The position numbers were made by a program, and so were the translations under genes. A stretch of 64,000 nt of DNA, from assembly GCA_017513445.1 (NCBI GenBank), contig JAFXFS010000018.1:124001-188000 (forward strand), given 5' to 3'. Shown here piece by piece: positions 1 to 64,000 of this stretch. The notes below the pieces were generated by a model. That model saw only the letters and a program-made list of their open reading frames with translations. It was not told the origin of the DNA and did no database searches. This stretch comes from Bacteroidales bacterium (GTDB lineage: Bacteria; Bacteroidota; Bacteroidia; Bacteroidales; UBA932). How positions within the stretch are numbered: position 1 is the stretch's first letter; each line of letters starts with the position of its first letter.

Positions 1-2764
1 TGGTCCTTCTTGATAGATTCCTTGTCTGATTTAATATATCATTTACAGCAAAGGATAGTGTCATTGACTTAATACTCTTTCCTAAAGAGAAGTCCCATTT
101 AAGTGAAGGATCTCCATAACCATTTGTATATCCGTGATAGAATAGATAACTCAACCTATTTTTCAATTCCCATCCTTTGGATGACTTATAGGTAAGATTT
201 CCAGCCACACTATTATTCCAAGTATTAAGATTTGCTTTAGGATCAAGTGAATATTTGGTTATTCTGTTTGCTGTACTGGCCAAAAGAGATAGGTTGAGTC
301 TCTCTGCATTATAGTTGAAAGTCAATGCCCCACTCCAATTATAGGTGTTGGTATTACTCTCCTTAAAACCACTTTTACCACTATAGAAACGATCACCATC
401 TTCATTTCCCCAGAAGTTCTCTATAAAACTATAATAATCGAAAGAGTCCAAATCAAGTCCCTCTAAATCAGCAGCAGCTTGATAACTTACACTTTTATCA
501 TATGAAACCCTACCATTTAATGCTACAGAGAATTGTCTCTCTTTACCAAAAGGTTGATTAAAATTGATATAAGTACTCAAATTCATACTCGGTTTAAGTG
601 AATTTACCGGAATACCATAACGCACACCCTCTTTATCATACCAACTTGCAGAGACTATAGGGTTGTTTGTCATACTTCCATGACTGCTAATACTTAAATA
701 TGAGAATGTTTTCTTATTATTAAATCTGTAAGAAAGAGTCATATTATTGCCAAATGTTGGCTTAAGATATATATTACCGGCCTCTATCTGAATTGGGTTT
801 GACACATCAATAGCAGGTATAATCTTATCTCCGGAGAGCATATTGGAAGATCCACGATAATAAATCACAAAATTAGAGCTTCCGAAATTATATCTGTAAT
901 TAAGGAAAGGAGACCAATTCATAAGCCACTCATCATCACCAGTTACAGACTCCACTCCCATAGATTTTGCTACAATCTCATTTCGTATCATATCTCCGGT
1001 CATACCAAATTGGATATTTGTAGTATCATTATTGTATTGAAGGAGCAGTTCAAGTCTCTCATTGAAATAATTATTTTTTGATAATGAAGAGTAATAATCC
1101 ACAACACTCTCCTGATTATAGGCAATTTCCTGTTGATTTCCATATTGGTAGATACTTAATGCGGAACCCCTTAGAAGCCATTTTTCTCCTATGGGCTCTA
1201 TATATCCCAAGTATCCGGTCAATCCATAATATTCACCATTAACATCATAATCAAGATCTCGCACATCTTTGGATGTACTATATTCAATCAAGCTCTTTTC
1301 TCTTTTTTGACCATCCTGCTCACTAATATCATAACTAATATTTAATGTCAGAGATCTTCTCTTCTTTCCAAAATCTTTTACACCCAAGGAAAGAAATCCA
1401 TTGGCTAAATATTTGTTATTGAATGAGTTAACTTCAGATGTAGATTTATTCAAGGTCTCATTCTGATTATAAGTTTGAGTAATATTAGATGTATAGGCCT
1501 TATTATTCGAATAGCTGAAACCTGGTTTGATCTGGAAAATAAATTTATCTCGCGATTTGTTTTTGAATTCGATATTGGCATTTATACCATCCTCAAAGCC
1601 ATATCCTGAGAATTTGGTATCAGTATATAGATTCTCACCAGAAGGCTGGAATGAAATCCTGGAAGAGACTCTTTGAGAATTTTTTGTATTGTGTTTGTAA
1701 ATAGCAGACATTGTCGATTCCATATTATCAATCCTGTCAGTGTTATAATTGAGACCACCTTGAGCGCTGGTCATAAGTCCGCCAAGTTTGGAATACTCAT
1801 CCTTTGCCATACCATTCACATTATAAATAAACATAGCAACAACACCGCTACCATAATCCACCACATTATATCCATTTCCTATTGCCACTATCTGATCTTT
1901 TTCTGTATAACCGGTAACCAACGCATTCCCATTATACAGGAATTTACCATCCTCTACCAATTCATTCTTTCTATCAGGTGTTATAGATGCTCCTGCCCCT
2001 ATTTTGGCATTTCCAAACCACCCCTTAGTATATTCCTGTTTTAGTTCAATATCCATTACCTTCTCCCTATCATCCTGCGTTGAAACACCTGTAAAAGCAA
2101 CTTCATCCTTTACTTTATCCATTACTTTGATTTTATTGACAATCTTGGCAGGTAGATTCTTCAACGCTACGGTAGGGTCATTGAAGAAAAAGGTCTTACC
2201 ACCTACTGTTATTTTATCTACAGCTTCTCCATTGACCTTTACAGTTCCATCTTCGCCCACCTCCATACCTGGCATTTTCTTAAGTAACTCATCGAGCATA
2301 TCATTCTCGCCTACCATAAAAGAGGTTGCATTATAAATAATAGTGTCATTCTTTACCTCAATAGGATTACCAACAGCGGAAATAGTAGCTGCATCTATCA
2401 TTTCCGGATTCTCCTCAAGTTTTATTGTTCCTAAGCCCTCTTGCCACCTTTTAAATTCGTGCTCTTTTTGATATGGATAATAACCAATCATTTCTATGTT
2501 AAGAGTATATTTGCCTGCAGGTACATCCTCTAATACTATTTTTCCTTTTTGGTCTGAGATGGCAAAACTTGTAATGGTTGTATCCCCGACTGGGATAACA
2601 TAGGCAGATGCCCAAGGAATAGGTTCCTCACTCTTAGAATCTACTACAATAAATTCCAAATCAACATTTAAGTTGCTGCTTATCATATCATAACTGATAA
2701 TAGTCTGAGCGTATGTAGTAATACTCGCTAGTAAGAGTGCAAAAAAGAATAGTATCCGCTTCAT
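1..2764 (-). CDS. Outer-membrane beta-barrel (TonB-receptor-like) protein, 5' part, cut by window edge
   Basis: An uninterrupted reading frame runs leftward from the ATG at 2764 past base 1, giving at least 921 residues without a stop. It opens with a signal peptide (MKRILFFFALLLASITTYAQ), then a CarboxypepD_reg-like domain at about residues 35-110, then a plug-like region (about 125-240) containing DELLKKMPGMEVGEDGTVKV and VNGEAVDKITVGGKTFF. The rest is rich in alternating aromatic/polar strands typical of a large beta-barrel. This layout matches the Bacteroidota outer membrane beta-barrel family (PF14905-type), relatives of TonB-dependent receptors. The substrate cannot be told. No SusD-like partner lies upstream, so it is probably not a classic Sus transporter. 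The C-terminus is outside the window. Confidence 0.85.
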   Translation of the reverse strand, partial: MKRILFFFALLLASITTYAQTIISYDMISSNLNVDLEFIVVDSKSEEPIPWASAYVIPVGDTTITSFAISDQKGKIVLEDVPAGKYTLNIEMIGYYPYQKEHEFKRWQEGLGTIKLEENPEMIDAATISAVGNPIEVKNDTIIYNATSFMVGENDMLDELLKKMPGMEVGEDGTVKVNGEAVDKITVGGKTFFFNDPTVALKNLPAKIVNKIKVMDKVKDEVAFTGVSTQDDREKVMDIELKQEYTKGWFGNAKIGAGASITPDRKNELVEDGKFLYNGNALVTGYTEKDQIVAIGNGYNVVDYGSGVVAMFIYNVNGMAKDEYSKLGGLMTSAQGGLNYNTDRIDNMESTMSAIYKHNTKNSQRVSSRISFQPSGENLYTDTKFSGYGFEDGINANIEFKNKSRDKFIFQIKPGFSYSNNKAYTSNITQTYNQNETLNKSTSEVNSFNNKYLANGFLSLGVKDFGKKRRSLTLNISYDISEQDGQKREKSLIEYSTSKDVRDLDYDVNGEYYGLTGYLGYIEPIGEKWLLRGSALSIYQYGNQQEIAYNQESVVDYYSSLSKNNYFNERLELLLQYNNDTTNIQFGMTGDMIRNEIVAKSMGVESVTGDDEWLMNWSPFLNYRYNFGSSNFVIYYRGSSNMLSGDKIIPAIDVSNPIQIEAGNIYLKPTFGNNMTLSYRFNNKKTFSYLSISSHGSMTNNPIVSASWYDKEGVRYGIPVNSLKPSMNLSTYINFNQPFGKERQFSVALNGRVSYDKSVSYQAAADLEGLDLDSFDYYSFIENFWGNEDGDRFYSGKSGFKESNTNTYNWSGALTFNYNAERLNLSLLASTANRITKYSLDPKANLNTWNNSVAGNLTYKSSKGWELKNRLSYLFYHGYTNGYGDPSLKWDFSLGKSIKSMTLSFAVNDILNQTRNLSRRT

Positions 2765-2858
2765 AAAAAAAGGTCAATAACTGATATATAATAATGATAT
2801 AATTTGTTATCGCACAAAGTAAATGATTTTTTCTATCATAAAAAAAATTCATTTTTAC

Positions 2859-2889
2859 TTTGTTCTAAAGTGTAAAAAAGTTAGTTTTG
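2859..2889 (+). promoter_or_regulatory. Bacteroidota-type promoter for the DUF1846 gene
   Basis: TTTG at 2859-2862 and TAGTTTTG at 2882-2889 are separated by 19 bases, matching the Bacteroidota sigma-ABfr promoter TTTG-N19/20-TAnnTTTG. The ATG at 2921 lies about 30 bases downstream. This is a prediction from sequence. Confidence 0.65.
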
Positions 2890-2920
2890 TATCCCATAAT
2901 AACTAATTGTGGACTTAAAT

Positions 2921-4387
2921 ATGAAAGTGGGCTTCGATAACGAGAAGTATCTCAAAATTCAATCTGAAAAGATTCTTGAACGCATTAATCAGTTCGGTAA
3001 TAAACTATACCTGGAATTTGGTGGAAAATTATTTGATGACCATCACGCTAGTCGTGTACTACCTGGTTTTCAGCCAGATAGTAAGTTGCAGATGCTTAAG
3101 CAACTACGTGATTATTCCGAGATTCTATTGGTTATCAGCGCAATAGACATCGAAAAGAATAAAACAAGAGGTGATTTGGGTATTACTTACGATGAAGACA
3201 TTTTGAGATTACGTACTGAGTTTGAAAATCTTGGTTTTCTTGTGAATGGTATTGTAATCACTCACTATAATGGTCAGTCTAGTGCAGATGCCTATAAATC
3301 TCGTCTTCAACGTTTGGGAATCAAAGTTTATTATCACTACACAATCGAGGGCTACCCACACAACGTATCACTTATCGACTCTGACGAGGGTTTTGGTAAG
3401 AACGACTATGTTAAGACCTCTCGTCCACTTGTTGTTGTTACAGCTCCTGGTCCTGGTAGCGGAAAAATGGCTGTATGTTTAAGTCAACTTTATCACGAAA
3501 ATAAGAGAAATATCAAAGCAGGTTATGCAAAATTCGAGACATTCCCAGTATGGAATCTTCCTCTTAAACACCCAATAAATATGGCTTATGAATCTGCAAC
3601 AGCGGATCTTAACGATGTCAATATGATTGACCCGTTCCATTTGGAGGCTTATGGTAATATTACTGTAAATTACAATCGTGATATTGAGATTTTCCCTGTT
3701 TTGAATGCTCTGTTTGAGGGTATTTATGGAGAGAGTCCATATAAATCTCCTACTGATATGGGTGTAAATATGATCGGTTTCTGTATGAGTGATGAGGATG
3801 TTTGTTGCGATGCCGCTCGAGATGAGATGATCAGACGATATTATTATGCTTTGGGAGAACTGGCTGATAAAGGAGACAATGAAAATGAGGTAAATAAAAT
3901 TTCTCTTCTACTAAAACAGGCAAAAATCACAACTGAATTCCGCAAAACTACAGTTGCAGCACGTGAGAGAAAAGAGCTTGCTGGAGTTGAAGCTGCTGCT
4001 ATAGAATTGCACGACGGCACAATAATCACAGCACGTTCGAGTGAGCTATTAGGTCCTTGTTCTGCGTTGATACTCAATGCCATAAAGCACCTGGCAGGAA
4101 TTGATCACTCTGTGAAAATGATTCCTGAGAAGCTAATTGAACCTATTCAGAAGACAAAAGTTGAATATCTTCACGGCAAGAATCCGCAACTTCACACTGA
4201 TGAGGTTTTGGTAGCAATCTCCCTTCTTAGCAACCACGATGATAATTGCAAAAATGCATTAGACCAACTACCTCGCCTTAATGGATGTCAAATGCACTGC
4301 ACTGTGATGATTAGCGAGGTTGATGCCAAAGTGTTTAAAAAATTGGGTGTTGGAGTAACTTGTGATCCTGTTAAGAAGAGAGAGTAA
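2921..4387 (+). CDS. DUF1846 (UPF0371) family protein
   Basis: A 488-residue protein starting MKVGFDNEKYLKIQSEKI, the usual beginning of the DUF1846/UPF0371 family (about 490-500 residues). It appears full length. A GTG at 2909 in the same frame would add four residues; the ATG at 2921 fits the family N-terminus better. Family structures show a cytosolic, nucleotide-binding-like fold, but no reaction is established to my knowledge. A glycine-rich stretch APGPGSGKM sits near residue 185 and resembles a phosphate-binding loop. The WYL regulator 21 bases downstream is probably co-transcribed. Family identity is confident, function is not. Confidence 0.85.
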   Translation: MKVGFDNEKYLKIQSEKILERINQFGNKLYLEFGGKLFDDHHASRVLPGFQPDSKLQMLKQLRDYSEILLVISAIDIEKNKTRGDLGITYDEDILRLRTEFENLGFLVNGIVITHYNGQSSADAYKSRLQRLGIKVYYHYTIEGYPHNVSLIDSDEGFGKNDYVKTSRPLVVVTAPGPGSGKMAVCLSQLYHENKRNIKAGYAKFETFPVWNLPLKHPINMAYESATADLNDVNMIDPFHLEAYGNITVNYNRDIEIFPVLNALFEGIYGESPYKSPTDMGVNMIGFCMSDEDVCCDAARDEMIRRYYYALGELADKGDNENEVNKISLLLKQAKITTEFRKTTVAARERKELAGVEAAAIELHDGTIITARSSELLGPCSALILNAIKHLAGIDHSVKMIPEKLIEPIQKTKVEYLHGKNPQLHTDEVLVAISLLSNHDDNCKNALDQLPRLNGCQMHCTVMISEVDAKVFKKLGVGVTCDPVKKRE

Positions 4388-4408
4388 TTCTTAATAAAGG
4401 ATAGAGTT

Positions 4409-5317
4409 ATGGATCAACCGAAAATTGAAAGAGTTCTCCGTTTGATGAAACTAATGACGGGGAATACAGATTACACAATCGATGAGATAGCCGAAAAACT
4501 TGATCTCTCAAGGAGAAGCATATACCGTTATATTGAGACCTTTAAGGATGCCGGCTTCGTTATTATCCACAAAAATGGAGGTATCTATAAACTCGGAAGA
4601 GAGAGCAGATACTTTCGAGATATTTCACAGTTGATCCACTTTACTGATGAGGAGGCACATATTGTCAATCAATTAATAGAGGGACTTGACAACACAAATA
4701 TCCTCAAGCAAAATCTCAGAAAAAAATTATCCTCTGTTTATAATTGTACATCAATGGCTGATTGCGTAGTTGACAGGGCTAATTCTGTCAATACAAATGC
4801 AATAATTGAGGCCATCACCACTAAACAACAGGTAATTCTTCATAATTACTCATCTTCTCACACAGACAGGGTTTCAGACAGATTGGTAGAGCCATTCGGA
4901 TTTACGACAAATTATGTGCAGATTTGGTGCTATGAACCTGATTCTCAATTAAATAAACTATTCAACACTGCCCGTATTGAAAAAGTTGAGATATTAAACA
5001 AAGAGTGGGAATATGAGGAGCATCATCGCAAAGGATATATCGATATTTTCAGAATTTCCGGTTATGAACAACACAGAGTACAATTAATTCTCGGTGTTTT
5101 GTCATACAATCTACTTACAGAGGAGTACCCACTATCCACAAGAGATATTCATAGGATTGATAATAATCACTGGAAATTGGATACCCTTGTATCAAATTAT
5201 GTCGGTATAGGCCGCTTTGTGATGGGACTCTATTCCGACATAACTATAATTACACCTGAATTTCAGGAGTATATAAATCAAATAATAAGAGAGAGGTATA
5301 ACTCGATAAAAGAGTAA
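4409..5317 (+). CDS. HTH/WYL-domain transcriptional regulator
   Basis: A 302-residue regulator. Residues 5-65 form an HTH_11/DeoR-like winged helix (IDEIAEKLDLSRRSIYRYIE). The C-terminal two thirds resemble a WYL ligand-sensing domain, with IWCYEPDSQLNKLFNTARIE in the place of the usual WYL strand. WYL proteins bind nucleic acid or nucleotide ligands and regulate stress, phage-defence or metabolic genes. Here the neighbour is the DUF1846 gene 21 bases upstream, so autoregulation of that two-gene unit is the simplest inference. AAAGGAT lies just upstream of the ATG. It converges on ettA with a 19-base gap and no visible terminator. Confidence 0.85.
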   Translation: MDQPKIERVLRLMKLMTGNTDYTIDEIAEKLDLSRRSIYRYIETFKDAGFVIIHKNGGIYKLGRESRYFRDISQLIHFTDEEAHIVNQLIEGLDNTNILKQNLRKKLSSVYNCTSMADCVVDRANSVNTNAIIEAITTKQQVILHNYSSSHTDRVSDRLVEPFGFTTNYVQIWCYEPDSQLNKLFNTARIEKVEILNKEWEYEEHHRKGYIDIFRISGYEQHRVQLILGVLSYNLLTEEYPLSTRDIHRIDNNHWKLDTLVSNYVGIGRFVMGLYSDITIITPEFQEYINQIIRERYNSIKE

Positions 5318-5336
5318 TACTCTCTCCCCTATTCAA

Positions 5337-7013
5337 CTATTCCATAAGTTTTTTATACTTGAAACGTTTTGGTTCAACATTTCCAAGACGCATCTTCTTA
5401 TTCTCTTCATATTCTGAGTATGTTCCCTCAAAGAAATATACTTTGGAATCACCCTCGAAAGCGAGAATATGTGTACAGATACGATCCAAGAACCAACGGT
5501 CGTGGGAGATTACAACAGCGCAACCTGCAAAGTTTTCCAAGCCCTCTTCTAAAGCTCGTATTGTATTGACATCCACGTCGTTAGTTGGCTCATCCAGTAG
5601 AAGCACATTTGCATTTTCCTTTAGTGTTAGAGCTAAGTGAAGTCTATTTCTCTCACCACCACTCAACACACCGCAAAGTTTACCCTGATCTGCACCTGAG
5701 AAGTTAAAACGTGAAATATATGCACGTGCATTAACCTCCTTATTTCCAAGTTTGATAAATTCAGAATTCTCTGCGATTGTCTCATATACAGACTTATCTG
5801 GATCAATTTGCTTATGTTGTTGGTCAACATAGGCAATCTGAACTGTATCACCAACTGTAAATGTTCCCTTATTTGGTTGGTCATAACCCATAATAAGACG
5901 GAAAAGAGTAGTTTTACCTGCACCATTAGGTCCGATTACGCCAACGATACCTGCAGGTGGTAATTTAAAGTTCAAACCTTCATATAGAACTTTATCACCG
6001 AATGCCTTTGTTACATCAATAGCTTCAATAACATTTGTACCCAAACGTGGTCCATTCGGAATGAAAATTTCCAGTTTCTCCTCTTTCTGCTTTCCATCCT
6101 CGTTCAACATTCTCTCATAAGATGACAATCTCGCCTTTGACTTAGCGTGACGAGCTTTTGGAGCCATTCTAACCCACTCCAACTCTCTCTCAAGAGTCTT
6201 GCGACGCTTGCTCTCTTGCTTCTCTTCCATCTCCAATCTGCGAGCTTTCTGATCAAGCCAAGATGAGTAGTTACCTTTCCAAGGAATACCCTCTCCTCTA
6301 TCAAGTTCAAGAATCCAACCAGCAACATTATCAAGGAAATATCTATCGTGAGTAACGGCGATAACTGTTCCTTTATATTGTTGAAGGTGCGCTTCAAGCC
6401 ATTGAATACTCTCTGTATCAAGGTGGTTGGTTGGCTCATCTAGAAGAAGCACATCCGGTTCTTGAAGAAGAAGACGACAAAGAGCAACTCTACGACGCTC
6501 ACCACCACTCAGATTTTTCACTAACATATCTGAATCTGGACACATAAGAGCATCCATTGCTCTCTCAAGTTTAGAGTCCAAATCCCAACCATTATGTTGG
6601 TCAATCTTATCTGTCAACTCTCCCTGGTACTCAATAAGTTTGTTCATTTCATCGTCACTCATCGGTTCAGCAAATTTAAGATTCACTGCCTCGTACTCTT
6701 TCATAAGATCGACAACCTCTTGAACACCCTCTTCGACAACCTCTCTAACTGTCTTATTTTCATCCATTTGCGGCTCCTGCTCAAGATATCCCACACTATA
6801 TCCGGGAGCCCAAACTACTTCGCCTTGATAAGATTTCTCAATACCTGCAATAATCTTCATCAAGGTAGATTTACCTGAACCATTCAAACCGATGATACCA
6901 ATTTTAGCACCATAAAAGAATGACAGGTAAATATCTTTTAAAATAACTCTGTTACTATTGGGTAAAATTTTACCCACACCATTCATCGAAAATATTATCT
7001 TCTCGTCAGCCAT
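5337..7013 (-). CDS. ettA: Energy-dependent translational throttle protein EttA (ABC-F ATPase)
   Basis: A 558-residue cytosolic ABC-F protein with two ATPase cassettes. The first has GLNGSGKST, signature LSGGERRRVALCRLL and Walker B VLLLDEPTNHLD. The second has GPNGAGKTT, LSGGERNRLHLALTL and VLLLDEPTNDVD. Between them lies the charged PtIM linker (about residues 245-320, KARRLEMEEKQESKRRKTLE). EttA binds the ribosomal E site and gates the first rounds of elongation according to the ATP/ADP ratio. Length and ordering match EttA rather than Uup or antibiotic-resistance ABC-F proteins. It lies 2 bases after aspA and probably belongs to an ldcA-aspA-ettA transcript. Confidence 0.95.
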   Translation of the reverse strand: MADEKIIFSMNGVGKILPNSNRVILKDIYLSFFYGAKIGIIGLNGSGKSTLMKIIAGIEKSYQGEVVWAPGYSVGYLEQEPQMDENKTVREVVEEGVQEVVDLMKEYEAVNLKFAEPMSDDEMNKLIEYQGELTDKIDQHNGWDLDSKLERAMDALMCPDSDMLVKNLSGGERRRVALCRLLLQEPDVLLLDEPTNHLDTESIQWLEAHLQQYKGTVIAVTHDRYFLDNVAGWILELDRGEGIPWKGNYSSWLDQKARRLEMEEKQESKRRKTLERELEWVRMAPKARHAKSKARLSSYERMLNEDGKQKEEKLEIFIPNGPRLGTNVIEAIDVTKAFGDKVLYEGLNFKLPPAGIVGVIGPNGAGKTTLFRLIMGYDQPNKGTFTVGDTVQIAYVDQQHKQIDPDKSVYETIAENSEFIKLGNKEVNARAYISRFNFSGADQGKLCGVLSGGERNRLHLALTLKENANVLLLDEPTNDVDVNTIRALEEGLENFAGCAVVISHDRWFLDRICTHILAFEGDSKVYFFEGTYSEYEENKKMRLGNVEPKRFKYKKLME

Positions 7014-7015
7014 AT

Positions 7016-8443
7016 CTATTTTCTTGGTTTTATATCTAATTTTACTGGACGAATCATATTTTCAGGAGCAAGAATTGTATCCAACTCCTCTTTTGTAAGC
7101 ACTTGATGTTCAAGGATTAGTTCATATACGCCACGACCTGTTTCAAGGGCCTCTTTGGCAATTTTTGTTGAATTCTTATATCCAATAATAGGATTTAGAG
7201 CTGTAACTATTCCAATACTATTATGAACATACTCACGACAACGATCTTCATTTGCAGTGATGCCATCAACGCATCTGATTCTCAATGTGTCAAATCCATT
7301 CATCAAAATCTCAGCACTCTCGAAACAACTTTGAACCATTACCGGTTCCATTGCATTAAGCTCCATTTGAGATGCCTCACCTGCCATTGCCACACAAACA
7401 TCATTTCCAATAACCTTGTAAGCAATTTGACTCATAACTTCTGGAATTACAGGATTTACCTTACCTGGCATAATTGATGAACCAGGTTGCATAGGAGGAA
7501 GATTGAACTCACCTAAACCACAACGAGGACCACTTGAAAGCAATCTCAAATCATTTGAAATTTTACTTATCTTCACAGCAAGGCGACGCATTGCACCTGA
7601 ATAACCAACAAGGGATGTTGTATCTGAGGTAGCACCAACCAAATCAGCTGATAATTTGAAATTCAAGCCGGTCAGACGACTTAAAGCTGCAACACACTTC
7701 TCGGCATATCCTGGCTCTGCACAAATACCTGTGCCAATGGCTGTTGCACCCATATTTACAGTAAGAAATTCCTCTGCAGCATAGTTAAGATTCTTGATCT
7801 CATCTTCCAAAACAGAGGCAAAACCGCCAAATGTCTGTCCCAATGTCATAGGGACTGCATCTTGCAACTGAGTACGCCCCATTTTAATAACATTTGCGAA
7901 CTCTTTTGATTTTGCCCTGAAACTCTCTACTAGCATTTCAAGATGCTTAACTAATTCAATGTTAGTATAATATAGACCAATATGTGCTGCTGTCGGATAG
8001 GCGTCGTTTGTAGATTGCGAGCAGTTTACATCATCATTTGGAGAGCAGTGTTTGAAGTCACCACACTCGTAGCCCATAATTTGAAGAGCACGGTTTGCAA
8101 TTACCTCATTGGCATTCATATTTGTTGTGGTTCCAGCACCACCTTGAATCATATCAACAGGAAACTCTTTGTCGTGTTTTCCCTCTGCCACCTCATCACA
8201 AGCTTGCATAATAGCATTGTAAAGTTCATCAGAGAGCAATCCCAATTCGTAGTTTGCGGCAGCTGCTCCCATTTTTGTAATTGCTAATCCCTTTATAAAT
8301 AGAGGATACTCATTCAAATGGAAGTGGCTGATTGGAAAATTTTCAACTCCGCGAAGTGTCTGTACTCCATATAGTGCATCTGCCGGAATCTCTCTTGATC
8401 CGAGCAAGTCACTTTCAATTCTAACTTTTTTATCTTGACTCAT
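7016..8443 (-). CDS. aspA: Aspartate ammonia-lyase (aspartase)
   Basis: A 475-residue member of the fumarase/aspartase superfamily. It carries the signature loop GSSIMPGKVNPVIPE and the motifs ESDLLGSREIPADALYGVQT near the N-terminus and GRTQLQDAVPMTLGQ. Length and the PADALYGVQT segment fit aspartase better than class II fumarase. It converts L-aspartate to fumarate and ammonia; in anaerobic Bacteroidales fumarate feeds fumarate respiration to succinate. It lies between ldcA (31 bases upstream) and ettA (2 bases downstream). No frame breaks are visible. Confidence 0.93.
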   Translation of the reverse strand: MSQDKKVRIESDLLGSREIPADALYGVQTLRGVENFPISHFHLNEYPLFIKGLAITKMGAAAANYELGLLSDELYNAIMQACDEVAEGKHDKEFPVDMIQGGAGTTTNMNANEVIANRALQIMGYECGDFKHCSPNDDVNCSQSTNDAYPTAAHIGLYYTNIELVKHLEMLVESFRAKSKEFANVIKMGRTQLQDAVPMTLGQTFGGFASVLEDEIKNLNYAAEEFLTVNMGATAIGTGICAEPGYAEKCVAALSRLTGLNFKLSADLVGATSDTTSLVGYSGAMRRLAVKISKISNDLRLLSSGPRCGLGEFNLPPMQPGSSIMPGKVNPVIPEVMSQIAYKVIGNDVCVAMAGEASQMELNAMEPVMVQSCFESAEILMNGFDTLRIRCVDGITANEDRCREYVHNSIGIVTALNPIIGYKNSTKIAKEALETGRGVYELILEHQVLTKEELDTILAPENMIRPVKLDIKPRK

Positions 8444-8474
8444 AGCTATAATTATTTGATTATTAATATATTAT

Positions 8475-9425
8475 TTAAATGAATTCTAAACGAGAGCCCT
8501 CTTCATCAACCACAAATTTAACCTCCCTACCTAAATAGAGACTATAGTTTGGGTGTTCGTGTCCTGATGAGAAACCAAAGGCAACAGGGATATCCAACTT
8601 ACTCATATAATCATTTATAAGGTCATAGGCACTGCATCCCCAGACCTCTTCTCTTTGAGTATCGGTAAATTGTCCAATGATAATTCCCTTAGCACGTGAG
8701 AAGAAACCTCCCTCCTGAAGTGATAACATCTTTCTGTCGATAACATACAATACCTCATCGACATCCTCTAAAAGGAGTATCGAATCTTCATCAAGGTGAT
8801 TTTCATACTTCGTACCTACAGTACTACGAAAAAGTGTCAAATTACCTCCCACCAAACGTCCTGAAGCAACTCCGGGGCGATTATATTTATGAGGTTTTGC
8901 ATCAAATTTCTGTTCCTCACCAAAGAGTGCGCAACGCAAAGATTCAACAGACTTTGCCAAATCAGGATTGTTTGGTTCTTCGGCAAATTTGAGAATTGTA
9001 CTTGGCATAGAACCGAGAATAGACTCTACTCCACATTTTTGAATTGCACAATGGAGGGCAGTTATATCGCTAAATCCTACAATCCACTTCGGATGATTTT
9101 TAATTTGCTCAAAATCCATAATAGAAAGAGTACGCATAGAGCCATAACCTCCTCTAAATGAAATTATTGCCTTAATTTCATCATCTAAAAGGAATTTCAT
9201 AAAATCTGAGGCTCTATCCTTATCTGGTGCAGATAACTCTCCCACATATGAATCATAAAGATGATCACTCTCCTTGACTTTCAAACCCCAGGATTCAAAA
9301 ATCTCTCTCCAACGTGACAATTTCTGCTGCTGAGAGACCACCGAGGCAAAGGCCACAACTCCTATAGTATCTCCTGCTTTTAAAAAATCAGGTCTTATAT
9401 ATTTATCTACCATAGTTTTATCCAT
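8475..9425 (-). CDS. ldcA: Murein LD-carboxypeptidase (peptidase S66)
   Basis: A 316-residue S66 serine peptidase that trims the terminal D-Ala from murein tetrapeptides in cytosolic recycling. The nucleophile serine is in ISFRGGYGSMR, the acidic member is in ILLLEDVDE, and the histidine is in GFSSGHEHPNYS, so the Ser-Glu-His set is present. There is no signal peptide, as expected. The upstream start at 9425 was kept; a second ATG at 9413 is possible because a TATCTTTG box (9438-9431 on this strand) ends only about 5 bases before 9425. It is probably the first gene of an ldcA-aspA-ettA transcript. Confidence 0.9.
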   Translation of the reverse strand: MDKTMVDKYIRPDFLKAGDTIGVVAFASVVSQQQKLSRWREIFESWGLKVKESDHLYDSYVGELSAPDKDRASDFMKFLLDDEIKAIISFRGGYGSMRTLSIMDFEQIKNHPKWIVGFSDITALHCAIQKCGVESILGSMPSTILKFAEEPNNPDLAKSVESLRCALFGEEQKFDAKPHKYNRPGVASGRLVGGNLTLFRSTVGTKYENHLDEDSILLLEDVDEVLYVIDRKMLSLQEGGFFSRAKGIIIGQFTDTQREEVWGCSAYDLINDYMSKLDIPVAFGFSSGHEHPNYSLYLGREVKFVVDEEGSRLEFI

Positions 9426-9430
9426 TTTCT

Positions 9431-9438
9431 CAAAGATA
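9431..9438 (-). promoter_or_regulatory. Promoter -7 box TATCTTTG for ldcA
   Basis: CAAAGATA on the plus strand reads TATCTTTG on the minus strand, matching TAnnTTTG. No exact TTTG lies 19-21 bases upstream, so the match is only partial. It ends about 5 bases before the ATG at 9425. Confidence 0.4.
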
Positions 9439-9496
9439 CGACAAAAAGTTATAATAAAAAAGCTCTATCGAATTAGAATTCCTTTAAGCTCATACC

Positions 9497-10111
9497 GTCA
9501 TTGCTGGCGTAGCCGGCAATCTATTGTGCCACCTGGAACGGGTGATGTGCCTCAGAATGCACTCTAACAAGGGTTAGATGTGCCAGGTGGAAGGGTAAGC
9601 ATTGCCACCTGGGGCGGGTGATGTGCCTCAGAATGCACTCTAACAAGGGTTAGATGTGCCAGGTGGAAGGGTAAGCATTGCCACCTGGGCGGGTGATGTA
9701 CCTCAGAATGCACTCTAACAAGGGTTAGGTGCTCCAGGTGGGTATGGATGCGTTTCCACCTGGAACGGGTTATATGCCTCAGAACGCACTCTAGCAAGGA
9801 TTGGGTGTGCCAGGTGGAAGGAACAGATTCCCGAGGCAAGCTCGGGAATGACGATATCGAAATGTCATTGCTGTGCGAAGCCGGCAATCTGAACATTCTT
9901 CGTCATTGCTGTGCAAAGCACGGCAATCTGAACATTTTTCGTCATTGCTGGCGAAGCCGGCAATCTGAACATTCTTCGTCATTGCTGTGCGAAGCACGGC
10001 AATCTGTTAGGCGTGCCAGGGGGAAACAGATTCCCGCGACTGGTGTCGCAGGAATGACAAAATATTTGAAGTGTTGCTGCAGGAATGACGCAATCTTTGA
10101 AGTGTTGTTGC
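9497..10111. repeat. Gene-free block of tandem palindromic repeats
   Basis: The 9426-10190 gap holds no convincing gene. Four tandem copies of a repeat bounded by CCACCTGG and CCAGGTGG occur at 9529-9590, 9605-9666, 9681-9741 and 9756-9817, with starts 75-76 bases apart. Each unit can fold on its ends. There follows a perfect 9-bp stem ATTCCCGAG/CTCGGGAAT at 9827-9849. Next come four units starting GTCATTGCTG at 9864, 9902, 9941 and 9978, about 38 bases apart, each able to form ATTGC(T/C)GGC/GCCGGCAAT. A single related unit lies at 9497. Degenerate relatives (CAGGAATGAC) run to about 10090. The same stems recur near 22.77 kb and 49.1-49.3 kb. Confidence 0.9.
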
Positions 10112-10120
10112 CGGAGTGAG

Positions 10121-10172
10121 AATAAAAAAAACCCTCCGGGAAGAGTTCTCAAATGAGAATCCGGAGGGGTTT
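10121..10172 (-). terminator. Rho-independent terminator of the nqr operon
   Basis: On the minus strand AAACCCCTCCGG (10172-10161) pairs with CCGGAGGGTTT (10139-10129), with an inner TTCTC/GAGAA stem, followed by a T run (10131-10124). It starts 19 bases after the nqrF stop and separates the operon from the repeat block. Confidence 0.88.
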
Positions 10173-10190
10173 AAGATATTTAGTCAAAGA

Positions 10191-11450
10191 CTAACCACCG
10201 AAGTTGTCGAACAAAATGCTCTCTGGTGGAACACCAAGACTATCAAGCATATTTTCAACAGACTTAACCATCATTGGAGGTCCGCACATTAGATAAAGTG
10301 CATCCTCAGGATTTTCGTGGTTCTTCAAGTAGTTATCATAAAGAACTTGGTGAATGAATCCTTTGTAACCTGTCCAATTATCCTCTGGAAGTGGATTATC
10401 AAGAGCAAGATTGAATTTGAAGTTAGGGAACTCAGCTTCAAGTGCTGCATAATCTTCCAAATAGAAGGCCTCTTTCAAAGAACGAGCGCCATACCAGAAG
10501 CTAACTTTACGTTTAGTCTTTTCAGTTTTGAACAAATGCATAATGTGAGAACGCATTGGAGCCATACCAGCACCACCACCGATGAAGATAAATTCTTGAT
10601 CTTCTGGTGCATCCTCAGGGATAAAGAATTCACCGTAAGGACCTGAAATCATCACCTTATCACCAGGTTTTAGTGAATAGATGTATGAAGAACAGATACC
10701 TGGGTTTACATCCATAAACCCTCCCTTAGCTCTATCAAACGGAGGAGTTGCAATACGAACATTAAGTTTAATGATATTGCCCTCAGCTGGATAAGTAGCC
10801 ATAGAGTAAGCTCTTAGGGTTGGAGTAGGATTGACCATCTTAAGGTCGAACATCTTCATCTTTTCCCAGTCAGCACGATATTGAGGATCGATATCGAAAT
10901 CTTTATAATCTACTGTCATTGCAGGAACATCCACTTGGATATATCCACCTGAACGATAGTTTAGAGTCTCTCCATCAGGAATTTTAACACAGAATTCCTT
11001 AATAAATGTAGCAACATTGTTGTTAGAGATAACTTCACATTCCCACTTCTTAATGCTAAGAACTGAATCAGGAACTACAATCTTCATATCGTTTTTAACC
11101 TTAACCTGACAACCAAGACGCCAGTTATTAAGAATTTGTTTACGTGTGAAGAAACCTGTTTCTGTAGGAAGGATTGTTCCACCACCCTCTACAACCTGAC
11201 ACTTACATTGACCGCAACTACCTTTACCACCACAAGCTGATGGAAGGAATAGTTTATGTTCTGCAAGAGTGTTAAGAAGGTTAGAACCTGTATTTACCTC
11301 CAACTCTTTTGTACCATTATTGATATCAATTTTTACCTTACCTGATTTTACCAATTTGCTCTTTGCAAATAGTAAAACTGCAACTAAAAGAAGGATAAGG
11401 GCAACAGTCGCAACAACTGCGCTGATTACTGTAACTAATACTAAATTCAT
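10191..11450 (-). CDS. nqrF: Na+-NQR subunit F (NADH dehydrogenase/ferredoxin subunit)
   Basis: A 419-residue subunit. An N-terminal membrane anchor (about residues 5-29) is followed by a [2Fe-2S] ferredoxin domain with Cys73, Cys79, Cys82 (ACGGKGSCGQC) and Cys114. Then comes an FAD domain with the RAYSMATYP signature and an NAD(P)-binding domain with GGGAGMAPMRSH and LMCGPPMM. It takes electrons from NADH and passes them through FAD and Fe-S to the membrane subunits. It is the last gene of nqrABCDEF, 12 bases after nqrE. A strong Shine-Dalgarno-like AGGAGGAT lies upstream of the ATG, which is notable in Bacteroidota. Confidence 0.97.
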   Translation of the reverse strand: MNLVLVTVISAVVATVALILLLVAVLLFAKSKLVKSGKVKIDINNGTKELEVNTGSNLLNTLAEHKLFLPSACGGKGSCGQCKCQVVEGGGTILPTETGFFTRKQILNNWRLGCQVKVKNDMKIVVPDSVLSIKKWECEVISNNNVATFIKEFCVKIPDGETLNYRSGGYIQVDVPAMTVDYKDFDIDPQYRADWEKMKMFDLKMVNPTPTLRAYSMATYPAEGNIIKLNVRIATPPFDRAKGGFMDVNPGICSSYIYSLKPGDKVMISGPYGEFFIPEDAPEDQEFIFIGGGAGMAPMRSHIMHLFKTEKTKRKVSFWYGARSLKEAFYLEDYAALEAEFPNFKFNLALDNPLPEDNWTGYKGFIHQVLYDNYLKNHENPEDALYLMCGPPMMVKSVENMLDSLGVPPESILFDNFGG

Positions 11451-11462
11451 AACTCTATCCTC

Positions 11463-12080
11463 CTACAATTGAATACCCATAAAACTCATAAATGCAATAC
11501 CCATCAAACCAGTGATAATGAATGAGATACCTAAGCCACGAAGTGGTTTTGGAACATCTGAGTATGCAAGTTTTTCTCTAATAGCAGCAATTGCTACAAT
11601 AGCAAGGAACCAACCCACACCTGAACCTAAACCAAATGTGAATGCCTCACCGATGTTAGCATATCCTCTCTCTTGCATAAACAATGAACCACCAAGGATT
11701 GCACAGTTTACAGCGATTAGAGGCAAGAAGATACCCAAAGAAGCATACAATGCAGGAGCAAATTTCTCTACTACCATCTCAACGATTTGAACGAAACAAG
11801 CGATAACCGCAATAAATACGATATAACTCAAGAAGCTCAAATCTACATTTGCATAAGCTTCACCCAACCAAGCAAGTGCACCTGGTTGAAGGATATATTT
11901 ATTCAACAAGAAGTTGATTGGGACTGTAACGGCCAAAACGAAAATTACGGCAAGTCCTAATCCTGTTGCGGTCTTAACACTCTTTGACACAGCAAGATAT
12001 GAACACATTCCAAGGAAGAATGCGAAGACCATATTGTCAACAAATATTGACTTTATAAATAAGCTAATATAATCTGCCAT
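11463..12080 (-). CDS. nqrE: Na+-NQR subunit E
   Basis: A 205-residue integral membrane protein with about six transmembrane segments. It contains [10 protein letters not shown] (Cys26) and [11 protein letters not shown] (Cys126), the two half-helix cysteines that, with the equivalent pair of NqrD, hold the intramembrane [2Fe-2S] cluster in the solved Na+-NQR complex. Its fold mirrors NqrD in inverted topology. It sits 6 bases after nqrD and 12 before nqrF. Length and motifs are standard for the family. Confidence 0.97.
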
Positions 12081-12086
12081 AACTTT

Positions 12087-12707
12087 CTATTTTTCTTGTA
12101 AATCCTTTTGAATAGCTCTTTGTACCCAGATTACACATCCAAGTAGGATCAAAGCCATCGGAGGAAGAATCATTAAACCATTATTTTCGTAGAAACCGCC
12201 ATTAGCAATATACCAATTTTGTGGGATGATTTGGTAACCAAGGATAGTTCCTGAACCGAACAATTCACGGAAGAATGCTACAATCACCAAAATAATTCCA
12301 TAACCCAAGCCATTTGCTATACCATCAACAAATGAAGCAAAAGGTTTATTACCCAATGCAAAGGCCTCAATACGACCCATAATAATACAGTTTGTAATAA
12401 TCAAACCGATATAAACTGAAAGTTGCTTACTTACTTGATATGCAAATGCTTTTAGCACCTGGTCAATCAAGATTACGAACATAGCAACTACAACCAACTG
12501 AACAATAATACGAATACGATTAGGAATTGTATTTCGCATTAATGATATAATCAAGCTTGAAAATGCAGTTACAAATGTCACAGAAAGAGCCATAACCAAA
12601 GCACCTTCTAACTGAACAGTAACAGCCAAAGCTGAACATATACCCAATACAAGGACCGAAATAGGGTTACCCTTGAATAGCGGTTTAGTAAAGATCTCTT
12701 TATTCAT
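12087..12707 (-). CDS. nqrD: Na+-NQR subunit D
   Basis: A 206-residue membrane subunit. Cys24 (LGICSALAVT) and Cys106 (LIITNCIIMGR) are the family's iron-sulfur ligands. About six hydrophobic helices are visible. The ATG at 12707 was chosen over an in-frame GTG at 12713 because AGGAGGTG, a full Shine-Dalgarno sequence, lies just upstream of it and the product then begins MNKEIFTKPLFKGNP as in homologues. It lies in the middle of the operon, 9 bases after nqrC. Confidence 0.96.
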   Translation of the reverse strand: MNKEIFTKPLFKGNPISVLVLGICSALAVTVQLEGALVMALSVTFVTAFSSLIISLMRNTIPNRIRIIVQLVVVAMFVILIDQVLKAFAYQVSKQLSVYIGLIITNCIIMGRIEAFALGNKPFASFVDGIANGLGYGIILVIVAFFRELFGSGTILGYQIIPQNWYIANGGFYENNGLMILPPMALILLGCVIWVQRAIQKDLQEK

Positions 12708-12716
12708 ATTCACCTC

Positions 12717-13541
12717 CTATTCTTCGCTTGAAGCAATTGTTTCTAATTCTTCACCTTCAACAGCAGCAGGAACCTCTACTTTAGCAGCTCTTGCAACTTC
12801 AAAATATGCTGAATACTGTGCAAACCAACTTGCAATTGTCTTTTGAAGGGCAGAACTTGTAATTGTACCACCCGATACAGCATCAACACCATTTGGATTA
12901 TCTTGTTGTCCGCCTCCCTTTACGATAGCTACAGAAACGAAGTTTCCATCTGCATCGTAAAGTTTTTTGCCTTTAAATTGAGCTGTGAATTTATCAGCTG
13001 CAATCTCAGCACCCAAACCAGGAGTTTCGCCTTTGTGGTCAAATGCAACACCATAAATGGTATTGAAATCATCCTCTACTGCGATATATCCCCAGATTGG
13101 GCCCCATAGGCCAGCACCATAACAAGGGAAAATATTCAAAGTCTTACCCTCTTTCGAACAAACGAAGACAGGCAAGCGAAGTTTCTCTTTCAAAGCTTCA
13201 GCTTTAGTTTGATCCTTTGCAGATGTGATTTGTCTCATAATATCATATTGAGCTTTCAAATCTACATTCTCATTATCAAGCTTTTCACCTTTAGTATTTA
13301 GAACGAACTCATCAACGATATACTCTTTGTAAAGTTTGTCAATGTAAGAGTTAAGTGATTCACTCTCAGGTTTTTCCAAACCCAAAGCCGCTGATTTTAG
13401 AATACTCTGTTTCTTCTCAGTTGCAATATTCTCGTTTTGTCTGCCTCTCAATGAAGAAGATACAAAAGCAAGAACTGCAGCTACAACCAAAGTAAGGAGT
13501 ACAGAATATATAACTGTATAAGTATTACTATTTGTATTCAT
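12717..13541 (-). CDS. nqrC: Na+-NQR subunit C (covalent FMN)
   Basis: A 274-residue subunit with one N-terminal membrane helix (about residues 8-28) and a periplasmic FMN-binding domain. The flavinylation motif is DAVSGGTITSSA, where Thr226 is the expected phosphoester-linked FMN site. The acidic C-terminal tail (about residues 250-274, AAVEGEELETIASSEE) extends slightly beyond the domain. AGGAGGG precedes the start. The gap to nqrB is one base. An ApbE flavin transferase would be needed for maturation; none is seen in this window. Confidence 0.96.
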   Translation of the reverse strand: MNTNSNTYTVIYSVLLTLVVAAVLAFVSSSLRGRQNENIATEKKQSILKSAALGLEKPESESLNSYIDKLYKEYIVDEFVLNTKGEKLDNENVDLKAQYDIMRQITSAKDQTKAEALKEKLRLPVFVCSKEGKTLNIFPCYGAGLWGPIWGYIAVEDDFNTIYGVAFDHKGETPGLGAEIAADKFTAQFKGKKLYDADGNFVSVAIVKGGGQQDNPNGVDAVSGGTITSSALQKTIASWFAQYSAYFEVARAAKVEVPAAVEGEELETIASSEE

Positions 13542-13542
13542 A

Positions 13543-14664
13543 TTATGCCCTCCTCATACGTTTTTTGATATTTGAATTAACAACGTAATGGTCAATTAGT
13601 GGAGCAAATGTATTCATCAACAGGATAGCCAACATCATACCTTCAGGATAACCTGCATTGAATAGACGAATAACGATTGCTACAGCTCCTACAAGGAAAC
13701 CATAAATCCACTTACCTTTTTCAGTTTGAGCTGAAGTTACAGGGTCGGTTGCCATAAATACAGCACCAAATAGGAAACCACCCATTACAAGGTGTTGCCA
13801 ACAAGGTAGTGCCAAATATGAACCCTCTGCGCCGCAAAGGTTTGCGATACCACCTACAAATAGACCACCGATAACGGCTGAAACCATAATTTTCCAACTT
13901 GCTACACCTGTTGCAATCAAAATAACTGCACCAATCAGGATAGCGATTACTGAAGTCTCACCGATAGCGCCAGGAATTGTACCGATTACCATCTCCATAA
14001 CACTTGGAAGTTGTTCACCTGCAGCAGCTTGTGCTAAAGGTGTTGCACCTGTATAACCATCAACACCGGCTACCCAAACTTTGTCACCAGACATATGGCT
14101 TGGATAAGCAAAGAACAAGAATGCACGTGCAAGAAGTGCAGGATTCCAAATGTTCATACCTGTTCCACCAAAGATCTCTTTACCAATAATAACAGCAAAG
14201 ATTACTGCAAGAGCCAACATCCATAGAGGAACATTTACAGGCATAATCAAAGGAATAATCATACCTGAAACAAGATAACCCTCATTTACTTCGTGTCCTT
14301 TAATTTGAGCTGAAATAAACTCAATACCAAGACCAACAATATAAGAAACAAGGTATAGAGGAAGGATTTTTAGGATACCATACCAGATCATAGCCCAGAA
14401 ACCCATATCACCGCCTGACGCAAGACTATGTTGATAACCAATATTCCAAATACCAAATAGTAGTGATGGAACAAGGGCAAGAACAACGATAATCATAATA
14501 CGTTTCAAATCGACGCAATCCCTTACGTGAGCACCACGTTTTGTGACTGTATTAGGCACAAATAGGAATGTCTCGAATGCATCGAATGTCGAGTGTAAGA
14601 ATCCTAATTTTCCACCTTTAGAAAATGTAGGTTTAATATTGTCAACAATTTTTCTTAATCCCAT
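13543..14664 (-). CDS. nqrB: Na+-NQR subunit B (covalent FMN, quinone site)
   Basis: A 373-residue polytopic membrane protein. The flavinylation site is in DGYTGATPLAQA, with Thr208 as the expected FMN-bearing residue. GGTGMNIWNPALLARAFLFF and ATDPVTSAQTEKGKW are further family landmarks. NqrB carries FMN and riboflavin and forms the Na+ channel and quinol-forming site. It lies 11 bases after nqrA and 1 base before nqrC. At 373 residues it is somewhat shorter than Vibrio NqrB, as I recall for Bacteroidota, with no sign of truncation. Confidence 0.97.
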   Translation of the reverse strand: MGLRKIVDNIKPTFSKGGKLGFLHSTFDAFETFLFVPNTVTKRGAHVRDCVDLKRIMIIVVLALVPSLLFGIWNIGYQHSLASGGDMGFWAMIWYGILKILPLYLVSYIVGLGIEFISAQIKGHEVNEGYLVSGMIIPLIMPVNVPLWMLALAVIFAVIIGKEIFGGTGMNIWNPALLARAFLFFAYPSHMSGDKVWVAGVDGYTGATPLAQAAAGEQLPSVMEMVIGTIPGAIGETSVIAILIGAVILIATGVASWKIMVSAVIGGLFVGGIANLCGAEGSYLALPCWQHLVMGGFLFGAVFMATDPVTSAQTEKGKWIYGFLVGAVAIVIRLFNAGYPEGMMLAILLMNTFAPLIDHYVVNSNIKKRMRRA

Positions 14665-14675
14665 AACAATTCCAA

Positions 14676-16028
14676 TTATGCCATTTCTTTAATCATTAAA
14701 TCAATACCATCGCTAATGATCTTTTGAATTTCAATTTTTGATGGACAAACATATTCGCAAAGTGCGATATCCTCTTCGATAACTTCGTAGATACCAAGTT
14801 GTTCCATCTTTTCAAGATCTTTAGCAAGAGCAGCTTTGAACAGATATGTTGGATAAATATCCATTGGAAGAACTTTTCCATAAACATCCGACATAACAAA
14901 TGCTCTAACACCACCATTTAGGTTTGTATCCATATTGTATCTCTTCTTTGAGCATAGGAATGATGGATAGGTGTGAGAGAATGAGAATTTCTTAGATCTG
15001 AATGGTTTAACCCAACCAAACATCTCATAGTAATCACCCTCTGGAAGCACTGTGATTTGATTTTTGTAGAATCCCAAGAAACCATCAACACCAACATTTT
15101 CACCTGTCAAAACATCACCACTGATATAGCGCAAAGTACCCTTAGACTCATCTGCAAGATATTTAACAGTACTAATCTGCATACCTTGAATACCCTTAAC
15201 ATAGGTTGGAGTCTTAACTGCAGGACCTACAACAGCAACTAATTGAGATGCATCGTAGATACCTTTAGTAAATAGTTTACCAATAGTTGCCACCAAGTGA
15301 AGATCAACTGTCCAGATAATATCACCTTTAGCAATTGGAGAGATGTGGTTAATTTGCACTCCCACATTACCTGCAGGGTGAGGTCCGCTCACTTTGTGTT
15401 GAATAACACCTTGTAATTTGTTAAGGTTAGCATTTGCATAGCAACCATCACAGATTGACAAGTGAACTCCACCTGCTGTCAATTTTGACAAAGCATTAAT
15501 ACCTGCTTGTAATGCTTCAAATTCGTTTTGAAGAACAAAATCAAGATCCGCTGCCAATGGAGCAGTGTTGAAACCCGAAATAAAGATAGATTTTGGGGTA
15601 GTATCCGGATTAGCGACAATACCGTATGGGCGCTGTTTAATAGCACACCACAATCCACTTTGTAGAAGCAAATCTTTTACATTTTCGTTTGTCAACTCCT
15701 TTGGAATATCAAACTTAATGTAGTCGATCTCCTTGTCTGCCTTAATTCTAACAGACAGCAGTTTTCTCTTTTCACCGCGCACAACCGCCTCCACAACGCC
15801 ACTACAAGGCGATGCGAATTGGATTTGAGGATTTGCCTTATCAGCAAAAAGGATAGTTCCCGCCTTAACGGTTTCTCCCTCTTTTACCTTCATTTTAGGA
15901 ACAATCCCTCTGAAGTCTGTTGGTTTGATTGCGACAACATCAGAGAATACCTCTTTGTTTACAGAACGTGAGGCCGCACCACTGATGGGAATATTAAGCC
16001 CCTTTTTAATTCTAATGTTATCCGACAT
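14676..16028 (-). CDS. nqrA: Na+-NQR subunit A
   Basis: A 450-residue peripheral subunit without predicted membrane helices or cofactors. It begins MSDNIRIKKGLNIPISGAAS, typical of NqrA, and keeps the barrel-sandwich-like segment VKEGETVKAGTILFADKANP. It is the first gene of the six-gene operon that couples NADH oxidation and quinone reduction to Na+ export, giving the sodium motive force used by Bacteroidales. The ATG at 16028 is preceded by a plausible promoter with an approximately 30-base leader. Confidence 0.96.
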   Translation of the reverse strand: MSDNIRIKKGLNIPISGAASRSVNKEVFSDVVAIKPTDFRGIVPKMKVKEGETVKAGTILFADKANPQIQFASPCSGVVEAVVRGEKRKLLSVRIKADKEIDYIKFDIPKELTNENVKDLLLQSGLWCAIKQRPYGIVANPDTTPKSIFISGFNTAPLAADLDFVLQNEFEALQAGINALSKLTAGGVHLSICDGCYANANLNKLQGVIQHKVSGPHPAGNVGVQINHISPIAKGDIIWTVDLHLVATIGKLFTKGIYDASQLVAVVGPAVKTPTYVKGIQGMQISTVKYLADESKGTLRYISGDVLTGENVGVDGFLGFYKNQITVLPEGDYYEMFGWVKPFRSKKFSFSHTYPSFLCSKKRYNMDTNLNGGVRAFVMSDVYGKVLPMDIYPTYLFKAALAKDLEKMEQLGIYEVIEEDIALCEYVCPSKIEIQKIISDGIDLMIKEMA

Positions 16029-16060
16029 TATCTTTTTATTTAATTGAATTCAATGCGGTG

Positions 16061-16068
16061 CAAATATA
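16061..16068 (-). promoter_or_regulatory. Promoter -7 box TATATTTG for nqrA-F
   Basis: CAAATATA on the plus strand reads TATATTTG on the minus strand, 32 bases upstream of the nqrA ATG. The expected TTTG further upstream is not exact; only a T-rich tract is present. Confidence 0.5.
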
Positions 16069-16103
16069 ATCATATTTATTGTAAAAAAATGTTTTAATAC
16101 TCT

Positions 16104-16134
16104 TTTGTTATTAGATAATTACTAATTAGTTTTG
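16104..16134 (+). promoter_or_regulatory. Promoter for pcrA/uvrD, with very short leader
   Basis: TTTG at 16104-16107 and TAGTTTTG at 16127-16134 are 19 bases apart, a full match to the Bacteroidota consensus. The box ends 7 bases before the ATG at 16142, so the mRNA would be nearly or wholly leaderless. Confidence 0.65.
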
Positions 16135-16141
16135 CAACATT

Positions 16142-18571
16142 ATGACAATTCAAAATAGTAATATTTTTAGTGGACTTAACAGCGCTCAACTTGAAGCTGT
16201 CAAGTGTGTAGATGGGGCCTCGCTCATTATTGCAGGGGCAGGAAGTGGCAAGACAAGAGTATTGACTTGCAGAATTGCTAATGTTATAAATTTAGGTTGC
16301 GATCCTTCAAGAATTTTAGCCCTAACTTTCACAAAAAAGGCGGCATCTGAAATGAAGGAACGTATTGGTAATCTTGTAGGAGGAAGAGCTGCCAGAAGAA
16401 TTTATATGGGCACTTTTCACTCTGTGTTTATAAGATTTCTTAGAGATTATGCGCACCTGCTGGGCTTCTCCAAAGATTTCACAATTTATGATACCAGTGA
16501 CTCAAAGAGTGCAATTAAGAATTGTATCAAGGAGTTGCAATTAGATGATAAGGTTTATAAGCCAAATGAGGTTCTTTCAAGAATATCATTGGCTAAAAAC
16601 AATCTCATTACAAGTGCTGGATACATCAATAACGCAACTTTGGTAAGTCAGGATGTTCAAAACAAGAAAGGACAAATATGCAATATCTATAAACTCTATA
16701 GCCAGAAGTGCAAAGAGTCCTCTGCTATGGATTTTGATGATATTCTACTTTACACAAACATCCTTTTTAGAGATTTTCCAGATGCTTTAAAGGAGGTAAG
16801 AGAGCGTTTCAGCTACATATTTGTAGATGAGTATCAAGATACTAACAGTTCTCAATACCTGATTCTCAAGAGGTTGGCCGAAAAACACCAAAACATTTGC
16901 GTAGTAGGTGATGACTCCCAAAGCATCTATGCATTTAGAGGAGCAGTCGTTGAGAATATCCTCAACTTCAAAAAGGATTATCCGACAGCAAATGTATTCA
17001 AGTTGGAGCAGAACTACAGATCGACTCAAACCATTGTAGAAGCGGCCAACTCTTTGATTTCAAAGAATAGTAACCGACTCAAAAAGGAGTGCTTTTCAGA
17101 GGGTAATAAAGGGGATAAAATTGAGTTATTAACGGCTCAAAACGATATGGAAGAGGGATTTATGGTGGTTTCATCTATCCTGAACAGAATATATCAAACC
17201 AAATCGCCATATAGTGATTTCACAATCCTATATAGAACAAATGCACAATCCAGAGCAATCGAGGAGGCACTTAGAAAGCGCAACATTCCATACAGAATCT
17301 ATGCAGGACACTCATTCTACGACAGAGCCGAGGTAAAAGATCTGTTATCTTATTTCCGTTTGGTTATAAATAACAAGGATAATGAGGCCTTTAAGAGAGT
17401 CATAAATGTTCCTGCAAGGGGAATTGGAGATACATCTATCGCCCGTCTGGAGGAGTGCGCCAAGAGAGAGGGTTGCTCACTATTTGATGCTATATTTTTG
17501 GATGTCAATAAGTTACTGCCGTATGGACTCAGAGCTGCGACCATCTCTAAAATGACAACTTTCGCAAAATTGATACTTGAATTAAGCGAAAAAGTCACCA
17601 CTGCTGATGCCTATGCTATGGCTGTTGATATTACAAATATCTCCGGTTATTATCTTTCATTAAAGAGTGATAACTCGATTGAAGGACAATCACGTCTTCA
17701 AAATATTGATGAATTGCTAAACAGTGTTAAACTTTATCAGGATGATGAGATAGACCAAAGAGAATTATTGCAAGAAGATGGTATTGAAGATGTGGATATG
17801 AGCGTTACTCTCGCCAATTATATGGAAAATGTTACTCTTCTTAGTGATATTGACAGAGGAAGCGACGATGAAGAGAACTCCAATAAAGTTACTCTTATGA
17901 CAATACACTCTTCAAAAGGTCTGGAATTCCCTTATGTCTATATTGTAGGTATGGAGGAGAATCTCTTCCCTACTGCCGGAATAAGTGAGAAGGATTTACA
18001 AGAGGAGAGAAGATTGTGCTATGTAGCCATAACCAGAGCTCAAAATGGTGTAACAATGTCTCACGCACGCTCCAGAATGAAGTGGGGTAAGCACGTAAAT
18101 AATCCTCCAAGCCGATTTATCAGAGAGGTGGGTGCTAAATACTTTGAAAGGGATATTGAGGAGGATTTATATGGCAATATTTTCACACAAAGTGGTGATT
18201 ATCAGGAAGATAACCATAGCAGGACTCAATTTGGATTCAACCGCAATAGAGGTAATTCAACTTACAACAGAGAATACTATGGTAATAGATACGAAGAGCG
18301 AAAAACTGCTCCGCAACGCACTATTAAAGAGGAGCATTTTGAGCCGCTTAAACCTCAGTTCTCACCTAAAAGAGCTGCCACAGAGAACTTTGTACCAGAT
18401 AGTAATGTTGATGATGTAGCAGCTGGTATGAGAATTGAACACGATAGATTTGGAGAAGGAACTATTATCTCCGTAGAAGATAGTGGAGCAAGTAAGAAGA
18501 TAGTTGTAAATTTTGATGGAAGTGGGAAAAAGGTTCTATTATTAAAATTTGCAAAAATCAGAAAAATATAA
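16142..18571 (+). CDS. pcrA: UvrD/PcrA-family superfamily 1 DNA helicase
   Basis: An 809-residue SF1A 3'-5' helicase. The Walker A motif AGAGSGKT is at residues 31-38. Other helicase motifs follow: ALTFTKKAASEMKER, YIFVDEYQDTNSSQY (Walker B), GDDSQSIYAFRGA, LEQNYRSTQTIVEAA, VTLMTIHSSKGLEFPYV and EERRLCYVAITRAQ. A disordered linker (about residues 675-755) leads to a C-terminal domain GMRIEHDRFGEGTIISVED, the RNA-polymerase-interacting Tudor-like fold of PcrA/UvrD. The role is nucleotide excision repair, replication restart and removal of RecA or stalled polymerase. Whether it is best named pcrA or uvrD is arbitrary here. Confidence 0.94.
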   Translation: MTIQNSNIFSGLNSAQLEAVKCVDGASLIIAGAGSGKTRVLTCRIANVINLGCDPSRILALTFTKKAASEMKERIGNLVGGRAARRIYMGTFHSVFIRFLRDYAHLLGFSKDFTIYDTSDSKSAIKNCIKELQLDDKVYKPNEVLSRISLAKNNLITSAGYINNATLVSQDVQNKKGQICNIYKLYSQKCKESSAMDFDDILLYTNILFRDFPDALKEVRERFSYIFVDEYQDTNSSQYLILKRLAEKHQNICVVGDDSQSIYAFRGAVVENILNFKKDYPTANVFKLEQNYRSTQTIVEAANSLISKNSNRLKKECFSEGNKGDKIELLTAQNDMEEGFMVVSSILNRIYQTKSPYSDFTILYRTNAQSRAIEEALRKRNIPYRIYAGHSFYDRAEVKDLLSYFRLVINNKDNEAFKRVINVPARGIGDTSIARLEECAKREGCSLFDAIFLDVNKLLPYGLRAATISKMTTFAKLILELSEKVTTADAYAMAVDITNISGYYLSLKSDNSIEGQSRLQNIDELLNSVKLYQDDEIDQRELLQEDGIEDVDMSVTLANYMENVTLLSDIDRGSDDEENSNKVTLMTIHSSKGLEFPYVYIVGMEENLFPTAGISEKDLQEERRLCYVAITRAQNGVTMSHARSRMKWGKHVNNPPSRFIREVGAKYFERDIEEDLYGNIFTQSGDYQEDNHSRTQFGFNRNRGNSTYNREYYGNRYEERKTAPQRTIKEEHFEPLKPQFSPKRAATENFVPDSNVDDVAAGMRIEHDRFGEGTIISVEDSGASKKIVVNFDGSGKKVLLLKFAKIRKI

Positions 18572-18641
18572 ATGCCGAATGGCATAATAATTGCAACTTA
18601 AATAATTGAAGTTTTTCATAGTTTAAGTTTAGGTTAAGTAG

Positions 18642-18682
18642 CGAGCCCTACTCCAGTGATGGATAGGGCTCGTGAATTTTTT
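18642..18682 (+). terminator. Rho-independent terminator after pcrA
   Basis: A perfect 9-bp stem CGAGCCCTA (18642-18650) / TAGGGCTCG (18664-18672) with a 13-base loop is followed by TGAATTTTTTTT. It lies about 70 bases after the helicase stop codon. Confidence 0.85.
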
Positions 18683-18712
18683 TTACAATTAGAAAAATTA
18701 CTCTACGGAGTT

Positions 18713-19825
18713 CTATTTAAGATGCTCTGCAAGAAATGCATCTAATTGATCTTTCTCTACTTGACGACCTATAATTTTTCCAGTTTGGTCAACAATAATG
18801 TTTTGTGGAATATACCTTACATAATAAGCAGCACCCACAACATTATCCCAACCATTTAAGTCTGAAACATTTGGCCAGGTAAGTTTATCATCCTTAATAG
18901 CTTTTACCCAAGCATCGTGCTTAGTATCCATTGATACGCCTAAAATTTCAAAACCTTTTTTGTGGTACTTTTTATAGATTTTCACCAAGTCAGGATTGAA
19001 TTGACGACAAGGACTACACCAACTTGCCCAGAAATCTATCATAGTAACCTTATTCTTTGAATAGATATCTGAGAATTTAATTGGTTTTCCATTAGGGTCA
19101 TTTTGTTCAAAATCAGGAGCTTGTTCTCCTGGCTGAAGTGACTTCACCAAAGCAATTACTCTCTTGATTTCAACAGCTGAAGGGTGATTTTCATATTCAG
19201 GAAGGCCTTCAAATGGAGCAAACTTCTCAACTAACTCCTCATAAGATAGCATTGAAAGATCCTGAATAATTGTTGACAAAGTATAAGGAGATGTTGGATT
19301 TGCAATCAAATAAGCGTTTTGAATAGAATCACATTCTGATTGCCATTTTGCATAAACCTCTTGAATTTGTTCCTTTTGCTCATCAGAAGCTGTTGGATAA
19401 CCCTTTGTAAGAGAATCTAATTTGTATGCATGATACAACTCATCACTCTTTTGACCAAAACTATTGATGAATGATTGAATTGCGCCACCCTCAACAACAA
19501 CATCTTGAGGATTTTCTGCATTGATTGTTACAGTATAATCATCGCTTTCCACAAAAATTCTTGTCAATGGTCTTTGAGATCCTTCAAGATAGAGTGAATA
19601 GTAATTTGGATGTTCAACAACACCCTCAAATGTACATTTACCATCAACTAAAGCAAGTGTATCAGCAACAACATTTCCTTTAAGACCTGTTGCCAGAATC
19701 ACTGTTTGGCTTGTCAATTGAGAAGCATCACCGTCAACACTCACAGCAACACTATATTGGTTATCAACCTTTGGCGCACAAGAAACCATTAGAAAGATTG
19801 ATAAAAGGAAAAATACTCTTTTCAT
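18713..19825 (-). CDS. TlpA/AhpC-TSA thioredoxin-like lipoprotein with DUF4369-like N-domain
   Basis: A 370-residue exported thiol protein. The leader MKRVFFLLSIFLMVSC ends in a lipobox cysteine (Cys16), suggesting a lipoprotein. Residues about 25-120 resemble the DUF4369 beta-sandwich domain that precedes many Bacteroidota TlpA-type proteins. The C-terminal thioredoxin fold (about 230-370) has the redox motif WASWCSPCRQF (Cys270 and Cys273) and the cis-proline region VRYIPQNIIVDQ. It probably reduces or isomerises disulfides in envelope proteins such as cytochrome c maturation substrates. The partner is unknown. It appears to be a single-gene transcript. Confidence 0.88.
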   Translation of the reverse strand: MKRVFFLLSIFLMVSCAPKVDNQYSVAVSVDGDASQLTSQTVILATGLKGNVVADTLALVDGKCTFEGVVEHPNYYSLYLEGSQRPLTRIFVESDDYTVTINAENPQDVVVEGGAIQSFINSFGQKSDELYHAYKLDSLTKGYPTASDEQKEQIQEVYAKWQSECDSIQNAYLIANPTSPYTLSTIIQDLSMLSYEELVEKFAPFEGLPEYENHPSAVEIKRVIALVKSLQPGEQAPDFEQNDPNGKPIKFSDIYSKNKVTMIDFWASWCSPCRQFNPDLVKIYKKYHKKGFEILGVSMDTKHDAWVKAIKDDKLTWPNVSDLNGWDNVVGAAYYVRYIPQNIIVDQTGKIIGRQVEKDQLDAFLAEHLK

Positions 19826-19845
19826 ATTCTATTTATTAATGGTTA

Positions 19846-19897
19846 TAAAAAAAGGGCGTCAATGGGATACAACTCCCCCATCAATCGCCCAAATATA
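19846..19897 (-). promoter_or_regulatory. Overlapping promoter box and terminator-like hairpin between the YegP-like and TlpA-like genes
   Basis: On the minus strand TATATTTG (19897-19890), a promoter -7 match, runs directly into a hairpin whose arms lie at 19890-19876 and 19866-19854 (GGGCG...CGCCC), followed by a seven-T run. The hairpin would terminate the YegP-like gene transcript. If the box is active it would also sit in the leader of the TlpA-like gene. Confidence 0.55.
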
Positions 19898-19904
19898 TTA
19901 TAAA

Positions 19905-20234
19905 TTATTCAACTTCAACTACTTCTGCATCAGGAGCATTCTTAGCAACAGATTGAATACCGTTATCACAAGAAGCTTCACTTGCATACATTTGGCTGCT
20001 ACCGATAACTTGACCGTTAGTAGCTTTTAGGTTGAAATGGAATTTACCACTTTCTGATTGAGTCTTCTCAAATCTCTTCTCATCTTGAGAATTCTTCTTA
20101 ACAGACTCGATACCATTCAAGCAAGCTGCTTTTGTTTTGTATGCTTCACTTGTTAGGATAATTTGGCCATTAGATGCTTTTAGATTAAATTGGAATTGGC
20201 CATCTTTTCTTGTTTTAACTTCAAATTTTCCCAT
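19905..20234 (-). CDS. YegP-like DUF1508 protein
   Basis: A 109-residue protein made of two tandem DUF1508 units. Unit one contains KDGQFQFNLKASNGQIILTS and unit two contains ESGKFHFNLKATNGQVIGSS. Each then has a CxNGI/CDNGI element and a VKKN/VAKN tail. The duplicated alpha/beta unit is typical of YegP/UPF0339 proteins. No biochemical function is firmly known for the family. The protein is small, soluble and lacks a signal peptide. It is followed by a hairpin with a T run. Confidence 0.88.
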   Translation of the reverse strand: MGKFEVKTRKDGQFQFNLKASNGQIILTSEAYKTKAACLNGIESVKKNSQDEKRFEKTQSESGKFHFNLKATNGQVIGSSQMYASEASCDNGIQSVAKNAPDAEVVEVE

Positions 20235-20264
20235 AATTGTTTATATTAATTGTTAATATTAATG

Positions 20265-21602
20265 TTATTGTACATTTCTAATTCTTCTTGCCATAGGGTG
20301 GAGATTATTACTCCTATTTCCCAAATTTTTAACAAAGCCCAGAGGCTGAGAAAGATAGGTAAGTAGTAAATAGCCCAGCGGAGCATCTCTAAAAAGTAAA
20401 TTCTCCTTTGATAAGAACTTAATTGCATCCTCTTTGCTCAACTCAACCTCAGGAAATAATCCCCTTTTGAAATCAATTGCAAGTGCTAAATCTGCCTGAG
20501 GAATAAAATCCTTCCCCTTTTGTGTGGCAACTGCAATACCTGAGTGAACTGAATGTAACAGAGACTCAATATTTATCATTCTCTGATACAAATCCATAGG
20601 ATAGGCCTTTACAATCTCTCCTTTTAACTTGTATAAGTAATTATCATTCAAGTAGTTAATTGAGACATCACTCTTAACACCACCCTTTTGACTCTTAAAT
20701 TTAATAGTCTCTCCATCAGAAGAAACTTTTCTTAATACTGCCACGAAAAAGCCCTCACTCTTAGTAAGACCTGGTGCAAATTGATATCCACTCATATTTG
20801 TCCGCAAAATAGACTCAAATGATGGAATTTCGACAATCTCTGCACCCAATTCATTGATAATCCACTCTACATTATCATCATTCTCGTGACTGTTAAAGGT
20901 ACAAGTTGAGTATAAAAGATACCCTCCCTCCTTTAACGATGGCCAGACATCAGCCAATATTCTCTTCTGTCTCGCCACACATAATTCAACATTATCTTCT
21001 GACCACTGCTCTATCGCCTCAGAATCTTTTCTAAACATTCCCTCTCCTGAGCAAGGAGCATCAACCACTACAATATCAAAGAGAGAGGTTAATTTAGAAA
21101 AATCACGCGGATCGTTGTTGGTAACAACAACATTTGAATAACCCCATTTAGCAACATTTTCAGCCAAAATTGGACAGCGACTCTTAATCACCTCATTTGC
21201 AACAAGTAATGAACTTTTTGGCAAGACGGAAAGCAAATCAGTACTCTTTCCTCCCGGTGCAGCACAAAGATCCAAAACTGTAAGGTCCTGGTCTAAATCT
21301 TTTAAGAGATGCTTTACTATATGGCCTACAAACATAGATCCCGCCTCTTGTACATAGTATGTACCTGAATGAAAAAGAGGATCGTGTGTAAATGATGGTC
21401 TTTCCGGTAGATAAACTCCATCTTCACACCACTCAACTACATCCTCTCCAAAAATCTCTCTGAAACGTCCCTGTTCAATTTTTGATGGGTTCCTTCTGAT
21501 TGAAGTCAATGGCTCCAATGCAAGGGAACAGAGCAGAATATCTGCTTTATCCTTCAAAAACTCGGAATAAATATTCCTCACATAGACATTACTCAGTTCC
21601 AT
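20265..21602 (-). CDS. RsmF/YebU-like RNA m5C methyltransferase (NOL1/NOP2/Sun family)
   Basis: A 445-residue SAM-dependent rRNA cytosine-5 methyltransferase. The SAM-binding loop is LDLCAAPGGKST; the catalytic motifs are VVDAPCSGEGMFRKD and LLYSTCTFNSHEND, whose two cysteines give the dual-cysteine mechanism of the family. The C-terminal part (about residues 300-445) resembles the RsmF PUA-like extension and ends in a family-typical segment NNLHPMARRIRN. The likely target is 16S rRNA C1407 by homology to RsmF. It lies 1 base after the SRPBCC gene and is probably co-transcribed with pyrE. Confidence 0.88.
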   Translation of the reverse strand: MELSNVYVRNIYSEFLKDKADILLCSLALEPLTSIRRNPSKIEQGRFREIFGEDVVEWCEDGVYLPERPSFTHDPLFHSGTYYVQEAGSMFVGHIVKHLLKDLDQDLTVLDLCAAPGGKSTDLLSVLPKSSLLVANEVIKSRCPILAENVAKWGYSNVVVTNNDPRDFSKLTSLFDIVVVDAPCSGEGMFRKDSEAIEQWSEDNVELCVARQKRILADVWPSLKEGGYLLYSTCTFNSHENDDNVEWIINELGAEIVEIPSFESILRTNMSGYQFAPGLTKSEGFFVAVLRKVSSDGETIKFKSQKGGVKSDVSINYLNDNYLYKLKGEIVKAYPMDLYQRMINIESLLHSVHSGIAVATQKGKDFIPQADLALAIDFKRGLFPEVELSKEDAIKFLSKENLLFRDAPLGYLLLTYLSQPLGFVKNLGNRSNNLHPMARRIRNVQ

Positions 21603-21603
21603 A

Positions 21604-22029
21604 CTACATTGTTGGCATCTGTCCGTTTGCAGCCGCTTCTAATTGGTCAGTAATCTTATCTATAACTCCTTGCAATTTATTTCCAAGGAGCATCTTCATC
21701 ATTACATTAAGTTCGGCATCAAGTTCAAGATGCACATTGGTTGTACCATCAAATTGCTCTTCCATAATAATGGCAAAAGTGAATGGAAATGGCTTTCCAT
21801 CCAAATCTCCTATCACAATTCTTGAGAATGGTACCTTCTCAACCAACTTTGCTCCCAACTCAACTCCCTGATATGTAACTGTAGCATAATCCTCCCCTAT
21901 AGTGACCATTTCACGCTTGTCGGCAGGAATATAATGCTCAAAATTTCGAATATTAGAAAGGGCGTTAAAAAGGTCGTAAGATGATCTCTTTACATTAACA
22001 ACCCTTCCTACGATATGTTGTGTTGCCAT
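21604..22029 (-). CDS. SRPBCC/START-like domain protein
   Basis: A 141-residue small protein with the helix-grip START/polyketide-cyclase-like pattern: VNVKRSSYDLFNALSNIRNF at the beginning, central strands, and a long C-terminal helix KLQGVIDKITDQLEAAANG. Such proteins bind hydrophobic ligands. No ligand or reaction can be inferred. It lies 1 base after pyrE and 1 base before the RsmF-like gene, a tight arrangement consistent with one transcript. Confidence 0.8.
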   Translation of the reverse strand: MATQHIVGRVVNVKRSSYDLFNALSNIRNFEHYIPADKREMVTIGEDYATVTYQGVELGAKLVEKVPFSRIVIGDLDGKPFPFTFAIIMEEQFDGTTNVHLELDAELNVMMKMLLGNKLQGVIDKITDQLEAAANGQMPTM

Positions 22030-22030
22030 A

Positions 22031-22666
22031 TTACTCTTGTCCCCAAGTATCAGGTCTAAAACGCCACTCTTTCAAAACTTCCACAACATCCTCTGATATG
22101 TAGTTGCATTTAACTGCCTCCTCTACCAAAGCATCGTAATTAGAAAGTGTATAAAGAACTACATTTGCATCTTCACAACTCTTTCTTGCCTTTGCAAAAT
22201 TGTAAGAGAAAATTGCAACCATACCTAAGACTTCTGCTCCTGCTTTAGATAAGGCATCAACAGCAGACAAACTGCTTCCACCTGTAGAAATCAGATCCTC
22301 TATAACCACAACACGAGAGTTTTCAGGAAGATAACCCTCAACCTGCGCACACATACCGTGGTTCTTTGCCTTTGGACGAACATATACAAATGGTTTGTTC
22401 ATTCTTTCTGCCACCATAATACCCAAAGCAATTGCACCGGTTGCTACACCTGCAATTACATCAACATCTTTGAAATACTCCTCTACAGTGTGAACGAGGT
22501 AGTCAGCGATTGTTTTTCTAACCTCTGGATAAGAAAGAATCTTCCTATTATCGCAATAAATAGGTGATTTCCAACCTGATGCCCAAGTAAATGGTTCGTG
22601 TGGTCTTAATTGCACTGCTTTGATGTCCAATAAAGCTCGTGCTACGTTGTATTCTATTGATTCCAT
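22031..22666 (-). CDS. pyrE: Orotate phosphoribosyltransferase
   Basis: A 211-residue enzyme joining orotate to PRPP to form orotidine 5'-phosphate in pyrimidine synthesis. The PRPP-binding loop is VVVIEDLISTGGSSLSAV and the catalytic loop region is VRPKAKNHGMCAQVEG. The N-terminus EPFTWASGWKSPIYCDNR matches bacterial PyrE. It is the first gene of pyrE-SRPBCC-RsmF-like. A TATATTTG box lies about 25 bases upstream. Confidence 0.95.
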   Translation of the reverse strand: MESIEYNVARALLDIKAVQLRPHEPFTWASGWKSPIYCDNRKILSYPEVRKTIADYLVHTVEEYFKDVDVIAGVATGAIALGIMVAERMNKPFVYVRPKAKNHGMCAQVEGYLPENSRVVVIEDLISTGGSSLSAVDALSKAGAEVLGMVAIFSYNFAKARKSCEDANVVLYTLSNYDALVEEAVKCNYISEDVVEVLKEWRFRPDTWGQE

Positions 22667-22691
22667 AATAATCCTAATTAAACTATTTTAG

Positions 22692-22699
22692 CAAATATA
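22692..22699 (-). promoter_or_regulatory. Promoter -7 box TATATTTG for pyrE operon
   Basis: CAAATATA on the plus strand reads TATATTTG on the minus strand, 25 bases before the pyrE ATG. No exact upstream TTTG was seen. Confidence 0.45.
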
Positions 22700-22764
22700 A
22701 TGATTATTTCTGGAAAATAATAGCAATATACTAATTTTATACCATAAAGAATGCTTTGAAACAG

Positions 22765-22787
22765 ATTCCCGAGACGAGCTCGGGAAT
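22765..22787. repeat. Dispersed palindromic element between pyrE and the fimbrial locus
   Basis: A 9-bp inverted repeat ATTCCCGAG (22765-22773) / CTCGGGAAT (22779-22787), followed by GACGAAAT. The stem is identical to those at 9827-9849 and around 49.2 kb. It lies just after the stop of the 1156-residue protein gene and could serve as its mRNA 3' hairpin. Confidence 0.8.
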
Positions 22788-22797
22788 GACGAAATAA

Positions 22798-25700
22798 CTA
22801 TTGCGACTGCCATTGAGCGTAAAGAGTAAGATTCTCTTTAAGGTTCATTGGAGAGCCGGTAGTATATGTTGTTCCCATTCCATCTTTTCGACTATTCCAT
22901 CCAACAAAGTTATACATCGATCTGGTTGGTGTCGGAGCTACCAAGAAACTATTGGTAGCTGTTACAATCTTTTGTACTGAAGGTGTTACTGTTGCTGTAG
23001 GGTCTGTTGTATTTAAGTCGAATATAACCTCAACGTGTGTTACATCTCCATCTTCCAAAATAACTGTTCCCTTCTCATTTGCAACATCCTCATTAGGAAC
23101 ATAGTTTGCTGTCCTGTTATTCTTGATACTTCCTCCATCAATGGTAATTTCTGCATTTACTCCCTCTGCATAAAGACCTCCTCCATAAAGAACAGCCTTA
23201 TTATTAATAATATCAGGGCCTGTTATGCCATTGCCAATCTTTATGATTGCCGCCGCTACACTTGCGTCACTTTCTGACATATCTACACAGATACCGCCAC
23301 CTTTTTGGTCGCAGGAATTATATTGAACTTTACCACTATTTACAGTCACATTTACACTGCCGGTAGAGGAGGTTACATAGATTCCTCCGCCATTCCCGGT
23401 ATTGCTTATTGCTTGAGATCTGTGAAGAGCTGAATTGTTTGAAACCTCGGCACTTCCTGACATCATAAAGTCTCCTGCCTCGATGTAAATACCTCCACCA
23501 TTTCCATTACGAGCAAGATTCTCTGTAATTTTACCACCTGTCATAGTTACCTCACCCACTTTAAGGGAAACAGCACCTCCATTCGATTCTGACTCACAAT
23601 TCTGTATTGAACCACCACTCATATTGAAAGTAGGTATATCAATAGCATTTGAACTCTTTGCAATATATACAGCTCCTCCCTCTTCGGCAGAACACTCGGT
23701 AATTGTACCAGCAGTCATCTCAAAGTTACCATCCTCCATATAAACAGCTCCACCGTTTTTAACTACGTGGAAAAACTCTTTATTATCAACATCACTACTA
23801 CTGATAACACCTCCATTCATCTTAAAGGATGATTTTTTATTCACATCCGCACCACCAGCCATTACAAACTGAGCAGAGATATCTCCACCTTGAACTGTAA
23901 TATCTGCGTGACCTATCTTTCCAGATGGATTATTTGTCTTTCCTCCACCTACAGAGCCGGTACGTATTGTAGGATTACCGCTGATTTTAATTATCGCCGA
24001 TCCACCATAAGCTGGAGAGCCATTTGATGCCTTTCCTGTGCCTCCTGTACCACCACCGATACTTGCACTGACATCACTCCTTGCTATTATGTGTCCACCG
24101 GTAATAGTAATATCAGCACTACCTCCCTCTTTTGTCTGACTACTTCCACCACCGATGGCTGTACCTAATGCTGAAAATGCATATACATAACCTCCGGATA
24201 TATTTACTGTACCCTCTTTTCCGATATTCAGTCTGGATCCTCCTCCACCTATTGCTGAGCTTGGGATTCCCCATCTTGTGGCAAAATTGTAAGCATAAAT
24301 ACTTCCACCGGTAATATGTACCTCACCAGGACCACCTACATCCGTAAAGCCAATACCTCCACCAATCGCAGTACCTGTGGTTGTTGCAACTGCAGTAACC
24401 TTACCTCCATTTATAAAAACTTGTCCATATCCATTACCTCCACCTCCCAAGGCAGAACTATTTTCCACTTTTGTAGTCCCGGCAAAAATAACTCCACTAT
24501 TGATGTAAAGACCATACATATGTCCATCTCCACCTGTATTATTTCCTATCGCAGAATTTCTATGATTGCTGATATAACCAGGTTCGGTACTTCCATAATA
24601 ATTATCTCCACCAGGGCCTGTATAATATTTTGTTAGGAAATCTGTATTCGCCACTGTGAGTGATCCTGTTCCCTCAAAAATGATTTTGTCCGATTTATTG
24701 GTATCAATATGAAGACAACCCATTCTATTATCACCCAACAGATTGACAGTCAATGTAGTATTACCTTTAGGAATATAAGATATTCCACCTTTTGTCCTAT
24801 TACGATTCTCACTCTGCTGAATTACAGAGTAGATATTATCGATGGTTAATTTATAATTCGTAGCTCCTTCTCCGGTTATTTTTATATAATTTTTTGTATG
24901 AGTACGTCCTACATCACGCACTGCAGCTATTCCGATATGTTGCTCATTAGGCGCATCTGCGCCATCACTTCTGATATATTTTCCATCATCCCACATCTCA
25001 ATCACATCCTCAACACTTTGATTATTGGTGATATAATCACTCCAAAGTTTATTTCCAACCTTAACGGGTTCATATTTTGGAATTCGGCAGATTCCATTTG
25101 TAAAGGCAGCTTCGTTCTCATAACCATATTGGCTCTTATTGGCCTCTGTGGATTGATAAACATAATAATGATAATCGTTTTCTGAGATTTCTGCAGGGTC
25201 CCAACTCTTGGAAATATTTCTTACTGTACCATTTACAAATACATAACCTGAATATGATGTAGGAGTAATCGAGACATTACCGGCATAAAGGTCGAAATAT
25301 ACATAATCCTCCTGACGATCTTTATGTAATGTATAGGTTATCATTGCTCCCGATTCCCACTTCATCCCTTCTAAAGATGCACTTATAGTAGCATCTCCAC
25401 TTCCATCGCTATAGGTCATTACTACCTTTGCTCCCGATGGGAGTTGTTGTGGAATCATCATAAGAATTTCATCTTCTCCTGTGATATATCCACCCTCAGC
25501 ACAACTCTTTCCTGCTGATGGTATTGGAAGTGTAAAACTCTGTGTACCAGATTGATTCTTCCACACATCTCCAATTGTGTAGATACCACTATTATTAACA
25601 CCCTCCACCTTAAGACTCTTTACTGTACAGGCAAATCCCGCCTTGAATCTGATTCCTGTCAGGATGTGTTGGAAGGTCAATGGAATATTTTGTTGATAAT

Positions 25701-26268
25701 CACTTGGCACCTCCTTGATATCTGTTGCAATAATATCCTTTTGATCTGCCACAGACTCGGGAACAGTATAAGTGATTGTAGTTGAATCATCTTTATTGGC
25801 GATAACTGCATTTGTACCTAAATCATAAGGGGCATATCCATAAACTCGAAGCACATCTGATGAGGATACAGTAGTATTATCCCAATAGACGAGTTCATCT
25901 TCGGCCTCCATCACCTCTTTATTTATGAACTTGTAGAGATTCCCATCCATAACACGGCTCCCCCAGGTTGATGATGTATAGGTATGTGCATACATTCCCA
26001 CACTTAAACCCTCGAGAGAGTTAATAGTTGTAGCTTTTGTCTCTGCAGAGTAACTTGTTAATGGCCACTCCTCCTCTCTTATACTTAAATAGGAAGAAAA
26101 TCCCTCTCCTGCGTCTGAACGCGTATCTGCAGTAATAGATGCTGAGAAAGAGATATGGTCACAATGCTGAAGCTCTACCTTCGTTAGGTTGTCCTCGACA
26201 CAACCTCCAAAGAGAAATAGCACAGTAGTAAGTACAACTATTAAAACATATTTAGATAAAGTTCTCAT
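22798..26268 (-). CDS. Giant surface lipoprotein: fimbrillin-like domain, beta-helix and InlB-type repeat
   Basis: A 1156-residue predicted lipoprotein (leader ending LFLFGGC, Cys23). Residues about 30-330 resemble a fimbrillin (Mfa_like) two-domain fold, with VLRVYGYAPYDL and IPLTFQHILTGIRFKAG. Residues about 350-540 form a linker domain. About 540-830 is a glycine-rich parallel beta-helix with recurring AIGGG and TGGxI units. About 830-1060 has NGGAVYMEDG/GGGIYIE repeats like polymorphic outer-membrane and adhesin helices. Residues about 1075-1150 form an InlB B-repeat (Listeria-Bacteroides repeat), with FVGWNSRKDGMGTTYTTGSP and LTLYAQW. It is the last gene of the fimbrial operon, so a tip adhesin is the natural inference. 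The ligand is unknown. Confidence 0.82.
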   Translation of the reverse strand: MRTLSKYVLIVVLTTVLFLFGGCVEDNLTKVELQHCDHISFSASITADTRSDAGEGFSSYLSIREEEWPLTSYSAETKATTINSLEGLSVGMYAHTYTSSTWGSRVMDGNLYKFINKEVMEAEDELVYWDNTTVSSSDVLRVYGYAPYDLGTNAVIANKDDSTTITYTVPESVADQKDIIATDIKEVPSDYQQNIPLTFQHILTGIRFKAGFACTVKSLKVEGVNNSGIYTIGDVWKNQSGTQSFTLPIPSAGKSCAEGGYITGEDEILMMIPQQLPSGAKVVMTYSDGSGDATISASLEGMKWESGAMITYTLHKDRQEDYVYFDLYAGNVSITPTSYSGYVFVNGTVRNISKSWDPAEISENDYHYYVYQSTEANKSQYGYENEAAFTNGICRIPKYEPVKVGNKLWSDYITNNQSVEDVIEMWDDGKYIRSDGADAPNEQHIGIAAVRDVGRTHTKNYIKITGEGATNYKLTIDNIYSVIQQSENRNRTKGGISYIPKGNTTLTVNLLGDNRMGCLHIDTNKSDKIIFEGTGSLTVANTDFLTKYYTGPGGDNYYGSTEPGYISNHRNSAIGNNTGGDGHMYGLYINSGVIFAGTTKVENSSALGGGGNGYGQVFINGGKVTAVATTTGTAIGGGIGFTDVGGPGEVHITGGSIYAYNFATRWGIPSSAIGGGGSRLNIGKEGTVNISGGYVYAFSALGTAIGGGSSQTKEGGSADITITGGHIIARSDVSASIGGGTGGTGKASNGSPAYGGSAIIKISGNPTIRTGSVGGGKTNNPSGKIGHADITVQGGDISAQFVMAGGADVNKKSSFKMNGGVISSSDVDNKEFFHVVKNGGAVYMEDGNFEMTAGTITECSAEEGGAVYIAKSSNAIDIPTFNMSGGSIQNCESESNGGAVSLKVGEVTMTGGKITENLARNGNGGGIYIEAGDFMMSGSAEVSNNSALHRSQAISNTGNGGGIYVTSSTGSVNVTVNSGKVQYNSCDQKGGGICVDMSESDASVAAAIIKIGNGITGPDIINNKAVLYGGGLYAEGVNAEITIDGGSIKNNRTANYVPNEDVANEKGTVILEDGDVTHVEVIFDLNTTDPTATVTPSVQKIVTATNSFLVAPTPTRSMYNFVGWNSRKDGMGTTYTTGSPMNLKENLTLYAQWQSQ

Positions 26269-26269
26269 T

Positions 26270-27244
26270 CTATTGGTTATCTACTAAATCTACATTTTGC
26301 TCATTCCAAGGAATAAGACTACAAGTAGCATCAATATCATTAAATGATTTAAAATAGAGATTGATAATAAATAATTTACCTACAGCATCTTGAGGGTCTG
26401 TAATTTTATTGCCTTCCAGATCGTATAAGGAAACCATAACCTCCTTATTCTCAACCTCTGAAGTTGTTATTTTTAACTTAAATTCTGTGCAAGGAGAACA
26501 AAGAAGCCAACCAACATTCTCCGCAGTAATGGTAAGATCTTGTTCACCACTCATTACAACCAACTCTTGCTCTGCACCCACAAAATCTATAACTGATTTA
26601 TTACCAGGAGTTTGCGGAAATATAATATCTACCGTATTATGAGAATTTATAACACTCATATTCTTCAAAGTACCCCATTGACTAATGGCCTCCGAAGTGG
26701 TTACACGAACCTCAAATTTTAACCAAGTCAGAAGGTGTTTATATGTTTGATTGGTAAATGGAGTTTGCCACGAACCAGAAATTTGCTCAGCGAACATTAT
26801 GTCAGTTGTACCGTCAATAGTATGAGTAACACTCTTTCCATCACTGCTTGACCAGCCCGCTTGTGGATAAAGTCCTACACAGTAAACATCATCTCCAGAT
26901 GTTGGATATGAAAGAGGGTTCTCCATAGTTGCCGGGTTGACATAAACAGTTGTTGGATTACTCTCATATTTAACTGTCGCACGATATGGCAAAAATGTAG
27001 GTGCAACAGGTGTCTGATTATCAATATATTGACCACTTGTTGTAGAAAACCATACAGATGCAGTCATTCCTACGGCAGAAGTTCCAGTATAGACAGAACC
27101 TCTAACCATTGGTGAACTATCGTGAGAAGCTACATCTGCTATAAGAGAGATTGCTCCCCTCTCTACATCAGGACCATCTATTTCACAAGCAACAACTGTT
27201 GTCATCAATAGTGCTACAAAAATATATCTCATTATTCTATTCAT
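26270..27244 (-). CDS. Fimbrillin-like lipoprotein, accessory subunit (324 aa)
   Basis: A predicted lipoprotein with leader MNRIMRYIFVALLMTTVVAC (Cys20). It shares with the next upstream gene the block pattern GLYPQAGW...TDIMFAEQISGSW...HLLTWLKFEV, so the two are paralogues. The pattern fits the fimbrillin/Mfa-like family of two beta-sandwich domains, in which the N-terminal strand is removed by an Rgp-like protease before polymerisation. It lies 12 bases after its paralogue and 1 base before the giant beta-helix gene. It is probably an accessory or tip-complex subunit, comparable in position to FimC-E or Mfa3-5. The exact role is inferred from order only. Confidence 0.75.
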   Translation of the reverse strand: MNRIMRYIFVALLMTTVVACEIDGPDVERGAISLIADVASHDSSPMVRGSVYTGTSAVGMTASVWFSTTSGQYIDNQTPVAPTFLPYRATVKYESNPTTVYVNPATMENPLSYPTSGDDVYCVGLYPQAGWSSSDGKSVTHTIDGTTDIMFAEQISGSWQTPFTNQTYKHLLTWLKFEVRVTTSEAISQWGTLKNMSVINSHNTVDIIFPQTPGNKSVIDFVGAEQELVVMSGEQDLTITAENVGWLLCSPCTEFKLKITTSEVENKEVMVSLYDLEGNKITDPQDAVGKLFIINLYFKSFNDIDATCSLIPWNEQNVDLVDNQ

Positions 27245-27256
27245 ATCTATCTGCTA

Positions 27257-28384
27257 TTACACCTCCACATTACTTGTTCCACCTAATTTCCAGTCATCAA
27301 CGTCAGCAGTTACGACAATTGTATTACCCATTTGGAATGTAAGATTTAAAGTAAAACATTTTGCTCGCGTACTGCCTGTATAGTGTGTTGAAGCATTCTT
27401 TCTTAAATCGATAGGTAATTGCACTTTTCTATGTTCTGTTTCAATGTGGAGTACATACTCTGCCACCTCTACATCGACGCCATCTACTACATCTGTACTC
27501 TTTGCCTCAACAGGAGAACATAATACGTAAGCAACTTCAACCGGTGCCTTTATTTCAGGCGATAAATATTCTAATTCATACCCTGCAGAGCCAGGGAAAA
27601 TATCGTCACTTCCTGTAGCGTAAAGTGGCAACAGACCATCGTGAGAAGCACTACTATAGTATGAAACAATATCAGTATTGATAACACTACTTATCTCATC
27701 ATCCTCTCTGCTTACATCAACCTTTAGTTGATTATTACTTGTAATCTTGATATCGGTAACCTTTCCCCAAGCATCAAGAACCTCTTCGCTCTCTGCCACC
27801 ATTTTGATTTTCATCCAAGTCAAAAGATGCCAAAATTTCAACTGAGGAGTATCAAATACCAAAGTCTCTGTCCCAGTTATAGCATATTTTCCCTCACGAC
27901 GAGGGGCAAACATTACATCTTGAGAGCCATTATATGTGAATTCTGCATATTTTACATCAGATTCGTTACTCCAACCATTCTGAGGGTGAAAGCCAACAAA
28001 GAATACAGGTGTTCCAGCTTTTGGATATACTGCCTGATCCAACAACTGAGGATAACCTGAATCGAAATCTGCTGTAGCGTGAATTGCAACCTGTCCCTCA
28101 TTTGCTCCTGTACCATTCTTTCCATTCAAAGGTGGATTCGGATTGGAAAAGTTGAAAATATATGATCCAGCTGTTCCCTCTCTGAATGAGGTTGCCCAAA
28201 TTGCCGTATGAAGGATGCCATCCTCTGTATCATTTGGAATTGTAAAGCCGTATGGAGCTCGAGTAACCTCACTATCTTCAGTAACAACTGAAAGATAGAT
28301 TGGAGAACCTTCCAATTCAGGTTTCTCAATCTCGCAACTTGTAATCAACAATGCAGCAAATATGATATATATAAATCTTTTCAT
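27257..28384 (-). CDS. Fimbrillin-like lipoprotein, accessory subunit (375 aa)
   Basis: A predicted lipoprotein (MKRFIYIIFAALLITSC, Cys17). It contains VFFVGFHPQNGWSNESDVKY, SQDVMFAPRREG and FWHLLTWMKIKMVAE, paralogous to the 324-residue protein encoded downstream. The pattern is that of a fimbrillin-type beta-sandwich subunit. The gap to the gene upstream is one base, indicating a single transcript. Probable role: minor fimbrial subunit. No catalytic motif is visible. Confidence 0.75.
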   Translation of the reverse strand: MKRFIYIIFAALLITSCEIEKPELEGSPIYLSVVTEDSEVTRAPYGFTIPNDTEDGILHTAIWATSFREGTAGSYIFNFSNPNPPLNGKNGTGANEGQVAIHATADFDSGYPQLLDQAVYPKAGTPVFFVGFHPQNGWSNESDVKYAEFTYNGSQDVMFAPRREGKYAITGTETLVFDTPQLKFWHLLTWMKIKMVAESEEVLDAWGKVTDIKITSNNQLKVDVSREDDEISSVINTDIVSYYSSASHDGLLPLYATGSDDIFPGSAGYELEYLSPEIKAPVEVAYVLCSPVEAKSTDVVDGVDVEVAEYVLHIETEHRKVQLPIDLRKNASTHYTGSTRAKCFTLNLTFQMGNTIVVTADVDDWKLGGTSNVEV

Positions 28385-28385
28385 A

Positions 28386-29483
28386 TTATTTCACATCATA
28401 ATTATTTTCATAATCATCATCTTCACCCTTATCCCACTCTTCAACCACAACTCTAAATAGAATCTCCTCCTTATTATCTCCTAAATCGAGAATGTAGGTA
28501 TAAATTTTACCAGGCAGCCAAGAAGGCACATTTGAAGTGGATATACTAATTTGTGGGGATGTTACTGTCTCATGGTTCCAAGTGTAATTAACACTTATTT
28601 TGACATCTTTACTACCAGAATTCAATTGTTGAGGAATCACAACATAAGGGCCACCAATCTGTGATTGATAGTTGACATCATAAGGGACACTCTTTGATAG
28701 ATTAATTTTAAAATCTCCCGGAGTACCTGTTAATGTCCAATTATCTACGGTTATATAATCCTGATCAGGATTCGCACCATTGTTATATCTGGCATATGTA
28801 TCCTCATTGCTGGAGAAATTTCCTGAAGTATTAAGTCCGTGCAAAGAGATATTGTTAATTGTCAAATCACGATGAGATTGTTGTAATCTGAATTTTATAG
28901 CAGCAAATGGGTGTACAAATCTCAATTTTACAGAACCATCATTTTTGCCTTGATCAAGGCGAGTTGCATAAACAAACTCCGATTTTGAATTCTCGGCTTC
29001 TCTCTCAGCTTCTGTTTTGTCCTCTATCACAGCGGGCATTGCAGCTGTAAATTGGACTCCAGAAGATGCTACATAAGTTAAATTCGTTACACTACAAGCA
29101 CTTTCGTTCAGATTTGAGAGTTCTCTCGGTATATATGCCAAAAAATTCAACTTATTATCATTAGGCCAATAGAAATTTATCAGATTATTTGGATTAACCT
29201 GATCACGAAATCTCCAACGTGCAGCACCATCATCCGGCTTAAAATAGTAAACCCACGTATTTGTGAAGTACTCTCCACCACTTTTCAGATAGGCATTAAG
29301 AGCAAACTCTCCCTGATTGATAATATCATCTTTATTATCCAACAGCAAAGCGCGAGTTTTCGTTGATTGCACATCATCAACTTCAACTTCAATTTTTTGT
29401 TGTACAGATGGAACATTCTCAATCTCAAAGCAAGAGACGAGCGTCATCAATACAATTCCAAAATATATAAACCTAACCTTCAT
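28386..29483 (-). CDS. Fimbrillin family lipoprotein (365 aa)
   Basis: A predicted lipoprotein starting MKVRFIYFGIVLMTLVSC (Cys18). A TTG at 29489 would add two residues, but the ATG at 29483 is preferred. Fimbrillin (Mfa_like_1) landmarks: NKLNFLAYIPRELS, VKLRFVHPFAAIKFRLQQS and YVVIPQQLNSGSKDVKISV. The segment FVHPFAAIKF corresponds to the conserved F-x-H-A-L-A-R/K-I strand of the family. It is probably a structural subunit. It sits between two other fimbrillin-like genes with almost no spacing. Confidence 0.8.
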   Translation of the reverse strand: MKVRFIYFGIVLMTLVSCFEIENVPSVQQKIEVEVDDVQSTKTRALLLDNKDDIINQGEFALNAYLKSGGEYFTNTWVYYFKPDDGAARWRFRDQVNPNNLINFYWPNDNKLNFLAYIPRELSNLNESACSVTNLTYVASSGVQFTAAMPAVIEDKTEAEREAENSKSEFVYATRLDQGKNDGSVKLRFVHPFAAIKFRLQQSHRDLTINNISLHGLNTSGNFSSNEDTYARYNNGANPDQDYITVDNWTLTGTPGDFKINLSKSVPYDVNYQSQIGGPYVVIPQQLNSGSKDVKISVNYTWNHETVTSPQISISTSNVPSWLPGKIYTYILDLGDNKEEILFRVVVEEWDKGEDDDYENNYDVK

Positions 29484-29489
29484 AATCAA

Positions 29490-30605
29490 TTAAATTTCAG
29501 GAACAATTCCGGGTATTACCACACTACCTCCATCTTCATCCCATTGAGTAATGCTTATATCATCTATAGAAATACTCTTAAGGTCGGTATTGATATAGAT
29601 AATGTATGTTTTATTAGCTTCTAAATTGAGTTTAACATCAGCAAAACCTCTATTTGTATATGTATGATAATCTACAGACTGATTTTTACTCAAAAGTGAT
29701 ACCTCATACTCTACAAATAGTCTGAAGCCATTGGATGAAAAGTCTTGAGGAAGGACCATTATATAGGCATCATCTCTATTGAGTCTCTGGGTCTCAGAGC
29801 TATTTTCACTTGTCAGAGCAAAACCTGAAGAGCTATTACCTACAAAGTTTGCAGGATCAAGAGAAAATGATGTTGAACCACTGATTGAACTCCACGCAGG
29901 GGTATTGGTAGTGTTATTCAAATCCAATGTGCCCGATGTATAAAATCCCCCGGTAGCACCGGCACCATAACCAATAGTTACCTTTTTGATGGTCATTGTT
30001 ATCTCCTCTCTCAATGGTGAGACGGCATCTGCTGAAGCTTTTACTGCAAAACCGATACGAGCTAATGCGTGTCTGAATGTGAAATTAACTGCATTCACAT
30101 TTTTGTTAAGATTCATTGTTGACGAGTTACTCCAAGATATATCTTTCTGATTATCAACATCTTGAGCTATTTCAAAATCAACTTTTGATCCACTCACATC
30201 ACCGCCTGCCAAATTCCCATTATATGGAGCATAGGCAAAAAATGTAACCTTATCTTTCTGGTTATGTGGCCAATATTTCAATGGTGCATATTGCCAGGAT
30301 TTTCCTGAATTTGAGGATGTTACCCTGGTATTATTCATAAAATTAGGTGTGGCAAAAGCTGCTTGAGACCAATCATCATCTTCTGTATAGTATGCAAGCA
30401 CTCCAAATCCACTTGAACGAAGAGTCACATTATTCAATTCCTGACCTTTAGTTACTTCGTTCCAATCCTGAGAATTGGCAATTTCAAAAGAGACATAAGA
30501 GGAGCTCGCCTCCTCTACTCCGTTTTCACAGGATATAAAGAGAAGTATTCCCGAAAGTGTAAGAACCCTCCACATTACACGTAATATATCTTTGTACATT
30601 GCCAT
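29490..30605 (-). CDS. Fimbrillin family lipoprotein (371 aa)
   Basis: A predicted lipoprotein beginning MAMYKDILRVMWRVLTLSGI with lipobox LLFISC. A TTG at 30614 is also in frame, and MYKDIL at 30599 is another possible start. Family marks: LKYWPHNQKDKVTFFAYAPY, VNFTFRHALARIGFAVKAS and DAYIMVLPQDFSSNGFRLFV, all typical of Mfa_like_1 fimbrillins. It is a close paralogue of the 388-residue protein encoded just upstream (both have YAPLKYWP/YSPLKYWP and FFAYAPY). The gap between them holds a 10-bp hairpin. Confidence 0.83.
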   Translation of the reverse strand: MAMYKDILRVMWRVLTLSGILLFISCENGVEEASSSYVSFEIANSQDWNEVTKGQELNNVTLRSSGFGVLAYYTEDDDWSQAAFATPNFMNNTRVTSSNSGKSWQYAPLKYWPHNQKDKVTFFAYAPYNGNLAGGDVSGSKVDFEIAQDVDNQKDISWSNSSTMNLNKNVNAVNFTFRHALARIGFAVKASADAVSPLREEITMTIKKVTIGYGAGATGGFYTSGTLDLNNTTNTPAWSSISGSTSFSLDPANFVGNSSSGFALTSENSSETQRLNRDDAYIMVLPQDFSSNGFRLFVEYEVSLLSKNQSVDYHTYTNRGFADVKLNLEANKTYIIYINTDLKSISIDDISITQWDEDGGSVVIPGIVPEI

Positions 30606-30629
30606 TATTATCAATTAATATTATTTGGA

Positions 30630-30657
30630 GCTATGAGGGGGTTCAGTCCCTCATAGC
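30630..30657 (-). promoter_or_regulatory. Intergenic hairpin between the first and second fimbrillin genes
   Basis: A perfect 10-bp inverted repeat GCTATGAGGG (30630-30639) / CCCTCATAGC (30648-30657) with an 8-base loop. It is not followed by a T run on the minus strand. It may therefore protect the 3' end of the upstream fimbrillin mRNA, or partly attenuate downstream expression, rather than act as a full terminator. Confidence 0.6.
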
Positions 30658-30685
30658 CATAGAATTTACAGACTAATTGTCTGTG

Positions 30686-31852
30686 TTATTGTTGTATAAA
30701 ATCTACATCATCCCAATCAACATCTTCTTCAGGTCCAGCAGTACTCCAATCACTAACTTCTGCAGAAAGAACGATTTCATTCAAACCAAACGTAAGTGTA
30801 TATAGGTATGCCCAACCTTGTTTAAGAGCTCCAACAGGTAAAGAGATCTCCTTAACAGCAGGAGTAGCTGTATAGCCACTATAAACTGCGCTATCCACTG
30901 TTACTATATCGTAGGCAATTTTCATCTTAACATCACCGGCTGTAGCCAAACCAGTTTCACCTGCTACAGGGATAAGGAATAGATATTCAGCATTTTTGAA
31001 CAAAGGAACAGCGGTTGTAGTTCCAACACTTACACCTGATATTGTATAAGGGGACAAATAAGTATCTACTTGTGCATTAAGTATAGAGGCAAGATTTATA
31101 GTATCTCCATCTTGAGTTGGAGTTGTTTGCCAAGTACCTCTTTTATCATTCTCAGTTGCGAATGTGTAGGTACCTTTAGATGCAAATAGATCTTTAGAAC
31201 CTGTAAACTCTACACTTTTGATATTAACTTTAGTCTTGTTTGCGACATCATTAGGACCAAAAGCATCTCTGTCCAGTTTTGCTAGGATATTTACACGTGT
31301 TAATTCGTGCTTCAAAGAGAAGGTAACATTTTCATCAACTTGGTCTATTCCTGACTCAATGTTTTCGTCTTTTGAGTGGTTTATTTGAACATCAGCAACG
31401 AAATCAGCCATTTTTCCCAAGTTGCTATCGTTGATTGTGTAAAGAATTTGTGGAGCACCTGCACCAGTTTTTTCTGTTACAAGTGAGATACCATTATCTG
31501 ATGCTGCATAAGGAGCATAAGCAAAGAAAGATACTTTATAAGATTGATCTGCTGGCCAATACTTCAATGGAGAATATGTCCAATTGTTACCACTTTTATT
31601 AACTACTTGGTTAAACATAAAGTTAATTGGAGAATTTGCATTCCATTCACCATCAGTATATGAGGCAAATACACCAAATTGGTTGAAATTAGAGTTATCC
31701 AAAACTACACCTCTAGATTGAACATCGTGTCCAAGATAGGTGCCAAATTCAATTGCTTCTTGAGGCATAATCTCAATTACTTCATCTTTTGTACAACTTG
31801 TCACCGACAAAGCAGCAAAGGCGATGATACCTAATAAGAAAAATTTTTTCAT
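30686..31852 (-). CDS. Fimbrillin family lipoprotein, candidate major subunit (388 aa)
   Basis: A predicted lipoprotein (MKKFFLLGIIAFAALSVTSC, Cys20) with the full fimbrillin pattern: FGVFASYTDGEWN, YSPLKYWPADQSYKVSFFAY, VTFSLKHELTRVNILAKLDR and LFKNAEYLFLIPVAG. It is the first of five consecutive fimbrillin-like genes and is separated from the next by 80 bases containing a hairpin, whereas the others are nearly contiguous. That arrangement suggests it is the most abundant shaft subunit. A weak promoter-like TTTG-N21-TACATTTT is visible on the minus strand within 31853-31910. The leader is at least 30 bases. Confidence 0.83.
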   Translation of the reverse strand: MKKFFLLGIIAFAALSVTSCTKDEVIEIMPQEAIEFGTYLGHDVQSRGVVLDNSNFNQFGVFASYTDGEWNANSPINFMFNQVVNKSGNNWTYSPLKYWPADQSYKVSFFAYAPYAASDNGISLVTEKTGAGAPQILYTINDSNLGKMADFVADVQINHSKDENIESGIDQVDENVTFSLKHELTRVNILAKLDRDAFGPNDVANKTKVNIKSVEFTGSKDLFASKGTYTFATENDKRGTWQTTPTQDGDTINLASILNAQVDTYLSPYTISGVSVGTTTAVPLFKNAEYLFLIPVAGETGLATAGDVKMKIAYDIVTVDSAVYSGYTATPAVKEISLPVGALKQGWAYLYTLTFGLNEIVLSAEVSDWSTAGPEEDVDWDDVDFIQQ

Positions 31853-32011
31853 CTATTTAAATATTTAAAAGGTTGTAAACATTTAAGTATACACTATAAA
31901 ATGTATATAAGGTGTTGGTTTATAAACAAATAAGGGTAGTCTTAACGGACTATGCTTTTTGTTTTTAACTGATTGATTTTCAGTGTTTGTTTTTACGAAA
32001 ATTGCGAAATC

Positions 32012-32028
32012 CTACATAGAAGACTACA
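32012..32028. repeat. 17-bp direct repeat, left copy
   Basis: CTACATAGAAGACTACA is repeated perfectly at 34485-34501, 2473 bases away. The two copies bracket the lipoprotein/AraC module. It may be an insertion-site duplication, a recombination scar or a shared regulator-binding site. Confidence 0.8.
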
Positions 32029-32100
32029 TGGAGGTTGTGGTTAAATCCATTTTCCGACGAGTAAAATGCGTATAGCAGTTTTGAAAGTACGGCTCTGAAA

Positions 32101-32652
32101 TCAAGCATCGATAATGCGTTCGCCATTCAGACTCTCTACCGGGATAGTGTTCTCACCATTGAAGAGAAAACCCTCTGGCAACTGCAAAGCGGTTTCACCC
32201 TCTGCGGGCACTACCTTTGCTGCTGCATTAAGATAGGTATAGTTACCTTTGATGTCAAAAGAGTTCTGTACACGGTAATGAACCTTATCACCAATTGATG
32301 TTCGCATAATCATCTTATTCGCTGTCACCTCAATCTCTTCAGTGGCCAATCTGCTTGGGTCTTTTTTTGAAGGCCAAATAAATTTGTTGCCTTCTAACCT
32401 ATATTCTCCTTGATGTGACATCCATCCCCAAGCATCTTCTCTATTATCATAACCGATAAGGTTATATGTTCCATCAGCCTTTATGTTCAAAAAGATACTA
32501 GACTCGGGAGTAAAGTCAAACCACTGTCCCACAATCAGCTGCGGATAATCCTTGTAAGGATTCACCTCGTCATCGTCGTTGTCACAACTGCTCATCGTAA
32601 AGCTGAGCATCACAGCCACCAGGGCCATTCCAATCATTCTGAAAGTCTTCAT
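32101..32652 (-). CDS. Small lipoprotein of unknown function (183 aa)
   Basis: A predicted lipoprotein starting MKTFRMIGMALVAVMLSFTM with lipobox SSC followed by DNDDDE. An in-frame upstream start at 32694 would put 14 residues before the leader and is unlikely. The mature part contains LIVGQWFDFTPESSIFLNIK and GEYRLEGNKFIWPSK, a pattern like Bacteroidota lipocalin-like lipoproteins (a 'GxW' first strand then an eight-strand barrel). The function is unknown. Its neighbour is an AraC-family regulator 259 bases upstream, and three 15-base direct repeats lie between them. Base composition is richer in G+C than the fimbrial genes on either side. Confidence 0.7.
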   Translation of the reverse strand: MKTFRMIGMALVAVMLSFTMSSCDNDDDEVNPYKDYPQLIVGQWFDFTPESSIFLNIKADGTYNLIGYDNREDAWGWMSHQGEYRLEGNKFIWPSKKDPSRLATEEIEVTANKMIMRTSIGDKVHYRVQNSFDIKGNYTYLNAAAKVVPAEGETALQLPEGFLFNGENTIPVESLNGERIIDA

Positions 32653-32826
32653 TGTTGTTAATGTTTTTATTGTTATTGCTATATTATTGCACACTTATAT
32701 CTCCACGCTTCAACCACTCCCGCATTTTTGCAGAGGCGTTGAAGGCAGGCACAGATTTGGGTGTAAAGTTATGTATAAAAGAATATATGGGAAAATTATC
32801 GGCAGAGCATTATTACAATGCGATTC

Positions 32827-32882
32827 GTGCAAAATTGCAATTCTGCGTGCAAATCTACAAAAGCGGTGTGCAAATCTACAAA
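32827..32882 (-). promoter_or_regulatory. Three spaced direct repeats, candidate operator upstream of the lipoprotein gene
   Basis: GTGCAAATCTACAAA occurs exactly at 32847-32861 and 32868-32882. A diverged copy, GTGCAAAATTGCAAT, lies at 32827-32841. Starts are 20 and 21 bases apart, about two helical turns, as expected for an array bound on one DNA face. On the minus strand each exact copy contains TAGATTTG, a promoter -7 match. The adjacent AraC-family protein is the obvious candidate binder. Confidence 0.55.
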
Positions 32883-32911
32883 CCGCCCGTTTAGTCGAAA
32901 TTCAGACCCTT

Positions 32912-33973
32912 TTATTGCTTGATGCTTTCTATGAATTCAGCAGGTGTGACACCTGTAATTTTCTGGAAATTCCTGACCGCTGTAGTACGCTGATTGTATC
33001 CTACATAAGCAAACAACTTTGGTAAACTCGTCTCAGGATTACGCTTCAATTGCTCTACAATATAGTTCACTCTGCGTTTGTTGATATACTCATTGAATGT
33101 CAAACCTGTATTCTGCTTCACGGCATCACCCACATAGGTACGATTGGATTTCAAGTAGTCGGACAGCGTATTCAAGTTCAAACTGGCTTCACGCCATTTC
33201 TCTTCGTTATCAAGTGCCGTGATGATTCTATCCCAAAGCCCTTTCTCCTCAGACACCGGAACACTATCATTGGTTTCAGGCATAGTCCAAGACTCCGAAG
33301 GAAGCAGGCGTTCTCTCAATTCAAAGTAAGTGATGAGCACAAAGAAAGCCAACCATACCACCTGATGTCCGAGAACAAACCAATAGTTGTGGGTTATCTG
33401 TAAGGCAAAATACATACATCCTATCAGACAGAATCCCGTAGCATAAATACGGATAAGACGCTTGCTTGCACTGCACCTGCGCCAATCATACGGCACGAGG
33501 AGAAGCGTAAAGCCATAGAACAACATCACCACAAGGGAAAACAGTCGGAACAGCACATTGAACTCCCCGACATGTGTCCACAAGTCGGAATAGGTGTATA
33601 TCGGAGTGAACTCAATCCCGGCACACATACCCACAAACACCAATAACAACAAAGGAGAAAACAGCAGTGCATAAAGCTTGGTGCGGCTGATTGTGGACTG
33701 TATCACCTCCAAAGGATAGAGGAAAAAGCACATCTGAATGAAAATGGGAACAAAGATGTGCTCCGGCTCCAAGAATGCTCCGTCAGCCGTAGTAGTCCCC
33801 GCCCAAGTACGGAAAATAAACATCGTGGTAAATAGTGCCGACACCCAACAGAACAACGCCTGAATAGTGCGTGAATGGTCATTGGGCTCCTTACGGCGCT
33901 TCCACAAAAGGATACCGCATACAATAAAAGTTATGGTCATCAAAACCAAAAGGGCAGTGGCTATGTATTTCAT
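32912..33973 (-). CDS. Membrane-bound AraC-family transcriptional regulator
   Basis: A 353-residue protein with about six or seven hydrophobic helices in residues 1-220, then a cytosolic AraC-type double HTH (about 255-353): LNTLSDYLKSNRTYVGDAVK, LTFNEYINKRRVNYIVEQL and the second helix pair SLPKLFAYVGYNQRTTAVRN...GVTPAEF. Such regulators may sense envelope or extracellular signals. Its start overlaps the stop of a 105-codon open frame in an ATGA junction. It is G+C-richer than its neighbours: 31 of 60 bases at 33781-33840 are G or C, versus 23 of 60 at 28921-28980. This suggests transfer from another Bacteroidales lineage. Likely targets are the downstream lipoprotein and possibly the fimbrillin genes. 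Confidence 0.85.
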   Translation of the reverse strand: MKYIATALLVLMTITFIVCGILLWKRRKEPNDHSRTIQALFCWVSALFTTMFIFRTWAGTTTADGAFLEPEHIFVPIFIQMCFFLYPLEVIQSTISRTKLYALLFSPLLLLVFVGMCAGIEFTPIYTYSDLWTHVGEFNVLFRLFSLVVMLFYGFTLLLVPYDWRRCSASKRLIRIYATGFCLIGCMYFALQITHNYWFVLGHQVVWLAFFVLITYFELRERLLPSESWTMPETNDSVPVSEEKGLWDRIITALDNEEKWREASLNLNTLSDYLKSNRTYVGDAVKQNTGLTFNEYINKRRVNYIVEQLKRNPETSLPKLFAYVGYNQRTTAVRNFQKITGVTPAEFIESIKQ

Positions 33974-34287
33974 GTTTTCGGATTTCTAAAATTTGAAAAT
34001 TCTATCTTATTACTCTCTTTCTGAATAGAATCAACAGATATAAAAACAGCGTTTCCAAAAGGTACATTATATACCTGCTGGAAACGCCTGTTATCTGGAG
34101 TCAAAGTGCCTAAAATCGACTTTGCTAACTCTTTTATATTCAGAAAATAATTTGTAAAATACGCGCGATAAGAATGTGTGTTTACACGATTTTTGCACAT
34201 AACCAAATTATTCATCAAATATTTTGCAGAAACTTGTGGGTTCCCGTATCCTTTAAAATGGCTGTATGTCAATGAATAACTATTCAC
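33970..34287 (-). CDS. Possible small gene overlapping the AraC start (105 aa, doubtful)
   Basis: An open frame of 105 codons from an ATG at 34287 ends in an ATGA overlap with the AraC gene, which is often seen in translationally coupled genes. I recognise no family in it, and there is no signal peptide or clear domain. A 48-base palindrome (34045-34092) lies inside it, which would be unusual for a coding sequence. It could equally be untranslated leader DNA. Reported because the 682-base gap otherwise has no gene. Confidence 0.25.
   Translation of the reverse strand: MNSYSLTYSHFKGYGNPQVSAKYLMNNLVMCKNRVNTHSYRAYFTNYFLNIKELAKSILGTLTPDNRRFQQVYNVPFGNAVFISVDSIQKESNKIEFSNFRNPKT
34045..34092. repeat. 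48-base imperfect palindrome upstream of the AraC gene
   Basis: AACAGCGTTTCCA (34045-34057) pairs with TGGAAACGCCTGTT (34079-34092) with one bulged base. An inner GGTA/TACC pair (34061-34064 and 34072-34075) extends the structure. It lies about 70-120 bases upstream of the AraC start. Confidence 0.7.
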
Positions 34288-34655
34288 TCTTATCTGTTAA
34301 AGCATATTTTATGGCCAAAGTGGTGCAACGACTGCACAAGAGGTGCAGTTCACAGCATTGCGGTATGTCGCCAAAAAGTTATTAATAGCCCAAGTCACTC
34401 AATTTCAATGTATAAAGGTAATACTTTTTTTGATAAGATGTATCACAAAAAGTGATTTTTTATCTTAATTATACTTAATCTATACTACATAGAAGACTAC
34501 ACGCAAAGAGAAAAATTGTGGGTCAAGAGGTTTTTGCACAAAAAGTCGTTTCACAACGCAACAGTCCATATTTTTGATTTCCAATTACTTATACACAAAT
34601 GAAGTGTATACTTAATTGTTTATAACCCAAATTTTAGTTAGTTATTAATTCAATA
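34288..34655. other. Non-coding stretch with hairpins and the right 17-bp repeat
   Basis: No gene is seen. It holds a 7-bp stem ACTGCAC/GTGCAGT with a 5-base loop (34331-34349), a short ATCAC/GTGAT hairpin with T-rich flank near 34450-34465, and the right copy of the 17-bp direct repeat at 34485-34501. It separates the DUF5119 gene from the AraC module and probably contains a terminator and/or regulatory leader. Confidence 0.6.
34485..34501. repeat. 17-bp direct repeat, right copy
   Basis: A perfect second copy of CTACATAGAAGACTACA (left copy at 32012-32028), in the same orientation. Confidence 0.8.
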
Positions 34656-35690
34656 TTATATCTCTATTTCTACTTTCTCTTCTTCTCCCCAATCGTCAAC
34701 CGTTGCATTAAATCCACTCTCTCCGGAATCAGATGGTTTTACATCCGGAAGTGGTTCTTCTATCCATAGTTCCAGATTAAGTTCCAGAACATACTCACCC
34801 TTCTCATTATATACCTTTTGCAACTTTGAACCAACCTTGAATGGAAAATCCATAACAGTAGTATCATCCACCAATAGTAGTGATAGAACAAATTCATTAT
34901 CATCAGGTTGAGAGGTGTGAGTAATAGGGAGACCTAAACACTTAAATTTTGCTGTTATATAACCCTTAGTTGGATCGACTTTATCTCTTACCAAAGCCCA
35001 AGACTCCTGTAAGTGTGTCACCTTATCCTCGGTAGTCTCATCTATTGAGAATTTATACTCAGCTGCCATACCTGTAAGTGAGGCACGTGCTGATCTAAGG
35101 TTATAGACTGCATTAAGGTGAACCTTCACATTAACAGTATGGATTATATTGTGTGCGATATGTGATGCGATAACAAACTCCGTTTTTGCCTCACCCTTCT
35201 GAGTTATACTGGCAAAATTCTCTTCTCCTGTGATTCTCACCATTTCAGGTGTTACAACTGCTCCGGTCTTTGCATCTACTCCCACCCACTCTGGTTGCAT
35301 TGCAATTTTCTCCAATTCAGAGCGAGAACTATACCAACGAGACTTATACTCTTTTGCAGCAATAGTCGCAGTGTGATATGATTCCATTCCTGTGAATAGC
35401 ACAGAGGCATATTCACTTGCACTTTGATTATAAACCAAAGTGTTATAAGTACCTGCTTCCAAGTCGGCAAGAACATAATTGATATTGTTTGTAAGCAAAG
35501 TATAAGGTTTTCCGCCTGTATCAGGATAGACCATCACTGTCATTCCTGTAGGGACCTCCTTGTCAAACTTTGACCAATCAACATTTATTCTCGCCCTTGC
35601 AGTATGAGGGTGGTGGAAACACAAATCATAGTGATTACACGATGAGATGAGTAATATTGCAACTAATATGTATAGATATCTTCTCATCAT
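34656..35690 (-). CDS. DUF5119 lipoprotein of fimbrial locus
   Basis: A 344-residue predicted lipoprotein (MMRRYLYILVAILLISSC, Cys18). The mature N-terminus NHYDLCFHHPHTARARINVD followed by GMTVMVYPDTGGKP is the hallmark of DUF5119, a family that accompanies fimbrillin genes in Bacteroidales and resembles Mfa2/FimB anchor proteins in being beta-sandwich lipoproteins. A role as outer-membrane anchor or length regulator of the fimbria is inferred from context. Its start overlaps the stop of the DUF3575 gene (ATGA). The C-terminal region contains VDDWGEEEKVEIE, similar to the closing strand of fimbrillins. Confidence 0.82.
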   Translation of the reverse strand: MMRRYLYILVAILLISSCNHYDLCFHHPHTARARINVDWSKFDKEVPTGMTVMVYPDTGGKPYTLLTNNINYVLADLEAGTYNTLVYNQSASEYASVLFTGMESYHTATIAAKEYKSRWYSSRSELEKIAMQPEWVGVDAKTGAVVTPEMVRITGEENFASITQKGEAKTEFVIASHIAHNIIHTVNVKVHLNAVYNLRSARASLTGMAAEYKFSIDETTEDKVTHLQESWALVRDKVDPTKGYITAKFKCLGLPITHTSQPDDNEFVLSLLLVDDTTVMDFPFKVGSKLQKVYNEKGEYVLELNLELWIEEPLPDVKPSDSGESGFNATVDDWGEEEKVEIEI

Positions 35691-36961
35691 CTTCCCCCCT
35701 CATTTACATTACCACGACCAATTAGCCAGATAAGTGATATCTCAGCTTTGGTAGGTCCGAAGTAACGACGATTCTTAGTTGCCTGCCATACGAAGCAGTC
35801 ATCAATTAGCTTATATTCATAGTACTTGCCCCACATATATCCCACTCCAAGTGAGAAGTCAATGTTAAGGCGACTTGCTATAGGCAATGAATAACCATAT
35901 TCTAAACCTACAGCAAAGTTTGCTCTATCAAATATATTTCCTGTTGGTTTTCCTGCCATATAACCTCTTTCCGTAATTAGGAAATCGTGAGTAAAAGCAG
36001 AAGCATATAGTCCAGCGTGATGACCTGTTAACGGCTTTTCATTTGCCAATTTTCCAAACCATCTTCTTACAGCTAAATCTCCACCATAATTTCTCCAGTG
36101 CCAAGATCTATCTTTATTATTCCACCACGCATACTTCCAATTCAATGTCGCTGACCAATTCTTTCCTAAATAAAATTCAACTCCGACATTAGGTGTTAGT
36201 AAAAGGTCGTTAAGCATATTGGTTTTAAGAGCCATATAGAATGGAGGTGGAGGTAATTCCTTCTCAATTGGGATTGGAAGTGGCACATAAACCTTTGGAG
36301 TGTCAAGCATAACTGCCTGAACATCAGTATTATACACCACAGGGGCCAAACGAATAGGATTCCATATCTTCTCATATTCCAGTATCAATCGAGATGAACG
36401 CAATTCTGGAAAATGATGTTTAAACATATAACGATATGGCTTTCCCTTTCTCAAATTCCTCAATCTATAATAATGACTATCTTGAGAAATACTCTTATCC
36501 TTAGATTTAATAATAATATCTTCAAGAAGATCTATAACTTCATCACGGTATGGCACATTACTATCCTCTCTTACCAAATCTAACAAACCCTGATAGTCTC
36601 GGCCAAGATATATAAAGTTCTTTGTCGGAGCCTCTACCAAACCATATTTTGACAAATAGTTGAATAGTACATTTGCACGCTTCTCAGACAAAATCTGATT
36701 AATCGAAACACTTCCCTCAGGAGAAGCACCACCAATAATTGTAACTGATTTTAATGTATAAACAGAGTCGGCATAACTTGTTTGAAGACTATCTTCAATA
36801 CGATTCAATATTACCCTATTGTTACCAATAGACAAATCAATACCCGCCCGACCAGATCTGAAATATATCTGGACAGAATCCCTAACATCCTTTCCATAAA
36901 GATTGCCACAAAATAATAAACTCGAAAGGACAAAAATTATAAAAAATTTACTTTTAGACAT
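35687..36961 (-). CDS. DUF3575 outer-membrane protein with OmpA-like N-terminal region
   Basis: A 424-residue exported protein. The ATG at 36961 gives a clean signal peptide (MSKSKFFIIFVLSSLLFCGN). An upstream in-frame start at 37015 overlaps a promoter box and is rejected. Residues about 30-150 resemble an OmpA-type fold (VTIIGGASPEGSVSINQILS...RANVLFNYL). The C-terminal part (about 230-424) is the DUF3575 beta-barrel-like domain with FYMALKTNMLNDLLLTPNVG and SATLNWKYAWWNNKDRSWHW. Such proteins begin many Bacteroidales fimbrial operons and probably help secretion or anchoring. It is the first gene of the locus. Confidence 0.85.
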   Translation of the reverse strand: MSKSKFFIIFVLSSLLFCGNLYGKDVRDSVQIYFRSGRAGIDLSIGNNRVILNRIEDSLQTSYADSVYTLKSVTIIGGASPEGSVSINQILSEKRANVLFNYLSKYGLVEAPTKNFIYLGRDYQGLLDLVREDSNVPYRDEVIDLLEDIIIKSKDKSISQDSHYYRLRNLRKGKPYRYMFKHHFPELRSSRLILEYEKIWNPIRLAPVVYNTDVQAVMLDTPKVYVPLPIPIEKELPPPPFYMALKTNMLNDLLLTPNVGVEFYLGKNWSATLNWKYAWWNNKDRSWHWRNYGGDLAVRRWFGKLANEKPLTGHHAGLYASAFTHDFLITERGYMAGKPTGNIFDRANFAVGLEYGYSLPIASRLNIDFSLGVGYMWGKYYEYKLIDDCFVWQATKNRRYFGPTKAEISLIWLIGRGNVNEGGR

Positions 36962-37014
36962 ATTGATTGTCAAGATGATACACCGTTTATGACACCATAT
37001 AGCCATTTTACGCA

Positions 37015-37022
37015 CAAATTTA
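37015..37022 (-). promoter_or_regulatory. Promoter -7 box TAAATTTG for the fimbrial operon
   Basis: CAAATTTA on the plus strand reads TAAATTTG on the minus strand, 54 bases upstream of the DUF3575 ATG at 36961. No exact TTTG upstream. Its position supports the shorter start of the first fimbrial gene. Confidence 0.45.
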
Positions 37023-37087
37023 GATAATATATTTTAACATTATCACATTTTTTTCTGCATTTTTTTAATAAATATACTCTGTTTGAC

Positions 37088-37095
37088 TATATTTG
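37088..37095 (+). promoter_or_regulatory. Promoter -7 box TATATTTG for the Nudix gene
   Basis: TATATTTG matches TAnnTTTG and ends 23 bases before the ATG at 37119. The upstream element is only T-rich. Confidence 0.45.
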
Positions 37096-37118
37096 CGGCG
37101 CAAAAACAGGATAATTGT

Positions 37119-37730
37119 ATGTATCGTATCTATTTTGAGAAGAGATTTATCGCAATTTGCGACATTGATGACCCAGCGCTAAATGAGCCAAATATCTTAA
37201 TTGAGGCAAATCTCACTCAGGAGGAACTACAGAAATTGCCATACGAATTTGAACATTCAACTCTCTCCAGACTATTTATTCCAACAGAAGATAAAGAGAA
37301 AACCCTTGAAGCGATTGCGAAAGGATTCACAACTATTCACGCAGGTGGTGGGCTTGTTACTAATCCTGCCGGAGAGTTTCTGATGATCTACCGTAACCTG
37401 ATCTGGGACCTTCCAAAAGGGAAGTTAGAGGATGGCGAAAAGATTGATGAGTGCGCTCTTCGTGAAGTCGAGGAGGAGACTGGAATCGACAATCTGACAC
37501 TTGTCGAACCTATCTGCATCACAATGCACACATACCACCTCAACAACGAGGCAATTTTAAAAAAGACTCATTGGTACAAGATGTTATGTAACTCAGAGAT
37601 AGAGCCAACTCCCCAAATTGAGGAGAATATCACTAAAGTCGCCTGGATCAAAGAGAGAGAATTACCTCAATATCTTGAGAATACATTTCCATCAATAATT
37701 GAGGTGTTTGAGCAATCAGACCTTATATAA
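37119..37730 (+). CDS. Nudix hydrolase
   Basis: A 203-residue cytosolic enzyme with a complete Nudix box: GKLEDGEKIDECALREVEEE followed by TGI, including the metal-binding REVEEE glutamates. N-terminal residues 1-65 form a separate, unrecognised region seen in related Bacteroidota Nudix proteins. The ATG at 37119 (MYRIYFEKRFIAICDID) is preferred over a TTG at 37083, which overlaps the promoter box. The substrate (nucleoside diphosphate derivative) cannot be predicted. It stands alone, converging on the LolA-like gene. Confidence 0.88.
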   Translation: MYRIYFEKRFIAICDIDDPALNEPNILIEANLTQEELQKLPYEFEHSTLSRLFIPTEDKEKTLEAIAKGFTTIHAGGGLVTNPAGEFLMIYRNLIWDLPKGKLEDGEKIDECALREVEEETGIDNLTLVEPICITMHTYHLNNEAILKKTHWYKMLCNSEIEPTPQIEENITKVAWIKERELPQYLENTFPSIIEVFEQSDLI

Positions 37731-37746
37731 TTATTTGATAATCAGT

Positions 37747-38250
37747 CTATTGATAAACAACATAGATATCTTCATCAAGAGAATTCACATCTATTGAGAA
37801 GAAAGATGCATCTCTCTTCTCCACATCAGTCAGCTTCACAATATTTAATGTGTGCATCACACCACTCTCATCCTTACGTTGTAGAAGGATATTGCCATTT
37901 GAGAGTTTCTTATAATCAGCTCCCGCTATAAAATTGAAGATATTGTGACATGGAATCACAGATGTACTATCCAATTTCGATACAACCAACTCCATATCAT
38001 AAAGATACCATAGCGTCTGACCATTACTGATAAATTTAGAGCCATCGACCAACTCTATATGATATGACTCCCCTTGTATTGTAACAACTCCCGAAATCTC
38101 CATTTTAGGTGCATCAGGAGCCATATATGAGTAACTAAAGTCAAGTTGTCGTGCTTGGCCATCCTGCAACTCTTTCAAAAAACTCTCAGTAGAATTTGAT
38201 GAAAATGGGAGAAAGAAAAGTGGTAATATAATATTTAATAAAATCCTCAT
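37747..38250 (-). CDS. LolA-like outer-membrane lipoprotein carrier protein
   Basis: A 167-residue protein with an N-terminal signal peptide (MRILLNIILPLFFLPFSSNS) and a beta-rich body that includes ISGVVTIQGESYHIELVDGS and ISNGQTLWYLYDMELVV, the pattern of LolA family chaperones that carry lipoproteins across the periplasm. Placement directly after ftsK (25 bases) is a common Bacteroidota arrangement and supports the call. The protein is shorter and more divergent than proteobacterial LolA, so confidence is moderate. Confidence 0.75.
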   Translation of the reverse strand: MRILLNIILPLFFLPFSSNSTESFLKELQDGQARQLDFSYSYMAPDAPKMEISGVVTIQGESYHIELVDGSKFISNGQTLWYLYDMELVVSKLDSTSVIPCHNIFNFIAGADYKKLSNGNILLQRKDESGVMHTLNIVKLTDVEKRDASFFSIDVNSLDEDIYVVYQ

Positions 38251-38275
38251 AAAATATTATGAAGCAAAATTCGTG

Positions 38276-40705
38276 CTAATTGAGTCCGGATAAAATCTGT
38301 TCCAACTGATCTAAATCCGAAACAAGAACTTCACGTTTACCATTTCTAAGTGGACCGATAATACCTGCCGCCTCAAGTTCATCCGAGATTCTACCTGCTC
38401 TGGCATAACCCAACTTCATCTTTCTTTGAATCATAGATGTAGAACCCTGCTGGTTGGCTACAATCATCCTTGCCACCTCATCAAAGAGCGGATCTCTGTC
38501 ACTGAGACTGACCGCACCTCCCGGGCCTTCATTAGGATCCTCATATTCAGGCAGATAGTAAGGTGTAGTATATCCTCGTTGTGATGCAATTGCGTCGATA
38601 ATATTATCAATCTCTTCTGTATCAATAAATGCACATTGTGCACGTGTAAGCTCTATACCCATTCCTTTTACTAAAAGGTCTCCCTTTCCTATCAATCTAT
38701 TTGCACCAACTTCATCAAGGATAGTTTTTGAGTCGATTGTTGACATAACCTTGAATGCTATACGAGAAACGAAATTGGCCTTGATTGTACCTGTAATAAC
38801 ATCCGTTGTAGGGCGTTGCGTTGCAATTATCAAGTGAATACCAATAGCTCTTGCCTTAGCTGCCAAACGAGAAATTGGTTCCTCAATATCTCTTCCTGCT
38901 GTTGAAATCAAATCTGCAAACTCATCAATCACCACAACAATATATGGAAGGAATTTATGTCCCTTGGTTGGGTTAAGTTTACGTTTCAAGAACTTCTCAT
39001 TATAGTCCTGAATCTTTCTTGTATTTGCATCAGAAAGGAGTTTATATCGTTCATCCATCTCAACGCAAAGAGATTTCAAAGTATAGATAACCTTCTGTGT
39101 ATCAGTGATTATTGCCTGTTCTTCTCCCGGTACTGTTGCCAGGAAGTGATTCTTTAATTTAGAGTATGAAACCAACTCAACCATCTTCGGATCGACCATA
39201 ACAAATTTCAACTCCGAAGGATGTTTTGTTAATAGAAGTGACGCAATTATAGCATTCAAACCAACAGACTTACCAGTACCTGTCGCACCTGCAATCAGAA
39301 GGTGTGGCATATTCTGAATATCTATAAATAGTGGCTCTTTACTAACTGTAAGTCCCAGAGCTACAGGAAGTTCCATTTTCGCATTCTTGAAGGCCTGAGA
39401 ACTCAAAACCTTACGCAAAGCGACAACACTTGTTGTTGTATTTGGCACTTCAATACCGATAGAATCCAACAACGGCACAACTCTGACACCCTTGGAGTTC
39501 ATCACCATTGCGATATCATCCTCTAACCTTTTAACCTGAGCAATTCTCACACCCTCTGCAAGTTTAACCTTATACAGAGTAACTGTAGGACCTACACTTG
39601 CTGTGATTGAATCAACAGAGACTTTATAGGTTTGTAATGCCCTTACAATCTTTTTCTTTTTCTCTTCAAGTTCGTCCTGAGGCACATCAAACCACTTGTC
39701 ATTATAGTCATTGAGGATTGAAAGCGATGGAGAAACATATTTAGAAAGATCAAGTCTTGGATCGAATAACTTCTTACGCTCCTCTACAGGAATATCTCTT
39801 AACCATTCCGGACCCTCTTCCACACCTAAAGGAATATCATCGCCAGTGCCTGAAGCCACAGGACTCTTCTTGTTATCATCTTCTGTAGTGTTATCTGTAC
39901 TATCTTTTTCGACATCTTCACCAACCGGACTCTCATCATCTCTCTTTTTCTTCTTACCTCTTTGTTTTTCCTCTTTACCTTTTCTCTTCTCCTCTTTTGC
40001 AGCAAGCTTAGCAGCTTTTTTCTCCTCTTTTGCTGCAAGTTTGGCAGCTACAACTTCAGGATCCACCCTGAATGTCTTTTCAATGAAGGCGTCAAAACGA
40101 TGTGCGATATTTTTATTAATCAGAAATAGCCATAGTGCAAAGAAGAGAATCAATACAGCACCTGTACCAAATGGCCCCATAATGCTCTTCATCCAATTAT
40201 TCACACTCTCTCCGTAAGAACCACCTATTGTAAAATTATTGGTTAATGAAGTGAAGCTAAAAATATAAGTGGCTAATAATGAGACGATTATAGAACCAAA
40301 TATAACTACAAAAAGCCATCGTACAAGATTGATACGCTTAACCTTTAAGAGATATATTGAAAGACCAAAGAATAGGAATGGAATAGCAAATGATCCTACT
40401 CCAAACAACTCAACATAGAGCAGATTTGCCCACTCAAAACCCCACTTTCCACACCAATTTCTTGGGGCATCACCACCTTTGAACAACGACTCAGCAGAGT
40501 GAAGAATACTCTGATCCTGAGGCCAATATATAATGTAAGAAACCAATGCAAAGAGTGTAAATAGTGCTAACACAAGAAAGAGAAGTCCAAAAGCGATTGC
40601 CACCACTCTTGAACTCTTTATCTTTACCTCCTCCGGCATCTGCCTTGGAGTTAACTTTGTCTTATTTTCTTCCGTTTTCTTTCCCATTGCTAATTTTTCT
40701 TCCAT
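38276..40705 (-). CDS. ftsK: DNA translocase FtsK
   Basis: An 809-residue protein with four N-terminal membrane helices (about residues 30-200), a charged lysine/glutamate linker (about 215-290, with repeated KLAAKEEK units), and the motor domain. Walker A is LLIAGATGTGKS, Walker B is YIVVVIDEFADL, and IATQRPTTDVITGTIKANF is the family segment. The C-terminal gamma domain (LFDEVARMIVANQQGSTSMI...RKMKLGYARAGRI) recognises KOPS-like sequences. FtsK coordinates chromosome segregation and division. A second ATG at 40687 would avoid the 16-base overlap with the DUF4290 stop; either start is possible. Confidence 0.94.
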   Translation of the reverse strand: MEEKLAMGKKTEENKTKLTPRQMPEEVKIKSSRVVAIAFGLLFLVLALFTLFALVSYIIYWPQDQSILHSAESLFKGGDAPRNWCGKWGFEWANLLYVELFGVGSFAIPFLFFGLSIYLLKVKRINLVRWLFVVIFGSIIVSLLATYIFSFTSLTNNFTIGGSYGESVNNWMKSIMGPFGTGAVLILFFALWLFLINKNIAHRFDAFIEKTFRVDPEVVAAKLAAKEEKKAAKLAAKEEKRKGKEEKQRGKKKKRDDESPVGEDVEKDSTDNTTEDDNKKSPVASGTGDDIPLGVEEGPEWLRDIPVEERKKLFDPRLDLSKYVSPSLSILNDYNDKWFDVPQDELEEKKKKIVRALQTYKVSVDSITASVGPTVTLYKVKLAEGVRIAQVKRLEDDIAMVMNSKGVRVVPLLDSIGIEVPNTTTSVVALRKVLSSQAFKNAKMELPVALGLTVSKEPLFIDIQNMPHLLIAGATGTGKSVGLNAIIASLLLTKHPSELKFVMVDPKMVELVSYSKLKNHFLATVPGEEQAIITDTQKVIYTLKSLCVEMDERYKLLSDANTRKIQDYNEKFLKRKLNPTKGHKFLPYIVVVIDEFADLISTAGRDIEEPISRLAAKARAIGIHLIIATQRPTTDVITGTIKANFVSRIAFKVMSTIDSKTILDEVGANRLIGKGDLLVKGMGIELTRAQCAFIDTEEIDNIIDAIASQRGYTTPYYLPEYEDPNEGPGGAVSLSDRDPLFDEVARMIVANQQGSTSMIQRKMKLGYARAGRISDELEAAGIIGPLRNGKREVLVSDLDQLEQILSGLN

Positions 40706-41337
40706 TTTTTACCCTTATTCTTCTGCTTTTGCTTATTATTGCTCGATACATCAAGATTTGTCAAACCCGGTCTCTTGAATTGAGAAGAATTGCCAGAAAT
40801 TGAACCCAAATTAACTCCCTCAGGTACTTTTAATCTGCCATCAGAGAGTCTCTCCATATCTTGGAAAATGGTCTCTTGTGAGACATTATCTTTGTTCCAA
40901 ATAAGATATTGCTGACGCATATAGATACCAAGATTCCTGATAATCTCAATCTTCTGCTCACTATCTTCCATATCCGCTACAACATTTATAATGTTCTCAA
41001 TATTACGACCATAACAGGTAGCTTTAATTGGCTTGGTATTGAGTTTAAGTTTATTTGGTTTAGCAAGAAACTTATCTTTTTGAGGAGGTTCAAATGGTGA
41101 ATCTATATCAAGTTCGAAACCAGACATCAAATAGACGTGGTCCCATATTTTATGTTTAAAATCACTTATATCCTTCACGTGAGGATTTAGGACACCCATT
41201 GCAGAGACTACCGCTTGGATCTGTTCATTTCGTTTGTCTCTATCCTCGATACTCTTCACATAATCTATCATATTGTGGATATACCTTCCATATTCGGGCA
41301 TAACCAACTTCTTTCTCTGGGTATTGTAATCTTCCAT
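40690..41337 (-). CDS. DUF4290 domain protein
   Basis: A 215-residue protein. The family segment is at the N-terminus (MEDYNTQRKKLVMPEYGRYI, then HNMIDYVKSIEDRDKRNEQI), with a lysine-rich C-terminal tail (NNKQKQKNKGKKWKKN). The start at 41337 was chosen because it matches the family N-terminus and follows a TATCTTTG box, while a longer frame to 41424 overlaps the divergent rfbD start. Family function is unknown; members often sit upstream of other genes in Bacteroidota chromosomes, here upstream of ftsK with a short overlap. Confidence 0.85.
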   Translation of the reverse strand: MEDYNTQRKKLVMPEYGRYIHNMIDYVKSIEDRDKRNEQIQAVVSAMGVLNPHVKDISDFKHKIWDHVYLMSGFELDIDSPFEPPQKDKFLAKPNKLKLNTKPIKATCYGRNIENIINVVADMEDSEQKIEIIRNLGIYMRQQYLIWNKDNVSQETIFQDMERLSDGRLKVPEGVNLGSISGNSSQFKRPGLTNLDVSSNNKQKQKNKGKKWKKN

Positions 41338-41353
41338 TTTTAATAATTTGCTA

Positions 41354-41361
41354 CAAAGATA
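41354..41361 (-). promoter_or_regulatory. Promoter -7 box TATCTTTG for DUF4290-ftsK-lolA
   Basis: CAAAGATA on the plus strand reads TATCTTTG on the minus strand and ends 17 bases before the DUF4290 ATG. Upstream TTTG not exact. Confidence 0.45.
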
Positions 41362-41397
41362 CAATAAAGAAATTAAAAGTTGTTTATTAAAAAACAT

Positions 41398-41405
41398 TAT
41401 ATTTG
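41398..41405 (+). promoter_or_regulatory. Promoter -7 box TATATTTG for rfbD-rfbC
   Basis: TATATTTG ends 18 bases before the rfbD ATG at 41424. A TTG triplet occurs 16 bases upstream of it but not in the standard position. Confidence 0.45.
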
Positions 41406-41423
41406 TGTGATAATATTTTAGCA

Positions 41424-42317
41424 ATGTGTAAAATTCTGGTTACTGGGGGTTTAGGACAATTAGGGCGCGAGATTCACTCTATTGTGAAAGATTCTGACAG
41501 CTATGTTTTTACAGATATTACTGATAATGAATTTGTTACAGAATTAGACATCTGTAATAAAGATGATATAGAGATTTTCTGTAATAAATTTGACATATCT
41601 GCCATTGTCAATTGTGCTGCCTACACCAATGTTGAGGGAGCAGAGGACCCTGAGGGTTGGGAATTATGCAAAAGAATCAACATCGATGGTGTGAAAAACC
41701 TTGCTCAAATAGCATTTCAAAGGAATATACCACTGATTACAATATCTACCGACTATGTTTTTGATGGTAGAAATATAGATGATGAATACACTGAATCATC
41801 ACCTGCAAATCCACTATCCAAGTATGGTCTGAGCAAACTTAAATCAGAGGAGGCAGTCATCAATAGTCGTTGTAAAGGACTGATTATCAGGACTTCCTGG
41901 CTTTATTCTCCTTATGGGAAGAATTTTGTCAAGAGTATGATTGCTCTCTCTAAAAAGCAGGATGAAATTAAGGTAGTTGGAGATCAAGTTGGCAATCCAA
42001 CATACGCAGGCGACTTGGCAAAATGTATTATTGAGATTGTAAAGTATTCCGGCAACTATCAGGGTGAGATTTTTCACTACTCAAACAGAGGGAGTGCATC
42101 TTGGGCAGATTTGGCATCTAAGACAATGGAATTTACAGAATCTGATTGCAAAATTGTTCCAATCACAACTCAAGAGTATCCTACAAAGGCCGAGAGACCA
42201 AAATTCTCACCTATGTCAAAGTGCAAATTAAATACTCACTTCCCTCAGATTGATATTCCTGAATGGGAAGAGAGTCTTAAACGAATGCTTATTAACAACC
42301 CCACTCTATACAGATAG
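41424..42317 (+). CDS. rfbD: dTDP-4-dehydrorhamnose reductase
   Basis: A 297-residue extended short-chain dehydrogenase. The NAD(P)-binding motif is TGGLGQLGREI; the catalytic YxxxK is YGLSKLK, preceded by the ISTDYVFDG serine/threonine motif; RTSWLYSPYGKNFV is typical of RfbD. It reduces dTDP-4-dehydro-L-rhamnose to dTDP-L-rhamnose for cell-surface glycan. The ATG at 41424 is chosen over a TTG at 41403. The epimerase gene follows 3 bases later. rfbA and rfbB are not in the window. Confidence 0.93.
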   Translation: MCKILVTGGLGQLGREIHSIVKDSDSYVFTDITDNEFVTELDICNKDDIEIFCNKFDISAIVNCAAYTNVEGAEDPEGWELCKRINIDGVKNLAQIAFQRNIPLITISTDYVFDGRNIDDEYTESSPANPLSKYGLSKLKSEEAVINSRCKGLIIRTSWLYSPYGKNFVKSMIALSKKQDEIKVVGDQVGNPTYAGDLAKCIIEIVKYSGNYQGEIFHYSNRGSASWADLASKTMEFTESDCKIVPITTQEYPTKAERPKFSPMSKCKLNTHFPQIDIPEWEESLKRMLINNPTLYR

Positions 42318-42320
42318 ATT

Positions 42321-42875
42321 ATGAATTATTTAAAAACAGAGATTGAAGGCCTTTATATTATTGAGCCACAAGTATTTAAGGATAATAGAGGATATTTTTT
42401 CGAATCTTTTTCATTAAAGGATTTTGAAAAAAATATCGGCAAAATATCCTTTGTTCAAGATAATGAATCTCTATCGGTTAAGAGAGGCGTACTCAGAGGA
42501 TTACATTTCCAAAGAGGCGAATATGCTCAAGCAAAGCTTGTAAGAGTTGTAAAGGGCAGAGTTCTCGATGTTGCTGTTGACATAAGAAAAGAGTCCCCTA
42601 CCTTTGGTAAGTGTGTTGTTGTTGAATTAAGCGAGGAGAATAAGAGACTCTTCTTCCTGCCAAGAGGAATGGCACACGCCTATTTGACTTTAGAGGATGA
42701 TTCTATTTTCCAATACAAATGTGACAACTATTATGCACCTGCATCTGAGGGTTGTATAATTTGGAATGATCCTGATATTGCCATCAATTGGCCTATCGAT
42801 CATTCTGAAATTATTCTCTCAGAAAGGGATAAATCAGGTATAACACTTCAACAATATCTAAAAGAGTCCAAATAA
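42321..42875 (+). CDS. rfbC: dTDP-4-dehydrorhamnose 3,5-epimerase
   Basis: A 184-residue cupin-fold enzyme. The signature is GVLRGLHFQRGEYAQAKLVR with the catalytic histidine, followed by RVLDVAVDIRKESPTFGK and LFFLPRGMAHAY. It precedes the reductase in the pathway converting dTDP-4-dehydro-6-deoxyglucose to dTDP-L-rhamnose and follows rfbD by 3 bases, hence a two-gene unit. Full length. Confidence 0.95.
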   Translation: MNYLKTEIEGLYIIEPQVFKDNRGYFFESFSLKDFEKNIGKISFVQDNESLSVKRGVLRGLHFQRGEYAQAKLVRVVKGRVLDVAVDIRKESPTFGKCVVVELSEENKRLFFLPRGMAHAYLTLEDDSIFQYKCDNYYAPASEGCIIWNDPDIAINWPIDHSEIILSERDKSGITLQQYLKESK

Positions 42876-42897
42876 ATTCCAACTAATATTAAATACT

Positions 42898-43947
42898 ATG
42901 AAACAAGAACTTTTCAAATTTCTCGCAATTGCTGCAACTGTTTTGTTATCAGCTTGTTCCACAAATTCCAATGTAGATTTGGATAAACTTCACCCGGCAG
43001 ATAAAGTAGTTATTGCCTATGTTACATCTTGGTCTAAAACAATGCCGGATCCTACCTATCTTACACATATCAACTATGCATTTGGTCACGTAAATGACAC
43101 TTATAATGGTGTAAGAATTGACAATGAAGAGAGATTTAGAGATATCGTCAAACTTCGCAAGAAATATAAACACGTGAAAGTTATTCTATCTATCGGTGGA
43201 TGGGGTAGTGGAAATTTCAGCGAAATGGCTGCAGACTCGACCAATCGCGCACTTTTTGCACAAGATTGTAAAAGAGTTGTAGATGAGTTCAAGTTAGATG
43301 GTATAGATATCGACTGGGAATATCCTACATCAAGTATGGCAAAAATCTCATCTTCTGAAAATGACACAGAGAATTACACTCTTTTGATGAGAGATATAAG
43401 AGCTGCTATCGGAGAGGATAAAATCCTATCTCACGCAACAGCAAGTACAGCAAAATATATCGACCACGCAGCTGTAGATCAATATATTGACTACACAAAT
43501 GTAATGTCGTATGACCTTGGTTGGGCACCTTTCCACAACTCCCCTCTTTATCAATCTGAAATTGTTGATGAGGTTTGTGTTGATGATGCTATAAATGCTC
43601 ACTTGGCAGCAGGTGTTCCAAAAGAGAAATTGGTTATGGGATTGGCATTCTATGGTAGAGGAATCAAGGGTTTCCCACGTGGCAGAGATTTGACAAAAGT
43701 TCACGAACTTGAGGGTTACACCTATGTTTGGGACACACTTGCTCAAGTACCATATCTTCTTACTTCAGAGGGAGAATTTGCTTTCGGATATGAAAACCTT
43801 GAGTCTTTGACAATCAAATGTAACTACATCCTTGATAGAGAACTTATGGGTGCAATGTTCTGGTCTTACGACGGAGATAACGAAAATGGAGATCTTCGCA
43901 GGACTGTTTTCACAACATTAAATCCTATAATTGAAGAGGAAGAGTAA
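42898..43947 (+). CDS. Glycoside hydrolase family 18 lipoprotein
   Basis: A 349-residue predicted lipoprotein (MKQELFKFLAIAATVLLSAC, Cys20). It has the GH18 catalytic DxxDxDxE motif as LDGIDIDWEYP, plus VKVILSIGGWGSGNFSEMA and GAMFWSYDGDNENGDL. GH18 enzymes cleave chitin or the chitobiose core of N-glycans using substrate-assisted catalysis; the length and the YTNVMSYDLGWAPFHNSP segment resemble bacterial chitinases. An envelope location suggests scavenging of GlcNAc polymers or peptidoglycan-like chains. It lies 22 bases after rfbC and may be read through from it. A hairpin follows the stop. Confidence 0.9.
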   Translation: MKQELFKFLAIAATVLLSACSTNSNVDLDKLHPADKVVIAYVTSWSKTMPDPTYLTHINYAFGHVNDTYNGVRIDNEERFRDIVKLRKKYKHVKVILSIGGWGSGNFSEMAADSTNRALFAQDCKRVVDEFKLDGIDIDWEYPTSSMAKISSSENDTENYTLLMRDIRAAIGEDKILSHATASTAKYIDHAAVDQYIDYTNVMSYDLGWAPFHNSPLYQSEIVDEVCVDDAINAHLAAGVPKEKLVMGLAFYGRGIKGFPRGRDLTKVHELEGYTYVWDTLAQVPYLLTSEGEFAFGYENLESLTIKCNYILDRELMGAMFWSYDGDNENGDLRRTVFTTLNPIIEEEE

Positions 43948-43964
43948 AAATTTGCATCTTTTTT

Positions 43965-43989
43965 GTAACAAATAGATTTAATGATCGTC
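43965..43989 (+). promoter_or_regulatory. Candidate ECF-sigma promoter upstream of the DUF4252/ECF cassette
   Basis: GTAAC at 43965-43969 and CGTC at 43986-43989 are separated by 16 bases, the -35 AAC / -10 CGTC pattern and spacing used by many ECF sigma factors. The first cassette gene starts about 57 bases later. The CGTC overlaps the left arm of the upstream hairpin. Prediction only. Confidence 0.4.
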
Positions 43990-44020
43990 TTCATATCAGA
44001 TGACGGTCATTAATTTTATT
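43980..44020 (+). terminator. Hairpin after the GH18 gene
   Basis: AATGATCGTC (43980-43989) pairs with GACGGTCATT (44002-44011) with one T-G wobble, followed by AATTTTATT. It is a reasonable though not T-rich terminator, 33 bases after the GH18 stop. Confidence 0.6.
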
Positions 44021-44045
44021 AACATTAATACTAAATAAAGAGATT

Positions 44046-44537
44046 ATGAAAAGGATTATTTGCATTTTACTTACTACCATTGTTATAAGTTTTACATTTA
44101 ATGCTAATGCGACAAATATTTACAGAAAATATTCAAACAATAAAGATGTTCAAGCAGTAAAGGTTGGCAAATTTATGCTCAAACTCGCAAGAACATTTGC
44201 AGATAGTGATGATTATGCAGAGAAAGAGGCATTAGACATTGCGATAGAGTACATTGATGATATGCGAGTTCTTATTTTTGAGGATTCAAGATATAGTACA
44301 CGCGAAAACTTATTAAATGATATAGATAACTTATCTTCAGAGGGTTACGAACTTCTAATGGATGTTACCGATGATGACGACAGAGTGAGAATCTATACAT
44401 TGGAAAAAAGGGATGTAATCAGGGAACTTATAATTTTTGTCTCTGACGGCGAGGATGATATGGTATTTATGGATATTAAAGGAAGAATTCCTATTGATAA
44501 AGTTGGAGAATTAGTAGCATTAAGCAATATAGATTGA
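44046..44537 (+). CDS. DUF4252 domain protein, first copy
   Basis: A 163-residue exported protein with signal peptide MKRIICILLTTIVISFTFNA(NA). The body contains YSNNKDVQAVKVGKFMLKLA, then a middle helix, then GYELLMDVTDDDDRVRIYTL and ELIIFVSDGEDDMVFMDIKG, the DUF4252 pattern of small envelope proteins associated with ECF sigma factors in Bacteroidota. The biochemical role is unknown. The stop overlaps the start of the sigma gene by one base (TGATG), implying translational coupling. It is paralogous to the fourth gene of the cassette. Confidence 0.85.
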   Translation: MKRIICILLTTIVISFTFNANATNIYRKYSNNKDVQAVKVGKFMLKLARTFADSDDYAEKEALDIAIEYIDDMRVLIFEDSRYSTRENLLNDIDNLSSEGYELLMDVTDDDDRVRIYTLEKRDVIRELIIFVSDGEDDMVFMDIKGRIPIDKVGELVALSNID

Positions 44538-45046
44538 TGAATGTAGATTTATTTAACAAGACTTATATTCCACTACACGAAACATTTTATAGAGTTGCAT
44601 ATAGATATTTAGAAAATCAAGAGGAGGCCAAAGATGTTGTTCAAGAGATCTACCTAAAACTGTGGGAGAATCGAGAGAGCTTAAAAAGTATAAAAAATGC
44701 TGAAGCATACGGTGTCACTCTCACAAAAAATAGGTGTTTGGACATCTTGAAATCGGCAAGGGCTCAGGCAAATAAAAAAAGTGCCGAGAATTATTTTGAT
44801 AAAATTGCAACCTTTACTGCCCCAAAAATAGAGGAGTCAGAAAAGATTACACTATTAAGAAAAATTGTTGACAGGTTACCCGAGAGGCAAAAAGGGATTT
44901 TCTACTTAAGATACTTTAGAGATTTATCTATAAAAGAGATTGCGACACTCACTTCACTAAACGAAGTCAATATTCGTGTTCAGCTCGTAAGAGCAAAAAA
45001 GATTGTAAAAGAACAATTTGAAAAAGGAGAAATTTATGAAAGGTAA
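44537..45046 (+). CDS. ECF-type RNA polymerase sigma factor
   Basis: A 169-residue sigma-70 family protein. Region 2 is AYRYLENQEEAKDVVQEIYL...KLWENRESLK and region 4 is LPERQKGIFYLRYFRDLSIK followed by EIATLTSLNEVNIRVQLVRA with a helix-turn-helix. A linker with no conserved domain separates them. It lacks the extra N- and C-terminal regions of primary sigma factors. It probably transcribes its own cassette, as is usual for ECF factors, and is controlled by the membrane protein encoded next. The TTG at 44534 is rejected in favour of the ATG at 44537. Confidence 0.92.
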   Translation: MNVDLFNKTYIPLHETFYRVAYRYLENQEEAKDVVQEIYLKLWENRESLKSIKNAEAYGVTLTKNRCLDILKSARAQANKKSAENYFDKIATFTAPKIEESEKITLLRKIVDRLPERQKGIFYLRYFRDLSIKEIATLTSLNEVNIRVQLVRAKKIVKEQFEKGEIYER

Positions 45047-45449
45047 AGATTCAATAAAAGAGCTTTTAGATATCGAATTCCAGAGGGTTGAAGTACCTGC
45101 TGATTTGAAAGATAGGCTTATGCAAAGTATTGAAGATGAGCCTATTACTCAAACGACGAAAGACAACATAAGAAAGATTGATTTCTCTGTTAAAAGCATT
45201 GCCGTAGCTGCTTCGCTACTACTTATTATATCACTTACCGGAGGTTTGGTTTATAATTGGCAAAGAGAGAGTTACACACCAACCGACACCTGTTCGACTC
45301 CGGAAGAGGTTATTTATGAAACTCAGAGGGTATATCAGATTCTTGCATCTGCACTCAATGGAGGAGTCTCTCAAGCAAAATTACACACCGAGGCGGCCCA
45401 AAATAAGACTAAAGAGATTTTTGATCAAATAACTATAAAACACAAATAA
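45036..45449 (+). CDS. Anti-sigma-like single-pass membrane protein
   Basis: A 137-residue protein: a cytosolic N-terminal segment of about 50 residues (DSIKELLDIEFQRVEVPADL...LMQSIEDEP), one membrane helix (about 57-78, SIAVAASLLLIISLTGGLVY), and a short outer segment. It lacks the HxxxCxxC zinc motif of ZAS anti-sigma factors. Its position, overlapping the sigma gene by 11 bases, makes an anti-sigma role likely but not proven. The start is at the ATG at 45036 rather than a TTG at 45018. Confidence 0.75.
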   Translation: MKGKDSIKELLDIEFQRVEVPADLKDRLMQSIEDEPITQTTKDNIRKIDFSVKSIAVAASLLLIISLTGGLVYNWQRESYTPTDTCSTPEEVIYETQRVYQILASALNGGVSQAKLHTEAAQNKTKEIFDQITIKHK

Positions 45450-45453
45450 AAAG

Positions 45454-45927
45454 ATGAAAAGATTTATTACAATTATAATTTTAATATCAACAATAATATT
45501 CTCTGCCAATGCACAAAATGCTCTTTATAAAAAATATGAAAAATCAAATAGCGTAACCAGAGTTTACATCTCACAGATGATGTTAGAATTGACAAAATCT
45601 GCAAATCTCCAGATGGATGACGATGTATCTGATATCATTGACAGCTTTGATTCTGTCACTGGGTTCTATCTTCTTGAGACAGAGGATCCTACATTAATGC
45701 CTGATTTGAAGAAGGACTTTATGAAGGAGGTCAATGCTAAAAAATTAGAGCTTCTTATGGAGGTAAATGATGATGACAGGGTACTATTCTACGCTCGCAA
45801 GGAGGGCAATTACTTTGCAGATGTCTATATGATTGTTGAAGATGAGAATGACGAGATAGTGGTGATAATGGTTTCAGGAAAATTATCTCAACAAAATATA
45901 AATAGACTATTGAACAATGTAGACTAA
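45454..45927 (+). CDS. DUF4252 domain protein, second copy
   Basis: A 157-residue exported protein with signal peptide MKRFITIIILISTIIFSANA(QN). The ISQMMLELTKSANLQMDDDV and LELLMEVNDDDRVLFYARK segments mirror the first DUF4252 protein of the cassette, so a gene duplication is likely. The spacing of 4 bases after the anti-sigma-like gene indicates one four-gene transcript. Function unknown. Confidence 0.85.
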   Translation: MKRFITIIILISTIIFSANAQNALYKKYEKSNSVTRVYISQMMLELTKSANLQMDDDVSDIIDSFDSVTGFYLLETEDPTLMPDLKKDFMKEVNAKKLELLMEVNDDDRVLFYARKEGNYFADVYMIVEDENDEIVVIMVSGKLSQQNINRLLNNVD

Positions 45928-45944
45928 TATATTTAATAATAAAA

Positions 45945-46001
45945 AGAGCATTATCTGATAAGAATAGATTGACTTATAACAGATAATGCTCTATTTTTTT
46001 A
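45945..46001. terminator. Bidirectional terminator between convergent genes
   Basis: A perfect 13-bp stem AGAGCATTATCTG (45945-45957) / CAGATAATGCTCT (45980-45992) with a 22-base loop. It is flanked by ATTTTTTT on the right and AATAAAAA on the left, so it can stop transcripts in both directions. Confidence 0.85.
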
Positions 46002-46009
46002 TTTATCTA

Positions 46010-47437
46010 CTAAATAACACCGTCGCCTCTTAACTCATCAACATATTTACTGATGCGTCTCAACTGAACAGGGATTGCAATTCTCTGAGGACAATCATCT
46101 ATACACTTGCGACAATTGATACAATGATCTGCTTGTCTTAATTTCGGTACAGATCTATCATAACCAATCAAAAATGCACGACGTGCCTTCTTGTAGTTGT
46201 CATCATCCACACTTTGAGTAATATTACCCTCATTCACACATTTATTATAGTGTAGCAAGACTCCAGGAATATCGATTCCGTAAGGGCAAGGCATACAATA
46301 TTCACAGTCATTACAAGGAATTAGAGGATATTTACTGATAATATCGGCTGTCTCTTCCAAATACTCAAAATCTGCCTCAGAACACTTTTCAAGTGGTGAA
46401 TATGTTCGTATATTGTCTTGCAGATGCTCCATATATGTCATACCACTGAGGACTGTCAATATATTATCAAATGATCCAACCCAGCGGAAAGCCCACGATG
46501 CCACACTATCCTGCGGTTTCTGGCTCTTTAGTCTCTGTATCACATATTGAGGAAGATTTGAGAGGCGACCACCCAATAATGGCTCCATAATAATTGCCTG
46601 TATTCCCCTCTTAGTCAGCTCATTATAAAGATATTCCGCATTCTCTTCTCTATTGGAAGCGTGACGCCAATCCAAATAATTCATTTGAATTTGGACAAAA
46701 TCCCAACGATATTTACCCTCATCGTGAAGTTTTAGCATATGGTCGAAAATTCTCACATCACCGTGGAAAGAGAAGCCAAGATTTCTAATTCTTCCTGCCT
46801 TTTTCTCCTCAACAAGAAAATCAAGAACTCCATTATCAAAGAATCTGTAATTTAGAGTTGCAAATGAATCTCTTCCACCTCCAATTGAGTGCAGTAGATA
46901 ATAATCAATGTAATCAATCTGGAGTGCCTTCATTGAGTTATGATACATCTCTACTGAGCGTCTAAATGTCTCCTTTGGTGATAATCCTGCAGGAATTCTC
47001 TGATTTGAAAGTTTAGTAGCTACGCGGTATGATTCACGAGGATGTCTCGAAAGAGCAATACCTGTAACAGTCTCTGATTGCCCCATACCATAAACAGGAG
47101 CTGTATCAAAGTAATTTATACCGTGTTCTAATGCATAATCTATCAACTCATTAACTCTCTCTTGGTCAAGAACTCTCTTCGTAGGATCATTTGGATCATC
47201 TTTAGTTGGCCAACGCATACATCCATAACCCAGAATAGATATCTTATCACCATTCACATTCGAGGTTCTATAGGTCATTTTATCCTTTGGTACTTCTAAA
47301 GTATGACTACCCTCTGGTGATAAAAGTGTTGATGCCCCCTTTCCACAACTTGATAATGCTGATGTTGCAGCAACTGCAGTGGCTCCTAATCCTATTTTCT
47401 TAAGAAAATTTCTTCTATTAATGTTATCTCTTTTCAT
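46010..47437 (-). CDS. Exported ferredoxin-type aldo/keto reductase
   Basis: A 475-residue protein. The N-terminus NRRNFLKKIGLGATAVAATS looks like a Tat signal, and ALSSC (Cys31) resembles a lipobox. The aldo/keto reductase barrel (about 55-365) keeps the tetrad: Asp111 and Tyr116 (FDTAPVYG), Lys142 (ATKLSN), His183 (LLHSIGG). The C-terminus has two ferredoxin-type clusters: CNDCEYCMPCP (Cys375 onward, with Cys400) and CINCRKCIDDCP (about 439-449). It belongs to the iron-sulfur aldo/keto reductases. The Tat-like leader implies action outside the cytoplasm, where NADPH is absent, so electrons may come from the polyferredoxin encoded 12 bases upstream. Export is inferred. Confidence 0.85.
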   Translation of the reverse strand: MKRDNINRRNFLKKIGLGATAVAATSALSSCGKGASTLLSPEGSHTLEVPKDKMTYRTSNVNGDKISILGYGCMRWPTKDDPNDPTKRVLDQERVNELIDYALEHGINYFDTAPVYGMGQSETVTGIALSRHPRESYRVATKLSNQRIPAGLSPKETFRRSVEMYHNSMKALQIDYIDYYLLHSIGGGRDSFATLNYRFFDNGVLDFLVEEKKAGRIRNLGFSFHGDVRIFDHMLKLHDEGKYRWDFVQIQMNYLDWRHASNREENAEYLYNELTKRGIQAIIMEPLLGGRLSNLPQYVIQRLKSQKPQDSVASWAFRWVGSFDNILTVLSGMTYMEHLQDNIRTYSPLEKCSEADFEYLEETADIISKYPLIPCNDCEYCMPCPYGIDIPGVLLHYNKCVNEGNITQSVDDDNYKKARRAFLIGYDRSVPKLRQADHCINCRKCIDDCPQRIAIPVQLRRISKYVDELRGDGVI

Positions 47438-47449
47438 AATGGTACTCCT

Positions 47450-48970
47450 CTAAATGAATTTATGAACTTGATGACCCTCCACAACTATCGCACTAAATGG
47501 TCTTGCCGGACATAGATTTTCACAAGCTCCACATCCGATACATTTTGTCTCATCAACAGCAGGGATAGTTCTGCTCTTTGGATTATTTGGGTCCAATGCA
47601 ACCATTTGAATTGCATTGGAAGGGCAACGCGTTGCACAATTTCCACAATTTACATCATCAGTAATTACCACACAATTCTCTTTAATCCAAATTGCGTGTC
47701 CCAATTGCGTAGATGATTTATCCTCTATAGATATTGGTTTGATTGCTCCTGTAGGGCAAACTTCGGAACATTTATTACACTCTGTACGACAATAACCCCT
47801 CTCGTACGACATTTCAGGCATCATCCAGCGAGAAAGATCAGATGATGGTCTTAAAACCTGATTAGGACAAACCGAGATACAAAGTTGGCAACTTGTACAA
47901 TGCTCCTGAAGATTTTTCAAACTTAAAGAGCCAGCAGGAGTGATTGGATTGCTCCTTTTAGGAACTTTCTTATCAATAATTGGAGCAAAACCACCATCCA
48001 TTTTTATTGCTTGAGCAGATGCTGAAAGAGCTGTAGTCGCTGCAACTGCTGTAATAAATGAACGGCGTCCCATATTATCTGAATTACTCGCTTCCCTCTT
48101 GCAACTAACTGGATTTGAATTATTTACAAAACCTTTTTTGAAATTTGAGAAGGAGAATTCATATTTAATTGCATCAAATTTACAACTTTCAAGACAGTTA
48201 CCGCAAACCACACAACGAGAATGATCCACACTGAAATCGCCAATATTTATACAAGATGATTTGCATTGATAAGAACACATCTGACACTTTTTACATTTAG
48301 ATTCATCTATTTTAATCTTCATAAATGAGAATTTTGAGAAGAATCCAAGTATTGTTCCCACAGGGCAGATTGTGTTACAATAAGTTCTACCACCCCTAGC
48401 GGCAAGAATAAATATCACAACCAGTGTTATAATTGCAACTACCAACGTTGTTATCGATTTTACCCACACCTCAACGCTGTAAAAAGCATAACTGTCATAG
48501 TGTTCAGCGATGGATGCAAGTAGATTATTTCCTAATCTATAAATTGGCTGGAATAGTGAAGATGCAATCCTGCCATAAGAGCTATATGGAGCCAGTATCG
48601 AAACTAATGAATTGATACCCAAGATAATAGCAACAACAAAAATTGCTAATACTATAACTCTTAACCAACTTTTAGGTTTTGAATATGAATATGGTTTTTT
48701 ACTCTTCTTTACCTTTTTGGAACCCCAGGCAATCAAATCCTGAAATACACCCAATGGGCAGATGACTGAACAATAAATTCTACCAAAAATAAGAGTAAGA
48801 AGTATCAGAGAGAGTATAACACCTACATTTAGTGCCAAAAGTGCAGGTAAAAATTGCACCTTTGCCATCCATCCGAAATAGGTGTGAATAACTCCTGTTA
48901 AGTCTAAAAATAGCAGCGTAATTATAGTGAAGAAAACAGCTGCTAAGGAAATACGAACTCGTCTCAACAT
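47450..48970 (-). CDS. NapH/NapG-like polyferredoxin fusion membrane protein
   Basis: A 506-residue iron-sulfur membrane protein. The N-terminal part is NapH-like: about four membrane helices with two CxxxCP motifs (YCSVICPLG at 67-73 and YCNTICPVG at 198-204) and two 4Fe-4S clusters (CKKCQMCSYQC from 226, CVVCGNCLESC from 253). Residues 300-320 read MGRRSFITAVAATTALSASA, a Tat-like signal in mid-protein. The C-terminal part (about 355-506) carries four further ferredoxin clusters, including CTSCQLCISVCPN, CNKCSEVCPTG, CGNCATRCPS and CIGCGACENLCPA, resembling NapG/MauM. It probably moves electrons from quinol through the membrane to the reductase encoded downstream. A TAAATTTG box lies 27 bases upstream. 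Confidence 0.85.
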   Translation of the reverse strand: MLRRVRISLAAVFFTIITLLFLDLTGVIHTYFGWMAKVQFLPALLALNVGVILSLILLTLIFGRIYCSVICPLGVFQDLIAWGSKKVKKSKKPYSYSKPKSWLRVIVLAIFVVAIILGINSLVSILAPYSSYGRIASSLFQPIYRLGNNLLASIAEHYDSYAFYSVEVWVKSITTLVVAIITLVVIFILAARGGRTYCNTICPVGTILGFFSKFSFMKIKIDESKCKKCQMCSYQCKSSCINIGDFSVDHSRCVVCGNCLESCKFDAIKYEFSFSNFKKGFVNNSNPVSCKREASNSDNMGRRSFITAVAATTALSASAQAIKMDGGFAPIIDKKVPKRSNPITPAGSLSLKNLQEHCTSCQLCISVCPNQVLRPSSDLSRWMMPEMSYERGYCRTECNKCSEVCPTGAIKPISIEDKSSTQLGHAIWIKENCVVITDDVNCGNCATRCPSNAIQMVALDPNNPKSRTIPAVDETKCIGCGACENLCPARPFSAIVVEGHQVHKFI

Positions 48971-48996
48971 ATCAATTTTGATTAAATAGTGTCTTA

Positions 48997-49004
48997 CAAA
49001 TTTA
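48997..49004 (-). promoter_or_regulatory. Promoter -7 box TAAATTTG for the polyferredoxin/AKR pair
   Basis: CAAATTTA on the plus strand reads TAAATTTG on the minus strand, 26 bases before the ATG at 48970. No exact upstream TTTG. Confidence 0.45.
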
Positions 49005-49059
49005 GCAATAATTTATAATCAATGTAATGATAGAACGGTAAATTTTCAATCATTTCTGC

Positions 49060-49340
49060 GACGCAGTCGTGGGAATCTTTTTCGACTTCCGTCATTCCCG
49101 AGCATATTATATCGTCATTCCCGAACTCGCCTCGGGAATCTGTTTCAATGGTTGCGACCAATAGATTGCCGACTACGCCCAGCAATGACGAACAAATACC
49201 GTCATTCCCGAGCTTGCCTCGGGAATCTGTTTCAATGGTTGCGACCAACAGATTGCCGGCTTCGCCAGCAATGACGAAAATGTGATTCAGCAATGATGAT
49301 GGTGGTGTTATGCTCAGCAATGAGGAAAATGTGATTCAGC
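49060..49340. repeat. Composite palindromic repeat, two tandem 87-base units
   Basis: Two copies begin GTCATTCCCGA at 49114 and 49201 (87 bases apart). Each joins a TTCCCGAG.../CTCGGGAA stem, a spacer GTTTCAATGGTTGCGACCA, and a second stem in which ATTGCCG(G/A)C pairs with (C/G)CAGCAAT. A partial unit lies at 49091. Degenerate CAGCAATGA copies continue to about 49340. The same stems occur at 9.5-10.0 kb and 22.77 kb. The gap 48971-49385 holds no gene. Confidence 0.85.
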
Positions 49341-49385
49341 AATGACGAAAAAGGGAGTGGCACCAGAATACTTCTGAGCCGTAAA

Positions 49386-49415
49386 ACAAAAAAAGCAGAT
49401 CTTTCGATCTGCTTT
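49386..49415 (-). terminator. Terminator of tRNA-fMet
   Basis: A perfect 10-bp stem AAAGCAGATC (49401-49392 region) / GATCTGCTTT (49406-49415) with a TTTC loop, followed by T-rich sequence on the minus strand. It starts 8 bases after the tRNA 3' end. Confidence 0.85.
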
Positions 49416-49422
49416 CTCTTAG

Positions 49423-49495
<73 letters not shown>

Positions 49496-49505
49496 ATGTG
49501 GAGTG

Positions 49506-49537
49506 CAAAGGTATGTATTAATTTTTGAAAAACCAAA
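49506..49537 (-). promoter_or_regulatory. Promoter for tRNA-fMet
   Basis: On the minus strand TTTG (49537-49534) and TACCTTTG (49513-49506) are separated by 20 bases, a full match to the Bacteroidota consensus. The tRNA 5' end is 11 bases downstream. Confidence 0.65.
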
Positions 49538-49538
49538 A

Positions 49539-50924
49539 TTATTTACTCAAAAGGACTACAATATCATCTGCAGAGAGCTGTTTCTGCTCTCCTGATGTTA
49601 AATCTTTTAATGTTACAAAACCGCCTTCTAGCTCACTCTCGCCCACAATTGCAAGGTATTGGATACCTCTCTTGTCTGCATATTCAAACTGTTTGCGAAG
49701 TTTTCCTCCGTCAGCATAAATTTCGCAAGAAATACCCGCTTCACGAAGAGTTTTCATCACTTTTAAAGCAAAAGAACTCTCAGAACTACCCATATTCGTA
49801 AATAAAACTTGAGTAGTTGCGATCGCATCTTTAGGGAACTTATCCAATCCCTTTAATACATCATAAATACGATCTGCTCCAAAAGATATTCCAACTCCGG
49901 ATGTATTAGGAAGTCCGAAAATACCTGTCAAGTCATCGTAACGACCACCGCCACAGATACTACCAATTTGATAATCAAGAGCTTTTACCTCAAATATAGC
50001 ACCTGTGTAATAGTTAAGACCACGAGCCAACGACAAGTCAATCTCTACTAGTTGAGAAACACCAACTCCCTCTATCAAATTGAAAAGTTCTTCCAATTCA
50101 GCTACACCTTTTGAACCAATTTCACTCTCTGACATTAAGGTACGAATTACAGCAATTTTTTCTGTATTACTACCAGAAAGTGTCAATACCGGTTCAATTA
50201 CTGCTATTGCCTCTTCTGAAAGTCCCTTATCTCTCAACTCATCCTTAACTGCATCCAATCCTATTTTATCAATTTTATCAATAGCAACTGTTATATCAAT
50301 CAACTTGTCGGGGCATTTAGCCACCTCTGCAAGTCCTGAAAGAATCTTTCTATTGTTAATTTTAATGCAAACATTGATTCCGAAACGAGAGAATACCATA
50401 TCAACCATCTGAACAAGTTCAAGTTCATTGATCAAACTCTTGCTGCCGACCACATCGACATCACATTGATAGAACTCTCTATATCTTCCTTTCTGAGGTC
50501 TGTCAGCTCTCCAAACCGGCTGAATTTGATATCTCTTGAATGGAAGAGCAATCTCATTCTGGTGTTGCACCACAAATCTGGCAAATGGTACAGTTAAATC
50601 ATAACGTAGTCCTTTCTCACACACTTTCAATGAGAGAGCATTACTATTAATTTTTACCCCCTCTTCTGTATCTTGTTGATACTGAGATATTTCCACTTTA
50701 GAGAATGCATCTCCTGAATTTAATACCTTGAAGAGAAGTTTATCTCCCTCATCACCGTATTTGCCCAACAAAGTAGAAAGATTCTCCATTGCAGGAGTCT
50801 CAATCGGTGCATATCCATAGAGTTTGAAAACAGAACGGATTGTGTCAAAGATATAATTTCTTCCGGCCATTTCAACCGGTGTAAAATCTCTTGTTCCCTT
50901 AGGGATAGATGGTTTTTGTGCCAT
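49539..50924 (-). CDS. hisS: Histidyl-tRNA synthetase
   Basis: A 461-residue class II synthetase charging tRNA-His. Motif 1 lies near [15 protein letters not shown]. Motif 2 is [20 protein letters not shown] then [13 protein letters not shown]. The histidine-binding loops are [12 protein letters not shown] and [13 protein letters not shown]. The C-terminal anticodon-binding domain contains [20 protein letters not shown]...[20 protein letters not shown]. It is the last of a closely spaced four-gene group, 2 bases after the NfnB-like gene. Confidence 0.96.
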
Positions 50925-50926
50925 TA

Positions 50927-52309
50927 TTATTTACTTTTAATATATTCATCAATTGCTTTGGCTGCTTTACGTCCTGCACCCATTGCAAGAATTACAGTTG
51001 CAGCTCCTGTTACTATATCACCACCAGCGAAAATAGCTTCACGCGATGTTACTCCCGACTCATCGGCTATGATACAACCCCTTTTATCAATATCAAGACC
51101 TGGTGTAGTTGAAGATATCAACGGATTTGGAGATGTGCCAAGAGACATAATGACAACATCTGCTTCGATGAAGAAATCTGATCCCTCTACCGGTACAGGA
51201 CGGCGTCTTCCACTTGAATCGGGCTCACCTAACTCCATCTTAATACAAGTCAATCCTTTAACCCAACCCTCTCCATTGGATACAACCTCAATTGGGTTGG
51301 TTAACATTTCAAATTTTACACCCTCCTCTCTCGCGTGATGTACCTCTTCAACACGAGCAGGAAGCTCTTTTTCAGTCCTTCTATAGACAATTGTAACATC
51401 TGCTCCCAATCTTAATGCAGTGCGCGCGGCATCCATAGCAACATTTCCACCACCAACGACAGCTACCTTCTTACCTACATAGATTGGGGTATCATAATCA
51501 GACCTAAAGGCCTTCATTAAGTTATTTCGAGTCAGAAACTCATTGGCTGAAACTACTCCATTCAAGTTCTCTCCGGGAATTCCCATAAATTTTGGAAGAC
51601 CTGCTCCAGAACCTATAAAAAGTGCTTCAAAACCCTCTTTTTCAAATAGTTGATCCACAGAGAGAGTTCTTCCTATCACCACATTGGTCTCTATTTTGAC
51701 TCCAAGATTTTTAAGGTTCTCAATCTCCCTTGCCACTACCTTATCTTTTGGAAGTCTGAATTCAGGAATTCCATACTCCAGAACTCCTCCAGGACGATGT
51801 AGTGCCTCAAAAATTGTCACATCATATCCCCATTTTGCCAAATCTGAGGCGCAAGCCAAACCTGATGGACCACTTCCAACTATTGCTACTTTATGTGAAT
51901 TAGGTGCCGCCTTTTCTGAAAATTGGATACCATTATCAGCAGACCAATCTGCAACAAATCTCTCCAGTTTTCCAATGGCAACCGGCTCAAATTTTACTCC
52001 TAAAATACATTTACCTTCACATTGTGTCTCTTGTGGACATACTCGACCACATACAGCAGGAAGCGAACTATCTTCCGAGATAATTTTTGCCGCCTCAGCA
52101 AATTCTCCCTTTGCTACTTCAGCAATAAATGCAGGAATATTGATATTTACCGGACAACCTTGAACACAGAGCGGCTTTTTACAATTAAGACATCTTGATG
52201 CCTCAAGAATTGCCTCTTCAGAATTGTATCCGAATGAAACCTCTTCAAAATTTGCAGCTCTGACTTTTGGATCTTGTTCCCTTACTTTAACTCTTGGTAT
52301 CTTACTCAT
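50927..52309 (-). CDS. NfnB-like glutamate-synthase beta/NADPH-dependent oxidoreductase
   Basis: A 460-residue flavoprotein of the GltD/NfnB family. The N-terminus has the Fe-S dicluster cysteines [20 protein letters not shown] and [23 protein letters not shown] binding is at [20 protein letters not shown] and NADP binding at [20 protein letters not shown]. In the Nfn complex this large subunit pairs with the NfnA subunit encoded immediately upstream to couple NADH and NADPH with ferredoxin by electron bifurcation. Glutamate synthase small subunit is an alternative, but the partner gene and length favour the Nfn/Sud type. The ATG at 52309 is preferred over a TTG at 52315. Confidence 0.85.
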
Positions 52310-52311
52310 AA

Positions 52312-53160
52312 TCAACCTCTTAAATTACATTTATGATCAGATTCCCTCTCTACTGATGCATACATTCTCTGTCTGTTTAATGCCTCATCAAAGTCAACTT
52401 GATAGGCATCAAATTCAGGCCCCTCTACACAAGCAAAACGGACCTTGCCACCAACTGTCACTCGACAAGCACCACACATTCCTGTACCATCCACCATTAA
52501 AGTATTTAAACTAACTATTAATGGAATATTGTACTGCTTCATCGCCAATGTTACAAATTTCATCATAATCATAGGTCCAATTGCCACAGCTGAGTCATAC
52601 TCCTTGCCCTCAGCAATTAGTTTATGAACCATATCTGTCACAAGACCTTTAGCTCCGGCAGAACCATCATCTGTAGTGATGTATAAATTATCACAAACAG
52701 CACGCATCTCCTCCTCAAAAATGAGTAGTTCACTGCTCTTCGCTCCAATTATTACATCTACTCTGGATCCGTGATTATGAAGCCATTTAACCTGAGGATA
52801 TACCGGTGCTGTACCTAAACCACCAGCTACAAAAAGAAATCTCTTTCCCTTGAGCTCCTCATCACTTAAATGGATAAAATCCGAAGGGTGACCAAGTGGA
52901 CCTACCACCTGGTCAAAAGATTCTCCTTTGGATTTATTGCATATTTTTTTACTTGACAGACCAACCTTTTGAGTAACAATAGTAATAACTCCCTTTTGTG
53001 AGTCATAATCACAAATCGTAAGGGGAATCCTCTCCCCTTTTTCATCAGGAATAACTATTAAAAATTGTCCTGGCTCGGCCGCCGCAGCAACTCTTGGAGC
53101 ATATACATCCATCAATGTAATAAGTGGATTCAGCTCCCTTTTATCTAAAATTTCGTACAC
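52312..53160 (-). CDS. NfnA-like ferredoxin-NADP reductase subunit
   Basis: A 282-residue FAD/[2Fe-2S] protein like NfnA, SudB and PyrK. It begins with GTG (MYEILDKRELNPLITLMDVY). FAD and NAD domains show ERIPLTICDYDSQKGVITIV and FLFVAGGLGTAPVYPQVKWL. The C-terminal cluster motif is MCGACRVTVGGKVRFACVEG. It lies between the GH9 gene (6 bases upstream) and NfnB (2 bases downstream). Together they would form NADH-dependent ferredoxin:NADP+ oxidoreductase. Confidence 0.87.
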   Translation of the reverse strand: MYEILDKRELNPLITLMDVYAPRVAAAAEPGQFLIVIPDEKGERIPLTICDYDSQKGVITIVTQKVGLSSKKICNKSKGESFDQVVGPLGHPSDFIHLSDEELKGKRFLFVAGGLGTAPVYPQVKWLHNHGSRVDVIIGAKSSELLIFEEEMRAVCDNLYITTDDGSAGAKGLVTDMVHKLIAEGKEYDSAVAIGPMIMMKFVTLAMKQYNIPLIVSLNTLMVDGTGMCGACRVTVGGKVRFACVEGPEFDAYQVDFDEALNRQRMYASVERESDHKCNLRG

Positions 53161-53166
53161 TATCGA

Positions 53167-55647
53167 TTAAATTTCGTTTAAAGCTTTGAATGAATATCCC
53201 TTCTTCTTAAGATATTTAATAATATCATCCAATCTTTCAAAAAGTTTATCAGTACGCTCTTTGCTTACACCTGGATGTATAAGGATAACTGCACCATTCA
53301 AATTATTCTCTTTCTCAAACTTATAAAGAGTATCAATCAATTCTTGACTTGATTTATAATTCTTTGATCTTGGAGTAGTATAATCAGCAGGTGTTGCAGT
53401 GCCAGGAGTGTAGTTCATTACATTGACACCCAATGACTTAAGAACGCTTACATTATCAGCAGTATAGTATTCGTATGGTGGAATATACCAACTTGCATCT
53501 TCTGCTTTAACACCAAATTTTGCAAGTTCTGCCATATTCAATTTATAATCTGCAATAAGACTATCTACACTTACAAGAGGTTTTCCGTCACCCCAAGTTG
53601 CATAAAGAAGATGGTTATCAGAGTGACCACCAACATAGTGTTTTTCATCAATAATTCTCTGAATCATCTCTTTTTGCTCCTCTAAACGCAAGAAGTTTCC
53701 TGTTAAGAAGAAGTTTCCTTTGATTTTGTGTTTATTCAAAACTTTAAGGATATGTTCACCACCATTAAATGCATAATCTGCAGTGAATGCCAAATAGATA
53801 TTTTTCTTCTCTGGTTCAACTCTTACAATAGCACCTTTTGAATCCTCTTCAACATTGATTGTTTTTTGAGCATTACCTGCAGCTTCAAGTTGTCCGAAAT
53901 AGTAAGTCAAACCTGCAGTACCATCCATTGTTGGTTCATTGCTTGAATAGTCACCAAGATCATCGTGATAAACAGCGATACCACCATTCAATGCTGCGAA
54001 TGAATCTGGTTTTGTCAAAGCAAATCCTGCTCTTTCAAGGAATACTGTTCTGTAAACAGGTCCATCAACCAAACCACCGTATGTATTTACTCCCATCTTA
54101 ACTGTGTATGAAGAGTGTGGTTCAACCGGTGTATCATAAATAGATGCATCTGGGTAACCGCAAATCATTGATGTTCCCCAAGGATTACATCCTAACAACC
54201 AGTCTCTTAAAGCAATCTCCATTTCAAGGAATGAGTTATCACCAGTCAATGTGCGATATAGGTGAGCTTGAGTAACAGCTGCACTTGTCAAGTTATTTGA
54301 ACACCAGATATATGGAACACCGTGTAAGAATGGATCACCCACTGCTCTATCTTTAAGATGTTGCAATCCTTGTCTCATATACTCTGTATATTTCTTTGAT
54401 AACTTTTCATCATCAGATTTTGCCAAATAGTAGTGGCCAAGGTTGATAAATGGATAGAATTGATAGTGACGACCTCTACCAAGCTCCATCCAAGGAGATA
54501 CCGGTTCCAATTCACCCCAATAATCTGCCTGTTTTGCCCATTGAGGTTGATCTGAATAGTGATAAAGAGTAGCAGCAGCCAATTCGATATCGTCAGTATA
54601 AGAGTCCTCTTCATAGAAATATCGAGATACCAGACAAGCAGTTTGAGTGTTTCCAGGTTGCTCAACAGCGAACTCGTATGCTTGTTCAGCTTTAATCTTG
54701 ATCATATCACAGAATTCTGGGAAGTAATCCTTCAATACCTCTGCTCCTAAAGCAAATGTTGAAGCGAATTTACCTGCAGTTGAAGATACACCTGTAGTTC
54801 TATTGATATGTTTACCCAATCCCTGTCTTTTCCCTGTCACAAAATATACAGGACGACCTGTTCCTGGACCCCAACCATAATCAACTGAGTCACGTGATGG
54901 AAAACGGAAACCAGCGTGGTCTCTATCATCAGCAATTTGATTATACATTTCACGGTGTGATGGATTCATCTTAACTAACCAATCCAAACCCCATTTTGCC
55001 TCATCTAAGATATCAGGAATTCCATTGGCTCCCGGACGACCAGTTGCATCATACAAATCTTTGAAAACTGATTTGTCAGCTGCATTTTCGTATGCAAACA
55101 GCATATGATAAATTGTTGTAGCTGAGGTAGTTGTATATTGCAAATAGTCTGTTGCATCGTGCCAACCGCCTCTTACATCAATCTTTTCACCACTTCTTGT
55201 TGGGTGATCAACAATATAACCATCGTGTTGGTGACAAAGCGTATCAAGGAATGGGTTATCACCGCATCTTTGTTGTCTCATATAGACTAGAAGGAAATCT
55301 GCAATACCATCATATACATCAGGAGCAATTCTGAATGTAACTGATTTAACACCATTACTAACAATGTAATAACCTCCCTCTCTCTCCAAAGATGAGAAGT
55401 CCAATCTGTAACCCGATTTAAGAGCCCATTTTGAACCTCCGACAGACTCTCCTTTACCTCTGAAAACAACTTCATCGGTCAAAGCATCACAAACTTCAAA
55501 ATCGCCTTCTACCTCATCAGTAGAGATTAGAACAGCATTTTTAACATCTTTCGGCAAGAAACCTACTTGATTTACCCTTACCCAAGTTTGAGCACTAAGA
55601 CTCAATGAGAATAGAACACAAAGTGAAACTATAAAGAATCTTCGCAT
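53167..55647 (-). CDS. GH9 cellulase-type glycosidase fused to a polysaccharide deacetylase-like domain
   Basis: An 826-residue exported protein. Signal peptide 1-20; N-terminal Ig-like CelD_N region (about 22-105, VRVNQVGFLPKDVKNAVLIS); GH9 catalytic domain (about 110-600) with VRGGWHDATDYLQ (Asp164 and Asp167, the base region) and DDLGDYSSNEPTMDG near its end; then a NodB-type domain (614-826). In NodB motif 1 the usual TFDDG reads FTADYA, so the first Asp is Ala623, while Asp624 remains. Motif 2 histidines are kept (GGHSDNH, His675 and His679), and motif 3 reads IPPYEYY. HPG near 791 is the late histidine motif. It may degrade and de-acetylate beta-glucan or hemicellulose. Activity of the NodB half is uncertain. 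Confidence 0.88.
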   Translation of the reverse strand: MRRFFIVSLCVLFSLSLSAQTWVRVNQVGFLPKDVKNAVLISTDEVEGDFEVCDALTDEVVFRGKGESVGGSKWALKSGYRLDFSSLEREGGYYIVSNGVKSVTFRIAPDVYDGIADFLLVYMRQQRCGDNPFLDTLCHQHDGYIVDHPTRSGEKIDVRGGWHDATDYLQYTTTSATTIYHMLFAYENAADKSVFKDLYDATGRPGANGIPDILDEAKWGLDWLVKMNPSHREMYNQIADDRDHAGFRFPSRDSVDYGWGPGTGRPVYFVTGKRQGLGKHINRTTGVSSTAGKFASTFALGAEVLKDYFPEFCDMIKIKAEQAYEFAVEQPGNTQTACLVSRYFYEEDSYTDDIELAAATLYHYSDQPQWAKQADYWGELEPVSPWMELGRGRHYQFYPFINLGHYYLAKSDDEKLSKKYTEYMRQGLQHLKDRAVGDPFLHGVPYIWCSNNLTSAAVTQAHLYRTLTGDNSFLEMEIALRDWLLGCNPWGTSMICGYPDASIYDTPVEPHSSYTVKMGVNTYGGLVDGPVYRTVFLERAGFALTKPDSFAALNGGIAVYHDDLGDYSSNEPTMDGTAGLTYYFGQLEAAGNAQKTINVEEDSKGAIVRVEPEKKNIYLAFTADYAFNGGEHILKVLNKHKIKGNFFLTGNFLRLEEQKEMIQRIIDEKHYVGGHSDNHLLYATWGDGKPLVSVDSLIADYKLNMAELAKFGVKAEDASWYIPPYEYYTADNVSVLKSLGVNVMNYTPGTATPADYTTPRSKNYKSSQELIDTLYKFEKENNLNGAVILIHPGVSKERTDKLFERLDDIIKYLKKKGYSFKALNEI

Positions 55648-55702
55648 ATCAATAAATTTTAGTTAACCTCGCAAGTTATAAAATATGGCTGCAAAATCAA
55701 AA

Positions 55703-56035
55703 TTATTTCTTTTCCGACTCTTTATTCTCCTCAAGAACTACCTCTTTTGCTGTGAATCCCTCTTTAATGATTGCTTGAGCAAGTTTCTCTTTGGTTGTTT
55801 TAGTTTCGTCATATTTGAACCATACAGTTGCAGTTTCAACTGAAATTTTCAAATCTTTAACTCCTCTTTCGTATGGCAATAGTGCCTCTAATTTCTTAGC
55901 ACAAGAGGCGCAGTCTATACTTGTTACAAATGTCACCTCTTTAATGCTGGCTTTTTGTTTTTTTTGCGCATTTGCATTGATTGAAAATGATGCTACCAAT
56001 AGCAATGATAATAGAAGTGTAAAAATCTTTTTCAT
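55703..56035 (-). CDS. Exported heavy-metal-associated (HMA) domain protein
   Basis: A 110-residue protein with signal peptide (MKKIFTLLLSLLLVASFSIN...ANA) and one HMA domain. The metal-binding CxxC is SIDCASCAKK (Cys42 and Cys45). The ferredoxin-like fold continues with VKDLKISVETATVWFKYDET. The start at 56035 gives a clean signal peptide; the in-frame longer version overlaps the TonB receptor gene. Its role is probably binding a soft metal such as copper or zinc in the periplasm, handing it to or from the TonB receptor encoded 23 bases upstream. Confidence 0.85.
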   Translation of the reverse strand: MKKIFTLLLSLLLVASFSINANAQKKQKASIKEVTFVTSIDCASCAKKLEALLPYERGVKDLKISVETATVWFKYDETKTTKEKLAQAIIKEGFTAKEVVLEENKESEKK

Positions 56036-56058
56036 AATTGTAAATATTTGATTATTAA

Positions 56059-58293
56059 TTATTTCCATATTGTTAATCTGATACCGCCATATACTTTGAT
56101 ACCACTTAGAGGGCCCCATACCAACGATGCATTAAAACCTTTGTTAAATGGATCATCTGCCTTTATAATGGCATTTTTCTGAGTGTAATTTGTTAAATTC
56201 TCTCCACCAATATAGATATCAAAGTTTCTGAATTTCTTTGTTACCTGAGCAAACAGCATAGGGTATGCTGGTGAATACTCTGTTCCATTAGGCGACTCCA
56301 TAAATGACAACAACTTCATAGGACCATTCAATTGGGCTGTGAAGTCAAAAATCCACTTGTTCATTGGGAGTGCATATTGAAGGTTAAGAACTGCCTTATA
56401 CTTACTTGTCATAGGACGTTCAACAAGACCTCTACCCTCTAATGTAACCTTTGCGTCAGTATATCTCAATGTTGCTGTTACATTAAATCTCTCAATTGGA
56501 TCTACAGTAAAATCGAGCTGGTATGTATGTGTATATGCCTGACCATCAAGATTATAGATAGATATATTATATTGTAGCAGATCTTGATCTACAATCACTT
56601 GATTTTGGAAATTTGTATAGAAATAGTCGAAACTCAAGTATGAGTTTTCTCCAGCACCTATGTTGAGATAACCTGTTAAATTACCACCAACTGTCCAGGC
56701 ATCTTCCACTCCCCAATCATTATCCTTAATATTGAACTTATAATTTGATGAAAGGATTCCAATATTATCGGCGATAATACTTGGAGTACGCATTCCCCTA
56801 CCACCAGACAATCTCATTATCAAATCCTCTGTGAATGTATATTTGAAATTCAATCTAGGAGCAATCATAAATCCATAAAGAGAACTATACTCTGCCCTCA
56901 AGCCAGTTACAAGAGATAATTTCTCCCCATTAAGATATGTGTACTCTCCAAAGACTCCTACAACACTCTCCAAACGATCAAACTTTGCCTTATTGATTGT
57001 AGTAATTGTAGTATTTGAGGATACAGAGGCAACCCTCTCTCTAACAGTATCACGTTTTGCTGTCAAACCAACTGTGTAGTGATGATTTTCACTTGACATA
57101 TTCTGATACATAAAGTTCGCAAAAAGTGATTGTTGAGCACCTGTATAATTACGAATCCAGTAATTAGAATTACTTATATAATCTGAATAGTCCAAAAATA
57201 GGGCAAGACTTTGTGTCTGCTCTTCATCTAAAGGAATTCCAATCTTTGTATAAGCATTAAATAATTGATTATCAATCACTGAGCCCCAAGAATCAGTAGA
57301 GCCCTTCTTGTAATCCATCTCTCCGCCCTCTCTGTCATCTTTCACAAATTGGAAACCGAATTTAACTTGAAGACCATTAGGATCGGCATACAACCATCTA
57401 TTTGCGAGATTTATCTGTTGGGCCAATGGTTCATCTCTGAATCCATCTTTATTATTGTCGTGTGAATCCAACTTTTTAGAGTAGTGTCCAAGTATAATTG
57501 TACTCCACTTTGGATTAAGCTGTAGTGATGAAATAACATTTCCCTCAACCTGACTGTGCGATGAACCAAAAAGATTCAAAAAGAATGGTTTCTCATCAGT
57601 TGGTTTTTTGTACTCCATATTTATCTGGCCTGTAATTGCCTCATTTCCATTGAGTACAGATGATGGACCCTTTGCAATCTGAATGCTCTCCAACCACTGT
57701 CCAGGCACATACGATAGGCCGAATGGAGATGTCAAACCTCGCATAACAGGTCTATTCTCATCCTGCATCTGTGTATAGATACCAGAGAGTCCAAGCAATT
57801 TGATCTGTTTTGAACCTGTAATTGCATCGGAATATCCTACAGTCACACTTGCAGAGTTCTCAAAACTCTCAGCCAGATTACAACAAGCCAATTTGCAGAT
57901 ACCGGCTGCTGTAATCACCTCTGTCTTTACAGGAGGCATTTTTGAGAGATAATTACCTGCCTGACGACCAACAACAACTGCATCTGTCAGAGTGTTATCT
58001 CCCGAGAGAATAAACTCAATAAATTCAACTCCTTGTGTGTAGTTGAGAGTATCTTTATTGTAACCAATATAGGTCGCAACCAATGTTGCCTCTTTTGCTC
58101 CTTGAAGATCAATCGAAAATCTTCCTTCTGCGTCAGCTTCTACCAAAGTTCCCTTTTCGATCCAAAATACTTGAGAGAAAGGTAGTGGAACTCTCTTTGA
58201 ATTTACAACTTCATAGATAGCTCCCGGCACACTTTGGGCAAAGGCATTTAATGAAAAAATTGTAAATAGAATTGCGATAAAAATCTTTTTCAT
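56059..58293 (-). CDS. TonB-dependent receptor, probable metal transporter
   Basis: A 744-residue outer-membrane receptor. Signal peptide about 1-20, CarboxypepD_reg-like domain about 22-100, plug about 115-240 (MRGLTSPFGLSYVPGQWLES, IQIAKGPSSVLNGNEAITGQI), then a beta-barrel ending in SGIKVYGGIRLTIW. An unusual cysteine cluster, GICKLACCNL (Cys133, Cys137, Cys138), lies at the start of the plug. There is no SusD partner. Between a His/Cys-rich exported protein and an HMA protein, it is likely to carry a metal or metal chelate rather than a glycan. Confidence 0.88.
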   Translation of the reverse strand: MKKIFIAILFTIFSLNAFAQSVPGAIYEVVNSKRVPLPFSQVFWIEKGTLVEADAEGRFSIDLQGAKEATLVATYIGYNKDTLNYTQGVEFIEFILSGDNTLTDAVVVGRQAGNYLSKMPPVKTEVITAAGICKLACCNLAESFENSASVTVGYSDAITGSKQIKLLGLSGIYTQMQDENRPVMRGLTSPFGLSYVPGQWLESIQIAKGPSSVLNGNEAITGQINMEYKKPTDEKPFFLNLFGSSHSQVEGNVISSLQLNPKWSTIILGHYSKKLDSHDNNKDGFRDEPLAQQINLANRWLYADPNGLQVKFGFQFVKDDREGGEMDYKKGSTDSWGSVIDNQLFNAYTKIGIPLDEEQTQSLALFLDYSDYISNSNYWIRNYTGAQQSLFANFMYQNMSSENHHYTVGLTAKRDTVRERVASVSSNTTITTINKAKFDRLESVVGVFGEYTYLNGEKLSLVTGLRAEYSSLYGFMIAPRLNFKYTFTEDLIMRLSGGRGMRTPSIIADNIGILSSNYKFNIKDNDWGVEDAWTVGGNLTGYLNIGAGENSYLSFDYFYTNFQNQVIVDQDLLQYNISIYNLDGQAYTHTYQLDFTVDPIERFNVTATLRYTDAKVTLEGRGLVERPMTSKYKAVLNLQYALPMNKWIFDFTAQLNGPMKLLSFMESPNGTEYSPAYPMLFAQVTKKFRNFDIYIGGENLTNYTQKNAIIKADDPFNKGFNASLVWGPLSGIKVYGGIRLTIWK

Positions 58294-58431
58294 TTATATA
58301 TAATTAAATTATTATCAATTAGTTATGGGGATATAAAAAGAGACACACCTCCACTATCTGAAGAGTGCATAATTATATAAGTGATTGAGTGGCAGCACTA
58401 AAGCACAACCCCTCATCACTTCTATTTAAGA

Positions 58432-58860
58432 CTAAATTCTTAAAAGAGAAATGGATGCTAAATCCGGAGCGAATATCGTCAGTGGTGGAGTAATCAACTC
58501 CAATCCTGTCTTCTCCTTTGTAACAGATTTAACAAAATCGCTTTGATGACATCTATTGATAAGAGTCATCGGAAGAGGTGCTGAAACTGCAAGTTGAATT
58601 TCGCTTGTTTGTTCATCAGAAACCTCATAAACTTCTGTGTGACAGCAATTTCCATCGTGATGATGATCTCCGCAATCAGAGTGATCGCACGAATGTGTAT
58701 GGTGGTGATGGTGAATCTCCTCACAAGAGACATCTCCGACCAAAAGTATGAGATCTTGCGTACCACTTGTCGAACAAGTATGTACACCAAAGCCCAAAAA
58801 TGCCATCAAATAGATGACTATTACAAAGGGAATTGATAATTTGCGCAAACTAAACCTCAT
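58432..58860 (-). CDS. His/Cys-rich HYC_CC_PP-like exported protein
   Basis: A 142-residue exported protein with an N-terminal hydrophobic segment (KLSIPFVIVIYLMAFLGFG). It shows the three marks of the HYC_CC_PP family: HTC (His27-Cys29), CC at 72-73 in GNCCHTEV, and PP near 124. Between them lies a histidine-rich run (EEIHHHHHTHSCDHSDCGDH, about 48-66). It could bind Zn, Cu, Co or Ni in the periplasm. It is the first gene of a three-gene group with the TonB receptor and HMA protein. Its ATG lies 5 bases after a good promoter box, implying a leaderless mRNA. Confidence 0.82.
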   Translation of the reverse strand: MRFSLRKLSIPFVIVIYLMAFLGFGVHTCSTSGTQDLILLVGDVSCEEIHHHHHTHSCDHSDCGDHHHDGNCCHTEVYEVSDEQTSEIQLAVSAPLPMTLINRCHQSDFVKSVTKEKTGLELITPPLTIFAPDLASISLLRI

Positions 58861-58864
58861 AGTG

Positions 58865-58896
58865 CAAAGTTATGAAATTATAACTATATTTGCAAA
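58865..58896 (-). promoter_or_regulatory. Promoter for the HYC_CC_PP-like metal gene set
   Basis: On the minus strand TTTG (58896-58893) and TAACTTTG (58872-58865) are 20 bases apart, a full match to the Bacteroidota consensus. The box ends 4 bases before the ATG at 58860. Confidence 0.65.
58885..58892 (+). promoter_or_regulatory. Promoter -7 box TATATTTG for sppA
   Basis: TATATTTG on the plus strand lies 82 bases before the sppA ATG and inside the divergent promoter of the metal gene set. The two promoters face away from each other with overlapping elements. Confidence 0.45.
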
Positions 58897-58974
58897 ACAT
58901 TAATCTGGAATATTTTTTTTTAAAACCTAATAGTAGATATCTATAACGAATATTAATATTTAAAATATACAATT

Positions 58975-60735
58975 ATGAGTAAATTTTTCAAAACTACTTT
59001 AGCAGCGTTTTTGGGGACCTTTATTGCCCTTTTTGCTGTAATGTTGCTCCTATTTTCTATTATTGGCAGTCTATCTTCATCAATCAGTTCACAAGAGGGT
59101 CAAAAGGTGATTGTTGCGCCTAACTCTGTTCTAAAAATTGATTTTTCTGAGATGATTGCTGAACAAGATGCAGACAATCCATTTGCAATGATAAGTTCTC
59201 CAGGTGCATCAGGCAAGAGTCTTGGTCTTTTGAAAGCAATCAACTCTTTGGAGATTGCTGCACAAGATCCATCTATTAAGTTTGTCTATATGAATTGTGA
59301 CAATGTTAATTTTGAGTCACTATCATCTCTAGAAGAGTTCAGAGCTGCACTTTCTCGCTTTAAAAGTTCTGGCAAAGCTATTATCGCTTATGCAAATAAC
59401 TACAGCGCTCCAGGATACTATCTTGCATCAATTGCTGATAAAGTAATTATGAACGAATATGGATCGGCAAATATCCTTGGTTTGGGCTCAAATTTGGTCT
59501 TCCTAAAAGATTTCCTAGACAAATTGGGTGTTGGAATCCAATTGATTCGTCACGGTAAATACAAATCTGCCGGCGAAATGTATATCAACAACAATATCAG
59601 CCCTGCAAACAGAGAGCAGAATCAGGAGATGATTGATGCAATTTGGGATAGTTGGGTGGCAGAAATAGCTCAATCAAGAGAGATCACTGTTGATGAATTC
59701 AATCAACTTGTTGATAACTTGACACTTAGCGATGCTGAAGATATGAAGGAACACAATCTTGTTGATGAATTGATGTACCAAAATGAGGTTGAAGATTATA
59801 TCTGCACACTTACTGAAACATCAAAAATTGAAGATGTTAAGATGGTAACTCTTTCTGGATATGCATCTGCTAAAATTAAACAAAACTTCAAGGCAAAAGA
59901 TAAAATTGCTATTCTTTACGCTAATGGCGAAATCGTAATGGGTAATGGTAGCGAAAATATTGCATCTGCCACATACGCAAAGATGATTTCAGATATCAGA
60001 AAAGACTCTACAATCAAGGCAGTTCTTTTCAGAGTTAACTCTCCTGGTGGTAGTGCTCACGCTGCTGAAATTATCCGCAACGAATTGACTCTTTTGAAAG
60101 AGAAGAAACCTATTATTGTAAGTTATGGTGGATATGCTGCTTCAGGTGGATATTGGATCAGTGCCGGTTGCGATAAAATCTTCACAAATAACACAACTTT
60201 GACAGGTTCTATCGGAGTATTCTCTATGGTTCCTAATGTTGAGAAGATTATGGAGGATAAACTTGGAATTAATACTGTGGCAATCAAATCTAACAAACAC
60301 GCTGATATGATGGGACTTAGACGTCCTTTGGATAATGCCGAAGTAGCATATATGCAAAACCAAGTTGAGAAGATCTATTCAGATTTCACTCAAATAGTTG
60401 CTGATGGCAGAGGTATGAGCGTAGAGAGAGTTGATGAATTGGCACAAGGTAGAGTTTGGGCTGGAGTTGATGCTCTTGAGAATGGTCTTGCTGACGAAAA
60501 GGGTGGTATCATAGATGCTCTTAACTACACTGCAAATGTTGCTGGCCTTACTGATTACCGCATTGTTGAGTATCCAACTCCAAAGAGTCAAATAGAGATA
60601 TTGATGGAGAGTTTGACTGGATCTTCTGCAAATGTTAGTGAACCTATTTCAATCTTCAAAGAGACTTATGTAAGAATGCTCCTTAATAAGGAGACTGGAG
60701 TAATGGCAAGATTGCCTTACATCTATCTATTCTAA
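58975..60735 (+). CDS. sppA: Signal peptide peptidase SppA (67K type)
   Basis: A 586-residue membrane serine protease of the S49 family, with an N-terminal membrane helix (about 10-35). Two tandem ClpP-like halves are seen. The catalytic Lys is in RHGKYKSAGEM (Lys197, by comparison with E. coli SppA Lys209), and the nucleophile Ser390 is in SYGGYAASGGYWIS. It cleaves signal peptides left in the membrane after export. It overlaps the convergent tilS 3' end by 9 bases. Confidence 0.93.
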   Translation: MSKFFKTTLAAFLGTFIALFAVMLLLFSIIGSLSSSISSQEGQKVIVAPNSVLKIDFSEMIAEQDADNPFAMISSPGASGKSLGLLKAINSLEIAAQDPSIKFVYMNCDNVNFESLSSLEEFRAALSRFKSSGKAIIAYANNYSAPGYYLASIADKVIMNEYGSANILGLGSNLVFLKDFLDKLGVGIQLIRHGKYKSAGEMYINNNISPANREQNQEMIDAIWDSWVAEIAQSREITVDEFNQLVDNLTLSDAEDMKEHNLVDELMYQNEVEDYICTLTETSKIEDVKMVTLSGYASAKIKQNFKAKDKIAILYANGEIVMGNGSENIASATYAKMISDIRKDSTIKAVLFRVNSPGGSAHAAEIIRNELTLLKEKKPIIVSYGGYAASGGYWISAGCDKIFTNNTTLTGSIGVFSMVPNVEKIMEDKLGINTVAIKSNKHADMMGLRRPLDNAEVAYMQNQVEKIYSDFTQIVADGRGMSVERVDELAQGRVWAGVDALENGLADEKGGIIDALNYTANVAGLTDYRIVEYPTPKSQIEILMESLTGSSANVSEPISIFKETYVRMLLNKETGVMARLPYIYLF

Positions 60736-62016
60736 TGAAATAATGGCTACTCTGGTAGTTTGACTATCAATTTTGAATGAGTCATCAATTCTTAATGGCG
60801 CTACGCACACAATCTGTGTAGTGCCATTTTTCTTTGTTGTAACAACTCTGACTCTCCCCTTCTGAAGAAGATCAAGCTTCATATCTACAAAGAAATCGCT
60901 CACTTTTTTACTTCCTCTCATACCAAGCGGAGTAAATCTATCGGAGAGTTGCCACACTCTTGCTTCAAGTGGAAATTGAACTTTATCAGCATCTACATAG
61001 AGCTTTCCCTCAGGTGGGACTAATGAAACAATCTCATTTCTATTTACAATATCGACCGACAATTTTCCCCCACAATCCTCTGAAAATAATCCATTTAGAT
61101 AAATCTTAAAATAATCTCTATCCCTAATAACGGTATGGGTATCTGAAGAGAATCGTTTTCCCGGCTGAGCATCAATTAAATCTGATATTTTAGGAATAAG
61201 AGTGCTATTAAAACCATATTGTTCTAAAATTCTATGAAGCCAATACTCTCGCTCAGACTCTTCTCGAAGCTTTTCAATTGAGATATAGCACACACCATCC
61301 TCTTGCCAATAAAGAGTACCCTCCTTCTCCTTAAATACTTTTGATAGGATTGCCTCTGCCTGAGAAAAGTGAGATATATCTCGACTGATAGTCTCTAAAA
61401 ATGATGGATTTATCTCTTTGAATTGAGGGAATATCTCATTTCTGATTCTATTTCTCACATAGTGAGATTCACTATTGGTTGCATCTTCTCTGTAAGGAAT
61501 AGCATTTTTCTCAACATAGCGAACAATCTCTTCACGCGTTATATTTAACAATGGTCTTATTATCAAACCATTAGAGTAAGAAATACCCGTAATACCACGC
61601 AATCCGGCACCTCTTAAAAGATTTATAAAGAGTGTCTCTACACTATCATTCAGATTATGAGCAATTGCAATATGGTCGAAACCATTCTCCCTGGCAATCT
61701 GCTCAAACCAACCATACCTCAATTCTCGTGCAGCCATCTGCGTTGAGATTGAGTGCTCTGCAGCATAACTCTTTGTATCAAAAATTGTAGAAAAACACTC
61801 AACACCTCTCTCTGATGCCCACTCTTTTACAAATGCAAAATCGCCATCACTCTCCTCCCCTCTCAATGAGAAATTCACAGTAGCAATAGCGACTCTTTTA
61901 CAAAGATTATTTTTGACAAAAATATGAGCCAACGACATCGAATCAATACCGCCGCTCACAGCTAAAAGAATACTCTTTTTGTGTGCATCATCCGGTAATA
62001 GCAATCTATTTCGCAT
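60727..62016 (-). CDS. tilS: tRNA(Ile)-lysidine synthase
   Basis: A 429-residue N-type ATP pyrophosphatase that places lysine on C34 of tRNA-Ile CAU to give isoleucine specificity. The PP-loop SGGIDSMS lies at residues 19-26. Other marks are LRGEESDGDFAFVKEWA and AIAHNLNDSVETLFINLLRG, and the C-terminal TilS domain is at about 330-429. The ATG at 62016 is preferred over a GTG at 62019. It overlaps the DUF3078 gene by 11 bases and converges on sppA. Confidence 0.94.
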   Translation of the reverse strand: MRNRLLLPDDAHKKSILLAVSGGIDSMSLAHIFVKNNLCKRVAIATVNFSLRGEESDGDFAFVKEWASERGVECFSTIFDTKSYAAEHSISTQMAARELRYGWFEQIARENGFDHIAIAHNLNDSVETLFINLLRGAGLRGITGISYSNGLIIRPLLNITREEIVRYVEKNAIPYREDATNSESHYVRNRIRNEIFPQFKEINPSFLETISRDISHFSQAEAILSKVFKEKEGTLYWQEDGVCYISIEKLREESEREYWLHRILEQYGFNSTLIPKISDLIDAQPGKRFSSDTHTVIRDRDYFKIYLNGLFSEDCGGKLSVDIVNRNEIVSLVPPEGKLYVDADKVQFPLEARVWQLSDRFTPLGMRGSKKVSDFFVDMKLDLLQKGRVRVVTTKKNGTTQIVCVAPLRIDDSFKIDSQTTRVAIISLE

Positions 62017-63025
62017 CACCGAAAGAGTATGAGAATGAGAGACTTACAACCTCTTTAAATTGAACTCCCGGAATTTTGATTGCTTTTCCATCACTATCTA
62101 AAACAGGATTTCCTGCACTATCCAACTTCTCAATAAATTTGATATCATCATCATAAATCAAGTTTGTTCTGACTGTTAATGAGATATATTTTGAGAGTTT
62201 ACCTGATAGTGAAACGTCCCAGTTCACTACAAGGTTCTGCGGTTTATCAAGATAGTCTGAGAAGAGAGTCAGTGTAGAACCCATCGAGAATTTACTAATA
62301 TTGAATTTATTATCAATCTTCACTTGGGCACCGAACTCTGCTTTGGTAAATTGATCCTCTCTGTTTCCATAAAGAGATCTCAATGCAGGATCCTTTACCA
62401 TAACAAGTTTTCCAGTAAGAGGCGCCATATTTATTGATAGCCAATTACCTGATTTATAATCAATACCGAGACCGAGTGTAAAATATGCAGGAGCAAAGAA
62501 TCTCGAAACTATATTTGAGTTCTTATAACCTGGAGCAAATTGCGTATTGAAATTGGCAACAGCAGAGAGGTAGAGGTTCTTTATCGCCTCATAACCCCAC
62601 TTGCTGTCCAAAATTATCTTATCATCACTCTTCTTATACCCATTTTCTGTAAATGACTGGATAAAACCATAGCCCAACTGCAATCTATTCTCCCAGATCA
62701 TTCCATTTCTCTTGTAGTTTGCAAATGAGTTAAGATAGGTGTTCAGAGCAACAGATCCATTACCACCTGCAGCCCATTGAGTTAGAGAAACTTGCGAAAA
62801 TCCAATCTGAGTTGTTGTGCCCTTTTTCCAATACTTTGGCTTTACGGGAGCTGTGTACTCTACAACAGGCACCTTTTCCAACTTATCGACAATAGCAATG
62901 CACAACTCTTGAGAAGCATCTAACTCCTTCTTATGCTTATCACTCTGAGTGATAATCTGCGAATACGAGGTAAACGGCAAGAGGCAAAAAAATGCCAAAA
63001 CAGTGATTTTCAACAAATTACTCAT
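62006..63025 (-). CDS. DUF3078 outer-membrane protein
   Basis: A 339-residue exported protein, signal peptide MSNLLKITVLAFFCLLPFTS(YSQ). The body contains WKKGTTTQIGFSQVSLTQWA then AGGNGSVALNTYLNSFANYK, the hallmark of the DUF3078 family, and ends FKEVVSLSFSYSFGDAK with an outer-membrane-like C-terminal aromatic strand. It is probably a beta-barrel; the substrate is unknown. The ATG at 63025 is preferred over a TTG at 63043. It lies 1 base after the proS stop and overlaps tilS. Confidence 0.88.
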   Translation of the reverse strand: MSNLLKITVLAFFCLLPFTSYSQIITQSDKHKKELDASQELCIAIVDKLEKVPVVEYTAPVKPKYWKKGTTTQIGFSQVSLTQWAAGGNGSVALNTYLNSFANYKRNGMIWENRLQLGYGFIQSFTENGYKKSDDKIILDSKWGYEAIKNLYLSAVANFNTQFAPGYKNSNIVSRFFAPAYFTLGLGIDYKSGNWLSINMAPLTGKLVMVKDPALRSLYGNREDQFTKAEFGAQVKIDNKFNISKFSMGSTLTLFSDYLDKPQNLVVNWDVSLSGKLSKYISLTVRTNLIYDDDIKFIEKLDSAGNPVLDSDGKAIKIPGVQFKEVVSLSFSYSFGDAK

Positions 63026-63026
63026 A

Positions 63027-64000
63027 TTAATATGCTCTTGCAAAAATTACTCTTTGCTTAGATGGTTTGCCAGAATAGATACAAGTACCCTCCTCTTCAA
63101 TTACGAAGGAATCTGTAGGGATACATCTGATTGTTGCTTTAGTCTCCTCTTTGATTCTCTCTTCAGTCTCTTTTGTTCCATCCCAGTGGCACAAAAGGAA
63201 ACCACCCTTTTCAATCTCCTCTTTGAACTCTTCCCAACTATCCACTTTGCGTGTATTTTCATCACGGAATTTAAGAGCTTTAGCATAGATATTTTCCTGA
63301 ATTGTATCCATCAATCCCTTAACATACTCTGCCAAACCCTCTTGAGCAACAGACTCTTTAGTTAATGTATCTCTTCTTGCAAGTTCAACAACACCATTCT
63401 CCAAATCGCGAGGACCAATAGCGATACGAACAGGAACTCCCTTTAACTCCCACTCTGCGAACTTGAAGCCAGGACGCAAATTATCTCTGTCATCAATTTT
63501 AACTGTTACTCCTAAAGCAGCCAACTCCTTCTTAAGTTCATCCATTCTATTAAGAATAGCATCTCTCTGCTCATCCCCTTTGTAAATAGGAACCATTACA
63601 ACTTGAATAGGAGCAAGTTTTGGTGGTAAAATTAGACCATTGTCATCACTATGAGCCATAATCAAAGCACCCATCAAACGAGTTGAAACTCCCCAAGATG
63701 TTGCCCAAACATACTCTAATTTACCCTCTTTATTAGCGAACTGAACATCAAATGCCTTCGCAAAGTTCTGACCTAAAAAGTGCGATGTACCTGCCTGTAA
63801 AGCCTTTCCATCCTGCATCATTGCCTCAATACAAAGTGTATCTACAGCACCTGCAAATCTTTCAGCTTCAGATTTATGACCTACAACTACTGGCAAAGCC
63901 AATGTCTCACGAGCAAATTTCGCATAAACCTCAACCATTTTTTGAGTCTCTTCAATTGCCTCTTGAGCAGTGGCGTGAGCAGTATGTCCCTCTTGCCACA
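63027..64000 (-). CDS. proS: Prolyl-tRNA synthetase, C-terminal part (cut by window edge)
   Basis: The frame is open to base 64000, giving 323 residues of the C-terminal portion. The motif WQEGHTAH, found in class II ProRS motif 2, is at the right edge. The segments [20 protein letters not shown] and [20 protein letters not shown] are characteristic of eukaryote/archaeon-like ProRS. The anticodon-binding domain ([20 protein letters not shown], then [15 protein letters not shown]) is followed by the extra C-terminal domain ending RVIFARAY. This class lacks the bacterial insertion editing domain. The N-terminus is beyond the window. Confidence 0.94.

Follow-up and report, generated by a model that had tools for sequence, protein, structure and literature searches.

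A polyferredoxin and an iron-sulfur aldo-keto reductase, apparently exported to the envelope, form a conserved gene pair in gut Bacteroidales

Textbooks describe aldo-keto reductases (AKRs) as soluble enzymes that work with NAD(P)H; they are normally found inside the cell and ordinarily require a hydride donor. The window analyzed here, a stretch of 64,000 nucleotides from a Bacteroidales genome, encodes an AKR with a twin-arginine signal and two 4Fe-4S sites next to a membrane polyferredoxin that carries a twin-arginine signal of its own. This arrangement raises the question of whether the AKR operates in the envelope and, if so, with which electrons. An earlier note on this DNA had proposed an envelope redox system in which the reductase is fed from quinol rather than NADPH. 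The features of the locus are as follows.

45945..45998, no strand: long inverted repeat AGAGCATTATCTG...CAGATAATGCTCT, read directly from the sequence
46010..47437, minus strand: Fe-S AKR, 475 aa, predicted Tat-exported lipoprotein
46091..46315, minus strand: AKR C-terminal dicluster region, C375-C449
47345..47437, minus strand: AKR N-terminal Tat lipoprotein signal, residues 1-31, NRRNFLKK ... ALSSC
47438..47449, minus strand: intergenic gap between polyferredoxin and AKR, 12 nt
47450..48970, minus strand: NapH-NapG fusion polyferredoxin, 506 aa
48002..48073, minus strand: internal twin-arginine signal of the polyferredoxin, residues 300-323 (MGRRSFITAVAATTALSASAQAIK), with an A-x-A|Q site

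The polyferredoxin gene lies upstream and the AKR gene downstream, and the gap between them, measured at the 12 nt given in the earlier note, is consistent with a single transcript. The inverted repeat beyond the AKR gene sits between convergent genes and has A/T runs on both flanks, making it a possible bidirectional terminator; the inverted-repeat scan, whose limit its loop exceeds, did not list it. Beyond the repeat, positions 44046-45927 hold a compact regulatory cassette in which two DUF4252 proteins enclose an ECF-type sigma factor together with a small membrane protein resembling an anti-sigma factor for it. A palindromic intergenic repeat, GTCATTCCCGA[GA]CTCG[CT]CTCGGGAATC, occurs in four copies in the window (49109-49266, 22764-22790 and 9826-9852), and two of these copies belong to a near-duplicate of 71 nt that lies upstream of the polyferredoxin/AKR operon.

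The distribution of the pair was analyzed in an order-level sample of 198 Bacteroidales genomes, an AKR being counted where identity exceeded 50% across almost its whole length. The AKR was found in 31 of these genomes, this one included, and with 80 further loci taken from named genomes a total of 116 AKR loci were examined. The polyferredoxin adjoins the AKR in 99 of the 116 (directly upstream in 96, directly downstream in 3) and is absent from the adjacent position in about 15%; the pairing is held even though identity between genomes is mostly just 50-60%. The expectation of a two-gene neighborhood conserved across Bacteroidales was thus borne out. Carriers include relatives of Bacteroides, Phocaeicola, Parabacteroides, Alistipes, Odoribacter, Barnesiella and Prevotella, and the cultured ones among them (B. 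finegoldii, B. faecis, Parabacteroides, Phocaeicola) make the system open to testing. A phylum-wide sample of 296 genomes returned the AKR at E<=1e-60 in this genome only; judged by the genomes sampled, the system is probably confined to Bacteroidales. The polyferredoxin family is broader, with members in 81 of the 198 genomes at E<=1e-60.

The AKR matches the Pfam Aldo_ket_red (E=8e-39, 134 bits) and Fer4_9 families, and its predicted model matches AKR structures. The elements described in the earlier note are all in place: the NRRNFLKK motif at residues 7-14, the lipobox ALSSC ending at C31, an intact catalytic tetrad (D111/Y116/K142/H183) and two 4Fe-4S sites (C375-C378-C381-C384 and C439-C442-C445-C449). 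In the alignment of the 116 AKRs the tetrad is kept in every sequence, with the surrounding residues likewise invariant, the eight cluster cysteines in 114-116 and the lipobox cysteine in 110, while the twin arginine is RR in 114 and RK in the other two.

The polyferredoxin combines a Fer4_5 (NapH type) domain with several Fer4 domains, and NCBIfam profiles place NapH/MauN on its N-terminal part and MauM/NapG on its C-terminal part, in agreement with the reported fusion of both modules in one chain. These matches fall below the NapH and NapG cut-offs (82 vs 213 and 61 vs 179 bits), so that by its profile scores the protein is best classed as NapGH-like and not as NapGH. Four hydrophobic segments (residues 10-28, 44-62, 105-123 and 173-191) are followed by two cytoplasmic-side 4Fe-4S sites (C226-C263) and, after the internal signal, by four more (C358-C487). 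The MGRRSFITAVA segment falls at residues 300-310, as originally read, and R302-R303 directly precede a fifth, weak segment, whose hydropathy (KD 1.28) compares with 2.3-3.0 for the other segments; across the family the medians are 0.88 against 2.83, and the fifth segment is lower than the NapH-part maximum in 99 of 99 polyferredoxins. Several Lys/Arg residues occur within about 20 residues after this segment, and by the positive-inside pattern the predicted topology has a cytoplasmic N-terminus, with the first two clusters also on the cytoplasmic side. The six 4Fe-4S sites, two predicted to be cytoplasmic and four periplasmic, retain their full set of 24 cysteines in 99/99 sequences, and the internal RR is kept in about 97/99, or nearly all once RK and KR are counted. 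The predicted structure of the polyferredoxin is poor (pLDDT 63), and its structure matches are generic ferredoxins only.

In 84 of 97 polyferredoxins linked to an AKR, the end of the internal signal carries [AGS]-Q, as a rule 18 or 19 residues past the RR. Most substrates of signal peptidase I in Bacteroidetes expose a glutamine, the so-called Q-rule (PMC5837995), and because the [AGS]-Q site resembles such a site, cleavage there may release the NapG part once it has been exported.

Several features bear on export by Tat. In this genome tatA and tatC lie adjacent to each other, and a Tat-signal model run over the whole 1.62-Mb sequence points to four places, two of them the AKR and the polyferredoxin, the others being, by inspection, an amidohydrolase and a dipeptide-epimerase-like protein. 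The AKR signal matches the NCBIfam model TIGR01409 with 17.4 bits against a cut-off of 16.7. tatC is present in 31/31 sampled genomes with the AKR and in 133/167 without it, a co-occurrence expected by chance with a probability of about 0.002 by our own arithmetic, which ignores kinship. In 13 of the 80 named loci tatC follows downstream on the same strand, with a recognizable tatA just before it in 10. Related cytosolic Fe-S AKRs start where the export signal of the exported AKRs ends. As judged from this conservation, both Tat signals are under strong selection and the export signals are very well supported; neither an absence of tatC from the genome nor homologs lacking the twin arginines, the findings that would have spoken against export, turned up. 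As separate observations, tatA-tatC lies within the redox operon at L081, L084, L111, L149 and others, and a second tatC occurs in five sampled AKR genomes (G029, G055, G105, G151, G173).

Since every one of these features is conserved over about 116 loci, a chance origin is excluded, and the pair is confirmed as real and conserved. What conservation shows is the export signals, the Fe-S ligands, the tetrad, the gene pairing and the co-occurrence with tat. We consider it fairly probable that the pair constitutes a chain for electron transfer between the inner membrane and the periplasm, ending in an oxidoreductase that is exported. In such a chain, Sec would insert the four NapH-type segments and Tat would translocate the NapG-type domain with its four 4Fe-4S sites, so that the polyferredoxin would join the periplasmic face to a pool of electrons in the membrane or the cytoplasm. 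The AKR would fold and receive its two 4Fe-4S clusters in the cytoplasm before being exported by Tat and then lipid-anchored, and its C-terminal dicluster would exchange electrons with the NapG domain, a transfer that we infer. Electron flow would most likely be outward, the AKR reducing a small molecule in the envelope, and the donor would be a low-potential cytoplasmic one, such as ferredoxin, or quinol if the potential of the acceptor is high enough.

The nature of the donor is where the earlier interpretation was only partly upheld: its Tat signals, tat genes and conserved pair stand, and a quinol feed, NAD(P)H independence and reductase activity are possibilities. By textbook potentials menaquinol, at about -0.07 V, would have to reduce a simple carbonyl at about -0.2 V, an uphill step. 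Menaquinol is therefore too oxidizing for ordinary aldehydes and ketones, which calls for a lower-potential donor, a non-carbonyl acceptor or an AKR that works as a dehydrogenase. The genome encodes NQR (its operon lies within the window, at about 12.1-16.0 kb), RNF, a fumarate reductase/succinate dehydrogenase-type flavoprotein, a MenA-like prenyltransferase and a 2-oxoacid:ferredoxin oxidoreductase-like subunit, and quinone and ferredoxin are thus both plausible partners. A search of this genome returned no MenD-like TPP enzyme over the cut-off, so that the quinone may derive from a scavenged menaquinone precursor. In most AKR loci no gene for a flavin or nicotinamide donor is evident.

The dehydrogenase option corresponds to the same chain run in reverse, with the AKR oxidizing a periplasmic sugar or alcohol and the quinone pool receiving the electrons by way of the AKR clusters and then the polyferredoxin. 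Transfer from an alcohol/carbonyl couple to menaquinone is downhill, NQR and the flavoprotein make a quinone pool likely, and NapH-like modules are known to serve oxidases too, for instance ExaA (PMC8238504). The top profile matches of the AKR among solved structures are likewise sugar dehydrogenases of the L-galactose dehydrogenase group; identity to these is, however, only about 20-23%, so the substrate is not transferable to the AKR, and we found no dehydrogenase role for Fe-S AKRs. On balance we regard this direction of flow as rather unlikely.

A nicotinamide cofactor could also travel with the enzyme. Tat export of cofactor-loaded enzymes is a well-known phenomenon, and an AKR exported with a tightly bound nicotinamide dinucleotide, in the manner of glucose-fructose oxidoreductase, would not need electrons from the polyferredoxin. 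The AKR fold, the tetrad and the phosphate-loop-like P-L-x-G-G are all retained, and the closest solved folds bind NAD(P). This explanation nevertheless leaves the invariant dicluster and the near-constant adjacent polyferredoxin unaccounted for, and 106 of the 116 AKRs have Tyr at the site, assigned by AKR motifs, where NADP-dependent AKRs usually have an Arg that binds the 2'-phosphate; we therefore deem it improbable. A lost nucleotide site was considered as an argument against NAD(P)H and rejected: the GFS, MEPLxGG and LSGM motifs of the exported AKR are identical to those of cytosolic Fe-S AKRs and hence do not prove that NAD(P)H was abandoned on export.

The partner of the polyferredoxin can change. 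In 33 of 34 more distant polyferredoxin loci in Bacteroidales (L156-L190), the gene directly upstream encodes a Tat-signal DUF362 protein with its own MxRRxF start, and the internal motif of these polyferredoxins is RR or KR. In a quick tree a branch with 98% support sets them apart from the AKR-linked copies, which points to a single partner change, and the polyferredoxin accordingly looks like a general envelope electron carrier with exchangeable exported partners. The switch offers a possible handle on DUF362, a domain of unknown function. Replaceability by such a protein could also suggest that the AKR-like protein is no enzyme at all, serving as an Fe-S carrier or as a maturation or scaffold factor for another envelope redox protein, an idea that we hold to be very improbable given that the tetrad and its surroundings are invariant in 116 sequences. 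The notion that the twin arginines arose by coincidence and that the two proteins act in the cytoplasm is strongly disfavored and scarcely credible: the internal signal of the polyferredoxin taken alone does score 15.0 bits, just under the TIGR01409 cut-off of 16.7, but the conserved RR and lipobox, the tatC co-occurrence, the operonic tatAC and the weakness of the fifth segment all stand against it.

Returning to the electron-transfer chain, a more specific version would have an envelope AKR working without soluble NAD(P)H, fed by the polyferredoxin through 4Fe-4S clusters, with the NapG part freed at a Q-rule site following its export by Tat and the AKR exchangeable for DUF362. We offer this version tentatively, as possible rather than probable; if true, gut Bacteroidales would possess terminal oxidoreductases of a new class.

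Genes recurring around the AKR in the 80 loci encode DUF1893 (30/80), an ECF-S-like membrane protein (19/80), TatC (13/80), a TonB receptor of micronutrient size (7/80) and an exported flavodoxin (7/80); DUF362 lipoproteins and a second, cytosolic Fe-S AKR also recur in a minority of loci. No recurring neighbor occupies a majority of loci, and deduction of the substrate from the neighbors was rejected on this ground. None of them adjoins the pair in this window, and a search for DUF1893 found it absent from this genome. Exported flavodoxin-fold proteins stand beside the AKR in three loci devoid of the polyferredoxin (L087, L127, L147), where they may replace it. A DUF362 lipoprotein from the AKR loci bears weak similarity to the N-terminal domain of lactate racemase. 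The second, signal-less Fe-S AKR follows the exported one in the operon at L089:3653-4801, L144:9411-10559 and L149:9399-10547, and at L068:4814-5578 and L070:7604-8476 the space between polyferredoxin and AKR is taken by NADPH-FMN-reductase-like proteins, which bear a twin-arginine signal themselves. A flavinylation system was considered and rejected, the polyferredoxin having no FMN_bind domain and no ApbE/FMN-bind cluster being recognized among the recurring neighbors.

Components of this system have known counterparts. Glucose-fructose oxidoreductase of Zymomonas is of a normally cytosolic oxidoreductase type and is exported folded by Tat; its fold differs and it holds NADP, where the AKR has Fe-S clusters. 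The cytosolic, COG1453-like Fe-S AKRs share the barrel, MEP-L-x-GG, LSGM and the C-terminal cluster cysteines with the exported group, but they have neither a Tat signal nor a lipobox, their sequences starting with the barrel, and the His338 that is invariant in the exported group is Gln in the four cytosolic relatives read. With NapGH of the periplasmic nitrate reductase the polyferredoxin has in common the domain order, the CxxxCP motifs and the four clusters of the NapG part, differing in being fused and in scoring well below the NapH and NapG cut-offs; NapA or NapB was not recognized among the recurring neighbors. Fused NapH-NapG proteins with an internal Tat signal were recognized in 2017, and their Tat dependence was shown with RR-to-KK and tat mutants (Tooke et al., PMC5449189). 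The dual Sec/Tat polyferredoxin of MLMS-1 described there (Q1NSB0) resembles ours in joining NapH-type segments and cytoplasmic-side 4Fe-4S sites in one chain, with RR before a weak fifth segment and four 4Fe-4S sites outside; it has three cytoplasmic-side clusters instead of two, and here an AKR is encoded alongside and A/G/S-Q follows the segment in 84/97. NapH-like membrane proteins have been proposed as exchangeable modules for diverse extracytosolic oxidoreductases (Meheust et al. 2021, PMC8238504), and a modular NapH-like carrier is common to those systems and to this one, which lacks an FMN-binding domain and a recognized ApbE nearby and has an Fe-S AKR as its terminal protein. Searches of openly licensed papers returned no description of the AKR/polyferredoxin pairing or of a DUF362/polyferredoxin system. 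Tat polyferredoxins of the fused type are known, as are modular chains with NapH-like proteins, and the pairing with an exported Fe-S AKR is the part that we did not find described in these papers. In many gut Bacteroidales an AKR is apparently exported to the envelope beside a membrane-anchored Fe-S carrier, and exported Fe-S lipoprotein AKRs with a dedicated carrier would point to an unrecognized periplasmic redox metabolism in the main order of gut bacteria.
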